Below are positions 1 to 47,273 of a stretch of 47,273 bases of DNA, piece by piece. Each line of letters opens with the position of its first letter. Positions within the stretch are counted from its first letter, which is position 1. The DNA is from Marinilabiliales bacterium (lineage in GTDB: Bacteria; Bacteroidota; Bacteroidia; Bacteroidales; PUMT01). Where the stretch lies: NCBI GenBank assembly GCA_007695015.1, contig REEN01000019.1:1-47273 (forward strand). The letters are read 5' to 3'. The notes under the pieces were generated by a model. That model was not told where the DNA came from, did no database searches, and saw only the letters and a program-made list of their open reading frames with translations. Position numbers and translations under genes: made by a program.

Positions 1-170
1 AAATTACCGTGAAACATCTGCTTTCGAATACTTCAGGAATTCCCGACTATTTTTCTCAACGGCTGGCAAACGGTAAAAAGGCAGATGCCAGCCTTTTCAG
101 TGGCAATGACGAAGCATGGACCCGGGAGAGGGTGGTTGAGGCCACAGCTCGGCGATCAATGCCATGTTGA
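1..170 (+). pseudogene. Truncated beta-lactamase-related serine hydrolase fragment
   Basis: Reading from base 3, the plus strand encodes about 55 residues that start ITVKHLLSNTSGIPDYF and stop at a TGA at 168-170. HLLSNTSGIPDY is the conserved stretch just after the active-site SxxK motif of class C beta-lactamase-like serine hydrolases (penicillin-binding-protein-like esterases and peptidases). Intact members continue for roughly 200 more residues, through the YxN and HxG motifs. Here the frame ends about 40 residues after the motif, and the convergent CPBP gene begins at once, so the C-terminal half is missing. The 5' part lies outside the window. I infer a broken gene. A frameshift is less likely, because no other frame continues the family pattern before the neighbouring gene. 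Confidence 0.7.
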
Positions 171-194
171 AGATTATAAAGGCTGCGAGGGACT

Positions 195-216
195 GAATAA
201 TATCATGATATTATTC
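195..216. repeat. Perfect 22-bp AT-rich palindrome
   Basis: Bases 195-205 (GAATAATATCA) are followed directly by their exact reverse complement at 206-216. The palindrome overlaps the stop codon of the minus-strand CPBP gene and lies 24 bases past the premature stop of the truncated hydrolase. It could form a hairpin acting as a terminator between these convergent genes, although there is no clear T-run. It could also be a fragile site linked to loss of the hydrolase 3' end. Both roles are inference. Confidence 0.75.
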
Positions 217-931
217 CAAATACCACCATTATCTGCATCGGGGCTCCCATTATGAAATGAATCACAATTGCCGTGCTGGTGTTCCTGGTTTTATACGTGA
301 CAAGCGGCACCAGCAGCAACAAAGGCAAAGCAACAATATTGACAAGCAGGCCAAAAGACAAGTGAAAGACCCCATGCAACACCCCGTTGAAAATCCATGC
401 ATAATTGCCCAATGCCACCTCCTGCCTCGGGAGGATGTAACCCCGCCATAATATCTCCTCGCCAACATAGTTGAAGAAGAAAAACAGGGGCAATAACAGC
501 AGGAAAAAGCGTTCCCGGCCGGCAAGCCTTTCCGGCTCTATGGGGGAAATGTTCTTAAGGTCAGCAATATCAATACCCAGGGGCATTATCACCAAAAAGG
601 AAACAATCAAACCAATCAATACAACCGCAACCAGGAAACCGGTAATAATCCAGAGCCAGTCATTTTTGGTGATCCTTTTGATCCTCAAACGTTCAAGGAC
701 AGTTTTACGGTCCAATGAGTATCCGTCACTTTTCATCAAAAGAAGAGTCAGGATAAATAAGGGCATAAATAGTAAAAATGTGCCTGAGATTAACCAGGCC
801 GCATATGCACTCAATCCAAAGACCATTGTCAATAATGGAATGGTATGGTTAAGATGGACCCAGAAAATGATACCTGGTATCAGGAACAGCAGTATGGAAT
901 AGACAACACCTATCTTTTTCGGTGAATTCAT
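203..931 (-). CDS. CPBP family intramembrane glutamic endopeptidase
   Basis: This is a polytopic membrane protein of about 242 residues from the ATG start; an in-frame GTG two codons upstream at 937 would give 244. All three signature motifs of the CPBP (CAAX protease/Rce1-like, Abi) family are present, numbered here from the GTG. They are EExxxR in GEEILWRGY (E160, E161, R165), a second helix with H188 and H192 in LHGVFHL, and H227 in the last membrane segment (VIHFIMG). Hydrophobic stretches fall near 13-35, 50-68, 95-120, 144-158 and 195-215. Family members cleave within membranes; bacterial ones are linked to bacteriocin self-immunity or maturation, but the substrate cannot be told here. 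The gene stands alone, convergent with the truncated hydrolase. Confidence 0.88.
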   Translation of the reverse strand: MNSPKKIGVVYSILLFLIPGIIFWVHLNHTIPLLTMVFGLSAYAAWLISGTFLLFMPLFILTLLLMKSDGYSLDRKTVLERLRIKRITKNDWLWIITGFLVAVVLIGLIVSFLVIMPLGIDIADLKNISPIEPERLAGRERFFLLLLPLFFFFNYVGEEILWRGYILPRQEVALGNYAWIFNGVLHGVFHLSFGLLVNIVALPLLLLVPLVTYKTRNTSTAIVIHFIMGAPMQIMVVFGIIS

Positions 932-1014
932 CAGCACTTATGTTTTACTATTGATTCTATGACCTGTTTTACCGCAATAGCTATAATATTTAGATGCCAC
1001 AACTCACAAAGGGT

Positions 1015-1782
1015 TCATTCTGTTTTGAAATCTGCCAGGTGGCCGATTCTTTTCCAGTCAAATCCAAGCAGCCGGGCACCCTCCTTGTCGGCTTCGAGGG
1101 CATCGAATGAGGCAACTATTTTGTTTACGGGCGGGTCGCAATGACTTCCGCCAAGATGATAATCGGGCATGCCGACAGTGGCGTCAAGCAATGTAAGATC
1201 GGGCATTCGGTGCATGTTCATCTCGATTATCGACTCATCCATGCGGTTGTGGAAAAACGATTTTTTCCAGAATCCTCCAACCTGGTAATGAGAAGGAGGA
1301 GCAAATCCCATCATATTCTTCAGCGATAATGTAACAGTTGAAAAGGAGTGCGCCTTCAGCACCGGTACGCTTATAATAAAATACTCCATCGCAATTTGGG
1401 GAATATAATACTCCCTGAATATTTTACATGTGGGAATTTCTAACCTGGTGAGCGGCTCTTCATTCAGGTCCACCAGCCTGACCTGCTTCTCTTCAGCCAG
1501 CCTTGTATAACCCAGCGCTGCGAATACTTCTCCGGTTGATTTTTCTCCCCCGCTGCCTTCAGCAACTATTATCTCTGCGCCGCTCACAGAGCGTAAATAG
1601 TCAATAATAGCTCCGACACAATCAACAGGCGTAGTAACCGGGAATGGTATGTCATCAACAAGATTGGGTTTGATCAGGATTTTATGCTGCTTAGCCAGCA
1701 CCGGGGCAGCCCTGATCTCATCAAATGCCCTGGCAACAGATTCCGGGTAACCTGTAAATGAAATCACTGAGACTTTATTCAT
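1015..1782 (-). CDS. DUF362 domain protein
   Basis: The 255-residue protein shows the DUF362 pattern: KPNLV at 38-42, a TPV segment at 51-53, VLKAHSFSTVTLSLKNMMGF at 141-160, and a closing ASFDALEADKEGARLLG segment at about 224-240. There is no signal peptide and no ferredoxin-type cysteine cluster, so this is the short cytoplasmic form; longer relatives carry an added 4Fe-4S domain. The family has no settled biochemical function. It lies downstream of the hexokinase gene on the same strand, but a 158-bp gap containing an imperfect direct repeat separates them, so co-transcription is uncertain. Confidence 0.85.
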   Translation of the reverse strand: MNKVSVISFTGYPESVARAFDEIRAAPVLAKQHKILIKPNLVDDIPFPVTTPVDCVGAIIDYLRSVSGAEIIVAEGSGGEKSTGEVFAALGYTRLAEEKQVRLVDLNEEPLTRLEIPTCKIFREYYIPQIAMEYFIISVPVLKAHSFSTVTLSLKNMMGFAPPSHYQVGGFWKKSFFHNRMDESIIEMNMHRMPDLTLLDATVGMPDYHLGGSHCDPPVNKIVASFDALEADKEGARLLGFDWKRIGHLADFKTE

Positions 1783-1815
1783 TATAATCCTTTTACATAA
1801 TGCACAAAAACCTTG

Positions 1816-1898
1816 CTGCCCGGGGTCACTGCAGCCCTCCCCATCATGATCCTTTTTTCCTGGTAGATAGTAATTTTCCTGTCCGGGGTCATTGCAGC
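1816..1898. repeat. Two imperfect 20-bp direct repeats between DUF362 and hexokinase genes
   Basis: CTGCCCGGGGTCACTGCAGC at 1816-1835 recurs at 1879-1898 with two mismatches, 63 bp apart (about six helical turns). They fill much of the short gap between two same-strand genes. They could be binding sites or a relic of local duplication. No function is evident. Confidence 0.6.
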
Positions 1899-1940
1899 AC
1901 CCGGAGCAGCCTTTGCCCGAAAATGTGTATTAGCGGCCGG

Positions 1941-3224
1941 CTACTCAATCAGCCCGGCCAGCGCTGCCCCGAGCAGGCTGGAGTTGTCCACTTCGGTAAA
2001 TTCAACGTACCGTTTCTTTTCCCCGGTAAGGTAATCACTGAAATACCCTTCAAAACGCTGCTTCAGATTGTGGAGTTTGTAAAAGGTGGTGCCCTCGATG
2101 GTCATCATCACAGGTTTATCGGGTGACTGACCTTTGCCGCATTTCAGGACTACCGCGGCGAGATTTGCAGCAACAAGCTTTGCAGCCCTGTCGACCAGGG
2201 TGTCGATTATCGCCCGGCAGGCTTCAGCGTCCTCCCTGCCTGTGAAGCATCCGGCCAGAACATTGCTGTTGCCCGTTATGCCCGCAGCAAAGAGGCCGGC
2301 ATCCTCAGAAGAGAGCTTTTCAACTTTTGCCAGCTTTTCTGAAGCTTCAGGAGAAAACAGCCCCTCTCCGGCAGCCTCCTTAAGCACATGGAGGCAAAGG
2401 GGACCGAAATACCCACCTGAAAACATCTTCTCAAAGGAATAATTACCCGGGTTCCCGGTGGTGTTGTCAAAACCAACGTCAAGGGAGGTACGGGGCGCCC
2501 TGGAGAAATTGCCCGACTCTATATTTATTATCTGGCTCCTGGTGTTGTCAAGCTCACGGTTCTTCCTGATTGCAGAGTTGCTCTCAATATAACAGGTGTT
2601 TGTGCCTGTTCCCAGTATAAAACCTATGAAGGAGCTGTATGACCTGCCGAAGCTTTCTGATTTGCCTGCCAGGAGGGTTGCAACAGTGTCATTCAGCAGC
2701 ACTATCGGTTTTTCGGGCATTCCAAGGGTCTGCAGCAATGTTTTTCCCACAAGCTTCCCCACCACTTCGGGAGCCTGCACCTCCTTGCAGAACTGCAGGA
2801 GTATGCCGTCCCTGTCGGGCAATATCTCTGTGGGATAAGAAAAACAGAAACCGATCCGGTCAGCTTGCTCGGCCAGCGGCCTGATATAATCAGCCAGGGT
2901 CCCGAAGAACTCGCTTGCCGAAATCTCACCGTCAAGCCCGGGCATACCCCGGTTTACGATCTCAAAGGGCTCAGGCCGGCCCGACTTGTCAAATTTTACA
3001 AGAGCGGCCCTGAAGTTGGTGCCCCCCGCATCGATGGCCAGTACCGGCACCTCTTTAAGGAACTCATTGTCTGCCTCTATATAGGTCGGTATCATACGGA
3101 GGGAGCCCTCCGCCCCTGTCAGCCCCTTTTCCATCTCATCGGTAAAGTCAGTGATAAGGGTATCAATATCTACATCTTCTGCTCTTAGCTTGTGTGTCTT
3201 CAAAAATTGTTCTGCTCTGCTCAT
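1941..3224 (-). CDS. Hexokinase (eukaryotic-type, HK family)
   Basis: This 427-residue cytoplasmic enzyme is predicted to phosphorylate hexoses such as glucose with ATP. It belongs to the eukaryotic-type hexokinase family, not the ROK or Glk glucokinases. The phosphate-1 loop is LAIDAGGTNFRAA (D65-R72), the sugar-binding segment is GFCFSYP (125-131), the catalytic aspartate is D179 in LNDTVATL, and a GTGTN loop is at 205-209. A glutamate in INIESGNF and the C-terminal SSLLGAAL helix complete the fold. The length suits a single-domain hexokinase of about 50 kDa; such genes are known from Bacteroides. It starts 43 bp downstream of a putative glycosidase gene on the same strand, so the pair may release and then phosphorylate a sugar. 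Confidence 0.93.
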   Translation of the reverse strand: MSRAEQFLKTHKLRAEDVDIDTLITDFTDEMEKGLTGAEGSLRMIPTYIEADNEFLKEVPVLAIDAGGTNFRAALVKFDKSGRPEPFEIVNRGMPGLDGEISASEFFGTLADYIRPLAEQADRIGFCFSYPTEILPDRDGILLQFCKEVQAPEVVGKLVGKTLLQTLGMPEKPIVLLNDTVATLLAGKSESFGRSYSSFIGFILGTGTNTCYIESNSAIRKNRELDNTRSQIINIESGNFSRAPRTSLDVGFDNTTGNPGNYSFEKMFSGGYFGPLCLHVLKEAAGEGLFSPEASEKLAKVEKLSSEDAGLFAAGITGNSNVLAGCFTGREDAEACRAIIDTLVDRAAKLVAANLAAVVLKCGKGQSPDKPVMMTIEGTTFYKLHNLKQRFEGYFSDYLTGEKKRYVEFTEVDNSSLLGAALAGLIE

Positions 3225-3267
3225 ATCGTTTGTTTTATTAGTTCTTAAAAGAATTCTGTTGACTTTT

Positions 3268-4569
3268 TTACCTGTTTACGAAAAAAGGGATATTTGCATT
3301 GGCCACATTGCCATTGCCATCGTAAATATATACAAACAGACGGTAATTACGGCCAGCGTCCGGGGGGACCTCGAAAATGATCTCATTCTCAGGGGCACTC
3401 TTCAGGAACCCCTCAACAGGCTCGGGTTTTGTCTCTCCCTGTCCTGCATAGGGGGCAAACTTCTCCGGTTCAGGGAGCAGCTCCCACTCATATGTGAGTT
3501 CATCGCCATCGGGATCATGACAAACAACCCTGGCCGTTGCAGTGCTGCCGGCTGCAAGTACAACATCATCGGTGGCCATTCTGCCGTCGATAGTAAGGGA
3601 TTCGATACGGGGTGCAAGGTTATCAGGCCATTCACCCGTCCACATATACTGCATCACCTCGACTGTCTGTGTTCTTAAACCGTTATGGAACATATTGAAC
3701 CAGGTATGAGTCCTCTCCTGCCTGTTGCTTGTCCACAAAAACACGTATGACCCAACACAAAGCGGATCGGCAAGTATTACATTCTCATACCTTTCCCTGT
3801 AAACCGTGGCCTTTTCTGAGCTGGTCTCCTCGATAACAACCCCCTGGCTTGTACGCGGCACCTCCCACCATCCGGAAGGTCCCCACTCGGTAACCACATA
3901 GGGTTTGTCCCAGCCGAACTCCCTGAGCCACCCGGGCACATTCATTATATCGGCGTATCCATTGATGCCAAGCAGATCAAGATCGGGACACCGCTCCCTT
4001 ATGACCTCAAACTTTCTCTTTTCCCTCTCTCCCACCCCGACAACAGTAAGTACCGGGTGTACAGGGTCTATCCTCTTTATCATGGCAGCAATATCGTTCA
4101 CTGCATCCCAGACTTTTTGATTATAATCCAGGTTGCCCGGTATATGGTCGAGTTCGTTTCCTATTGCCCACATCAGGATGGCAGGATGGTCTTTGTTCTC
4201 TTCAACAATACTCTTAACCCTTTCATACTGGGCCTTTACCGCCTCTTTATCATTATAGTCAAAACCATCCCTTTCGGCTCTCACCGGCAGATTTACAAGA
4301 ACCTTGAACCCAAGCCTGTAAGCTTCATCAAGTAGTCTGGGGCCAGTCCGCAAAGAATTGGCGCCACTTGCAGCGAGCTCTTCAAGAAAATCCCATCCTA
4401 CAGCACCCTTGATAAAAAAGGGCTCACCATCGAGGTACATGCTGAATCCTTCATCCTCCGGCCTGAATTCAACTTTGGGAGGGGTTTCTGAATCTTCAGA
4501 TCGCTGACTGGTCCCGCTGCATGCATTGATCAGCAGGAATGTAACAATAAACACAAGGATCCTGGTCAT
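3268..4569 (-). CDS. Glycoside hydrolase family 2-like TIM-barrel lipoprotein
   Basis: The 433-residue product begins with a lipoprotein signal (hydrophobic core, then LINAC with C17 as the lipidated cysteine), so it should be anchored in a membrane, facing periplasm or surface. The central region looks like a clan GH-A catalytic barrel: WAIGNELDH at 134-142 supplies the acid/base E139, and VVTEWGPSGWW near 225-235 supplies the likely nucleophile E228. An N-terminal strand segment reading YLDGEPFFIKGA resembles the entry to GH2/GH5-type barrels. From about 320 an immunoglobulin-like domain follows (DPDGDELTYEW). The substrate cannot be assigned. It heads a likely two-gene unit with hexokinase and is divergent from the DoxX fusion gene. 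Confidence 0.8.
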   Translation of the reverse strand: MTRILVFIVTFLLINACSGTSQRSEDSETPPKVEFRPEDEGFSMYLDGEPFFIKGAVGWDFLEELAASGANSLRTGPRLLDEAYRLGFKVLVNLPVRAERDGFDYNDKEAVKAQYERVKSIVEENKDHPAILMWAIGNELDHIPGNLDYNQKVWDAVNDIAAMIKRIDPVHPVLTVVGVGEREKRKFEVIRERCPDLDLLGINGYADIMNVPGWLREFGWDKPYVVTEWGPSGWWEVPRTSQGVVIEETSSEKATVYRERYENVILADPLCVGSYVFLWTSNRQERTHTWFNMFHNGLRTQTVEVMQYMWTGEWPDNLAPRIESLTIDGRMATDDVVLAAGSTATARVVCHDPDGDELTYEWELLPEPEKFAPYAGQGETKPEPVEGFLKSAPENEIIFEVPPDAGRNYRLFVYIYDGNGNVANANIPFFVNR

Positions 4570-4648
4570 AATTTACAAGTATTTGGTAAGAATTGTATAG
4601 TACGGCTAAACTAACAATTTATTTATTCTGTAAAAAGCAGCCCTTGTA

Positions 4649-4683
4649 TTTTAAAGCTGTAATATCTACTTTTAAAGCTGTAA
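4649..4683. promoter_or_regulatory. Two identical 14-bp tandem sites 21 bp apart, candidate operator
   Basis: TTTTAAAGCTGTAA occurs at 4649-4662 and again, identically, at 4670-4683. The centre-to-centre spacing of 21 bp is two turns of B-DNA, so both sites face the same side of the helix. They lie 15 bp upstream of the ATG of the DoxX fusion gene, within the 128-bp divergent gap. This arrangement suits cooperative binding of a regulator or overlap with the promoter. No regulator gene is adjacent. Being an operator is inference; the repeat itself is exact. Confidence 0.5.
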
Positions 4684-4697
4684 ATAAAACTCTGCTT

Positions 4698-6287
4698 ATG
4701 GATAATAGATACGCAAAGACCGGCAAATTCGGGCTTTATGCCCTGGTGGCACTCAGGATTGTGATTGCCTGGCACCTACTGTATGAAGGACTGTCAAAGG
4801 CGCTGACCCCTGAGTGGACATCGGCCGGTTTTCTCTCAATATCGGCCTGGATATTCGCCCCGGCATTCCACTGGATAGCCGGCAACGCACTGGCACTGGC
4901 CATAGTTGATATTATCAATATTGCAGGGCTTATACTGATCGGTTGTGCATTATTCATTGGAATTCTTGACAGGGCAGCGGCCATATGCGGTATGGCCCTG
5001 ATCGGGCTATACTGGCTGGCCAATCCGCCGCTTGTGGGGGTGGGAATGGGTGTTGTTACTGAGGGCAATTACCTGATAGTGGACAAGAACATGGTGCAGT
5101 TTTTCGCTCTCCTCCTCCTTGCCCTTATCCCCACCGGCAGGTATATCGGACTGGCGCATTTTTTCAAAGCAAACCGCAACAGGAGAATGGAAATGGAGGT
5201 CAGGACAACCCCTGATGAGACCGGCACAACTGATGAGACCGGCACACCTGGTGAACCGGCACCAAACTATACACTTGACCGCCGCACATTGTTGCGGGGA
5301 CTGGCAACATTGCCTTTCATGGGGGCATTCGGTCTGGCATTCCTGAAGATGAAAAGATGGAAGAGCTACGAGGAGCAGAACCTGGTGGACGCAATGACCG
5401 GTGCAAGCGCCAAAATACTTGATGTAGCCAGCCTTAATGACCTGAGTGAACCTATATCCAAAGCACTGATAAAAGACAGGGAGTTTAGCCGGCTCATACT
5501 GGGAGGGAACCTTCTTTCAGGCTGGGCACACAGCCGCGACCTGATATATGTATCGCAGCTTGTCAAGGCATACCACCAGAAAGAGAAAATATTTGCAACC
5601 CTGTATCTTGCAGAGAGGTGCGGGGTGAACACATTGCTTACCAACCCGATACTGTGCTCGCTTATTGAAGAATACTGGAAGAGAGGCATAGGCAGGATCC
5701 AGTTTATATCAGACTGTGCTGGGCTGGTTTACGATGCAAAGGGAGCCAGTCCCATGCCTTTCGATCAGTATATGGACAGCATCAAAAGAGCAATAGATAC
5801 GGGAGCGGTTGCCTGCTACATACAGGGTGAAACGGCCGATTACTATATGGAGCGGGGCAATGTTGATGCAATTGCAAAGGTGATGGATTATATTAAGAGC
5901 AGGGGAGTGATTTGCGGCATTGGCGCCCACAGGATCGAAACAATCAAGGCATGTGTGGAAGCCGGACTGGAAACCGATTTCTGGATGAAGACCCTGCATC
6001 ACCACAACTACTGGTCGGCAAGACACCCCCAGTGGCATGACAACCTTTACTGCTATGACCCCGCAAAGACCATTAATTACATGAAACAGCTCCCTGAACC
6101 CTTCATTGCCTTCAAGGTGTTGGCAGCCGGAGCCATCCACCCCAGAGATGGCTTCAGGTATGCATTTGAGAACGGGGCTGATTTTGTATGTGCCGGCATG
6201 TACGATTTTCAGATGGTTGATGATGTAAATATCGCCTGTGAGATATTAAACGGCGATATTAAACGTGACCGGCCCTGGAGGGCATAA
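4698..6287 (+). CDS. DoxX-like membrane domain fused through a twin-arginine segment to a TIM-barrel-like domain
   Basis: I place the start at 4698 (MDNRYAKTGK), giving 529 residues; the frame stays open upstream to 4593, but that stretch reads through the tandem repeats. Residues 12-150 form about four membrane helices with a DoxX/MauE-like pattern (LYEGLSK, LDRAAAICG, TEGNYLIVDKNMVQ). A low-complexity linker with repeated DETGT follows (173-187). LDRRTLLRGLATLPFMGAFG at 193-212 then resembles a twin-arginine signal with RR at 195-196. Residues 230-529 form a soluble alpha/beta domain that looks like a TIM barrel, with a histidine-rich segment (LHHHNYWSARHPQWHDN, 433-449). I do not recognise the enzyme family. 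If the twin arginine works, the C-terminal domain would lie in the periplasm, tethered to the membrane. Confidence 0.75.
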   Translation: MDNRYAKTGKFGLYALVALRIVIAWHLLYEGLSKALTPEWTSAGFLSISAWIFAPAFHWIAGNALALAIVDIINIAGLILIGCALFIGILDRAAAICGMALIGLYWLANPPLVGVGMGVVTEGNYLIVDKNMVQFFALLLLALIPTGRYIGLAHFFKANRNRRMEMEVRTTPDETGTTDETGTPGEPAPNYTLDRRTLLRGLATLPFMGAFGLAFLKMKRWKSYEEQNLVDAMTGASAKILDVASLNDLSEPISKALIKDREFSRLILGGNLLSGWAHSRDLIYVSQLVKAYHQKEKIFATLYLAERCGVNTLLTNPILCSLIEEYWKRGIGRIQFISDCAGLVYDAKGASPMPFDQYMDSIKRAIDTGAVACYIQGETADYYMERGNVDAIAKVMDYIKSRGVICGIGAHRIETIKACVEAGLETDFWMKTLHHHNYWSARHPQWHDNLYCYDPAKTINYMKQLPEPFIAFKVLAAGAIHPRDGFRYAFENGADFVCAGMYDFQMVDDVNIACEILNGDIKRDRPWRA

Positions 6288-6333
6288 GCTGAATAGCTGT
6301 TATTAGTGTAATACGCCGACTACCCTTGTCCTG

Positions 6334-7779
6334 TCACCTGGGAGAGATGGAGGACCCGTAATTAACTATTTTTACATCTTCGACAAACGGACCAATATGC
6401 AAAACCCTCTCTGCCATCTCTGAAAGTGGCCGGCCGTCAACAAAGCAGTCCTCGAAAAATACACCGGAGATATTGTTCAATTCACCGAATCCCTCGAGGG
6501 AAACGGGCCCTTCATGAAACCATGTAACATTTCTGACAGTAACGTTCCGTATATTACCCGGGGGGTCATCTCCATATCTCCGGCCTTCGGTTATGATCAG
6601 TTCAAACAGTTTCTCGTCGGCCTGTTCAACCCTTATATCTTCAAACAGGATATCGATTATCAGGGAGGGTCCGTCACAAACTATGCTGAAGCCGCTGTGG
6701 CCATCAACCCTGCTGCCGCCCCTTGAGAGAAGTATGTCGTTGTTCCTTGCCACTACATTCCTGATGTAGGGGCCTCGGGTCTCAAAGCCAATAGTAACCC
6801 CGTCGCTGAATGCAAATCCAACCATCGTATTGTTCTCAATAAGAATGTCTTCAACTACATGATCTGGCTGGGGTGACTTGATCGCAACACAGTCATCGGT
6901 ACACCGGAAGAAACAGTTGCTTATTGTTACATTCTGCGAACCCACGGGATTGATGCCGTCGCCGCTGGGCCCGAAACTAACCACCTTTACATCATCATAT
7001 TTCACATTCCTGCTGGCTGTAACGGTATTGATCCATCCCCGGCCGTTCCTGATGGTTATCCCTTCAAAGAGTACGTTCTCAGAGTTGTCGACCCTCACCA
7101 TACGGTCATACTCAAATGCCCCGTCAAGAATTCCCCTGCCGGTTACCCTGATATTGGTCGCACCGTCGGTCCTGATCCCACCGTAAACAATCGCTCCCGG
7201 GGCAATATAGAGGGTCTGGTTGTCGGCCAACGTGATATAACCGGGATGGTGACGGCCGGGGCCGAAATAAATTACGCCGGGGTCATCAGCAGAAGGCACC
7301 TCCTCCTCAGCAGGATTAGCAAAAAAACAGAGAGGAGGGAGATCATCAACTTCAATATAAAGCTTGTCCGGGCCCTGAAGTGTAAAACTCAGCACATTCC
7401 CGTTGATCTCCGGCTCAATGCCCCTGCCGGAAGGGCGTACCGTGGCAATGGAAATGTCGCCGGGTACTTTAACAGATACGCTGATCTCTCCTTCAGATGA
7501 GAAGCTGGCAAAATGAACCTCCTGCTGGACAGATGTATAGGGCCTGGATGTAAACCATTCCGGCAGACTCTCAATATCCATTGATGTCCGGAACTTTTCT
7601 GTCCATATCTCAACTCCGTTAACGATTACGGTATACTTATCGCTTGTTGCTAACCCGGGAACTGCAGGATAACTGTATACACCTGGTTCAGCCTCTCTGC
7701 AACCCTGAAACGACAATGACAGCATTAAACCAAAAAGGCAGGTCATTAAATAAACTATCCGGTACTGGTAATTCATCAT
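6334..7779 (-). CDS. Beta-helix glycoside hydrolase lipoprotein, GH28-like
   Basis: The 481-residue protein has an N-terminal hydrophobic segment ending in a lipobox-like FQGC (C27), so it is probably a lipoprotein; ATG codons at 7779 and 7776 are equivalent. A beta-sandwich-like region (about 45-165) precedes a right-handed parallel beta-helix. Active-site-like elements resemble polygalacturonases: SGDGINPVG with D274, CTDDCVAIK with D295 and D296, and VDGHSG with H361. The classical RIK motif is not evident, so it may act on another sugar; GH28-related or dextranase-like enzymes are possible. It follows the M28 peptidase gene by 26 bp on the same strand and is convergent with the DoxX fusion gene. 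Confidence 0.75.
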   Translation of the reverse strand: MMNYQYRIVYLMTCLFGLMLSLSFQGCREAEPGVYSYPAVPGLATSDKYTVIVNGVEIWTEKFRTSMDIESLPEWFTSRPYTSVQQEVHFASFSSEGEISVSVKVPGDISIATVRPSGRGIEPEINGNVLSFTLQGPDKLYIEVDDLPPLCFFANPAEEEVPSADDPGVIYFGPGRHHPGYITLADNQTLYIAPGAIVYGGIRTDGATNIRVTGRGILDGAFEYDRMVRVDNSENVLFEGITIRNGRGWINTVTASRNVKYDDVKVVSFGPSGDGINPVGSQNVTISNCFFRCTDDCVAIKSPQPDHVVEDILIENNTMVGFAFSDGVTIGFETRGPYIRNVVARNNDILLSRGGSRVDGHSGFSIVCDGPSLIIDILFEDIRVEQADEKLFELIITEGRRYGDDPPGNIRNVTVRNVTWFHEGPVSLEGFGELNNISGVFFEDCFVDGRPLSEMAERVLHIGPFVEDVKIVNYGSSISPR

Positions 7780-7805
7780 AATCTGGAAATGCTTTATTTT
7801 AAATT

Positions 7806-9296
7806 CTAAAACCTGTAGCCCATGGTAAAATATCCACCGGTATTATATACACGGGTACCCTGTATGTTCGAAATATCCGTAAGACCAATTCGCCAGGTAT
7901 AAGCTACCTGGACCTTCATTACCTCCATTCCAAAACCGAAATTGAGCCCCCACTCCTGTGAAGGATGGAAATTGCCGAAATCAGGGCCAATACCTTCATC
8001 ACTTCCGGCAAAGCTGTGTCTGAAATACCCGCCGGCAATCGGATAGGCCCTGACCAGTCCCCCGTCGTCACCGGCCATATAAAGGTGGAGATTCAAAGGC
8101 AATGTCAGTGAGTGTTGCCTGTATTTACCCCACTGAGATTGGCTTCCGTTGAAGTCATAGAGTAACTCCGACTGCAGAGCAAACTTCTGACCGAACTGCA
8201 TCCTGAAAAACAATCCTGTTGCAAATGCAAAGAGGCCGTCAGCCTGGAAGAATTCATCGGGATACCTGTGATGAGTAGAACCCAGATGTGCGAGAACTCC
8301 CGAGTGCAGGCGGATACCCCAGGGACTCATGTGCCTTGCAAATCTCGCAGAGGGCATCAAATCCGGCATAACCGACATCTCTGCAACCAATGTACCAAGA
8401 TAATCTGTAATAAGGGCCATCCCATCATAGTCCAAAAGTTCGTATCTGTCACCGGGCTTATGATAGGGCGACTTGAGTCCTGTAAAGGCCTGTGCCGCAG
8501 GTATGCCCGCCTCACCAAACGGCCGCGTATCAGTCCGCGCCTCTATCTCAGATGTGACACGCGACAAATCCAGGCCATGTAATACCGCGACCTCCCGTGC
8601 AAGGTCAATACCCCCTTCCAGGGTCCCGATCCCCCTGAGGTGCAACCCGTTGTTTGCCTCATACATTCCGACCATATCAAGTGAGAACATCATCCTGATC
8701 TTTTCCGTATCAAAATATTCAATGTCCTGCAAGAACCTTTCGGCTCCGAGCAGTCCGCTCTCCTCGGCATCAAATGCAATAAAAATAATGCTGCGCCCGA
8801 ATGTGCCGGGATTGCCGGCAAAATGGCGGGCAAGCTCAATCATTGCCGCCGTTCCCGAGGCATTGTCATCGGCTCCGGGATAGATGATCCGCTCACCGTT
8901 CCTGTACTCGTAACCAAGATGGTCATAGTGTGCGCCTATCACGATAAACTCATCCTTCAAAACAGGGTCTGAACCAGGCAGGTATCCCACCACATTGGTG
9001 GCGGGCACCCTTGCAAGGCCTATCCGCAGGTCCATATGCTGGAAATAATCATCGCCGGGCGGTTGAAGGCCTATTGATCCGAACTCCTCGGCAATGTAAT
9101 GCTTGGCAATGATCTTGCCCTCAGTACCAAGCCCCCTTCCCTCCAGAGAGTCTGAAGCGAGAAAAGATACATGTGCTTCGAGTCTTCTGGCAAGGTCGGT
9201 AATCCCAAAGCTGTTTTCAGCAAACAAAAGATGCCTGGCAGGCAGGAAAACCATTAAGGCAAGGAGCAGTAACCTAATTGTATTTTTAACCTTCAT
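7806..9296 (-). CDS. M28 family metallopeptidase fused to a C-terminal outer-membrane beta-barrel
   Basis: After a signal peptide (1 to about 26), residues 33-310 form a complete M28 zinc peptidase. GAHYDHLG gives H123 and D125, GADDNASG gives D143, DAEESGLLG gives E178 and E179, LDMVGM gives D207, and SPYHKPGD gives H279. All metal ligands and the general base are therefore present. From about 320 to 496 the sequence changes to alternating polar/aromatic strands with long turns (LFFRMQFGQKFALQSELLYD, WGLNFGFGMEVMKVQ) and ends in YFTMGYRF, a terminal phenylalanine typical of outer-membrane barrels. Usual M28 aminopeptidases of about 300-500 residues lack such a barrel. I infer a peptidase anchored to the outer membrane. 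The gene sits 32 bp below the antiporter gene on the same strand. Confidence 0.88.
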   Translation of the reverse strand: MKVKNTIRLLLLALMVFLPARHLLFAENSFGITDLARRLEAHVSFLASDSLEGRGLGTEGKIIAKHYIAEEFGSIGLQPPGDDYFQHMDLRIGLARVPATNVVGYLPGSDPVLKDEFIVIGAHYDHLGYEYRNGERIIYPGADDNASGTAAMIELARHFAGNPGTFGRSIIFIAFDAEESGLLGAERFLQDIEYFDTEKIRMMFSLDMVGMYEANNGLHLRGIGTLEGGIDLAREVAVLHGLDLSRVTSEIEARTDTRPFGEAGIPAAQAFTGLKSPYHKPGDRYELLDYDGMALITDYLGTLVAEMSVMPDLMPSARFARHMSPWGIRLHSGVLAHLGSTHHRYPDEFFQADGLFAFATGLFFRMQFGQKFALQSELLYDFNGSQSQWGKYRQHSLTLPLNLHLYMAGDDGGLVRAYPIAGGYFRHSFAGSDEGIGPDFGNFHPSQEWGLNFGFGMEVMKVQVAYTWRIGLTDISNIQGTRVYNTGGYFTMGYRF

Positions 9297-9328
9297 AATG
9301 CATATAAAACGTTAGCAATAAATTTAAA

Positions 9329-11017
9329 TCAATCTCTGCCGGAAGCACCGTTCTTCTTATCTGAGCAGGATCCTTCCCCGACAAAGCAATCCTCCAGTTT
9401 GGACAGGAATCCGGTTCCTACAGCGTCAACAAAGGGGAAAAGTATCATGTCTGCCCCGGCATCGATCAGTTTCTTTGCATTCCCTGCATGATGCTGGGTA
9501 AGCACGATCCGTCCGCCATATTTTTGATGCCTGAAAATCTTCAGCAGGTGCAGGTTTATTTCAAAATCTGTAAGTGTGCTTATCACCACCTTTATCTTTT
9601 TGGTTGGCAATTGTTCCGGAAGGTCAGGATCTTCAGCATCACCAAAGACCGCAGTGCGTCCTTTCTTTCTCCACCTTTCTACGGCACCCGGATCAAAATC
9701 CACCCCCATGACTTTTCTTCCGGCCCTTTCCAGGCTTTTGGCAATATTATTCCCATACCTGCCCAGTCCTATCACCAGGACCTCAAACTGTTTCTCTTCA
9801 AGCTGCTTGATCCTGCTTTCGCGGAAAGGATCCTTCTTCTCAAATATGCCCAGGAGCGGAGAAAGAACATCAAAGATCTGGTGAGAGTAAATAATCAGGT
9901 ATGTAGAAAGTCCTATTGTGATAAGCCCTACCAGGGTGATAAGCCCCATCGTATTGTCATCAATGTGACCGAGCTGCAGACCAAGTGACGCAAGTATCAG
10001 CGAGAACTCGCTAATCTGCGCAACAGCAAGGCCTGCCAGAAATGATGTACGTTTCTTGTATCCCATAAGCCCCATGATGATCAACACAATTACGGGGTTG
10101 CCGACAAGCACGAAAAGGGAAAATACTATCGCAGGCCTTATCTGCTCTCCTATCAGAGACAGATCCAGTTCTGCCCCCAGGTTGATGAAGAAGAACAACA
10201 GCAGGAAATCCCTCAGGGTTGTCATTCTCCCGCTTATTACCTCACGGTACTCGGTCGATGCAAGGGATATACCGGCCAGGAATGCTCCGACTTCCTTGCT
10301 GAACCCGAGCCAGTCACCCACAGCAGCAAGAGTAAGAGCCCACGAGATTGCAAAAAGGATCAATAACTCCTGTGAATTCCCCATAAGCTTGACAAGCCGG
10401 GGTAAAACAAACTTCATCAGCAGACCGACCATTGCCAGAAAGCCAAGGCCCTTCAGCATGACCAGGATAATGTCAAATGCCGGACTACCGGCAGATTTAG
10501 CGCCAAGAGCCGAAAGCATGATCATTGCCAGTACCACAACAATATCCTGTACTATCAGGAACCCTATTGAAATCTGGCCATGGAGAGAATCAATCTCCTT
10601 CTTGTCCGACAGAAGCTTGACTATTATAATGGTACTGGAGAAAGTAAGTGCCACTGCAACATATAAAGCAGTCATTTGCGAAAAGCCGAAGCCAATGGCA
10701 ATGAGATACCCGAAGAATGATGTAAACAGTACCTGCCCCAACCCGGTCAGAAGCGCTACCTTTCCCGTTGACCTGATCAGGGTAAGATCGAGCTTTAGAC
10801 CGATCGCAAAAAGCAGGATTGCGATACCTATCTCTGCAAGAAGGTGTATCTTATCTATCGACTCAAGAAGGTCAAGTCCCCACGGCCCAACCAGTATGCC
10901 CACTCCAATGAAGGCCACAATCAGGGGTTGACGAAGGATCCTCCCCAGGAGGCCTACCACCGCAGATATAATGAGTATTGCAGCAAGCTCAAAAAAAGCA
11001 TTGGGTATAGTTTCCAT
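9329..11017 (-). CDS. CPA2 family cation:proton antiporter with TrkA-N (RCK) domain
   Basis: The 562-residue inner-membrane protein has about twelve transmembrane helices over residues 8-385, and these match the KefB/KefC/GerN-type Na+/H+ or K+/H+ exchangers. The paired Q157-D158 in FLIVQDIVVV is the ion-site motif of CPA2 members. A cytoplasmic TrkA-N domain follows, beginning FEVLVIGLGRYG (GxGxxG at 416-422) with an acidic residue after strand two (VMGVDFDP), which fits nucleotide-gated control. There is no C-terminal TrkA-C domain. Physiological cation and gating ligand cannot be told from sequence. It is first in a minus-strand run with the M28 and GH28-like genes. Confidence 0.93.
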   Translation of the reverse strand: METIPNAFFELAAILIISAVVGLLGRILRQPLIVAFIGVGILVGPWGLDLLESIDKIHLLAEIGIAILLFAIGLKLDLTLIRSTGKVALLTGLGQVLFTSFFGYLIAIGFGFSQMTALYVAVALTFSSTIIIVKLLSDKKEIDSLHGQISIGFLIVQDIVVVLAMIMLSALGAKSAGSPAFDIILVMLKGLGFLAMVGLLMKFVLPRLVKLMGNSQELLILFAISWALTLAAVGDWLGFSKEVGAFLAGISLASTEYREVISGRMTTLRDFLLLFFFINLGAELDLSLIGEQIRPAIVFSLFVLVGNPVIVLIIMGLMGYKKRTSFLAGLAVAQISEFSLILASLGLQLGHIDDNTMGLITLVGLITIGLSTYLIIYSHQIFDVLSPLLGIFEKKDPFRESRIKQLEEKQFEVLVIGLGRYGNNIAKSLERAGRKVMGVDFDPGAVERWRKKGRTAVFGDAEDPDLPEQLPTKKIKVVISTLTDFEINLHLLKIFRHQKYGGRIVLTQHHAGNAKKLIDAGADMILFPFVDAVGTGFLSKLEDCFVGEGSCSDKKNGASGRD

Positions 11018-11060
11018 ATATCAATTCATTACCGGCAAGACCTTCATATTGAATATTTCC

Positions 11061-11068
11061 CAAAAATA
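11061..11068 (-). promoter_or_regulatory. Possible Bacteroidota -7 element upstream of the antiporter gene
   Basis: Read on the minus strand this is TATTTTTG, matching TAnnTTTG, about 44 bases before the antiporter start. No matching upstream TTTG was found at the usual distance, and the 275-bp divergent gap (11018-11292) is AT-rich, so chance is quite possible. I see nothing else structured in this gap. Confidence 0.25.
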
Positions 11069-11292
11069 ACTCAATATATTCTTTATTCCGAAGCAGGGGG
11101 GTGCAATTATTTACTTAAAAATTACTCCGGTTGGCTCAAAAGTCAAGGATACAGGAATTAACCGGCAGCAGCAAAAATACGCAGACACAAAATACCAATA
11201 CCCGATGTTTTGCAAAGATGACAGATTGCAATATCTTTATCATTCTCCAGGTACAGGGAAATATCCCAGAACAAAACAAAACAGAAACCAAT

Positions 11293-13332
11293 ATGAAACT
11301 TCATGAACTAAAACTGGCTGCATTAATTACATTGCTTGTTCTGTCATTTATTACTCCGGCTGCTGATGGCCAGGGAATGACACCCTACGACATTTTTAAC
11401 CTTAAGGATGTCTCCGAGGCAGCCGTTTCACCAGACCAACAGCACATTGCCTACACGGTCAATGTTCCGCGGCCTTTCACCGGCAGTCCGGGACCTGATT
11501 ACAGGGAGCTTTATGTCTACAGCATCTCAACCGGTGAGATTACACCCCTTATTACCGGGACCAACAGGTTATTCTCACTCTCATGGACCCCTGATGGCAG
11601 GGTGGCCTTCAGGTATACCGGTCCGCATGCCTCAGGATTCCAGATTTTTGCGATTGCCCCTGAAGGTGGTGAACCGGAGCAGCTGACCCGGTTTGAGAGG
11701 TCGGTCGGATCATATGAGTTTGCCGGCAAAGACCTGCTGACCTTCGTTGCCGCATCGGGACAGGACCCGGAAAAAGCAAGACTGCTGGAGATGGGTTTTG
11801 ATGCTGAGATTTATGAGGAAGAGTACCTTGACATGAACCTTTATGTTTATGATCTCAAAACGCATGAGCACCGTCAGGTAACCAGCGGAGTAACGGTTTT
11901 TGAATACTCTGTCAGCCCTGACGGTCGCTATGCCGCCGCCGCAATCGCTGAAAAGAACCTCGTCGACTACTCCTTCATGTTCAAGGACATATACCTGGTC
12001 AACCTCGAAAATGGAGAAAAAACAATGCTGATTGAGGTTCCGGGCAAGCTGGGCCGGATGGCATGGAGCCCCGACGGCAGCAGGATAGCCTTTGTGGCAG
12101 CCTCACACATCCACGATGCAGTCATTGGCAGCCTCTTTATAGCCAATGTGCCTGAGAACAGGACCTTCACGCAGCTCAGGAACTATGCCGAAGGAATGAG
12201 GGCATCGATAATCAATGCCGCCTGGAAAGATAACAACACCCTGCTCTATGTCTCCGAAGAAGGGGTAGACATGGTGCTTAGCGAGCATGAGACCGCCGCA
12301 CCTGAAAGACGGGTCCTGATTGAGGGCGGGAGACTGGTATTCCGCACATTCAGCCGTTCAGGAGATATTATTGCCCTTTCGGGGAACACAACTGAGCACC
12401 CGAACGAGCTGCACCTCTTTGATCTTGGTACAGGGAGCCTTGATAGACTGACCGATCATAATCCATGGCTTGCCGGCAAGGATATGGGGCGGCAGGAGAT
12501 GATGGTTTACAATGCCAGGGACGGGCTTGACATCGAATCGGTACTTATCTACCCTGTCGGGTATGAGCCCGGGAAGTCATACCCTGTGATCACCTATATA
12601 CATGGCGGACCCGAGGCGGCCAACCAGAACGGATGGGTAACGCGCTACAGTATTTGGGGCCAGGTGGCTGCGGCCCGCGGTTATTTCTTCTTCATGCCTA
12701 ACTACAGGGCAGGTTCGGGACGGGGAGTGGACTTCACCATGGAAGGGTTTGGCGACCTGGTTGGTAAAGAGTATGACGATGTTCTTGACGGGATCGACCA
12801 TCTTATCGATATCGGATATGTTGACAGGGACCGTGTCGGTATCGGCGGAGGCTCCTACGGCGGTTATTTTTCAGCCTGGTCGGCAACCCGTCACACCGAT
12901 AGGTTCGCTGCTTCTGTTGTTTTTGTAGGGATCAGCAACCAGGTATCCAAGCGAAACACCACCGATATCCCGTGGGAGGACTACCTGGTTCACTGGGGCT
13001 TCTGGACACATGAGGAGCCTGAAAAGGTGTGGGGGGCCAGTCCCATCAAATATGCTCCGGGAAGTGTTACCCCGACACTTATACTGCATGGAACGGAAGA
13101 TCCCAGGGTGCCGCCCTCGCAGGGACTTGAGCTTTACAGGAAGCTGAAGCTTCACGGGAAAGCGCCTGTGAGACTTATCTGGTATCCGGGCGAAGGGCAT
13201 GGCAACGCGAAGAACACCAACAGGCTCGACTATATCGTGAGGACCATGGAGTGGTTTGACTGGTACCTCAGAGATAAGGGCCCACGGGATGAAATGCCCC
13301 ATAAATATCCTGAGTTCGAGATTGAAAGGTGA
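11293..13332 (+). CDS. S9 family (prolyl oligopeptidase-like) serine peptidase
   Basis: I start the gene at 11293, where a clear signal peptide begins (MKLHELKLAALITLLVLSF, cleavage near residue 27); the frame is open upstream but lacks signal-like character. The mature 679-residue protein is secreted. Residues 35-400 form a beta-propeller with TolB-like blades (SPDGRYAA, AWSPDGSRIAF). The C-terminal alpha/beta hydrolase domain carries the catalytic triad: S521 in GGGSYGGY, D603 in HGTEDPRVP and H636 in PGEGHG. This layout is that of acylaminoacyl- or dipeptidyl-peptidase-like S9 enzymes. It probably degrades peptides in the periplasm. No type IX sorting domain is visible at the C-terminus. 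Confidence 0.93.
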   Translation: MKLHELKLAALITLLVLSFITPAADGQGMTPYDIFNLKDVSEAAVSPDQQHIAYTVNVPRPFTGSPGPDYRELYVYSISTGEITPLITGTNRLFSLSWTPDGRVAFRYTGPHASGFQIFAIAPEGGEPEQLTRFERSVGSYEFAGKDLLTFVAASGQDPEKARLLEMGFDAEIYEEEYLDMNLYVYDLKTHEHRQVTSGVTVFEYSVSPDGRYAAAAIAEKNLVDYSFMFKDIYLVNLENGEKTMLIEVPGKLGRMAWSPDGSRIAFVAASHIHDAVIGSLFIANVPENRTFTQLRNYAEGMRASIINAAWKDNNTLLYVSEEGVDMVLSEHETAAPERRVLIEGGRLVFRTFSRSGDIIALSGNTTEHPNELHLFDLGTGSLDRLTDHNPWLAGKDMGRQEMMVYNARDGLDIESVLIYPVGYEPGKSYPVITYIHGGPEAANQNGWVTRYSIWGQVAAARGYFFFMPNYRAGSGRGVDFTMEGFGDLVGKEYDDVLDGIDHLIDIGYVDRDRVGIGGGSYGGYFSAWSATRHTDRFAASVVFVGISNQVSKRNTTDIPWEDYLVHWGFWTHEEPEKVWGASPIKYAPGSVTPTLILHGTEDPRVPPSQGLELYRKLKLHGKAPVRLIWYPGEGHGNAKNTNRLDYIVRTMEWFDWYLRDKGPRDEMPHKYPEFEIER

Positions 13333-13474
13333 TAGAAAAAATATATGGGAGCCGGACAGGTAACCTTCAACGGAACTCTCCGGCTTACCTGCAACAGTGA
13401 GTATTAGCAGAGCTGAATAGTAATCCCGGGGCAGAGTCCCGAATTGTTAAATGAACATTAAAAACAAACAAGCG

Positions 13475-14473
13475 ATGGAGTACAGATCTTTAGGCAGATC
13501 AGGGCTGAAGGTGTCGGCCCTCTCATTCGGATCATGGGTCACATTCGGCTTCCAGGCAGACACCTCGCAGGCATTGAAGTTAATGACAAAAGCCTATGAT
13601 CACGGTGTGAACTTCTTTGATAATGCCGAGCAGTATGCCGGCGGCAGGTCTGAGACCATCATGGGCGAAGTTCTCAAAAAAACCGGATGGAACAGGAGCG
13701 ACCTGGTGCTGTCAACAAAAATATTCTGGGGAGGCGACGGTCCCAATGACCAGGGTCTCTCAATGAAGCATATCATTGAAGGAACCGATGCGGCACTCAG
13801 TCGTCTTCAGACCGGATACGTCGATCTGATATTCTGCCACAGACCGGACAGGCAAACTCCCGTTGAAGAAACGGTATGGGCGATGAACCAGGTTATAAGG
13901 CAGGGGAAGGCCCTCTATTGGGGCACCAGCGAGTGGAGCGCCCTGCAGATCAAGGATGCATGGCATTTTGCAAGGGGTAACGGACTTATCCCGCCGGTTA
14001 TGGAACAACCTGAGTACAACATGTTCAAAAGGCAGAGGGTGGAGGTTGAATACAGGCCGTTATACGATGATATCGGACTCGGCACTACCATCTGGAGCCC
14101 GCTTGCTTCAGGTATCCTGACCAACAAATACGCAGGCGGAATACCTGACGACAGCCGTATGGCATTAAAAGAGTATGACTGGCTGCGGGAACATCTCGAG
14201 TCAAAGCAGGGACAGGAAAAGATCAGGAAAGCTGCCGGACTGGCGAAGATCTCAGATGAACTGGGTGTCAGCCTGCCTCAGCTGGCAATCGCCTGGTGCC
14301 TGAAGAACCGGTTCGTGAGCACTGTAATCACCGGGGCCTCAAAGCCCGGACAGATTGACGACAACATGAAGGCGCTGGATGTGGTAGCACTTATTACAGA
14401 TGAAGTTAGCTCAAAGATTGAAACTGTTCTTGATAATAAGCCTGAAGAAGAGAGAGAATGGCGCACAAATTAG
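13475..14473 (+). CDS. Aldo/keto reductase, KvBeta/YghZ-like
   Basis: Starting at the ATG at 13475 gives [20 protein letters not shown], the usual family N-terminus; an ATG at 13451 adds eight residues. Counted from that longer start, the catalytic tetrad is D57, Y62 ([12 protein letters not shown]), K90 (STKIFWGG) and H130 (FCHRPD). The C-terminal [17 protein letters not shown] segment is the NADPH-binding part of this family. It is a soluble (beta/alpha)8 oxidoreductase most like the voltage-gated potassium channel beta-subunit and E. coli YghZ group, which reduce aldehydes such as methylglyoxal. No potassium channel gene is adjacent, and the substrate is unknown. Confidence 0.9.
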
Positions 14474-14485
14474 CGCCGGACAGGA

Positions 14486-14905
14486 CTAATCGTCCTGTAA
14501 AGTAAGGTCCCCTTCAGGATCAATAACTTCACCCTGGATTCGCAGTATGGCAGTCTGCCTGTTGGCAGCATTTGACTGGATGGTAACCGTACGCCTTATC
14601 CGGTGCGGCCGCGGCACAATTCTGAATTCAACCTCTACATATCCGCTGTCACTCGGGGCAATGGGTTCTTTTGTCCAGTCATTTACCCTTGTCCCGCAAC
14701 AGGCCCTCACGTTCGAAAGAACAAGTGGCTGGTTGCCGTTATTATATACAACAAAACCAAGCTTGCCTTCAGGAACCTCATCACTCGATATCTGGCCGTA
14801 GTCATGCAGCTCACGGTCAAACACAATGAAAGGCCCCTGTTTCTCCTGTGATATTGCTGAGACTGCCAGGAGCAAAGTGATGGATATTGTCATAAAAAGT
14901 CTCAT
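14486..14905 (-). CDS. DUF1573 domain secreted protein
   Basis: This is a 139-residue protein with a signal peptide (1 to about 19, LLLAVSAISQ). The rest matches the DUF1573 pattern: an FDRELHDYGQI entry strand, EGKLGFVVYNNGNQPLVLSN, then a cysteine pair C69-C70 in RACCGT where family members usually show a CGC-type motif, then YVEVEFRI and an immunoglobulin-like ending. DUF1573 proteins are abundant in Bacteroidota and related to ASPM/SPD-2/Hydin-type domains; their role is not known. It is convergent with the aldo/keto reductase, with 12 bp between. Confidence 0.85.
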   Translation of the reverse strand: MRLFMTISITLLLAVSAISQEKQGPFIVFDRELHDYGQISSDEVPEGKLGFVVYNNGNQPLVLSNVRACCGTRVNDWTKEPIAPSDSGYVEVEFRIVPRPHRIRRTVTIQSNAANRQTAILRIQGEVIDPEGDLTLQDD

Positions 14906-15288
14906 AATAGATTGAATTTTTTTGTTATAGTTGAACCGGCGCAGTCACCTTAAACCTTTTACAGGTCTGTATGAATAAATAATACGGTATAGCAAGCAAA
15001 TTGTTTCACAAAAATAATTGATCATATGCCGGAATACGACCCGACAACACTGTTTTAATAATAATTAACACATAAAAAGTATCAAATTATAGAAACAAAT
15101 ATAATGCCAATTCGTTTTAATTGAGGGCATTGTTTATTTATGCAATATGTGGGTGAATTTTACGGAAATATCTCGACCAACCCCGCCAGTAGCCGATATT
15201 TTTATATACTTTTGCACTGTATTCCCACAAAATACAATGAAACCAGATCAGACCCGGAAGGCAAAATAACAGAAACAAACATAATCAA
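14906..15288. other. 383-bp divergent intergenic region with a candidate promoter for the first acyl-CoA ligase
   Basis: This AT-rich gap separates the divergent DUF1573 and acyl-CoA ligase genes. It contains TACTTTTG at 15207-15214, a TAnnTTTG match on the plus strand 75 bp before the ligase start, but no TTTG at the expected upstream distance. The 15-bp motif AGAAACAAAyATAAT occurs at 15091-15105 and again at 15271-15285, the second copy ending three bases before the ligase ATG. I see no RNA gene or convincing hairpin. Confidence 0.4.
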
Positions 15289-17004
15289 ATGAGCATACCA
15301 AAGAAATTAACACTTGCCGAATTACTGATTAATAGCAGGGAAAACTACTCAGAGCGACCGGCGCTATCATTTGTGGGGCAGGATCCCTATACCTACAGCG
15401 ATATCTTTACAATAGCCGGAGAGATATCCCATCTTCTGCATTCCAAAGGAGTAAGGAAGGGAGACCGGGTTGCCATCCTGAGCCAGAACATGCCCAACTG
15501 GGGTGTATCTTACCTTGCAATTACATCTATGGGCGCTGTTACAGTGCCCATCCTCACCGACTTCAACGAAAGGGAGATAAAAAGAATCCTGGAGCACTCA
15601 GAGGCCAGTGCGATAATAGTATCTGACCGGCTGGCGTCCAAACTGAGAAATTCAATCCCCGGTTCTCTGCACACCGTGCTTGTTGCCGACACACTCGATC
15701 TGGCCGACCGCGATGTCGTTAACGAAACCGGTAATCTGCTGGTAACAGAAACAAAGGAGCAGTGGAGTCCGGAACCGGAAAGAATCTTTGATAATAAAGA
15801 AACCGGGGAGCCGGAGGAGGATGATCTTGCGGCAATATTATACACATCCGGAACAACAGGCAACCCCAAAGGAGTTATGCTCTCCCACAGGAACCTGGTC
15901 TCAAACGCGGTTAATACCGGGCATATCCAGCAGGTGACACCTGGCGACAGGATGCTGTCTGTCCTTCCGTTGTCACATACTTATGAGTGTACCATTGGTT
16001 TTATAATACCAATGATGAACGGCGCTTCTGTCTATTACCTTGAAAAACCACCTACGGCCAGCATTCTTGTTCCTGCCATGCAGGTGGTTAAACCCACAAT
16101 GATGCTTACCGTGCCGCTGATCATCGAAAAGATTTACAAGCTGCAGGTTTTGCCGAAGCTTACCGGATCACCAATTATGAGGGCACTGTTCCACAAGCCC
16201 TTTTTCAGGCGTAAGCTGCATAAACTTGCCGGAAAAAAGATATACAAAACATTCGGTGGCAAGCTGCACTTCTTCGGTATTGGAGGGGCCAAGCTGGGAG
16301 CCGAGACGGAACAATTCCTGCGTGATGCAGGTTTCCCTTATGCTATCGGCTATGGTCTGACCGAGACATCTCCCCTGCTGGCCGGATGCAAGCCATCACT
16401 CACCCGTTTCCAGTCCACCGGCTTCAGCCTTCCCGGCCAGCAGATCAGGATCGACAATCCCAACCCGGTTACCGGAGAAGGAGAGATTGTTGCAAAAGGG
16501 CCCAACGTGATGATGGGCTATTACAAAGACGAGAAACAGACAAAAGAGGTCTTCACTGATGACGGATGGTTCAAAACAGGCGACCTGGGAGCATTTGACG
16601 AAGACAATTACCTTTATATCAGGGGCAGGCTTAAAAACATGGTTCTCGGTCCGAGCGGTGAGAATATCTATCCCGAAGAGATCGAAGCCTTGATCAATAA
16701 CCAGTCAATGGTTCTTGAGTCGGTGGTCTACGAGATGAAGGGGAAGCTGGTGGCCCTTGTTCACCTTAACTACGAAGAGCTCGAAAAATATTATAATGAG
16801 GTAAGGGAATCCGCCAGGAACATGCAGTTGCAGATGAACGAATTCATCAGTGAAAAGCTCAACGAGATCAGGCAAAAGGTTAATAAGGAGGTCAACAAGT
16901 TCTCAAGGATTAATAAGATTATCGAACAGCAGTCCCCCTTTGAGAAAACCCCGACACAGAAGATAAAGAGGTTCCTTTACCAGAACAAGGACAAGGCTGT
17001 CTGA
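15289..17004 (+). CDS. Long-chain acyl-CoA synthetase-like AMP-binding enzyme
   Basis: The 571-residue enzyme is a member of the acyl-adenylate-forming family that activates fatty acids with ATP and CoA. The P-loop-like motif YTSGTTGNPKG lies at 185-195, GYGLTETSP at 354-362, the hinge region reads GWFKTGDLG then YIRGRLKNM, and a C-terminal lysine sits in TPTQKIKRF. The short C-terminal domain and the GRLKNMVLGPSGENIYPEE segment fit the bacterial long-chain or FadD15-like group. The fatty acid used cannot be told. Its stop codon is inside the first copy of a tandem repeat (16993-17179), so the last residues KDKAV are encoded by repeat sequence. A second, diverged ligase lies at 36467. Confidence 0.92.
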   Translation: MSIPKKLTLAELLINSRENYSERPALSFVGQDPYTYSDIFTIAGEISHLLHSKGVRKGDRVAILSQNMPNWGVSYLAITSMGAVTVPILTDFNEREIKRILEHSEASAIIVSDRLASKLRNSIPGSLHTVLVADTLDLADRDVVNETGNLLVTETKEQWSPEPERIFDNKETGEPEEDDLAAILYTSGTTGNPKGVMLSHRNLVSNAVNTGHIQQVTPGDRMLSVLPLSHTYECTIGFIIPMMNGASVYYLEKPPTASILVPAMQVVKPTMMLTVPLIIEKIYKLQVLPKLTGSPIMRALFHKPFFRRKLHKLAGKKIYKTFGGKLHFFGIGGAKLGAETEQFLRDAGFPYAIGYGLTETSPLLAGCKPSLTRFQSTGFSLPGQQIRIDNPNPVTGEGEIVAKGPNVMMGYYKDEKQTKEVFTDDGWFKTGDLGAFDEDNYLYIRGRLKNMVLGPSGENIYPEEIEALINNQSMVLESVVYEMKGKLVALVHLNYEELEKYYNEVRESARNMQLQMNEFISEKLNEIRQKVNKEVNKFSRINKIIEQQSPFEKTPTQKIKRFLYQNKDKAV

Positions 17005-17179
17005 AGCTGCCTGGTGAAGGAGGCCTTTGGCAAGGCTGTTTGAATGCATCGCTGAAGAAGATTTTCGGCATAGCTGCTTGAATGTAACGCTGAAGAAGAT
17101 TTTTGGCATGGCTGCTTGAATGTAACGCTGAGGAAGGTTTCGGCAAAGCTCCCTGAGTTTATCACCGAGTAAGGCTTGC
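16993..17179. repeat. Five-copy tandem repeat of 35-39 bp, each copy with a TGA in register
   Basis: Units run 16993-17031, 17032-17069, 17070-17107, 17108-17144 and 17145-17179. Each starts with a variant of AAGGCTGTCTGA, so the stop codon of the acyl-CoA ligase gene is repeated at the same place in every copy. Copies 3 and 4 are the most alike. Together they fill the gap between the ligase and the convergent murF. On the minus strand the array stays open in some frames, giving repetitive peptides that I take as artefacts. There are no unique spacers, so it is not a CRISPR array. Confidence 0.85.
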
Positions 17180-17188
17180 AGACCCCTG

Positions 17189-18490
17189 CTAAAGCAGCGG
17201 GAGACACCGTTCCAGTCCAATACCCCTTGAGCCCTTAAGCAAAACGAACCGGTCGCGTACAGGGTTTTTTGCAAGCCATTCAATAAGCAACCCGGTGTTT
17301 TCAAAATGGATATAATCTTTGGGAAGAGGTATCCTGCTGAAAGCAGATCCCACAAGTATCACTTCCCTGTAATTATGGCCGTTTATAAGCCTTACTATCT
17401 CCATGTGCTCCTCCTCTTCATAACGTCCTAGTTCCAGCATGTCGCCAAGTATAACCGATTTGTTTTCTCCGGGTTGCAGGGTAAAATTGAGCAGGGCAGA
17501 TCTCATGCTGTCGGGGTTGGCGTTATATGCATCAAGAAGGATCCTGTTCCGGGCTGTTTGCATGATCTGTGACCTGTTATTGCCGGGAATGTATTCGCCT
17601 ACCGCATTTATGATCTGATCAGGCGGAACCTTGAAATGGTCACCCACACATACTGCGGCGAGTATGTTCTCGAAATTGTAGGATCCTGCCAGACTGCTTT
17701 TTACATTGTAAACAGAGGGGGGATTACCAGCAGCAACCTCCAACCCGGTTCCCGGCCCATCTTCTGTAAGCCTTCCCCTCACATTGCAGTAACCGCTGCT
17801 GCCGTAATATATGGCATCAAGCTCAAGCTCCCTGGCAAGATCTGACAGCAGATCCTGATCATTGTTGACAAACGCTTTGCCTCCTGTGGATTTAAGGTAC
17901 CTGAAAAGCTCACCCTTGGCCCGGAATACCCCCTGCAGCGATCCAAAACCTTCCAGGTGGGCCCTGCCTATATTGGTTATAAGTCCGTGATCAGGCCGGG
18001 CTATCCGGCACAACAAATCAATTTCGCCAATATGATTGGCTCCCATTTCAATAACTGCAATCTCATGTTCCTTTCGCAACCTTAAAAGAGTAAGCGGTAC
18101 ACCTATATGGTTGTTCAGGTTCCCCTCAGTTGCAAGTGTCCGGAACAACCTGCCTAAAACATCACGCATAAGTTCCTTGGTGGTTGTCTTCCCGTTCGAA
18201 CCTGTTATTGCAATCACAGGAATATCAAACCTTTTCCGGTGATATGCCGCAAGTGCCTGGAGAGATGAAAGGACATTATCTACCTTAACCGTCCTTTCGT
18301 CTGCAGCATATCGCTCATCATCGATCACAGCCCTGTAACAGCCTTTTTCGAGCGATTGCCTCACAAAAGCGTGTCCATCATACCTCTCTCCCCTCAGGGC
18401 AAAAAACAGTTTCCCGTGGATATCATGGCGGCTGTCAGTCGTGACGCCTTCCGACCGCTGGAAAATATCATATAATGCTTTAACAGACAT
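17189..18490 (-). CDS. murF: UDP-N-acetylmuramoyl-tripeptide--D-alanyl-D-alanine ligase MurF
   Basis: MurF adds D-Ala-D-Ala to the UDP-MurNAc-tripeptide in the cytoplasm, the last soluble step of peptidoglycan precursor synthesis. I choose the start at 18490 (MSVKALYDIF, 433 residues), because the open frame further upstream translates a terminator hairpin. The ATP loop is ITGSNGKTTTKE (95-106), followed by TEGNLNNHIGVPLTLL (121-136) and IEMGANHIGEI (147-157), all typical of MurF. VTTDSR (17-21) marks the N-terminal substrate domain, and LLDAYNANPDSM is the family's C-terminal domain hallmark. It lies 70 bp below gldJ on the same strand, with a terminator between. Confidence 0.95.
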   Translation of the reverse strand: MSVKALYDIFQRSEGVTTDSRHDIHGKLFFALRGERYDGHAFVRQSLEKGCYRAVIDDERYAADERTVKVDNVLSSLQALAAYHRKRFDIPVIAITGSNGKTTTKELMRDVLGRLFRTLATEGNLNNHIGVPLTLLRLRKEHEIAVIEMGANHIGEIDLLCRIARPDHGLITNIGRAHLEGFGSLQGVFRAKGELFRYLKSTGGKAFVNNDQDLLSDLARELELDAIYYGSSGYCNVRGRLTEDGPGTGLEVAAGNPPSVYNVKSSLAGSYNFENILAAVCVGDHFKVPPDQIINAVGEYIPGNNRSQIMQTARNRILLDAYNANPDSMRSALLNFTLQPGENKSVILGDMLELGRYEEEEHMEIVRLINGHNYREVILVGSAFSRIPLPKDYIHFENTGLLIEWLAKNPVRDRFVLLKGSRGIGLERCLPLL

Positions 18491-18505
18491 GCAATTAATA
18501 ATAAA

Positions 18506-18533
18506 AAAACCCCATTCAATCAAATGAGGTTTT
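18506..18533 (-). terminator. Rho-independent terminator after gldJ, abutting murF
   Basis: On the minus strand AAAACCTCATT (18533-18523), a six-base loop, and AATGGGGTTTT (18516-18506) form an 11-bp stem with one G-T pair, followed by a T-rich run toward 18498. It lies 27 bp past the gldJ stop and only about 15 bp before the murF ATG. It should end gldJ transcripts, or attenuate read-through into murF. Confidence 0.8.
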
Positions 18534-18560
18534 CTCTATGATGTTAAAAACTGTATTCCT

Positions 18561-20027
18561 TTAATTTCCTATAGGTCCTCCCACCCGGTTCATGGCACAC
18601 CTGAAACCCAGGTCATCTCTTGATTCCTCCTGGTGCAGGAACCTCCTGGTCCCGGGAGAAAGCCAGTAGGCCCTGTCTCTCCAGGATCCGCCCTTATATA
18701 CTCTTACCTCATCACTTATGAGAGTGGAGAAATCACCTTCGCGCTGCGAATACATCCTGTGCTCACCGGGATCATCATCTGAAAAAGCAAGACTGGAAAT
18801 ATGATCGCCGTCACGGAAATTTATGTTGTCGGCCTCGGTAATATTGGGGCTCGAGAATGCATCCTCTTCCGTAATGGGCTCTCTCCTGAGTCTCCCAAGA
18901 TGATCTTTCTCAGCTACATTGCCCTCCTCGTCAACCACCAGCTTTGTAAAAACATTACCGCGGAAAGGCCTGAATTCATCAACATCAAGGTGGGAAAGGG
19001 GCCTGTAGACATCCTGCACCCACTCATTTACATTACCTGCCATATTATAGAGACCGTAATCATTTGGCCAGAAAGATCTCACCGGCGCTGTTATCTCAGC
19101 ATTGTCGTTAAGATGCCCGGCAACACCCATGTAATCGCCACGTCCCCTGACAAAATTGGCCCTCATCTGACCCAGGTGCCTCCTGGAATCATTCCTGGTA
19201 TGGTGCCCGTCCCATGGATATATCCTGCGGCCGTATATCCGCTCCTCGTATGTGTTGCCGATCAGACCCACTGCTGCGAACTCCCATTCGGCCTCGGTCG
19301 GAAGCCGGTATTTTGGCAGCAGGATGCCATCTTCCTGCCTTATCCTGCGTTCTCCGCCTTCGGGTGACAAGGACGGAAGGTTCTGGAGAACAAGACCCTC
19401 ATACTGTCCGGCAAGATAAGCCTCTGTATTGAAGTTGTTCTCATTAACCTGGTTGGGGTCCCACTCAATAAATCCCTCCCTGATCAGGATCATCTCGTTT
19501 ACACGGTCGGTACGCCAGATACAATAGTCATTAGCCTGTAGCCAGTTTACTCCGACCACCGGATAGTCATTAAAAGCCGGGTGACGGAAGTATGTTTCTA
19601 CATATGGCTCATTGTAACCAAGCGGGCTCCGCCACACGGTGGTGTCAGGCAAAGCCTCCCTGTGAACTTCAGGATAATCAATATAAACCCTTCTTAACCA
19701 ATGAAGATACTCCCTGTAATCAACATTGGAAACTTCAGTTTCATCCATATAGAATGAACTGACAGTCACTCTTCGGGGGATGTTGTTCCAGTCATACATT
19801 ACATCCTCCTGGGTGCGTCCCATGGTAAAGGTTCCGCCCTCAATAAACACCAGGCCGGGACCCGTCTCCTGCTCATAAAGCTGAGTTACTTCAAATCCTC
19901 CCATCTCCGGATCATTGTAGCGCCATCCCGTAGTGGAGGAAACATCGGTCCTTCTTCCTCCCAGCATACCGCAGGAAGAAATAATCACCGCCAAAATCAG
20001 GAGCGACAATATGGTTCTTAATTTCAT
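18561..20027 (-). CDS. gldJ: Gliding motility/type IX secretion lipoprotein GldJ
   Basis: The 488-residue lipoprotein has the lipobox ISSCG with C19. From about residue 55 it is one formylglycine-generating-enzyme/sulfatase-modifying-factor-like domain: FIEGGTFTMGRTQED near 61-75, SSFYMDETEVSNVDY, YRLPTEAEWEFAA, and YKGGSWRDRAYWLSPGTRRF near the end. This pattern, with the GWRYNDPEMGGFEV entry, is that of GldJ; its paralogue GldK (PorK) is the main alternative. GldJ stabilises other Gld proteins and supports gliding and T9SS function in Flavobacterium. The adjacent divergent porU and porV support GldJ, since gldJ, porU and porV are also neighbours in flavobacteria. Confidence 0.87.
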   Translation of the reverse strand: MKLRTILSLLILAVIISSCGMLGGRRTDVSSTTGWRYNDPEMGGFEVTQLYEQETGPGLVFIEGGTFTMGRTQEDVMYDWNNIPRRVTVSSFYMDETEVSNVDYREYLHWLRRVYIDYPEVHREALPDTTVWRSPLGYNEPYVETYFRHPAFNDYPVVGVNWLQANDYCIWRTDRVNEMILIREGFIEWDPNQVNENNFNTEAYLAGQYEGLVLQNLPSLSPEGGERRIRQEDGILLPKYRLPTEAEWEFAAVGLIGNTYEERIYGRRIYPWDGHHTRNDSRRHLGQMRANFVRGRGDYMGVAGHLNDNAEITAPVRSFWPNDYGLYNMAGNVNEWVQDVYRPLSHLDVDEFRPFRGNVFTKLVVDEEGNVAEKDHLGRLRREPITEEDAFSSPNITEADNINFRDGDHISSLAFSDDDPGEHRMYSQREGDFSTLISDEVRVYKGGSWRDRAYWLSPGTRRFLHQEESRDDLGFRCAMNRVGGPIGN

Positions 20028-20053
20028 AGCTGTTTATGTTATATTCGCAATGT

Positions 20054-20087
20054 CAAATATAAATAATTCTTTTGGTTAATACACAAA
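20054..20087 (-). promoter_or_regulatory. Candidate gldJ promoter
   Basis: On the minus strand a TTTG at 20087-20084 precedes TATATTTG at 20061-20054, a TAnnTTTG match, with a 22-bp spacer. Transcription would start near 20048, giving a leader of about 20 bases before the gldJ ATG. The spacer is slightly longer than the common 19-21 bp. Confidence 0.45.
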
Positions 20088-20310
20088 ATGATATTTTTTT
20101 TTGAGAGGTGTTGAAATCTGTTTTTGTGACTGCATGTTGTTTATATGTCTGAGTTTACGGAAATCAAGGCTTTAAACCTATTACGACAATAATAGCAAAA
20201 TTGTTTCCGTTTAAACAAATATTTTGTCAAATTTATCGCCATATCCGGAATAGCGGGCGCATAGCCACGAACCAAACCGGCCGGCGTTTTTCATAAATCA
20301 TTGTACCGGT

Positions 20311-23300
20311 ATGCCAAGATTCCTTATATTTCTTTTGTTCTTGCTTTCACTGCCGGTTTACTCCCAGCCTCAGAATCAATCAAGACAAATCAGCTGGCCT
20401 TCATCCCAAAACCTGTCCGATACCACTGAACAGCCTTCCGGTATCATAAGGCAGGAGCCTTATTCCAAAATTGAATGGATCGGATCGACTGAGGGAGAAG
20501 CAAGAACGCCGGTATACAACGAGCTGCTCAGGGTGCAGGGGATATCTCCCGGGTACAAAGCCGAACTGACTGATATGAGATATGAGGATCCCGGTGACAA
20601 TGAAATGGCCGGATTGATTAATGTTAACGAACTATCCGACGAAATAATCATTACCCAGGAGTGGAATGTTACGCGCCGTGAACCTGTCCTGAATATATCA
20701 TTTATACCGGTAAGGCTGAACCGGGCCACCGGAAGACCTGAGAAACTGGTCTCTTTTACATACCGCTTTACCCGCGAAGAACCAGTTAAAACAGAAATTG
20801 CTTCCCCGGCAAGGAGCTATACCTGGAATTCGGTATTAAGCAGCGGAAACTGGGTGAAAATTAAGACAACCAGCGACGGGGTATACAAGCTGACCTATGA
20901 AGATCTTATTGAAATGGGAATTAATTCCCCGCAAAATGTAAGGATTTTCGGGAACGGCAACAGGAAGCTCCCCAAGATGAACAACCGGCCCAGGCCCGAT
21001 GACCTTATTGAGAACCGTATATACATGAGCATCGCTTCCGGCAGCACATTTGGTCCCGGCGACTACATTCTTTTTTACGGTCAGGGACCGGTAAGCTGGA
21101 ATTTCAATGAAGCATCAGGACTTTTTGAACATAATATCCACCCTTACTCAGACGGGACCTTTTACTTTATAACATCGTCCGCATCGGGTAAACCCAGAAT
21201 TACAAAAAAACCCCGGCAGGCGGGCACACCCTCCTCGGCAATAAACGAGTTTGACGATTATGACTTTCACGAGAAAAACAATGTTAACCTCCTTAAATCA
21301 GGCAGGGAATGGTTTGGTGAACATTTCAGGGTAGTCAGAAATTACAATTTCTCTTTCAGCTTCCCCGGTATTGCAACAGGGAGGGAGGCAACCGTCAGAT
21401 GGAGGGCGGCAGCGAGGTCACCGGTTTCTTCTTCCTTCAGCATCACAGCCGGCAACGGTGAATCAGACCAGATCATAATGCCCCCTGTAAGCATTGGCAG
21501 CGTTATCTCCGATTATGTATCTATAAGGGAAAGTACTTTCAATATGGCAGTCCGGGGATCAGACATCGAGCTCAATGTAAGTTACAGTCAGCCCACCCCA
21601 TCGGCTGAAGGATGGCTCGATTACCTGCTGATCAATGTCAGAAGGTCACTCAGAATGACCGGAAATCAGCTTCATTTCAGAGATACCCAATCGGTCGGCG
21701 ATGGCAGCATATCTGAGTTCAGGATCTCCGGCAGTAGTTCCGGGGTCAGGATCTGGGACATAAGTGACCCTGCAGATATTTCTGAGCTTGAAACAGATTT
21801 TTCAGGAAACGTGACGACCTTCACTGATGAGACAAGCCGGCTCAATCAATATATTGCCTTTGATAATACCGGTTTTTCCGCGCCGGAAATAATCGGCACC
21901 ATACCCAACCAGAACCTTCATGGTATAAGATCTGCCGATATGGTAATAGTATCGCACCCTCTTTTCCTCAGCCATGCCAATAAGCTCGCTGATCACCGCA
22001 GGGTGCATGATAAGCTGGAGGTGGTGGTGGTTACGCCCGAAATGATATACAACGAATTTTCATCAGGAATGCCCGATGTTTCGGCTATAAGGGATTTCAT
22101 GAAAATGCTGTATGACAGGGCTGATGATGAAAGTAATATGGTCAGGTACCTTCTGCTTTTCGGAAACGGCTCCTATGATAACAGAGCGGGCAACCCCTCG
22201 GAAATGAATTTCATCCCGACGTACCAGTCCCCCAACTCCATCAGGCCTACACAGTCCTTTGTAAGCGACGACTTCTTCGGACTGCTGGATGATGACGAAG
22301 GTGAGTTTACAGGGCTCATGGATATAGGAGTTGGAAGGTTGCCGGTTACAACGGCAGACCAGGCTCAGGCCGTACTGAGCAAAATAATCGGTTACAACAC
22401 ACCTGACAAAAAGGGTGACTGGCAGAATGTTCTCTGCTTCATTGGTGATGACGGCGATAATAATATACATATGCGGGACTCCGACATTATTGCTCAAGGT
22501 GTTAAAAACAATTATCCGGTATACAATATTGACAAGATATACCTGGATGCCTGGCCGAAAATAGGAACTTCTCTGGGACAGAGGTATCCTGACGTGAACC
22601 GGTACATAGCAGAAAGGATACGCAGGGGAGCCCTGATTATGAATTATATGGGTCATGGAAATGAACTCAGGCTGGCCGACGAGAATATTATTGACATTAA
22701 CGATGTGATGTCGTGGACCAATCGTGACCGGCTCCCGGTATTCATGACCGCAACCTGTGAATTCAGCCGTTTTGACAATCATGACCGTACAAGCGCCGGC
22801 GAAATGCTCCTGCTCAACCCCAACGGCGGAGCAATAGCACTCTACTCAACCACCAGGCTGGTCTATGCCACACCAAATTTCTTTCTTAACCAGAATTTCT
22901 ACCGCTTTGCACTTGATATTGAACAGAACGGTCGCGAAATGAGACTTGGTGACATAATGAGACTCACCAAAATAAATTCCGGTACGGGCATAAACAAAAG
23001 GAACTTTGCGCTTCTTGGCGATCCTTCAATGAAAATGGCAATTCCAAAGCACAGTGTGGAAATTACCTCGGTCAACGGCATGCCGGCATCAGGTGAGCCT
23101 GATACACTAAGGGCCATGGGTAAAGTAAGCGTTACAGGAGCAATTAAAGACGAGCTGGGCAACCACCTGGAAAATTTTGATGGTTTTATATACCATACAG
23201 TATACGACAAGACCACCCTGAACACAACGCTGGGCAATGATGGTGCCACACCCTTCAGCTACAGGATGAGAAACAACATTATTTATAAAGGAAGGTCAAC

Positions 23301-24126
23301 CGTATCAGGAGGCAGTTTTGAATTCAGCTTCATCGTACCGAAAGACATTGCATATCATTTCGGTAACGGCAAAATAAGTTCTTTCGCCAGCTCAGCGACC
23401 AATGATGCCTCGGGGTATTTCAAAAACATTATTGTCGGAGGATCAGACCGGGAGGCAAAAGAAGATCAGGAAGGGCCGGAAATTAAACTTTACATGAATG
23501 ACCCCAATTTCGTACCGGGTGGTATAACCAATCAGAGCCCAAGACTTCTTGCTTTTCTGACCGACAGCAGCGGAATAAACACCATGGGAAGCAGTATAGG
23601 GCACGATATCACCCTTACGATGAACAACGACCCTTCAACGCAGATAATATTAAATGACTATTATGTGGCGGATACTGACAGCTATCAGAGCGGCACCATA
23701 GAATACCCGTTTGAAAATCTTGAAGAAGGCAGCTACAACATCAGGCTGAAAGCCTGGGATGTCTTCAACAACTCATCTGAGGCTTCTCTCGATTTCAATG
23801 TTACCGGATCTGACAAGCTGACCCTCAGAAATGTATTTAACTATCCCAACCCGTTCACACAGCACACCTCATTCCACTTTGAGCATAATCATCCGGGGAC
23901 CGGACTTGATGTGCTGATCCAGGTTTTTACCGTTTCGGGAAGGCTGGTTAAAACAATTGAGAGATCAATAAATACTACCGGTTTTAAACCCGACCCGATA
24001 TCCTGGAACGGACTTGATCAGTATGGCGACCGGATAGGCAGGGGGGTATACATTTACCGGCTGCGGGTCAGGACCAGTGAAGGAGAGATTGCAGAAAAAT
24101 ATGAAAAACTTGTTATACTAAAATAG
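20311..24126 (+). CDS. porU: Type IX secretion system sortase PorU
   Basis: PorU is the cell-surface cysteine peptidase that removes C-terminal signals from T9SS cargo and joins the cargo to lipopolysaccharide. The 1271-residue protein starts with a signal peptide (MPRFLIFLLFLLSLPVYSQP). An N-terminal region of about 540 residues is followed by the gingipain-type C25 domain. Its catalytic pair is H782 in NYMGHGNELR and C816 in MTATCEFSRF, both family-conserved. The end (about 1185-1271) is a T9SS C-terminal domain (NVFNYPNPFTQHTSF, then GRGVYIYRLRV and KLVILK), which PorU itself is known to keep. It is followed by porV with a 116-bp gap and is divergent from gldJ. Confidence 0.93.
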   Translation: MPRFLIFLLFLLSLPVYSQPQNQSRQISWPSSQNLSDTTEQPSGIIRQEPYSKIEWIGSTEGEARTPVYNELLRVQGISPGYKAELTDMRYEDPGDNEMAGLINVNELSDEIIITQEWNVTRREPVLNISFIPVRLNRATGRPEKLVSFTYRFTREEPVKTEIASPARSYTWNSVLSSGNWVKIKTTSDGVYKLTYEDLIEMGINSPQNVRIFGNGNRKLPKMNNRPRPDDLIENRIYMSIASGSTFGPGDYILFYGQGPVSWNFNEASGLFEHNIHPYSDGTFYFITSSASGKPRITKKPRQAGTPSSAINEFDDYDFHEKNNVNLLKSGREWFGEHFRVVRNYNFSFSFPGIATGREATVRWRAAARSPVSSSFSITAGNGESDQIIMPPVSIGSVISDYVSIRESTFNMAVRGSDIELNVSYSQPTPSAEGWLDYLLINVRRSLRMTGNQLHFRDTQSVGDGSISEFRISGSSSGVRIWDISDPADISELETDFSGNVTTFTDETSRLNQYIAFDNTGFSAPEIIGTIPNQNLHGIRSADMVIVSHPLFLSHANKLADHRRVHDKLEVVVVTPEMIYNEFSSGMPDVSAIRDFMKMLYDRADDESNMVRYLLLFGNGSYDNRAGNPSEMNFIPTYQSPNSIRPTQSFVSDDFFGLLDDDEGEFTGLMDIGVGRLPVTTADQAQAVLSKIIGYNTPDKKGDWQNVLCFIGDDGDNNIHMRDSDIIAQGVKNNYPVYNIDKIYLDAWPKIGTSLGQRYPDVNRYIAERIRRGALIMNYMGHGNELRLADENIIDINDVMSWTNRDRLPVFMTATCEFSRFDNHDRTSAGEMLLLNPNGGAIALYSTTRLVYATPNFFLNQNFYRFALDIEQNGREMRLGDIMRLTKINSGTGINKRNFALLGDPSMKMAIPKHSVEITSVNGMPASGEPDTLRAMGKVSVTGAIKDELGNHLENFDGFIYHTVYDKTTLNTTLGNDGATPFSYRMRNNIIYKGRSTVSGGSFEFSFIVPKDIAYHFGNGKISSFASSATNDASGYFKNIIVGGSDREAKEDQEGPEIKLYMNDPNFVPGGITNQSPRLLAFLTDSSGINTMGSSIGHDITLTMNNDPSTQIILNDYYVADTDSYQSGTIEYPFENLEEGSYNIRLKAWDVFNNSSEASLDFNVTGSDKLTLRNVFNYPNPFTQHTSFHFEHNHPGTGLDVLIQVFTVSGRLVKTIERSINTTGFKPDPISWNGLDQYGDRIGRGVYIYRLRVRTSEGEIAEKYEKLVILK

Positions 24127-24209
24127 GGTTTAGATCGGTTATTAATTGAACATAATCCCGCAGCCTGGTCCAAAAAAAAGGATCGTGGCTTCAGTGTCCA
24201 ATTTTATTA

Positions 24210-24217
24210 TATTTTTG
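24210..24217 (+). promoter_or_regulatory. Possible -7 element for porV
   Basis: TATTTTTG matches TAnnTTTG and lies 26 bp before the porV ATG. No TTTG is at the usual upstream distance. The 116-bp gap from porU makes a separate promoter plausible but not proven. Confidence 0.38.
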
Positions 24218-24242
24218 TAACATTAAATAATCAAGACCTGAT

Positions 24243-25457
24243 ATGGCTCAAAAGTCTGTTGTACTGCTGGCATTGCTGATGTTGTTTTGTATCCCGGGAC
24301 CTGCAATCCCGCAGGATGTAGATGATGATTATGATTTATCCGGTAGACAGCTTAATCTGGTACCGGTAACAATGATGTTTCTCACCATAACACCTGATTC
24401 AAGGGCCGGGGCATTAGGTGATGCCGGTATTGCAACATCTCCGGATGTATATTCCATGCATGTGAACCCGGCAAAATACGCTTTCATTGACAATGATTTC
24501 GGGGCGGCATTCTCATACACGCCATGGCTCAGAAACCTTGTCCCCGACATAAATCTCGCCTATCTTTCAGGGTATACCCGGATAGATAACTCGCAGGTGC
24601 TTGCAGCTTCACTCACCTATTTTTCGCTGGGAGAGATAATATTCACAAACCATGCAGGTCAGTACGACGGTCAGTTTACTCCAAACGAATTTGCATTTGA
24701 TGTTGCCTACTCGCGTTTGTTTTCTGAAAACTTCAGCGGCGGACTGGCTTTCAGGTATATCAGGTCGGATATAACAGGTGGTCAATATGTCGGGGGTACT
24801 GCCACCAAGGCTGCATGGGCGTTTGCAGCAGATGTTTCGGCATATTACAGGAATAATGTCAGGGTGTCGGACCTGCCGGGTGAACTCGGACTGGGCATGA
24901 ACATTTCCAATATAGGGAACAAGGTTACATACGGTGATGACCAGAATCCCCAGTTCATCCCGATAAACATGGGAATAGGCAGCTTTCTCCAGCTGGAACT
25001 TGACCCGTACAACACCCTTGCCTTTGCACTTGACCTTAACAAGCTCCTGGTGCCAACCCCCCCGATATATTCCCAGGAGCAGGACGAGAACAATAATTTT
25101 ATAATTAAAAAGGGAATGGACCCGAATGTTTCGGTACCGATGGGAATGCTTCAGTCCTTCTATGATGCACCAGGCGGCTGGAGGGAGGAACTGCGGGAGA
25201 TATATTATTCTTTTGGAATGGAGTACTGGTACCTTAACCAGTTTGCCATCAGGGGAGGGTATTATCACGAGCATGAAACCAAGGGCAACAGGAAGTACTT
25301 CACCACAGGAATTGGATTGAAACTGAATGTTTTCGCACTTGACGTCTCCTATGTCATCCCTGTTTTCAGGAACCACCCTCTTGCCAACACCCTCAGGTTC
25401 TCCCTTGCATTTGATTTCGAGGCGCTTCGACGCAGCCGGCCCCAGGAGGCATTCTGA
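24243..25457 (+). CDS. porV: Type IX secretion outer-membrane protein PorV (LptO)
   Basis: PorV is a 14-stranded FadL-like outer-membrane barrel that collects cargo from the SprA translocon and hands it to PorU. The 404-residue sequence has a signal peptide (MAQKSVVLLALLMLFCIPGP) and the PorV/PorQ hallmark near the mature N-terminus, TITPDSRAGALGDAGIATSP with MHVNPAKYAF. Strand-rich segments follow (YYHEHETKGNRKYFTTGIGL), and the end LRFSLAFDFEALR closes the barrel before a short polar tail. The length fits PorV rather than the shorter PorQ, and the position just after porU supports this. Confidence 0.93.
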   Translation: MAQKSVVLLALLMLFCIPGPAIPQDVDDDYDLSGRQLNLVPVTMMFLTITPDSRAGALGDAGIATSPDVYSMHVNPAKYAFIDNDFGAAFSYTPWLRNLVPDINLAYLSGYTRIDNSQVLAASLTYFSLGEIIFTNHAGQYDGQFTPNEFAFDVAYSRLFSENFSGGLAFRYIRSDITGGQYVGGTATKAAWAFAADVSAYYRNNVRVSDLPGELGLGMNISNIGNKVTYGDDQNPQFIPINMGIGSFLQLELDPYNTLAFALDLNKLLVPTPPIYSQEQDENNNFIIKKGMDPNVSVPMGMLQSFYDAPGGWREELREIYYSFGMEYWYLNQFAIRGGYYHEHETKGNRKYFTTGIGLKLNVFALDVSYVIPVFRNHPLANTLRFSLAFDFEALRRSRPQEAF

Positions 25458-25535
25458 CAGCAGAAGGAAAGCAATATCAATGAGCTGATGTCATTACCTT
25501 AAAAAGTTTCTGCAAAATGATAAACTCTGTCTGAC

Positions 25536-26036
25536 ATGCATATAAGATGCGGCTTAGGATATGATGTTCACCAGCTGGAAGAAGGCAGAAGGCTTATAAT
25601 AGGAGGAGTTGCAATACCGCACTCAAAGGGATGCATTGCCCATTCAGACGGTGACGTACTTCTCCATGCCGTTTGTGATGCATTGCTGGGTGCAGCTTCA
25701 CTTGGTGATATAGGTACCCATTTCCCCGATAACGACAACACCTATAAGGATATTGACAGCAAACTGCTGCTGAGCCAAACCGTTGATCTTGTTTCAGAGA
25801 AGGGATACCATACAGGCAATATTGATTGTGTTGTGACACTCCAGGAACCCAAAATAAAGGACTATATAACCGCTATGAGGAAGGTTATCGGAAATATAAC
25901 CGGTGCCGGACCGGAGAATGTTTCGGTCAAGGCAACCACAACCGAAAGGCTTGGTTTTGCAGGAAGGGAAGAGGGAGTGGCAGCATGGGCTGTTGCAACA
26001 ATTGTCCCCAAAAGCATGGGCACTCCCGGGCCATGA
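25536..26036 (+). CDS. ispF: 2-C-methyl-D-erythritol 2,4-cyclodiphosphate synthase IspF
   Basis: IspF cyclises CDP-methylerythritol phosphate in the non-mevalonate isoprenoid pathway. The 166-residue protein has the zinc ligands D10 and H12 in GYDVHQL and H44 in HSDGDVLLHA, the LGDIGTHFPD loop at 56-65, and the NVSVKATTTERLGFAGREEG signature. It matches the usual length of about 160 residues. It follows porV by 78 bp on the same strand. No other isoprenoid gene is in the window, so the link to the secretion genes is probably positional only. Confidence 0.96.
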   Translation: MHIRCGLGYDVHQLEEGRRLIIGGVAIPHSKGCIAHSDGDVLLHAVCDALLGAASLGDIGTHFPDNDNTYKDIDSKLLLSQTVDLVSEKGYHTGNIDCVVTLQEPKIKDYITAMRKVIGNITGAGPENVSVKATTTERLGFAGREEGVAAWAVATIVPKSMGTPGP

Positions 26037-26117
26037 GAGAATTAGCAGCCATCATTGCCATTTGCCAAAAAAAAATTATTTTAGCCGCACGTTAATAAGT
26101 TCACACACATAATATAC

Positions 26118-26483
26118 ATGACAGAGAAAAAAACGTTGGTGCTGGGTGCAAGTCCCAATCCGATAAGGTTTTCATACAAAGCGGTAAAGAGTCTTCAAAG
26201 GTACAATGTACCTGTTGTGCCGGTGGGGATAAAAAAAGGTGAAATAGGCGGGATTGATATCATTACAGACCGCCCCCATATGGACGATATCCATACCGTA
26301 ACCATGTACGTGGGCCCGGCCAGGCAAAAGGATTACTATTCCTATCTTCTTTCATTGCAACCTTCAAGGATAATTTTCAACCCCGGCACAGAAAACAGTG
26401 AGTTCATGGAAATGGCCAGAAAAGAGGGTATTGAGGTTCTTGAAGACTGTACACTGATAATGCTGAACGCCGACAGGTACTGA
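26118..26483 (+). CDS. CoA-binding domain protein (YccU-like)
   Basis: The 121-residue protein is a single Rossmann-like CoA_binding_2 domain. TLVLGASPNPIRFSY at 5-19 is the nucleotide loop. VVPVGIKKGEIGGIDIITD and the closing EGIEVLEDCTLIML are family-typical; the EDCT segment corresponds to the conserved C(T) near the end. It has no catalytic domain of its own and its role is unknown. It lies 81 bp after ispF and is convergent with the next lipoprotein gene. Confidence 0.88.
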   Translation: MTEKKTLVLGASPNPIRFSYKAVKSLQRYNVPVVPVGIKKGEIGGIDIITDRPHMDDIHTVTMYVGPARQKDYYSYLLSLQPSRIIFNPGTENSEFMEMARKEGIEVLEDCTLIMLNADRY

Positions 26484-26566
26484 ACAGAAACAGGTTCATG
26501 GCCTTATCCAGCTCATTTCACCGGTCATCGAGGTGGCTTCCCCCGGTATTAGCCCCCCTGGTTATC

Positions 26567-26962
26567 TCACTGCTTGTTAAAAACTGCTGTATAATCCTCG
26601 CCGTCAACCCTGTAGTTCCAATTGATCCTTCGCATGTTTGATGTTGCCGCTCCGCTGCCGCTGACCCGGAATGTACCTCCGCGGCTTTGAACAGTCTGAT
26701 GCTCTATTGTTAGCGAAAGTCCGACAACATCTGCAATGACCTCGGCCCGGAGATCAAGGTTGGAAAAGTTGCCGATGATTATCCTGCTGTCATCGCCCGG
26801 GTAATAGTCAATGCCCACCAAAAATGTCTGACTGCCGAAAGCTTCACTCTCTTCCGTAACTCTCCACGTGCCTTCCAATGAGCGGGGGCCGAAAATTTCG
26901 TCATCACATGAGGCAAAGGTCACTGCAATTAATACCAGCACCGGCAATACCCGTATTCTCAT
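26567..26962 (-). CDS. Small lipoprotein, lipocalin-like
   Basis: The 131-residue product has a lipoprotein signal (VLPVLVLIAVTFASC, C19) followed by a short beta-strand-rich domain with the entry LEGTWRVTEESE, as in Bacteroidota lipocalin-like and META-like lipoproteins. Late strands read GGTFRVSGSGA and INWNYRVDGEDY. I do not recognise a specific family. It follows the urocanase gene by 45 bp on the same strand, which suggests co-transcription but no shared function. Confidence 0.75.
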   Translation of the reverse strand: MRIRVLPVLVLIAVTFASCDDEIFGPRSLEGTWRVTEESEAFGSQTFLVGIDYYPGDDSRIIIGNFSNLDLRAEVIADVVGLSLTIEHQTVQSRGGTFRVSGSGAATSNMRRINWNYRVDGEDYTAVFNKQ

Positions 26963-27007
26963 TGTTGTGGTCTTATCAGATTAATCATCATAAACGTTTA
27001 TCACTGA

Positions 27008-29020
27008 TCACCCCTGCAGTCCGTCAAGCAGGTCATCACTGACCAGGTTGGGCATTGTGACCCTGAGCAGCTGATTTTGTTCCATTTCACGCTTTATTGC
27101 ATGCATGGCCCCCTCATTTCTTGCCCAGCATCTTCGGGCAATACCGTTACTGACATCCCAGTGCAGCATCATTTCCAGACGCCGGTCAGCCTCAGGCGAG
27201 CCATCCAGCACCATCCCGAAACCACCGTTGATCACCTCACCCCAGCCTACACCGCCACCGTTGTGAAGAGAGACCCATGTGGCACCCCTGAATGCATCGC
27301 CAATAACATTATGTATCGCCATATCGGCTGTAAAGGATGAACCGTCATAAATGTGGGAGGTCTCCCTGAAGGGTGAATCTGTTCCGGAAACATCATGATG
27401 GTCCCTGCCAAGAACTACCGGCGCCGATATTCTCCCCTCCCTGATCGCTCTATTGAAGGCTGAGGCAATTCTTATCCTGCCCGTTGCATCTGCATAAAGA
27501 ATTCTGGCTTTTGATCCTACCACGAGATTATTTTTGCCTGCCTCCTTTATCCATAAAAGATTGTCTTCAAGCTGCGTCATGATATCTGCAGGAGCCGACC
27601 TGATAATATCTTCCAGCACCCCGGCCGCAATCGCATCAGTTTCCTCAAGGTCTTTGGCAAGTGATGAAGTGCAAACCCATCTGAAAGGCCCGAAACCATA
27701 GTCAAAAAAGAGCGGCCCCATAATATCCTGAACATACGAGGCATACCGGTAATTACCAGAAGCGTCAAAGACATCGGCACCAGCCCGCCCGGCCTCAAGC
27801 AGGAAGGCATTCCCGTAATCCCAGAAATACATTCCCTCTTGCACCAGGGCATTGACAGCCTCTACATGGCGCCTGAGCGAAATACGCACCATCTCCCTGA
27901 ATTTGCCGGGATCAGTTACCATAAGTTCGTTTGCCTCTTCAAAACTTATGCCTGCCGGATAATATCCACCCGACCAGGGGTTATGGAGCGAGGTCTGATC
28001 TGATCCCATCTCAACAGGGATCTTGTCCTGCACAAGCTTTTCAAGCAGGTCAATTACATTTCCGCGATAAGCAATGGAAACAGACTCCATTTTTTTTCTG
28101 GCGTCCATGGCACGACTTACGACACTGTCAAGATCATCGTAAACCTCGTCAACCCATCCCTGGGAGTGCCTGATTTCTGTTGCCCTGGGATTCACTTCGG
28201 CTACAAGGCAGATCCCTCCGGCAATTACTGTTGCCTTTGGCTGTGCACCCGACATACCTCCAAGACCACTTGTCACGAATATTTTACCCCGCAGGTCACC
28301 CTTCATATTTCCGGAGATACGCCTGCCTGCATTCAAGACTGTTATCGCGGTGCCATGCACTATTCCCTGGGGGCCTATATACATGAATGAGCCGGCTGTC
28401 ATCTGGCCGTACTGACTGACACCCAGCGCATTCATCCTGTCATAATCCTCCCTGGATGAATAGTTGGGAATTACCATCCCGTTGGTTACGACAACCCTGG
28501 GCGCTTCAGGATGTGATGGGAACAGGCCCATAGGGTGGCCCGAGTAGAGTACCAGGGTCTGATCATCTGTCATAGTCGCCAGGTACTGCATGGTGAGAAG
28601 GTACTGAGCCCAGTTCTGGAAAACGGCACCGTTCCCGCCGTAAGTTATCAGCTCATGCGGATGCTGGGCAACCGACCTGTCAAGGTTATTGCTGAGCATC
28701 AGCATTATCGCAGCAGCCTGAACTGATCTGTGAGGATAATCGTCAATTGAGCGCGCCGATATCTCATATGCGGGCATAAAACGGTACATGTAAATTCTGC
28801 CGTACTTTTCAAGCTCTCCGGCAAACTCCTGAGCGAGTACGTTGTGGTGGCGGGGCGGGAAATACCTCAGGGCATTCCTGATTGCCAGCCTTTTTTCACC
28901 TTCGCTGAGGATCATCTTTCTGGCAGGGGCGTGGTTTACATCAGGATCAAAAACCGGATCGGGTGGCAGATCCTTTGGTATGCCCTCAAGAATCATTTTT
29001 TTGAACTCTTCACTGGTCAT
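27008..29020 (-). CDS. hutU: Urocanate hydratase HutU (long form)
   Basis: Urocanase converts urocanate to imidazolone propionate, the second step of histidine breakdown, using tightly bound NAD+. The 670-residue protein has the NAD-site motif TYGGNGAVFQNWAQY near 125-139, GLGGMSGAQPKA, the NPWSGGYYPAG segment, and GPFRWVCTSSLAKDLEETD with the catalytic-region cysteine C450. WVSLHNGGGVGWGEVINGG is also characteristic. It is about 110 residues longer than the classical enzyme of roughly 555, with extra sequence early on (FPPRHHNVLAQEFAGELEKY); I take this to be the longer Bacteroidota form. No hutH, hutI or hutG is in the window. A strong terminator lies 38 bp upstream, so it needs its own promoter, which I could not find. 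Confidence 0.95.
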   Translation of the reverse strand: MTSEEFKKMILEGIPKDLPPDPVFDPDVNHAPARKMILSEGEKRLAIRNALRYFPPRHHNVLAQEFAGELEKYGRIYMYRFMPAYEISARSIDDYPHRSVQAAAIMLMLSNNLDRSVAQHPHELITYGGNGAVFQNWAQYLLTMQYLATMTDDQTLVLYSGHPMGLFPSHPEAPRVVVTNGMVIPNYSSREDYDRMNALGVSQYGQMTAGSFMYIGPQGIVHGTAITVLNAGRRISGNMKGDLRGKIFVTSGLGGMSGAQPKATVIAGGICLVAEVNPRATEIRHSQGWVDEVYDDLDSVVSRAMDARKKMESVSIAYRGNVIDLLEKLVQDKIPVEMGSDQTSLHNPWSGGYYPAGISFEEANELMVTDPGKFREMVRISLRRHVEAVNALVQEGMYFWDYGNAFLLEAGRAGADVFDASGNYRYASYVQDIMGPLFFDYGFGPFRWVCTSSLAKDLEETDAIAAGVLEDIIRSAPADIMTQLEDNLLWIKEAGKNNLVVGSKARILYADATGRIRIASAFNRAIREGRISAPVVLGRDHHDVSGTDSPFRETSHIYDGSSFTADMAIHNVIGDAFRGATWVSLHNGGGVGWGEVINGGFGMVLDGSPEADRRLEMMLHWDVSNGIARRCWARNEGAMHAIKREMEQNQLLRVTMPNLVSDDLLDGLQG

Positions 29021-29057
29021 AAGGCTATTTTTTCCCTGCGAGCGAAATTAGCATAAA

Positions 29058-29090
29058 AAAACCGCACTCCATCGGATGAAGTGCGGTTTT
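29058..29090 (-). terminator. Strong hairpin terminator after the zinc-ribbon gene
   Basis: AAAACCGCACT at 29058-29068 and its exact reverse complement AGTGCGGTTTT at 29080-29090 flank an 11-base loop. A run of A on one side and T on the other gives a U-tract in either direction. It lies 88 bp past the minus-strand zinc-ribbon gene and 38 bp before the hutU start, separating the two units. Confidence 0.9.
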
Positions 29091-29178
29091 ATTAAATTAC
29101 CGCAATGCTATTACAGTAGTTCGGGATTATTCCATTGCAACATGATTGTTGTGCCTATGCCGTAACATCTGCCGGCTC

Positions 29179-29958
29179 TTATTCAGGAGCTGCTTCAGAG
29201 GTCATTATCTCACTGTCTACCAGTATCCTCCCACAATATTCGCAAACAATGATCTTTTTTCTTGATCTTATATCAAGCTGTCTTTGGGGGGGTATCTTGT
29301 TGAAGCATCCTCCGCAGGCATCCCTCTCAACCGTCACAACGGCCAGTCCGTTGCGTGCATTTTTCCTTATCCTTTTGTAGGCTGTGAGAAGCCTTGGTTC
29401 AATAAGATCCTCAAATTTATCAGACCTGGCATTAAGCTCCTCCTCCTCCTTCTGCGTTTCTGATATTATACTGTTAAGCTCATTCTTCTTATCTTCAAGA
29501 TCTCTTGACCTTTCTTCAAGTAACAGACGTGCTTCCGCTTCCAGCTGTTTCTTCTCTTCAAGCTGCAGGGCAAACTCCTTGATCCTCTTCTCCGACAACT
29601 CAATCTCAAGGGTCTGGAATTCGATCTCCTTTGACAATGAATCATACTCCCGGTTGTTCCGCACATTCATCTGCTGATCCTGGTATTTCTTTATCAGGGC
29701 CTGTGCATCAACAATTTCATTCTTTTTATTCTGCACCGAGGCTTCCATCTCCTTCATCTCCTCAAGAATATTTGCAAGCCTGGTCTGAAGTCCCTCTAAC
29801 TCATCTTCAAGATCCTGTACCTCAAGGGGCAGTTCACCCCTTAGTATTTTGATTTTATCAACCTCAGAATCAATCATCTGTAACTCATAAAGAAACCTCA
29901 GTTTTTCCTCTGTTGTTCTTTCTGCCTGTTCCTGCGATTTTTTTGTGTCGGTTGTCAT
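29179..29958 (-). CDS. Coiled-coil protein with C-terminal C4 zinc ribbon
   Basis: The 259-residue protein has a long helical coiled coil (about 17-185, rich in E, K, L and Q) and a zinc ribbon with C215 and C218 (ACGGCFNKIPP) and C239 and C242 (VCEYCGR). This is the arrangement of the CT398/Cdsz-like zinc-ribbon family found across bacteria, whose role is not firmly known. Its ATG overlaps the stop of the Nif3-like gene (ATGA, four bases), so the two are probably translationally coupled. The pairing of a Nif3-like gene with this family recurs in many bacteria, which suggests a shared function. Confidence 0.9.
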   Translation of the reverse strand: MTTDTKKSQEQAERTTEEKLRFLYELQMIDSEVDKIKILRGELPLEVQDLEDELEGLQTRLANILEEMKEMEASVQNKKNEIVDAQALIKKYQDQQMNVRNNREYDSLSKEIEFQTLEIELSEKRIKEFALQLEEKKQLEAEARLLLEERSRDLEDKKNELNSIISETQKEEEELNARSDKFEDLIEPRLLTAYKRIRKNARNGLAVVTVERDACGGCFNKIPPQRQLDIRSRKKIIVCEYCGRILVDSEIMTSEAAPE

Positions 29959-31061
29959 AGCCAGTAATGAATGGGATTTGTGTTAATTTCTGAAAAATGA
30001 ACCGCAAAGTTAGGTATTTTTTTTGTAATCAGCTCATGAAATATTTCCATAGTAAACTGTTCGCTCTCATAATGTCCGATGTCAGCTATCATCATCATGC
30101 CATCAGCTTTGAAAAAATCGTGGTATTTAAAGTCCCCGGAAACAAAAACATCTGCTCCTGCTGCCCGTGCAGCATAGGTAAGCGAACTGCCGCTCCCGCC
30201 GCACACTGCGACCTTTTTTATATCATTATCCGGAAAGGCAGTATGTCTTATAGCTGCTGATTTAAGGTTTTCCTTAAGCATCGCCATAAAATCTCCGGGT
30301 TTCATGGCCCCGGCAAGATTACCGGTAATCCCCATCCCTGCCCTTTCGTACCGGTTACCAAGATGGTAAATATCGTAGGCAACCTCCTCGTAGGGATGAG
30401 CCTCCAGCATCGCAGAAACAACCTGCTTTTCCAGATATTCCGGGTAAATTGTTTCAATTCTCAGCTCCTTTTCAAAATGCAGGGAGCCTGCCCTCCCGGC
30501 ATAGGGATCGGTATTCTCACTCCCCCTGAAACTACCTTCCCCGGTTACATTGAAGCTGCACTGGTCATAATCGCCGATCTGACCGGCACCGGCTTTGAAG
30601 ATTGCCTGCCGTACTGCCGGAGCATCTTTTACAGGGACAAATACAACCAGTTTTCTTAAAATCCCGCTTACAGGCGATAAAATACGCTGTTCTGCAAGTC
30701 CTATTTTGGAGGCAAGCCGGCTGCTTACCCCACCCCATACACTGTCAATATTCGTGTGGGCCGAATATATTGCTATGTTTTTACGTACAGCTTTCAGCAA
30801 TATCCGGCCTGTGGTAGTATCTCCGGTCAGCTTCTTGATCCCGCCGAAAATGAGCGGGTGATGGGATACGATCATGCCTGCACCTTTCGCGACAGCTTCA
30901 TCAACCACCTCTTCAGTAACATCAAGACATAAAAGCACACCACTGGTTTCCTGTTCCCCCTCGCCCACCTGCAACCCCGAATTGTCATACGATTCCTGTA
31001 AAGGAAGGGGAGCAAAATCCTCAATAGCCCTTAATATTTCTTTTACCTTCTTTACCTTCAT
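29955..31061 (-). CDS. Nif3-like dinuclear metal centre hexameric protein
   Basis: The 368-residue protein matches the long YqfO-type Nif3 family, with a PII-like inserted domain (about 130-230) between two halves of the metal-binding core. Metal ligands are visible as H67 and H68 in VSHHPLIFGG, D106 in AHTNIDSV, and the late DIGHYESEQF histidine and glutamate. Family members bind two metal ions in a toroidal hexamer. Proposed roles include GTP cyclohydrolase-like activity, but none is established. It follows the MerR gene after a 143-bp gap holding an inverted repeat, and overlaps the zinc-ribbon gene by four bases. Confidence 0.92.
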   Translation of the reverse strand: MKVKKVKEILRAIEDFAPLPLQESYDNSGLQVGEGEQETSGVLLCLDVTEEVVDEAVAKGAGMIVSHHPLIFGGIKKLTGDTTTGRILLKAVRKNIAIYSAHTNIDSVWGGVSSRLASKIGLAEQRILSPVSGILRKLVVFVPVKDAPAVRQAIFKAGAGQIGDYDQCSFNVTGEGSFRGSENTDPYAGRAGSLHFEKELRIETIYPEYLEKQVVSAMLEAHPYEEVAYDIYHLGNRYERAGMGITGNLAGAMKPGDFMAMLKENLKSAAIRHTAFPDNDIKKVAVCGGSGSSLTYAARAAGADVFVSGDFKYHDFFKADGMMMIADIGHYESEQFTMEIFHELITKKIPNFAVHFSEINTNPIHYWL

Positions 31062-31111
31062 TATAAGTTCTTATGGTTGTAACTGAGTGAACGGGACCGG
31101 CACTTAACGGT

Positions 31112-31141
31112 TCCGGCAATACCCTGGCGCATATTGCCGGA
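31112..31141. repeat. Perfect 9-bp inverted repeat with 12-base loop between MerR and Nif3 genes
   Basis: TCCGGCAAT at 31112-31120 is mirrored exactly by ATTGCCGGA at 31133-31141. No T-run follows in the minus-strand direction of transcription, so it is a poor terminator. It may be an operator, for instance for the adjacent MerR-type regulator, or an RNA stem. Confidence 0.6.
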
Positions 31142-31204
31142 TTATAATAAAGCGGCATGGGGTTAAATCATAAACAGTCCGGAATAGCACAGGAACCAAC
31201 CGGT

Positions 31205-31540
31205 TTACAATCCTTCTTTTATTTCCAGGAGCATCCCTTTAACCTCCTTAAGGATCCTTACAAGTTCGAAATTTTTTACCGTATTTTCCCTGTTTTCCCT
31301 GATCTTCTTCTTGGCCCCCTTCAGGGTCATTCCCCGCTCTTTAACCAGTTCATGAATAAGGTAAAAATTATTTATGTCTTCAATGGTAAAAAACCGGTTA
31401 CCCTTCTTGTTCTTCTTTGGTTTTATAATATCGAACTCCTTTTCCCAGTAACGGATAAGAGAGGTGTTCACATTGAACATATCAGCAATCTCGCCGATGG
31501 AGTAATAGAGCTTTTCAACTTTTTTTTCTTTGTAGGGCAC
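31205..31540 (-). CDS. MerR family transcriptional regulator
   Basis: This is a compact 111-residue regulator. The winged helix-turn-helix spans about 12-80, with SIGEIADMFNVNTSLIRYWE as helix-turn-helix and the wing containing KNKKGNRFFTIEDI. After it only a short helix remains, and there is no cysteine-rich effector domain, so the inducer is unknown. It starts 10 bp after the M23 peptidase stop and is thus likely in one operon with it. In Bacteroidota this small MerR protein is commonly seen next to an M23 peptidase and alaS, as here. Confidence 0.92.
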   Translation of the reverse strand: MPYKEKKVEKLYYSIGEIADMFNVNTSLIRYWEKEFDIIKPKKNKKGNRFFTIEDINNFYLIHELVKERGMTLKGAKKKIRENRENTVKNFELVRILKEVKGMLLEIKEGL

Positions 31541-31550
31541 GGTAAAATAA

Positions 31551-32531
31551 TTAATAACCCATGAATGAACCTCCTTGCATTGACATCTCGATCATTGCAT
31601 CAAACTCCTCGGGTGAGAGATCACCGTAGAAATAATTGACGGGATCAACAGGACGGTTATTCTTGATTACCTCATAATGCAGATGTGGTGCTGTTGATGC
31701 GCCGGTATTTCCAACAAGCCCGATAACATCCCCCCGTTTAACTTCCTGCCCCCGCCTTACCAGGACCCTGTCCAGGTGAGCATACCTTGTCCGGTACCCG
31801 TATCCATGATCAATGTCGACAAAAGTACCGTAACCCCTCCGTGACCTGTCATTTATCACACGCGCAACCACGCCGTTTCCGGTTGCATATACATCAGTCC
31901 CCCTGGGAGCAGTAAAGTCCATCCCTTCATGGAACATACGTATTTTATATATCGGGTGAATTCTCCAGCCCCAATAACCTCCGATTCTCCTGATATCCCT
32001 GATTGCAACCGGCTGGATTGAAGGAATACTTGCAAGCATATCTTCTTTGTTCAAGGCCAGGTCTATTACCTCATCATATGAAATGGACTGGACATAGAGC
32101 TGCTTCTTCAGGATATCAATCCTTCTTGCTGTCTCAATTATAAGATCGCTGTTCTCGTAACCCTCAAGTTCCGTATATCGGTTTACACCGCCAAAACCGG
32201 CTGTTCTTATCGATTTTGGTATAGGGTCGGCATTGAAAACGATACGGTAGATATTGTCGTCCCTGTTTTGAATATCATCCAGTACGTAGCCTATCTGATC
32301 AAGTTGCTTGTTGAGGATCTCATACTGCAGATTAAGCTGGTTTACCTCCCTCTTAAGCACCTTTTCCCTTGGAAGATCAAAAAAATAGCTGAATACAAGA
32401 AGATAAAGAACCGCTAAAACAACACTGGCAGAAAAATATGCAAAGAAGCTGAAGAATTTATCCCTGAACGAATGACTTATCCTGTCATACTGTAAAGTCT
32501 CGGGATTAAACCTGAATTTTTCCTTTGCCAT
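31551..32531 (-). CDS. M23 family metallopeptidase (LytM-type), membrane anchored
   Basis: The 326-residue protein has one N-terminal transmembrane helix (about 28-51) after a short cytoplasmic tail, then a coiled-coil stretch (about 55-95). Its LytM/M23 domain (about 185-310) lies in the periplasm. The zinc site is complete: H201 and D205 in MFHEGMDFTAP, and H283 and H285 in APHLHYE, with H252 as catalytic residue in TRYAHLD. Such enzymes cut peptidoglycan cross-links or act in cell-division and wall remodelling. It is divergent from alaS and precedes the MerR gene. Confidence 0.93.
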   Translation of the reverse strand: MAKEKFRFNPETLQYDRISHSFRDKFFSFFAYFSASVVLAVLYLLVFSYFFDLPREKVLKREVNQLNLQYEILNKQLDQIGYVLDDIQNRDDNIYRIVFNADPIPKSIRTAGFGGVNRYTELEGYENSDLIIETARRIDILKKQLYVQSISYDEVIDLALNKEDMLASIPSIQPVAIRDIRRIGGYWGWRIHPIYKIRMFHEGMDFTAPRGTDVYATGNGVVARVINDRSRRGYGTFVDIDHGYGYRTRYAHLDRVLVRRGQEVKRGDVIGLVGNTGASTAPHLHYEVIKNNRPVDPVNYFYGDLSPEEFDAMIEMSMQGGSFMGY

Positions 32532-32577
32532 AGAGCTGATTTTGAAAAATATAACCGGAAATTTCTATTCCAACCAA

Positions 32578-32609
32578 CAAATCTAATTGAAATAAACTAA
32601 TTTTACAAC
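32578..32609 (-). promoter_or_regulatory. Candidate promoter for the M23-MerR unit
   Basis: On the minus strand TTG at 32608-32606 (in TGTTG) precedes TAGATTTG at 32585-32578, a TAnnTTTG match, with a 20-bp spacer. Transcription would begin near 32572, about 40 bases before the M23 start. The upstream box is only a partial match. Confidence 0.45.
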
Positions 32610-32681
32610 AGGTTTTTTAATAAAAATAACATATAAATTGATCAAAATAACACATTCCATCTCTTTATAAAGTAACATTTT

Positions 32682-35309
32682 ATGAATTCCAACCATCTCC
32701 GCACCCTTTTTCTGGACTATTTCAGCAAACAAGATCACAGGATCCTTCCCTCCGCCCCCATCGTTGTAAAGGATGACCCTACCCTTATGTTTACTAATGC
32801 AGGAATGAACCAGTTCAAGGACTTTTTCCTCGGCACCAGGCAGCCTGAATACCCCAGGGTTGCCAATTCTCAGAAATGCCTTAGGGTTTCCGGCAAACAT
32901 AATGACCTTGAAGAGGTTGGTCACGACACCTACCACCACACAATGTTTGAGATGCTTGGTAACTGGTCGTTCGGCAATTATTTCAAAGAAGATGCCATAC
33001 GGTGGGCATACGATTTCCTCGTCAGAGAGTTACATATTCCTTCTGATCGCCTGTATGCAACAATATTCGAAGGCAGCAGCGAAGAAAACCTTGAAGAAGA
33101 TACAGAAGCCGGAGAATGCTGGAAAAAGTATCTTCCGGCTGACCGCATTTTGCCGGGAAGCAAAAAGGACAATTTCTGGGAAATGGGAGAAACAGGACCT
33201 TGCGGACCCTGTTCTGAGATACATATTGATATCCGCCCGGAGAAAGAGAGGAAGGCCCAGCCAGGTTCAGAACTCGTCAACCGCGAACACCCCCTGGTAA
33301 TTGAAATCTGGAACCTGGTATTCATCCAGTACAACAGGAAAGCCAACGGAAACCTTGAACCACTTCCGGCAAAACATGTAGACACCGGTATGGGGTTTGA
33401 AAGGCTTAGCATGGTGGTACAGGGTAAACAATCCAGCTACGATACAGATCTCTTTCAGCCACTTATCAAAAACATATCGGAAATTACAGGTTTTAAATAC
33501 GGATCGGGCGATAAAACCGACACCGCCATGAGGGTAATAGCAGACCATCTGCGCACCCTTTGTTTTTCGATAGCTGACGGGCAAATACCCTCCAACAATA
33601 AGGCCGGATATGTGATAAGACGAATCCTGAGACGCGCCATAAGGTACGGATTCAGTTTTCTTTCTCAGACAGATCCTTTCATTTACAAGCTTGTCCCTGC
33701 ACTTGTCAGCATAATGGCTGATGCATACCCTGAACTAAAAGCTCAGCAGGGCCTTATCGAAAAGGTGATCGAAGAGGAGGAGAGCGCTTTTTTGCGGACA
33801 CTGGACACCGGTATAAAGATGCTTGACCAGATGACCGCAACTTCAGCCTCAAATATCCTGAACGGGAAAAACGCCTTTATCCTTTATGACACCTATGGAT
33901 TCCCTCCCGACCTGACAGAGCTGATCCTTCGGGAGAAAGGGTTTTCATTTGACAAAAAGCAATTTGATGCTGAGATGGCGGCACAAAAAAACCGGTCAAG
34001 ACAGGATGCCAGGATTGAGGCAGGCGACTGGATCATTCTGGACAAAACCACCGAAAACGATTTTACCGGTTACGACCAGGTGGAGGCAGAGGCCAGGATT
34101 TCACGCTACCGGGCAATTAGATCAAAAGGACGGAACCTCTTCCATCTGGTTTTCAACCGAACCCCTTTCTATGCAGAAAGCGGCGGACAGATAGGTGATA
34201 CCGGATTTCTCACAGGCAACGATGAGAAGATTAAAATACTGAACACCATAAAAGAGAATGAGCTGATAATCCATATAACCGATAAATTACCCGCAGACCC
34301 TGAAAGTACATTCAGGGCCATTGTCGACGAACGCAGGAGAAAGCTTACTGCCAACAACCATACAGCCACTCATCTCCTTCACGATGCGTTGAGGAAAATC
34401 CTGGGTAACCACGTGGAGCAGAAGGGATCCCTGGTACACCATGACTATCTCCGGTTTGACTTCTCACACTTCCAGAAACTCAGTGATCAGGATAAAAGCA
34501 AAATTGAAGACGAGGTAAACTACAGGATAAGGGAGAATTTACCCAGGGAAGAAAACCGCAGGATACCTTTCAGCGAGGCAAAGAAATCAGGTGCTATTTC
34601 CCTTTTCGGGGAAAAATATGGCAACGAGGTCCGCACCATCCGTTTCGGCAACTCAATTGAATTGTGTGGAGGCACCCATGTTGAACGTACCGGACAGATA
34701 GGGCTGTTCAAGATCACTTCTGAATCGGCCATTGCAGCAGGTATCAGAAGGATTGAAGCAGTTACCGGTGCGAGGGCAGAAAAGTGGGTAAACGATCATC
34801 TAAACAAACTGAACCAGGTTAAATCCCTTTTAAAAAGTCCGGACGACCCTGTAAAGACCCTGGAGCAGCTTATCAAAGAAAAAGCCCGGCTTCAAAAAAT
34901 GGTTGAAGAGCTTAACAAGGGCAAGGCTGCCGGACTTAAGTCCTTGCTGATTAAAAATGCTGAAAAACAAGGCAATATAACCATCATTGCCGGGATGGTT
35001 GATGCAGATTCTCCCGCGTCACTCAAAGATCTCGCATTTCAGTTAAAAGGGGAGGTTCCCGGACTTTTCCTGGTGCTTGGCGCGGAAATTACAGGAAAAG
35101 CACACCTGGCAGTGATGTTAGCTGAGAATATTGTAAAGGAGAAAAACCTTAAAGCTAACGAACTTATACGTCAGGTCTCACCCTACATTCAAGGAGGCGG
35201 AGGGGGACAACCATTTTTCGCCACCGCAGGGGGCAAAAATCCTGCAGGTCTTGACAAAGCTATAAAAGAGATCACCCATCAGGCCAGGATAGCTTCAGGC
35301 CTGCAATGA
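32682..35309 (+). CDS. alaS: Alanine--tRNA ligase AlaS
   Basis: The 875-residue synthetase charges tRNA-Ala and edits mischarged serine and glycine. The N-terminal class II core shows MFTNAGMNQFKDFFLG and FEMLGNWSFGNYF. The editing domain has the zinc-site residues H560 and H564 (NHTATHLLH), C662 and H666 (LCGGTHV). A C-terminal DHHA1-type domain ends with QGGGGGQPFFATAGGK. The length is normal. It is divergent from the M23 gene and convergent with the ChaN-like gene, with only 7 bp between their stop codons. Confidence 0.98.
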   Translation: MNSNHLRTLFLDYFSKQDHRILPSAPIVVKDDPTLMFTNAGMNQFKDFFLGTRQPEYPRVANSQKCLRVSGKHNDLEEVGHDTYHHTMFEMLGNWSFGNYFKEDAIRWAYDFLVRELHIPSDRLYATIFEGSSEENLEEDTEAGECWKKYLPADRILPGSKKDNFWEMGETGPCGPCSEIHIDIRPEKERKAQPGSELVNREHPLVIEIWNLVFIQYNRKANGNLEPLPAKHVDTGMGFERLSMVVQGKQSSYDTDLFQPLIKNISEITGFKYGSGDKTDTAMRVIADHLRTLCFSIADGQIPSNNKAGYVIRRILRRAIRYGFSFLSQTDPFIYKLVPALVSIMADAYPELKAQQGLIEKVIEEEESAFLRTLDTGIKMLDQMTATSASNILNGKNAFILYDTYGFPPDLTELILREKGFSFDKKQFDAEMAAQKNRSRQDARIEAGDWIILDKTTENDFTGYDQVEAEARISRYRAIRSKGRNLFHLVFNRTPFYAESGGQIGDTGFLTGNDEKIKILNTIKENELIIHITDKLPADPESTFRAIVDERRRKLTANNHTATHLLHDALRKILGNHVEQKGSLVHHDYLRFDFSHFQKLSDQDKSKIEDEVNYRIRENLPREENRRIPFSEAKKSGAISLFGEKYGNEVRTIRFGNSIELCGGTHVERTGQIGLFKITSESAIAAGIRRIEAVTGARAEKWVNDHLNKLNQVKSLLKSPDDPVKTLEQLIKEKARLQKMVEELNKGKAAGLKSLLIKNAEKQGNITIIAGMVDADSPASLKDLAFQLKGEVPGLFLVLGAEITGKAHLAVMLAENIVKEKNLKANELIRQVSPYIQGGGGGQPFFATAGGKNPAGLDKAIKEITHQARIASGLQ

Positions 35310-35316
35310 TACCTCT

Positions 35317-36186
35317 TCAGTATGTCCGCGTCATGGTCTCCGGCACCACTATAATAAAGTTCGCACGGCCTTCGGCACTTTCATCAAGTGTGCCTGTTTC
35401 CTTCTGAAGGGTTGTCGAGACAGTCACAATATTCAGTCCGGGATCCCGGCGCGTAAGGTACCAGTATATCCCTTCAAAATTATCGGAATGGTATGTTCCG
35501 TGAAAATGGATCAACAACCTTCCGGGCTCATGGTTCTCAAGCATGAAGTGGGCCATTGTGGCATCCTTTATCGCCTGGGCCTTTGGCAGGTTCTCCCCTG
35601 CATGTCCCATACCGCCGCCACTCATCTCCAGCATAGCGCTGTACCCTGGAAGATCCGGATCATATTCAACAGGAAGAGGAGCAATGTAGCCAAGAGCCTG
35701 GGACCCCAGTTGTTCAAGGGCCTCAAAACCTCCACGGAAAACCATATTGGCATATCTGCGTGGAATATTGGAAGCAATAAATGGAATTGAATTTTCCTTT
35801 GCAAACTCAACCAGTGGTTTGTAATCGGTTCTGTAGTTTCTCCAGAGCTTCGCCTCATCCTCAAACCTGCTTTCCGATATAAGGCCCCGGAGATACTCAT
35901 CAAGTATTAATTGGTTGTCAGCCTCAAACATCTCTGCTGCGAGCATAATACGGCCATCCAGGGCGCCATGAAGGTCATTTGTAACCTCATATTGAAGCCA
36001 GTGGGATATCGGATTGTCGTGCAGCTCTCCGAACAGCAGTATATCGGCACCGGAGATCGCCCTCATCATCCTTCGGTAACTTACCTCACGGCCCTCCTCA
36101 TTGTATATGACATAGGCCGGCTTATGCCTGTCAAATCCAAGGAAGATTGATGACAAGGCGATGATCAGGATTATCGATTTTATCAT
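35317..36186 (-). CDS. ChaN/EreA-like haem-binding uptake protein (Tiki superfamily)
   Basis: From the ATG at 36186 the protein is 289 residues with a signal-like N-terminus (MIKSIILIIALSSIFLGF); an ATG at 36276 would add a second hydrophobic stretch. The conserved motifs are LLFGELHDNPISH (E54, H56, H62), AAEMFEADNQ and LIHFHGTYHSDNF. These define the ChaN-like, haem-binding Tiki superfamily; Campylobacter ChaN is an iron-regulated lipoprotein binding two haems. Here there is no clear lipobox cysteine, so it is probably a secreted or anchored periplasmic protein. Function as haem carrier or as a Tiki-type protease is not settled. Confidence 0.85.
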   Translation of the reverse strand: MIKSIILIIALSSIFLGFDRHKPAYVIYNEEGREVSYRRMMRAISGADILLFGELHDNPISHWLQYEVTNDLHGALDGRIMLAAEMFEADNQLILDEYLRGLISESRFEDEAKLWRNYRTDYKPLVEFAKENSIPFIASNIPRRYANMVFRGGFEALEQLGSQALGYIAPLPVEYDPDLPGYSAMLEMSGGGMGHAGENLPKAQAIKDATMAHFMLENHEPGRLLIHFHGTYHSDNFEGIYWYLTRRDPGLNIVTVSTTLQKETGTLDESAEGRANFIIVVPETMTRTY

Positions 36187-36316
36187 GAGAAAAGGTTTAA
36201 TTAAATAATATCGTCTATTTCCTCTAAAAGTTAAAAACAGGCACAGGAAAAATATGTTCAAATATATCCAAAACAAATGGCAGTATAAAAAATGTCTGCC
36301 ACGGTCGAAATATGGT

Positions 36317-36349
36317 CAAATTTATTGCAAGCACTTAAACCCTGGCAAA
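36317..36349 (-). promoter_or_regulatory. Candidate promoter for the ChaN-like gene
   Basis: On the minus strand TTTG at 36349-36346 precedes TAAATTTG at 36324-36317 with a 21-bp spacer. The start near 36311 would leave a leader of about 35 bases to the ATG at 36276 or 125 bases to that at 36186. Another TAnnTTTG match at 36266-36259 lacks an upstream box. Confidence 0.4.
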
Positions 36350-36426
36350 CAAGTCATTGGCCGGCATAATACTGATTTTTCGAACCCACTTCTATTCCCG
36401 GTCGATTTTATTAAGACAAAATGCAA

Positions 36427-36434
36427 TATATTTG
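36427..36434 (+). promoter_or_regulatory. Possible -7 element for the second acyl-CoA ligase
   Basis: TATATTTG matches TAnnTTTG, 32 bp before the ATG at 36467. Upstream at about the right distance is only a T-rich GATTTTATT (36404-36412), a weak match to TTTG. Confidence 0.35.
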
Positions 36435-36466
36435 ATTAAACTCAATTATTCACTAATCATATCAAC

Positions 36467-38320
36467 ATGCAGGTAACCAGAACATTTGACATCTTAGACG
36501 CATTTAAGGAAAAGTGGCCCGATAAACAGGATGCTCTCGCCTCTAAAACATCAGGCGAATGGAGAAGATACTCCATTGCCGAGTATGCTGAACTGGCCAG
36601 GAATGTTTCATACGGACTTCTAAGCCTCGGCTTCAAAAAAGGTGACAAGATTGCCACGATATCCAATAACCGCCCCGAGTGGAACTTTGCCGACATGGGA
36701 ATGTCAGCGGTTGGAGCCGTGCATGTGCCAATCTATCCCACAATCAGCGACGAAGAATTCAAATATATACTGACCCATTCGGATGCAAGAATGCTTATCG
36801 TATCCGACAAGTCACTTTACACAAGGCTGAAACCCATAGCTGACAGCATCCCTGAAATTGAAAAGTTTTATACATTCAATGAGGTGGAGGGGGCCCCAAA
36901 CTTTTTGGAGCTGATTGAACTTGGCAAACAAAACGCTGACAAGTACCGTGATGAACTTGTTAAAGTCAAGGAAAGCATTGACCCCGGCGAATTGGTCTCG
37001 ATAATTTATACATCCGGAACAACAGGGGTTTCGAAGGGGGTAATGCTGTCACATAATAACATTGTCAGTAATGTAAAGACCGTTGATCCCAGGTTCAATA
37101 TTACCAGCGACTTCCGCGTACTCAGTTTTCTGCCTTTGTGTCACATATACGAAAGGATGGTGAATTATATTTACCAGTATAAAGGAGTCAGTATATACTA
37201 TGCTGAAAGCATGGCAACAATTGCCGACAACCTGAGAGAGCTTAAAGTCAACCTGTTTGTTACGGTACCCAGATTGCTTGAAAGAGTATACGACAAAATT
37301 ATCGGGAAAGGTAAAGATCTTAAGGGCATCAAGAAATCTCTCTTCTTCTGGGCGGTTTCACTCGGACTTAAATACCAGGACACAGGTAACAGCTGGTGGT
37401 ACAATTTCCGTCTTAAAATTGCGCGCAAACTGATTTTCAGTAAGTGGCAGCAGGCCCTTGGCGGTAAAATAGAATTCATCATGACGGGTGGCGCGGCCAT
37501 TCAGGTACGTCTTGCCCGTATATTCTGGGCTGCAGGCATCCCGGTCCTTGAAGGTTACGGACTGACAGAGACCTCTCCTGTTCTGGCTGTTAACTACTTT
37601 GAAGAACCTGGCAACGTCAGGTTTGGTACCGTCGGCCCACCGGTTGACAATACCGAGATCAGGATAGCGGAAGACGGTGAGATACTGGCTAAGGGTCCCG
37701 GAATAATGCTGGGTTATTACAAGGACCCCGACCAGACCGCACAGGCAATAGACAAGGATGGCTGGTTCCATACAGGCGACATAGGTGTTATGGAAGAGAA
37801 CAAATTCCTGAAAATAACCGACAGGAAGAAAGAGATATTCAAAACATCCAGCGGTAAATACATAGCGCCCCAGGTAATTGAGAACAAAATTAAAGAATCC
37901 CTTTTCATAGATCAGGCCATGGTGGTTGGCGAAAATGAAAAATTTGTCTCGGCAATTATTGTTCCCAATTTTGAGTTCTTGCATAACTGGTGCTCAATAC
38001 ATAAGGTGAATTACCGCGATAATGAAGAGCTTATCAGGGTACCTGATGTCATGGCAAGATTCCAGCGAGAGATAACCGAGATTAATGCCAAACTCGGAGT
38101 AACAGAGCAGATAAAGAGATTCCGGCTGGTTCACGAGGAGTGGACACCAATCTCAGGGGAACTGAGTCCCACATTAAAACTCAGAAGAAATGTGGTCTAT
38201 GAGAAATACGACCACCTCATGCAAGAAATATACGGACACAGCAGTACAAAGGATGAGGCTGAATTGCTGGAGAGGATGAAAAAAAAGGCGGGCACCAACT
38301 CGGTTAACAAGAAGCAGTAA
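36467..38320 (+). CDS. Long-chain-fatty-acid--CoA ligase (FadD15/Faa1-like)
   Basis: The 617-residue enzyme activates long-chain fatty acids to acyl-CoA with ATP. Key motifs are YTSGTTGVSKG (181-191), the FLPLCHIYER segment, EGYGLTETSPVL, GWFHTGDIGVM and TDRKKEIFKTSSGKYIAPQ. The ending SPTLKLRRNVV carries the C-terminal lysine region. The KTSSGKYIAP signature and longer C-terminus place it with the FadD15/Faa1 group, distinct from the shorter ligase at 15289. It is divergent from the ChaN-like gene and ended by the hairpin at 38387. Confidence 0.95.
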   Translation: MQVTRTFDILDAFKEKWPDKQDALASKTSGEWRRYSIAEYAELARNVSYGLLSLGFKKGDKIATISNNRPEWNFADMGMSAVGAVHVPIYPTISDEEFKYILTHSDARMLIVSDKSLYTRLKPIADSIPEIEKFYTFNEVEGAPNFLELIELGKQNADKYRDELVKVKESIDPGELVSIIYTSGTTGVSKGVMLSHNNIVSNVKTVDPRFNITSDFRVLSFLPLCHIYERMVNYIYQYKGVSIYYAESMATIADNLRELKVNLFVTVPRLLERVYDKIIGKGKDLKGIKKSLFFWAVSLGLKYQDTGNSWWYNFRLKIARKLIFSKWQQALGGKIEFIMTGGAAIQVRLARIFWAAGIPVLEGYGLTETSPVLAVNYFEEPGNVRFGTVGPPVDNTEIRIAEDGEILAKGPGIMLGYYKDPDQTAQAIDKDGWFHTGDIGVMEENKFLKITDRKKEIFKTSSGKYIAPQVIENKIKESLFIDQAMVVGENEKFVSAIIVPNFEFLHNWCSIHKVNYRDNEELIRVPDVMARFQREITEINAKLGVTEQIKRFRLVHEEWTPISGELSPTLKLRRNVVYEKYDHLMQEIYGHSSTKDEAELLERMKKKAGTNSVNKKQ

Positions 38321-38378
38321 TTATCCGTCAGACCGCCTGAGGATTATAAATGTCGGCAATTTCGCCAACGAAACAGTC

Positions 38379-38576
38379 CGTATAAAGGCTGCCTCCCTGC
38401 AGGCTAAAAGGGAGGCGGCCTTCTTCTTTATACGAATGAAAGCCCCATGTGCTGACGCACACAAAATAACATGAACAAAGCATGGGGGTTCCATGGATTG
38501 AAAAGCAGATTATCCGAATCATGAATTTGTAACACATTGTGGAACAATTTGCTAACTATACTTTATACGAATGAAA
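38379..38576. repeat. CTTTATACG repeat set: one inverted and two direct copies
   Basis: CGTATAAAG at 38379-38387 is the exact inverse of CTTTATACG at 38426-38434. The longer 16-mer CTTTATACGAATGAAA occurs identically at 38426-38441 and 38561-38576, 135 bp apart. Between them is a smaller inverted pair CCCCATG (38444-38450) / CATGGGG (about 38482-38488). The last copy ends one base from the symporter stop. The 257-bp gap between the convergent genes is thus unusually structured. Confidence 0.6.
38387..38424 (+). terminator. Long GC-rich hairpin terminator after the acyl-CoA ligase
   Basis: GGCTGCCTCCCT (38387-38398) pairs with AGGGAGGCGGCC (38409-38420) over 12 bp with one G-T pair and a 10-base loop, then TTCTTCTTTA follows. 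A further outer 9-bp arm (38379-38387 with 38426-38434) can extend it. It lies between the plus-strand ligase and the convergent symporter and may serve both. Confidence 0.78.
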
Positions 38577-38577
38577 A

Positions 38578-40035
38578 TCACCCGGCAGACGGCCTTCTTA
38601 AAAGCCAGAGCCCGAAGAACATTATCAAGCCGTTTACCACCACAATCTCATACCCGAAACGGTACCCTGCAAAAAGTTGCTCCGACCGTGCATCAAGAAG
38701 CCATGTCAATGCCGGTGAGAGGATTGCCACAAGAGGCACCAGCCTGTCTCTTACCCTGATCTTTGTAAAGATCCCGAATGCATACAGTCCGAGAAGAGGC
38801 CCGTATGTATATCCTGCCAGGGTGAGGACAGCGCTTATTACACTCTGATCATTCAGGGCCCTGAAAACCATTATGAGCCCACCAAGAAGCAGCGCCATGA
38901 GGGCATGCACAAGTTTCCGGTTCCTTACAGAGGCTGGCCGGGTGACCCTTCCCCTTCCGAGGATATCGAGAATAAATGAGGTGGTCAATGCAGTAAGGGT
39001 GGAATCTGCACTCGAATAGGTAGCAGCAACCACCCCTACAATAAAAAACACCCCGATAAAAGATGGCAGATAACCCTGCGTAGCGATAACAGGGAAGATG
39101 TCATCGGCCCTATCAGGCAGCGGAATTCCTGTCTGTGTTGCAAATATGAGAAGCAAAGCTCCCAGACAAAGCAAAAGCAGTTTAACGGGAACCAGTGTGA
39201 TGCTGAACCAATACATGTTTTTCCTGGCTTCCCTGATATTTTTACAGCTCAGGTTTTTTTGCATCATATCCTGGTCAAGCCCGGTCATAACAATTGCAAT
39301 GAAAATACCTCCAACAAACTGCTTCAAAAAAAACCGGCCGTCTCTCCAGTCATCGAAATAAAAGACCCTTGACCAGTCACTTTCACCAATAACCCCGAAA
39401 ACACCCCGGAGGCCAAGTCCGAGTTCCCCTGAGATAGTCCATACCGTAGCTCCTGCGGCAATGAGCATGAAAAGTGTCTGCAATGTATCTGTCCATATGA
39501 TTGTCCCTATCCCGCCCCTGAATGTATAAAGCCATATAAAGAGAACAGTAACCAATACTGTCGCGTAAAAAGGGATCCCCCATGCATCAAAAACCGTTAT
39601 CTGTAATACACCTGCCATCAGGAATACCCTTAACGAGGCCCCTACCAGCCGGGAAACCAGAAAGAACATTGCCCCGGTTTTATAAGAATAAAAACCAAAT
39701 CTGTCTTCCAGGTAGGTGTAGATGGTTGTCAGATTCATCCGGTAATATAAAGGCATCAGCACATTAGCTATTATGTAGTAGCCAAAAACATACCCGAATA
39801 CCATCTGCATGTATGAAAAACTGCTTTCGCCAACCCATCCCGGTATTGAAATGAAAGTAACCCCCGAAAGTGTGGCACCTATCATTCCGAAAGCGACCAC
39901 AAACCAGGGAGATTGCCTGTTGCCGAGGTAGAATGCAGAATTTCCCTGATCCCTGCCTGTGATCCAGGAGATAACTATCAGAACAAGGAAATAAGCCAAT
40001 ACAATAGACAGTACAATAAAAGGTGACATCGCCAT
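38578..40035 (-). CDS. Sodium:solute symporter (SSS family)
   Basis: The 485-residue inner-membrane transporter has about thirteen hydrophobic helices and the SSS pattern: GRDQGNSAFYLGNRQSPW near 28-45, GATLSGVTFISIPGWVG at about 53-69, TFRGGIGTIIWTDTLQ in the middle, and SSADSTLTALTTSFILDI near 343-360. It imports an unidentified solute with sodium. Starts at 40035 and 40029 are both possible. Neighbours give no hint of substrate. It is convergent with the acyl-CoA ligase and divergent from recR. Confidence 0.93.
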   Translation of the reverse strand: MAMSPFIVLSIVLAYFLVLIVISWITGRDQGNSAFYLGNRQSPWFVVAFGMIGATLSGVTFISIPGWVGESSFSYMQMVFGYVFGYYIIANVLMPLYYRMNLTTIYTYLEDRFGFYSYKTGAMFFLVSRLVGASLRVFLMAGVLQITVFDAWGIPFYATVLVTVLFIWLYTFRGGIGTIIWTDTLQTLFMLIAAGATVWTISGELGLGLRGVFGVIGESDWSRVFYFDDWRDGRFFLKQFVGGIFIAIVMTGLDQDMMQKNLSCKNIREARKNMYWFSITLVPVKLLLLCLGALLLIFATQTGIPLPDRADDIFPVIATQGYLPSFIGVFFIVGVVAATYSSADSTLTALTTSFILDILGRGRVTRPASVRNRKLVHALMALLLGGLIMVFRALNDQSVISAVLTLAGYTYGPLLGLYAFGIFTKIRVRDRLVPLVAILSPALTWLLDARSEQLFAGYRFGYEIVVVNGLIMFFGLWLLRRPSAG

Positions 40036-40136
40036 AAAATAATAATACGCCTAAAAAATCAGACTGCAAGAATAATTAAAAAATAATAAATGCAGTTATG
40101 CAACATCTGTTTGCAATCCTGAATAAAAGATTTATG

Positions 40137-40168
40137 TTTGTTAATGGAGCGAATAGGTATTAATTTTG
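40137..40168 (+). promoter_or_regulatory. recR promoter (TTTG-N20-TAnnTTTG)
   Basis: TTTG at 40137-40140 and TAATTTTG at 40161-40168 are spaced by 20 bp, a full match to the Bacteroidota sigma-ABfr-type consensus. The predicted start near 40173-40175 lies only about five bases before the GTG start of recR at 40179. Confidence 0.65.
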
Positions 40169-40178
40169 TGACAAAAAA

Positions 40179-40817
40179 GTGAGTCCCGATAACTATCCAT
40201 CAAAACTTCTTGAGGCGGCAACATCAGAGTTTGCCAGCCTGCCGGGTATTGGAAAAAAAACCGCTCTCAGGCTTGTTTTGCATCTGCTCAGACAGGATAA
40301 AGCTGATGTAGAAAGGTTCTCCGAATCAATACTAAAGCTAAGGAAAGAGATAAAGCATTGTTCCGGCTGCCACAATATTTCTGACACACATATATGCAGC
40401 ATCTGTTCCGACAAAAACAGGGATCACAGCATAATATGTGTTGTTGAAAACATCAGGGATGTGATGTCGGTTGAGAATACAAGACAATATTCGGGAGTAT
40501 ATCATGTCCTTGGCGGAATAATCTCACCGATGGACGGCACAGGCCCCGGGGATCTCAATATCGGCACACTTGTAGAAAAAGCAGCAGGCGGCGGGATCAA
40601 AGAGGTCATACTTGCCCTCAGCACAACAATGGAAGGAGACACGACAAATTTTTATCTTTACAGGAAACTTAGCCGGTTCCCGGTTACAATATCAACTATT
40701 GCCCGGGGTGTATCCATAGGCGATGAACTTGAATACGCCGACGAGATCACCCTTGGACGTTCTATAATAAACAGAACCATATTTGAAGCATCCTTCAACA
40801 ATAGAAAAGCACTTTAA
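40179..40817 (+). CDS. recR: Recombination mediator RecR
   Basis: RecR acts with RecF and RecO to load RecA at gaps in DNA. The 212-residue protein has the helix-hairpin-helix [17 protein letters not shown] near 18-34, a four-cysteine zinc finger ([16 protein letters not shown]), and a Toprim domain beginning [15 protein letters not shown]. Motif [17 protein letters not shown] is also typical. I accept the GTG at 40179 because it gives the expected N-terminus ([18 protein letters not shown]) and no ATG is near. It is the first gene of a plus-strand run. Confidence 0.97.
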
Positions 40818-40843
40818 TCCCTCTCCACTTAATCCCCGCTAAT

Positions 40844-42052
40844 ATGGTAAGCGACCTGAATAAAGTATTCAACAGGCAGATCAGCTCACAAAAGAAATCA
40901 GCCATAAGGGAGGTACTTAAGCTCACACAAAGACCTGATATTATATCATTTGCCGGCGGACTCCCATCGCCGGAATCTTTCCCGGTAGAACACCTGAGGA
41001 AAATAGTCTGTGAACTTTTTGATTCAGACGATGCCAGTATGGCTCTTCAATACGGCACAACCGAGGGAGATAACAGGTTGAGGGAACTTCTTGTAGAAAG
41101 ATACAGGGAGCAGGGACTTGACATAGGACTTGAAAACCTTATGATAACCACCGCCTCCCAGCAGGCCCTTGACCTGCTGCCAAAGATCTTTATTGACCCG
41201 GGAGACAAAATAATATGCGGACTGCCATCATATCTCGGAGGCATCAGTGCATTTGGTTTCTATGGTGCCAGGATGGAGGGTGTCAAGCTGGACAGCCATG
41301 GAATGAGGGCAGACATGCTGGAGGAGAAGCTTAAAAAAATGAAGGCCTTTGGAGAAAAACCAAAGTTCATCTATACAATACCCGATTTCCAGAACCCGGC
41401 AGGCATAACAATGCCTGAGTCCAGGAGAAATGAGATAATCGATATCGCCAGGATCTATGACGTCCTGATAGTTGAAGACAGCCCCTACAGGGAGCTACGG
41501 TTTGAAGGCGAACACCAGAAAATGATTTACGCACTTGACAATAGCGGCCAGGTCATTTCACTGGGAACCTTTTCGAAAATACTTGCTCCCGGGTTTCGTA
41601 TAGGCTGGGTTATTGCTCACGAGACAATTATAGACAAGCTGGTAACAGCCAAACAGACTGCCGACCTTTGCACATCACCATTTGTGCAAAAGATAGCTGC
41701 AAGATATCTGGAAACCGGCATCTTTGACAGGCATATTGAGAAAATAAAAGATATGTACCGGGAAAAACGGGACACAATGCTTGAAGCTCTGAAAGAGCAC
41801 ATGCCGGAAGGTGTGTCATGGACTGAACCGGAGGGCGGTCTCTTTCTTTTTGTTACACTGCCTGCACATATGGATTCCGAAAAGCTCTTCATGCAGGCTA
41901 TTGAAGAGAAAGTGGCTTTTGTCCTGGGACATGTTTTTTATTGTGACGGAAGCGGCCGGAATACTATGAGGCTGAACTTCTCATTTCCCTCAAAAGAGAT
42001 GAATGTTGAAGGGATAAAGAGACTTGCAAGAGCCATAAGAAAGAACCTTTAG
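40844..42052 (+). CDS. PLP-dependent aminotransferase, class I (LysN/2-aminoadipate-like)
   Basis: The 402-residue cytoplasmic enzyme has fold-type I features. DIISFAGGLPSPESFP near 32-47 is the N-terminal signature of the 2-aminoadipate/kynurenine (LysN, KAT II) and MocR-related group. PDFQNPAGITMP lies mid-protein, and K245 in LGTFSKILAPGFRIG binds pyridoxal phosphate. The substrate could be an aromatic, branched-chain or aminoadipate-type amino acid. It follows recR by 26 bp, probably in one transcript, but no functional link is apparent. Confidence 0.93.
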   Translation: MVSDLNKVFNRQISSQKKSAIREVLKLTQRPDIISFAGGLPSPESFPVEHLRKIVCELFDSDDASMALQYGTTEGDNRLRELLVERYREQGLDIGLENLMITTASQQALDLLPKIFIDPGDKIICGLPSYLGGISAFGFYGARMEGVKLDSHGMRADMLEEKLKKMKAFGEKPKFIYTIPDFQNPAGITMPESRRNEIIDIARIYDVLIVEDSPYRELRFEGEHQKMIYALDNSGQVISLGTFSKILAPGFRIGWVIAHETIIDKLVTAKQTADLCTSPFVQKIAARYLETGIFDRHIEKIKDMYREKRDTMLEALKEHMPEGVSWTEPEGGLFLFVTLPAHMDSEKLFMQAIEEKVAFVLGHVFYCDGSGRNTMRLNFSFPSKEMNVEGIKRLARAIRKNL

Positions 42053-42115
42053 CTATGCTGACAACCTGCCTTTACAATACATTTAGTGCTAATTAAGATA
42101 ACCCGGTCAGAAGGG

Positions 42116-43366
42116 ATGAGACTTTCTGTGATCATCGTAAGCTACAACGTGAAAAACCTGCTGGAGGCCTGTCTCAGGTCGGTATTTGCTGCCGCTGAAG
42201 GATTGGAATCAGAGGTTTTTGTAGTTGACAATAATTCTGCCGATAATTCGGCAGGTATGGTTGCGGAGAAGTTCCCCCAGGTAAAGCTTATAGCCAATCA
42301 GACTAATTACGGATTCTCAAAAGCAAATAATCAGGCGCTGGAACAGGCAAGCGGTGAATATGTGCTGTTTCTGAATCCTGACACACTCGTAGAGCAGGAC
42401 ACATTACGAATATGTGTCGGTTTTATGGATGCAAAACCTTCAGCAGGGGCAATGGGTGTAAAAATGGTTGACGGGGCGGGCAGGTATCTTCCCGAATCAA
42501 AAAGGGCCGTTCCCACACCACTGGTTGCCTTCTACAAAATCAGCGGGCTCGCAGCCCTGTTCCCAAAATCTGAGAAATTTGGCAAATATTATTTCGGACA
42601 TCTTGACAGGGACAAAACACACAGGATAGAGGTACTTACGGGCGCCTTCTTTTTTGCACGAAAAGAAGCTCTTGATAAAACCGGCTGGTTTGACGAATCA
42701 TTCTTCATGTACGGTGAAGATATTGATCTCTCGTGCAGGCTTTTGAAAAACAATTATGAGATATATTATCATCCGGCAACAAAAATAGTTCACTATAAAG
42801 GAGAAAGTACCCGTAAATCCAGCATTAATTACGTACTGGTGTTTTACCGTGCAATGGCAATCTATGCCAAGAAGCATTTCAGGGCTCCGGGAACCTCGCT
42901 GCTTGTCATCCTGCTTTTTATTGCCATCTATTCGCGTGCCGGTCTGTCAATAATCAAAAGGGTTGCCGGTAAGCTAGCTATGCCACTGGCAGACTCTGCC
43001 TGCATTTATGCCGGGTACATTGTCATTGAACCCGGAATTCGTGAGCTTACCGGATCATGGGGTGCCGGTTATCCCGACGAAAACCCTCTAATACTTGTTC
43101 CTGCACTTATTATAATCTGGATAAGCTCAATAATGCTGTCGGGAGGTTATAAAAGTCCAGTCACAATTGGGGGAGGAATCAGGGGTATCTTTTATGGAAG
43201 TCTGGCTATCCTTCTTGTATATGCCATGCTCAACGCTGACTGGTACTTCAAGCTGGCTACCATTATCCCCCTGGCATTATGGGGCCTTGCAGGCACAATA
43301 ATTGTAAGATCATTTGTCCATGCAGTTAACAAGCGGAAACAGAAGCACAGGTCATTTTTCCCCTGA
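42116..43366 (+). CDS. Family 2 glycosyltransferase with C-terminal membrane segments
   Basis: From the ATG at 42116 (MRLSVIIVSYNVKNLLEACL) the protein is 416 residues; an upstream GTG at 42086 seems less likely. The GT-A domain (1 to about 240) has VDNNSADNSA, the LNPDT DxD-like motif, GAFFFARKEALDKTGWFDE and MYGEDIDLSCRL, like rhamnosyl- and other surface-glycan transferases. After it come about four hydrophobic segments (LLVILLFIAIYS, LVPALIIIWISSIML, YGSLAILLVYAML, IIPLALWGLAGTII), so it is membrane bound. It probably adds a sugar to a lipid-linked surface glycan. No other glycan genes are nearby. Confidence 0.92.
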   Translation: MRLSVIIVSYNVKNLLEACLRSVFAAAEGLESEVFVVDNNSADNSAGMVAEKFPQVKLIANQTNYGFSKANNQALEQASGEYVLFLNPDTLVEQDTLRICVGFMDAKPSAGAMGVKMVDGAGRYLPESKRAVPTPLVAFYKISGLAALFPKSEKFGKYYFGHLDRDKTHRIEVLTGAFFFARKEALDKTGWFDESFFMYGEDIDLSCRLLKNNYEIYYHPATKIVHYKGESTRKSSINYVLVFYRAMAIYAKKHFRAPGTSLLVILLFIAIYSRAGLSIIKRVAGKLAMPLADSACIYAGYIVIEPGIRELTGSWGAGYPDENPLILVPALIIIWISSIMLSGGYKSPVTIGGGIRGIFYGSLAILLVYAMLNADWYFKLATIIPLALWGLAGTIIVRSFVHAVNKRKQKHRSFFP

Positions 43367-43418
43367 CCTTAAACAAATAAACACTATATGTGTTGAATAA
43401 CCTGTAACATTAACGGTC

Positions 43419-44834
43419 ATGGCAAATATTGAAATAGTTTTGCCCTCAATGGGTGAAGGGATAATAGAGGCTACAATAACCCGCTGGCTTGTTGCTGAGG
43501 GTGACCAGGTTGAAGAAGACCAACCTGTTGTTGAGATAGCAACCGACAAGGTTGATTCAGAACTACCCTCACCGGTATCCGGTGTTGTGTCCAAAATCCT
43601 TGCCGCTGAGGGTGCAAGCATTCAGATAGGCACCCCGGTTGCTATAATCGAAACAGAAACCGAACCCGGAAAAACAGATCCGGAAGATGTTAACAGGGAG
43701 GTTGAGAGAATACAGGAAACATCCGGGCCAAATGCATCAGACAGTAAAAAATTACCCGGCCGGGAATCTCCGTTAATACAGAAAACAGAACCGGGAAAGG
43801 AACAAACCAATTTACATCGGGGAGTCGTTCCGGGAAAAATTCCTCATCATACCAACTCAGGGAAATTTATTACTCCGCTGGTTCGAAGTATTGCAGAAAA
43901 GGAGAACCTGACACTGCAGGAACTTGACAAAATACCCGGCAATGTTGATTCAGGAAGAATAACCAGGAATGATCTGGTCAGGTATCTTGAGAAACGGGAC
44001 AGTCAGATACCGGAACATGATGAAATAACCTCATCCGGAAAACCATCGGGAAATGACCCTGGAGAAACCTTTGAAGATAAAGTTCCTGAACCCGGACAAC
44101 AAAAATCTGCACCACTCAATTCTGAAGGTGACCGCGTAATCGGGATGGACCGGGTAAGAAAGCTGATTGCAGAACATATGGTAACTTCAAAAAGGGTATC
44201 TCCGCATGTAACCTCTTTTATTGACGCTGATGTTACAGAACTGGTCCTTTGGAGGGAGGCCGTAAAGCAACGTTTTTTTGAAAGAGAAAATCAGAAAATC
44301 ACCTTCACTCCCGTTTTCATAGAAGCAGTTGCCAGATCCCTTCGCGATTATCCAATGGTCAATGTATCTGTCGACGGTTCAGACATAATTGTTAAGAAAA
44401 ATGTGAACATTGGAATGGCTGTTGCCCTGCCGGAAGGAAACCTGGTAGTACCGGTAATAAAAAACGCAGATGAGAAAAACCTGATAGGCCTTGTTAAGGC
44501 AGTAAACGATCTTGCCAGCAGGGCGCGAAACAGACAGCTCCATCCTTCAGAAATTTCAGGAGGCACATTCACCATAACAAATTTCGGCACCTTCGGGAAC
44601 ACCACGGGAACCCCAATAATTAACCAGCCCGAAGTCGCCATACTTGGTGCCGGAGTGATCAAAAAGAGGCCTGTAGTACTTGAGACCGAAAAAGGCGATG
44701 TAATAGCAATACGGCATATAATGACTCTTTCTCTCTCCTATGACCACAGGGTGGTTGACGGTGCGCTTGGGGGCATGTTTCTTGAAAGGGTTGCCCGGCA
44801 CCTTGAGAATTTTGATATCAACAGGGATATCTGA
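43419..44834 (+). CDS. 2-oxo acid dehydrogenase E2, dihydrolipoyllysine acyltransferase
   Basis: The 471-residue E2 has all three domains. An N-terminal lipoyl domain carries the lipoylated K44 in ATDKVDSELP. A peripheral-subunit-binding domain lies near 147-190 (ITPLVRSIAEKENLTLQELD, SGRITRNDLVRYLE). The C-terminal acyltransferase has H443 and D447 in YDHRVVDG. Linkers are rich in charged and glycine/proline residues. It resembles the branched-chain 2-oxo acid or pyruvate dehydrogenase E2. E1 and E3 genes are not in the window, so the complex is assembled from elsewhere and the substrate is open. It follows the glycosyltransferase by 52 bp. Confidence 0.95.
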   Translation: MANIEIVLPSMGEGIIEATITRWLVAEGDQVEEDQPVVEIATDKVDSELPSPVSGVVSKILAAEGASIQIGTPVAIIETETEPGKTDPEDVNREVERIQETSGPNASDSKKLPGRESPLIQKTEPGKEQTNLHRGVVPGKIPHHTNSGKFITPLVRSIAEKENLTLQELDKIPGNVDSGRITRNDLVRYLEKRDSQIPEHDEITSSGKPSGNDPGETFEDKVPEPGQQKSAPLNSEGDRVIGMDRVRKLIAEHMVTSKRVSPHVTSFIDADVTELVLWREAVKQRFFERENQKITFTPVFIEAVARSLRDYPMVNVSVDGSDIIVKKNVNIGMAVALPEGNLVVPVIKNADEKNLIGLVKAVNDLASRARNRQLHPSEISGGTFTITNFGTFGNTTGTPIINQPEVAILGAGVIKKRPVVLETEKGDVIAIRHIMTLSLSYDHRVVDGALGGMFLERVARHLENFDINRDI

Positions 44835-44879
44835 AAAAATCCCGCCTCCACAAAATATGATATCTTACCAAATTTTTAT

Positions 44880-44887
44880 TAAATTTG
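44880..44887 (+). promoter_or_regulatory. Possible -7 element for the PD40 gene
   Basis: TAAATTTG matches TAnnTTTG in the AT-rich 160-bp gap after the E2 gene, about 107 bp before the next ATG. No upstream TTTG was found at the usual distance. Confidence 0.3.
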
Positions 44888-44994
44888 TTGAAGTTATAGT
44901 CTGATCTGTAAATCCGGTTATAAAATATGTGTATTTATATTTCCACTTAATTACAAAGAGAGACCATTATTTTTATAAGTTTTATGCTGCACAC

Positions 44995-47273
44995 ATGGCC
45001 AGTAGATTAACCACCCTGATTATAACCGGATTGATGATTACCGCCCAAGCCGGGGCACAGATTTATTCTCAACTCTACACCGGAAGACAGGAGATGTTCC
45101 TGGAGGCAGAGGCTTTCCACCTGTTTCAGGAGTACAATGAGGCATTGCCCCTGTACCTGGAATTGCTGAAGGAGGACCCGGATAATGCCTTCCTGAGCTA
45201 CAGGGCTGGTTCATGTTATCTGAATATCCCGGGAGAAAAGGAAAGATCAATTGAATACCTGGAAAAGGCTGTTACAGCTATCGACAGCCGCGACAGAAGA
45301 CCAACGTTCAGAACCAGGGAAGCGCCGCTTGACGCCATATTTCTGCTCGGACAGGCATACCATATTAACTACCAGTTTGAAAAAGCCCTGGAAATGTTCA
45401 ATGATTTCAGGGAAAAACTCAATCCCTCGGTATACAATGCTGAGATTGTGGATGAACATATCCAGGCAACAAAAAATGCCATGGTGAGTGTCAAAAATCC
45501 AGTGTTTTTCCTTGAAGAAAATCTGGGTGAAAGAATCAATACAAGGTTCTCTGAAACAAACCCGGTCGTTTCAGGAGACAAAAGCGTCCTTGTCTTTACC
45601 CGTGAACTCCCCTTCTATGACGGGGTATTCTTTTCAGTTAAGGATGAGGAGGGCGAATGGTCATGGCCAATGGAGATCACACCGCAGATAGGCAGTGACG
45701 GCGACTGCTATCCTGTGGCTCTCTCCTATGACGGCAAGGAACTTTATTTTTACAAGTCAGACGATTATGTAGGGAATATTTATGTAAGCAATTATGCAAA
45801 TGACCGGTGGAGCCCGATAAGGAAACTAAATGAAAACATAAACACCAGGTACTGGGAATCGCACGCCAGCATTTCAAAAGATGGTAGTACACTTTATTTT
45901 ACCAGTAACCGTCCGGGCGGTTATGGCGGCCTCGACATATATTACTCTGAAAGAAAGCCTGGAGGGAACTGGGGTCCGGCAGTCAACCTGGGACCTGATA
46001 TCAATACACCCTACAATGAGGACACCCCGTTCATTACCGAAGATAACAGCACTTTGTATTTCAGCTCATTAGGACACCACAATATAGGTGGTTACGATGT
46101 GTTCTACTCCGCACGGCTGGAAGACGGATCATGGTCCATACCCGTCAACGCCGGTTATGGTATCAGCACTCCTGATGATGACCTGTTCTTCAACCCGGTT
46201 AAGAACGGAATATATGCTTTCGTAGCCAAATTTGATGATGAAGGTTTTGGGGGCACAGATATATATATGTATGAGATATTTTCCGAAACCCACCCACGAA
46301 AATTCCAGCTTACAGGAATAATGGGAAGAAAAGACGGATTACAAACAGGTCCGGGAGCCAGAATAAGCATAGCAGACCGGAAAACAGGCGAAATTGTCCG
46401 TTCTGTCAGGCCACACCAGATTACAGGAGAATATGAAATAGAAATTGAAGCCGGCGAATGGGACCTGATCTTCAGTGAAGATGGGCATGAACTTTTGACA
46501 CAACCACTCATCTTGCCAACAGAACATCCTGAATCAGAGATAACCGTTGACGCTTTGCTCGAGAGAACAGAGCCGGAAATACCCGGGATAGAACAGGTTA
46601 TAACCGACAGCATCATAATCCCCGAGTATTTACTCCCTCCGGCAACCCTGGGTATTGAACAGCACCAGTACGATATAACAGACGAAGAAAGAGTAAGAAT
46701 TGGCATGCGGCTTGAAAGGGGCACCCTCCTTGAGGTTGAAAAGTACCTTGATGGAGAGCTTATTGGAAAAGACACTCTCACTGTACAAAGGAGAAGGTTT
46801 AACTACGATTACGATCCGCTGCCCGGAGAGAACATACTCCGTTTTATATATACCGACCGTGATGGTAATGTGATTACAGAAGAGGTTGTAATAAATTATG
46901 ATCCTCCGGTATTAATAGATGATCGCCTTTTGGAGAAAATATCACTGGAGGCTGAGAGACAGCAGCTGATCCATGACACTCCTGATGATTTTATCATTTC
47001 GATAATGCCTCAAGCATCCGATGAACTGAGAACATTCCTGGAGTACCTTCAGGCCGAAGACAAAGTACCCGGAACCATTGAGGAACTGCTCAGGATGATA
47101 ACGGAAAGCGCGGAAGAATACGGGTACGATCCCGGTGAGGTCTTCGGAATAATGGCAATGCCGGCGCCCGAAACATTATACCCCGAACCCGCAGAGTTCA
47201 TCAGGGCGATAATGCCCTACGCGTCAGATCAGCTCAGGGAATACCTGGAGTACCTCCAGCAGAACAACCTGGT
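44995..47273 (+). CDS. TPR and WD40-like PD40 propeller protein, partial at right edge
   Basis: An uninterrupted frame starts at the ATG at 44995 and runs 759 codons to the window end without a stop. It begins with a signal peptide (LTTLIITGLMITAQAGAQ). TPR-like helices follow at about 34-150 (AFHLFQEYNEALPLYLELL). A PD40 beta-propeller spans about 185-430, with blades such as ASISKDGSTLYFTSNRPGG near 291 and GGYDVFYS. A carboxypeptidase-like beta-sandwich follows at about 432-525. The visible end has 69-residue repeats, with copies at 663-688 and 732-757 sharing a pattern FIxxIMPxASDxLRxxLEYL. Many Bacteroidota relatives of this TPR-PD40 type end in an OmpA domain, for example PorE of the type IX system; that end is outside the window. 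I infer an outer-membrane-associated periplasmic protein. Confidence 0.88.
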   Translation, partial: MASRLTTLIITGLMITAQAGAQIYSQLYTGRQEMFLEAEAFHLFQEYNEALPLYLELLKEDPDNAFLSYRAGSCYLNIPGEKERSIEYLEKAVTAIDSRDRRPTFRTREAPLDAIFLLGQAYHINYQFEKALEMFNDFREKLNPSVYNAEIVDEHIQATKNAMVSVKNPVFFLEENLGERINTRFSETNPVVSGDKSVLVFTRELPFYDGVFFSVKDEEGEWSWPMEITPQIGSDGDCYPVALSYDGKELYFYKSDDYVGNIYVSNYANDRWSPIRKLNENINTRYWESHASISKDGSTLYFTSNRPGGYGGLDIYYSERKPGGNWGPAVNLGPDINTPYNEDTPFITEDNSTLYFSSLGHHNIGGYDVFYSARLEDGSWSIPVNAGYGISTPDDDLFFNPVKNGIYAFVAKFDDEGFGGTDIYMYEIFSETHPRKFQLTGIMGRKDGLQTGPGARISIADRKTGEIVRSVRPHQITGEYEIEIEAGEWDLIFSEDGHELLTQPLILPTEHPESEITVDALLERTEPEIPGIEQVITDSIIIPEYLLPPATLGIEQHQYDITDEERVRIGMRLERGTLLEVEKYLDGELIGKDTLTVQRRRFNYDYDPLPGENILRFIYTDRDGNVITEEVVINYDPPVLIDDRLLEKISLEAERQQLIHDTPDDFIISIMPQASDELRTFLEYLQAEDKVPGTIEELLRMITESAEEYGYDPGEVFGIMAMPAPETLYPEPAEFIRAIMPYASDQLREYLEYLQQNNL

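Follow-up and report, generated by a model that had tools for sequence, protein, structure and literature searches.

A predicted Tat-exported fusion of DoxX to an aldo-keto-reductase-fold barrel with a candidate ApbE flavinylation site

The window, a stretch of 47,273 nucleotides from a Marinilabiliales bacterium, encodes a protein, P0001, in which a four-helix DoxX membrane domain is followed by a linker, an internal twin-arginine (RR) and hydrophobic segment, an ApbE-type motif, and an alpha/beta barrel (Table 1); the joining of DoxX, linker, internal RR segment, and barrel in one chain, first reported in an earlier note on this DNA, is confirmed. The favored reading, held at somewhat better than even confidence, is that P0001 is a membrane-tethered oxidoreductase exported from the cytoplasm, whose aldo-keto reductase (AKR)-like active site is joined to the quinone pool via DoxX by a covalently tethered FMN. 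The DoxX helices would be inserted in the inner membrane, and the barrel, once folded in the cytoplasm, would leave it by the Tat route, guided by the internal signal; the helix of that signal would remain in the membrane as a fifth anchor. In the periplasm, the flavin transferase ApbE would put FMN on Ser237 of the disordered tether. The tethered FMN would shuttle electrons between quinone at DoxX and the AKR-like active site, and an extracytoplasmic substrate, perhaps a sugar or sugar derivative, would thereby be oxidized or reduced, drawing on the quinone pool. Computation shows the order of the domains, their conservation, the motif, the predicted fold of the barrel, its lack of the AKR tetrad, and the apbE and tatC genes; from these we infer Tat export, FMN attachment, the use of quinone, the direction of electron flow, and the substrate. 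The general idea of a membrane-tethered exported redox enzyme, already put forward in the earlier note, is supported.

Table 1. Features of the P0001 gene (positions in the window)
Feature	Residues	Position	Strand	Basis
Whole gene, fusion protein P0001	529 aa	4698..6287	+	ORF reading, open from ATG 4698 to stop 6287
DoxX four-helix membrane domain	about 10-146	4725..5135	+	Pfam, model helices, conservation
Basic stretch and low-complexity Thr/Glu/Pro linker, predicted cytoplasmic	147-193	5136..5276	+	Sequence, pLDDT
Internal twin-arginine signal and fifth helix, DRRTLLRGLATLPFMGAFGLAFLKMKR	194-220	5277..5357	+	Conservation
Disordered tether bearing the motif	223-243	5364..5426	+	pLDDT < 50 (AlphaFold)
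Candidate ApbE flavinylation site D231-A-M-T-G-A-S237, predicted FMN on Ser237	231-237	5388..5408	+	Motif match
Aldo-keto-reductase-fold barrel, predicted extracytoplasmic	245-529	5430..6284	+	AF2, Foldseek, VIA-align, hhalign
Histidine-rich stretch H434-H447, HHHNYWSARHPQWH, right behind strand 428-432	434-447	5997..6038	+	Model, conservation

Both neighbors of the gene are encoded on the opposite strand. The same genome carries two more fusions, one of them truncated by a contig end, and one stand-alone DoxX gene. A scan of species genomes confirmed at least 560 of 583 stretches as relatives, some of which may be DoxX alone, one search pattern being within DoxX. Each of the best 80 of these at least 560 relatives aligns to the query over nearly the whole length; those 80 come from Bacteroidota, Acidobacteriota, Planctomycetota, Kiritimatiellota, Hydrogenedentota, and other phyla. 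An origin of the fusion by chance or through misassembly was rejected in view of the near-full-length matches at these 80 loci, the two further fusions in the genome, and the 31 further candidates described below. Among solved structures, sequence searches found no DoxX-plus-AKR protein, an absence that is uninformative there.

The assignment of the N-terminal module to DoxX, suggested by the earlier note as a DoxX-like four-helix domain, is borne out at the family level. DoxX is the sole domain matched by P0001 in Pfam at E ≤ 10, and P0001 alone scores 14.3 bits, under the cut-off of 23.6; PF07681 was matched by all 23 family N-terminal modules scanned (E ≤ 0.1; alignment A5, 23 of 81 rows), and five relatives, fused or stand-alone, exceed the cut-off, with 27.5 to 30.3 bits. 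A weak DoxD match was also found by Pfam in 6 of the 23 modules. Residues R20, W25, Y29, E30, G31, K34, and P110 are near-invariant. The module is structurally similar to TMEM35A (Z 12.2) and to the membrane domain of vitamin K gamma-carboxylase (Z 9.1), at Z values that unrelated helical bundles can reach and with a Foldseek E value, 0.69, that is not significant. A role in quinone metabolism is presumably a property of the DoxX family, and by analogy the DoxX part of P0001 may interact with quinone. With DoxX and the thiosulfate:quinone oxidoreductase DoxD, as far as these are covered in the available text of PMC6335251 and PMC6930017, P0001 has in common the Pfam DoxX assignment and the four helices, and it differs from them in being joined via a Tat signal to an enzyme.

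The C-terminal domain, whose family the earlier note could not name, appears from structure prediction to be a divergent AKR fold, which corrects that point. Residues 251 to 523 are modelled as an alpha/beta barrel with high confidence, except for 271 to 300 (block means 71, 63, and 83), a loop that holds several invariant residues. The predicted barrel matches AKRs with a Foldseek E value of 2.7e-7 and, in VIA-align, superimposes on PA4992 (4exa/4exb), the closest solved structure, with a Z of 21.1 over 240 aligned residues (3.0 Å, 14 to 15% identity); the other fold matches listed have Z values of 17.7 to 19.6, L-galactose dehydrogenases coming next, and hhalign to the AKR profile gives an E value of 1.3e-4 and a probability of 54. 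The barrel topology is thus shared with AKRs, from which P0001 differs in its predicted export and in mostly lacking PF00248: there is no match for the barrel of the window at E ≤ 1, and 1 of 37 members (alignment A3, 37 of 81 rows) matches at E 0.039. It further differs in lacking the AKR catalytic tetrad, Asp-Tyr-Lys-His. These residues (D49, Y54, K82, and H122) are invariant in nine AKR-like comparison rows (alignment A4, consisting of the gene in the window recognized by Pfam and eight linked to that gene or to one another by blastp, with a tenth, L064, omitted). In the barrel, the Asp, Lys, and His positions are occupied by L/I/N314, D/Q339, and Q/H376, and Tyr aligns with a gap, so that standard AKR hydride chemistry is unlikely.

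Conservation was counted in an alignment of 102 rows, from which identical ORFs and rows with a barrel match starting before ORF residue 150 (broken or edge-cut) were left out, and in which overlapping collections leave near-duplicates, making the rows nonindependent. In the barrel, H278, H411, and K473 are invariant, and H434 and D503 are near-invariant. The histidine-rich stretch pointed out by the earlier note is real, and only its core is conserved (H434 in 99/102 rows, Y438 in 100/102, and W439 in 99/102). Weak matches in the last two barrel strands hint at an IMPDH/FMN-type phosphate site. Weak partial matches to biotin carboxylase in a single-sequence search of solved structures (best E 0.0085; domain residues 177 to 269) were neither repeated by the profile nor supported by the fold search; the profile search of solved structures gave a best E value of 0.059, with a protein other than biotin carboxylase.

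Separate versions of the two halves were surveyed, as the earlier note had proposed. The barrel half is fused to DoxX in 25 of 27 strong matches (of 30 barrel matches, the three weakest, one distant stand-alone protein and two short fragments from G003, were dropped). Stand-alone DoxX genes, in turn, lie directly 5' of a Tat-signal Gfo/Idh/MocA gene in 19 of 19 examined loci, which comprise 11 of the 17 stand-alone DoxX matches and all 8 from a second set. In all 19 split loci, the separate Tat protein starts with an RRxxxKxLAxxPxxG-like signal. Fusion of such a DoxX-Tat gene pair thus seems to have given rise to the internal Tat signal of P0001. The Gfo/Idh/MocA partners have an NAD-binding Rossmann domain by Pfam, and the stretch past their signal lacks the flavin motif in 19 of 19.

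The split loci bear on an alternative reading, judged unlikely, in which the barrel would be a nicotinamide enzyme, exported after folding in the cytoplasm around tight NAD(P), and FMN or DoxX alone would only reoxidize or rereduce that cofactor, the flavin being a shuttle rather than the catalytic group. AKRs are NAD(P)H-binding enzymes, Tat carries proteins that are already folded and loaded with their cofactors, and the periplasmic glucose-fructose oxidoreductase folds in the cytoplasm around tightly bound NAD(P). The same DoxX-Tat arrangement serves the NAD-binding Gfo/Idh/MocA proteins, and D503, Q505, and N511, conserved past the last strand of the barrel, lie in the region where AKRs presumably hold their cofactor. 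Against this stand the replaced tetrad positions and the lack of a flavin motif in the Gfo/Idh/MocA partners, given which the two types may differ in mechanism.

The flavin-tether reading hinges on the short segment between the signal helix and the barrel. The ApbE motif, D-x-x-[ST]-G-A-[ST] in the available text of PMC12052999, where seven residues are described as enough for a flavinylation tag and ApbE as typically periplasmic, is matched exactly by the DAMTGAS sequence of P0001, so that FMN is predicted to be attached to Ser237. This motif, absent from the earlier note, gives concrete form to the idea of a redox link from one half to the other. The three fusions of the genome all carry exact motifs (DAMTGAS, DATTGAT, and DVLSGAT), and in L035 the same module, with the motif DALSGAT, is fused to a DUF362 domain. 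In the column-aligned count, the exact motif is found in 52 of the 102 rows and the final residue is Ser or Thr in 102/102; the 50 nonexact rows include 20 with SA[ST] for GA[ST], 7 that lack only the Asp, and 23 with other deviations, many of them (by eye) from Acidobacteriota and Planctomycetota. The same barrel was found in all 31 further candidates, some of which overlap with earlier rows, and a relaxed motif in the scanned stretch of 28; it was unseen in L201, L202, and L219, the last of which is cut, with its motif stretch outside the scan. Across 54,226 aa of family sequence, no second motif copy was found. The motif occurs in 45 of 91 family genes versus 3 of 863 non-family neighboring genes, and it is ∼110 times denser in the family than in neighboring genes; only 91 family genes were counted because the gene calls, made by greedily taking the longest ORFs over 96 stretches, picked some shadow ORFs (L072, L075, and L128). 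One of the three non-family carriers is a DUF2271 protein, DUF2271 being an ApbE substrate domain according to the available text of PMC8238504.

The genome of the window has one ApbE (E 1.2e-88) with, by eye, a lipoprotein-like N terminus. Its contig also holds NqrC/NqrB-type genes; given the NqrC/RnfG- and NqrB-like genes there, the idea that the fusions are the sole ApbE substrates in this genome was rejected. ApbE was found in 47 of the 48 genomes searched (those of 50 of the 80 loci, with L105 left out), G069 being the one that showed none. ApbE presence was rejected as proof of flavinylation, being uninformative given its occurrence in 55 of 60 control relatives chosen regardless of the fusion. 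The apbE gene adjoins the fusion at 1 of the best 80 loci (of at least 560 relatives) within the available flanks, which reach at least 10 kb at 57 of the 80 and are as short as 3.5 kb, so adjacency may be missed at some of them. At that locus, L128, an Acidobacteria MAG, apbE lies 3' of the fusion on the same strand, its candidate start codons (ATG) lying 12 or 90 bases past the last sense codon of the fusion.

That half of the rows deviate from the exact motif and that ApbE has other likely substrates in the same genome would also fit a rather improbable alternative, in which the DxxSGAT stretch has a structural or processing function in the tether and DoxX does no more than anchor a nonflavin enzyme, possibly metal-dependent via H411, H434, and D503; H278, H411, K473, H434, and D503 could indeed form a metal or acid-base site. 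However, the motif is conserved within a segment that is predicted to be disordered, a setting that would suit a peptide recognized by a second protein; its flanks vary, and the only motif column free of exceptions is the Ser/Thr that would carry FMN. Along the well-supported branches of a quick tree, the exact label changed at least 15 times and SA[ST] at least 9 times, yet the last residue stays Ser or Thr, and the density of the motif relative to neighboring genes likewise argues for flavinylation.

Upstream of the tether, the low-complexity linker seen by the earlier note is indeed rich in Thr, Glu, and Pro (residues about 160 to 193), with mean pLDDT values of 60 (171 to 180) and 71 (181 to 190). 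The internal twin-arginine signal has likewise stood up, including on the conservation of the RR pair in orthologs, poor conservation of which had been named as a possible refutation: R195 is present in 102/102 rows, R196 in 101/102, and P206 in 102/102, and the fuller pattern RRxx[LIVMF][KR] fits 75/102. A helix of weak hydrophobicity (hydropathy peak 1.6 over residues 198 to 216) comes after the RR pair, and in 100/102 rows a basic residue sits right behind this fifth helix, which is a Tat-like feature. The presence of Tat genes, a check asked for by the earlier note, was seen in a tatC gene of the same genome (TatC match at E 2.7e-65). Tat export of the P0001 barrel is accordingly probable from its sequence features. 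Fusions behind four membrane helices are atypical Tat clients and 27/102 rows miss the fuller pattern, but insertion of the RR and fifth helix as an ordinary membrane segment, without Tat and with RR kept for topology only, is highly improbable, given that RR is retained in 101/102 rows where a charge rule would accept Lys, that basic residues flank the helix on both sides, and that a like sequence opens separate proteins. The actinobacterial Rieske protein, named in the earlier note as a similar case and inserted by combined Sec and Tat, likewise has several helices ahead of an internal Tat signal and a redox domain that is exported; it differs from P0001 in its membrane part, cofactor, and enzyme.

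Among known flavinylated systems, the ApbE-flavinylated extracytosolic carriers, of the FMN-bind, NqrB/RnfD, DUF2271, DUF3570, Flavodoxin_4, and FMN_red types in the available text of PMC8238504 and PMC11334425, share with P0001 the motif with its last Ser/Thr, the (predicted) extracytoplasmic location, and the redox tie to the membrane, whereas the motif of P0001 sits by itself in disordered linker sequence that joins DoxX to an AKR-fold barrel. None of the described ApbE substrate domains (FMN-bind, DUF2271, and others) was found in P0001 by Pfam. The flavinylated fumarate and urocanate reductases have another fold. In these, as far as the available text of PMC8238504 goes, the ApbE motif is part of the enzyme polypeptide, as in P0001, and connects the respiratory chain with an extracytosolic reaction; in P0001 the catalytic domain is AKR-like instead and the membrane part belongs to the same chain. 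A literature search, outside subscription journals and preprints, returned no account of DoxX with ApbE, twin-arginine, or MocA, or of AKR flavinylation, in a P0001-like arrangement.

A broader suggestion, tentative and probably too far-reaching, is that these proteins form a new class of self-contained quinone-linked enzymes, in which a portable module of DoxX for quinone docking, Tat signal, and seven-residue flavin tether wires different exported enzymes to the respiratory chain, namely the AKR-like barrel, a DUF362 domain, and Gfo/Idh/MocA proteins, the last encoded by a separate gene and lacking the tether. The flexible FMN arm would dock alternately at the barrel and the membrane, and the barrel would have swapped AKR nicotinamide for flavin chemistry. 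If the FMN-tether reading is true, P0001 would represent an ApbE substrate class without a described flavin-carrying domain, a bare peptide tether holding the flavin; the widespread and biochemically vague DoxX would gain the job of docking exported enzymes to quinone; and the internal Tat signal would be explained by fusion of the gene pair. Surveys guided by known flavin domains or by the neighborhood of apbE are expected to miss the family, since P0001 lacks the former and the latter applies at a single one of the best 80 loci. A minority of the 80 loci adjoin sulfatase-like, GH28-like, or SusC-like genes (named by eye), and the family may for this reason bear on extracytoplasmic sugar processing in these bacteria. 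The neighborhood of some loci is the only pointer to the substrate.

The fusion protein carries a candidate flavinylation motif, D231-A-M-T-G-A-S237, between its RR helix and its barrel. ApbE, usually a periplasmic, membrane-anchored enzyme, recognizes D-x-x-[S/T]-G-A-[S/T], whose last residue carries FMN; seven residues suffice as an ApbE tag, threonine is favored over serine, exchange of the Asp has a minor effect, and the Gly-to-Ala variant is about half as effective (PMC12052999). Among the 102 aligned family members (residues numbered as in the window protein), 52 have the exact motif, 82 a relaxed version, and all 102 Ser or Thr at the last position; no further copy of the exact motif was found elsewhere in these rows (54,226 residues). 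In a gene set that includes neighbors, 45 of 91 family genes carry the exact motif, versus 3 of the 863 neighboring genes (355,237 residues), one of the three encoding a protein with DUF2271, a domain flavinylated by ApbE (PMC8238504). In the AlphaFold model, pLDDT falls below 50 chiefly over residues 223-243, and the residues flanking the motif vary among rows, making it a short conserved motif within a disordered, variably flanked tether, as would be expected of a peptide recognized by a second protein. In a quickly built barrel tree, in which 35 of 99 inner branches are weak, the exact-motif label requires 22 changes, of which well-supported branches force 15; the SA[ST] label requires 13, of which they force 9. 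The last residue is Ser or Thr throughout.

The organism's own genome encodes a single ApbE (E = 1.2e-88), which has other likely substrates, since its contig also carries NqrC- and NqrB-type genes, with motifs including DGFSGAT and DGISGAT. ApbE was detected in 47 of 48 genomes bearing relatives. The same holds for 55 of 60 relatives picked irrespective of the fusion, so the presence of ApbE is needed yet little informative. Among the best 80 of at least 560 stretches, apbE follows the fusion gene on the same strand in one, L128 from an Acidobacteria MAG (one such chance neighbor among 80 loci has odds of about 7 percent, by a hand estimate rather than a test). The ApbE encoded there is 33% identical to that of the own genome (E = 2e-41), and its possible starts, 11518 and 11596, lie 12 and 90 bases past the final sense codon in the frame of the fusion, at 11506.

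In the RR helix, R195 and P206 are invariant, position 196 is Arg in 101 of 102 rows, and RRxx[LIVMF][KR] is matched by 75. The helix is weakly hydrophobic (peak 1.6) and is followed in 100 of 102 rows by a basic residue, a trait of Sec-avoiding Tat signals; one TatC is encoded in the own genome. Wherever a separate DoxX gene was examined (19 of 19 loci), the gene that follows it in the same direction encodes a Gfo/Idh/MocA protein (Pfam) opening with a similar signal (RR and then K, followed by a short segment containing P and G). These loci comprise 8 of 8 from 395 sampled genomes of the phylum, the own genome not counted, and 11 of 11 in the own genome, which has one such pair, and near relatives (11 examined out of 17 such matches). 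The relaxed motif was found in none of the 19 partners within 75 residues from the twin arginine. Stand-alone DoxX and Tat-Gfo genes form a conserved two-gene unit, of which a literature search on DoxX with MocA found no published description. Because separate DoxX genes precede Tat-signal genes in all 19 loci, the internal Tat signal would most simply derive from a downstream gene, whose N-terminal signal became internal on fusion to an upstream DoxX gene.

On its own, the window protein scores below the Pfam cut-off for DoxX; all 23 N-terminal modules scanned match at E <= 0.1, and five relatives exceed the cut-off. Its DoxX helices are modeled with high confidence, and R20, W25, Y29, E30, G31, K34, and P110 are invariant or almost so in the 102 rows. 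Comparison of the module with solved structures shows a resemblance to TMEM35A (Z 12.2, 119 residues, 3.0 A), to the membrane part of the vitamin K-dependent gamma-carboxylase (Z 9.1, 123 residues, 3.2 A), and to VKOR (Z about 5 to 6). This likeness may point to quinone binding but is taken as a hint only, because a Foldseek search of solved structures gave no significant E-value (best, 0.69) and helical bundles can attain comparable Z without kinship.

The barrel (residues 251-523) is modeled with pLDDT mostly above 90, with lower values (63 to 83) over 271-300, where several invariant residues lie. Its closest solved structures are aldo-keto reductases (AKRs), such as PA4992 (4exa; Foldseek E = 2.7e-7; VIA-align Z 21.1, 240 residues, 3.0 A, 14% identity), and the 50 listed matches, judged from their titles, are presumably all AKRs or same-fold potassium-channel beta subunits. 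In a profile comparison, the barrel matches a set of nine AKR-like genes, taken from the window and from the neighborhoods (E = 1.3e-4, probability 54, 182 columns); the AKR tetrad is absent, since its columns hold L/I/N314, a gap, D/Q339, and Q/H376. Invariant instead are N271, H278, R280, D281, Y284, H411, T432, and K473 (102 rows), and nearly so D503 and Q505 (101), H434 (99), and K431 (95). The last strands (consensus KVLAAGAIxPxxGFxYAFENGADFICVGM) resemble the end of FMN and IMP barrels that binds phosphate. Given this resemblance and weak matches to IMP dehydrogenase (some in the last strands, others listed without position), the tethered FMN could plausibly dock in the barrel.

The most likely reading of the whole chain, in which we place slightly more trust than doubt, is an exported, quinone-linked flavoenzyme, which FMN on a swinging tether would serve. 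A rival is an exported enzyme with bound nicotinamide, FMN being merely a shuttle; the AKR-like fold favors it, and the missing tetrad speaks against it. Another rival, a non-flavin enzyme whose motif has another meaning, would accommodate the deviations that count against flavinylation (SA[ST] in 20 of 102 rows, Asp alone missing in 7, otherwise deviant in 23, the last by eye largely from Acidobacteriota and Planctomycetota), but flavinylation, taken alone, can be predicted with some assurance. The ApbE substrates named in two surveys include FMN-bind, NqrB/RnfD, DUF2271, DUF3570, Flavodoxin_4, and FMN_red, along with flavinylated fumarate and urocanate reductases (PMC8238504, PMC11334425). 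These differ from the fusion, and a literature search found no paper combining DoxX, ApbE, and flavinylation (co-mentions of aldo-keto reductase and flavinylation concern other subjects).

Coordinates of the fusion gene, its variants, and nearby genes
Feature	Location	Strand	Remark
Fusion ORF	window 4698-6287	+	529 residues
DoxX, RR helix, and motif fused to DUF362, replacing the AKR barrel	L035:156-2117 (G012:C55)	+	DALSGAT; second user of the module
Tandem fusion copies, Kiritimatiellales MAG	L072:9959-13156; L072:2013-6221	+; -	
Fusion gene, then apbE	L128:9920-12663	+	same strand; HAITGAT, His replacing Asp
Stand-alone DoxX directly upstream of Tat-signal Gfo/Idh/MocA	L151-L158, L019, L020, L031-L034, L054, L056, L058-L060	same strand	19/19 loci
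Small ferredoxin-reductase-like gene	L051:4722-5438; L037:2566-3291	+; +	by eye
DUF362 protein	window 1015-1782	-	stand-alone
Hexokinase	window 1941-3224	-	
M28 peptidase	window 7806-9296	-	

The own genome has two further fusions (G000:C41 and G000:C74, the latter cut by a contig end). In a scan of species genomes, at least 560 stretches were confirmed as related to one part or another of the query, possibly including DoxX-only genes; the best 80 are all long matches, whose titles place them in Bacteroidota, KSB1, Calditrichota, Acidobacteriota, Planctomycetota, Hydrogenedentota, Kiritimatiellota, Lentisphaerae, and Verrucomicrobia. Whether fused or on its own, the DoxX module was found in 87 of 393 genomes of the order and in 9 of 395 genomes of the phylum, the own genome among the 9. 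The 60 near relatives contain 27 strong matches to the barrel, 25 of them in frame with DoxX; of the two exceptions, G010:C122 lies at the end of a contig and G008:C106 next to a frame break. The barrel is present in 31 of 31 further candidates read out, and a distant stand-alone barrel relative (L057) has its own Tat-like signal and, by eye, no motif. The joining of the same DoxX-RR-motif unit to DUF362, the sole case seen, suggests a portable module. A few kb separate the tandem copies from a DUF2271/LVIVD protein that carries DAVTGAT and from NiFe-hydrogenase-like genes, the latter identified by eye. The ferredoxin-reductase-like genes, found in two genomes and each near a fusion paralogue on the other strand, are possible electron partners.

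In the window, the genes on either side of the fusion ORF are on the opposite strand, which makes a single-gene unit probable. Its neighbors include GH2-like and GH28 glycoside hydrolases, a DUF362 protein (three genes away; the domain is also the partner in L035), and a hexokinase, with an ordinary AKR farther off. The commonest neighbor clusters, by eye in 96 stretches, are sulfatase-like (13), Gfo/Idh/MocA-like (13), AKR-like (9), and GH28-like (7), a minority of stretches, pointing to sugar or polysaccharide metabolism without fixing the substrate. The hexokinase matches Pfam Hexokinase_1 and Hexokinase_2, a mainly eukaryotic type, in a bacterial genome. The C-terminal part of the M28 peptidase resembles an outer-membrane beta-barrel (OMP_b-brl_2, 26.2 bits, slightly below the Pfam cut-off of 27).
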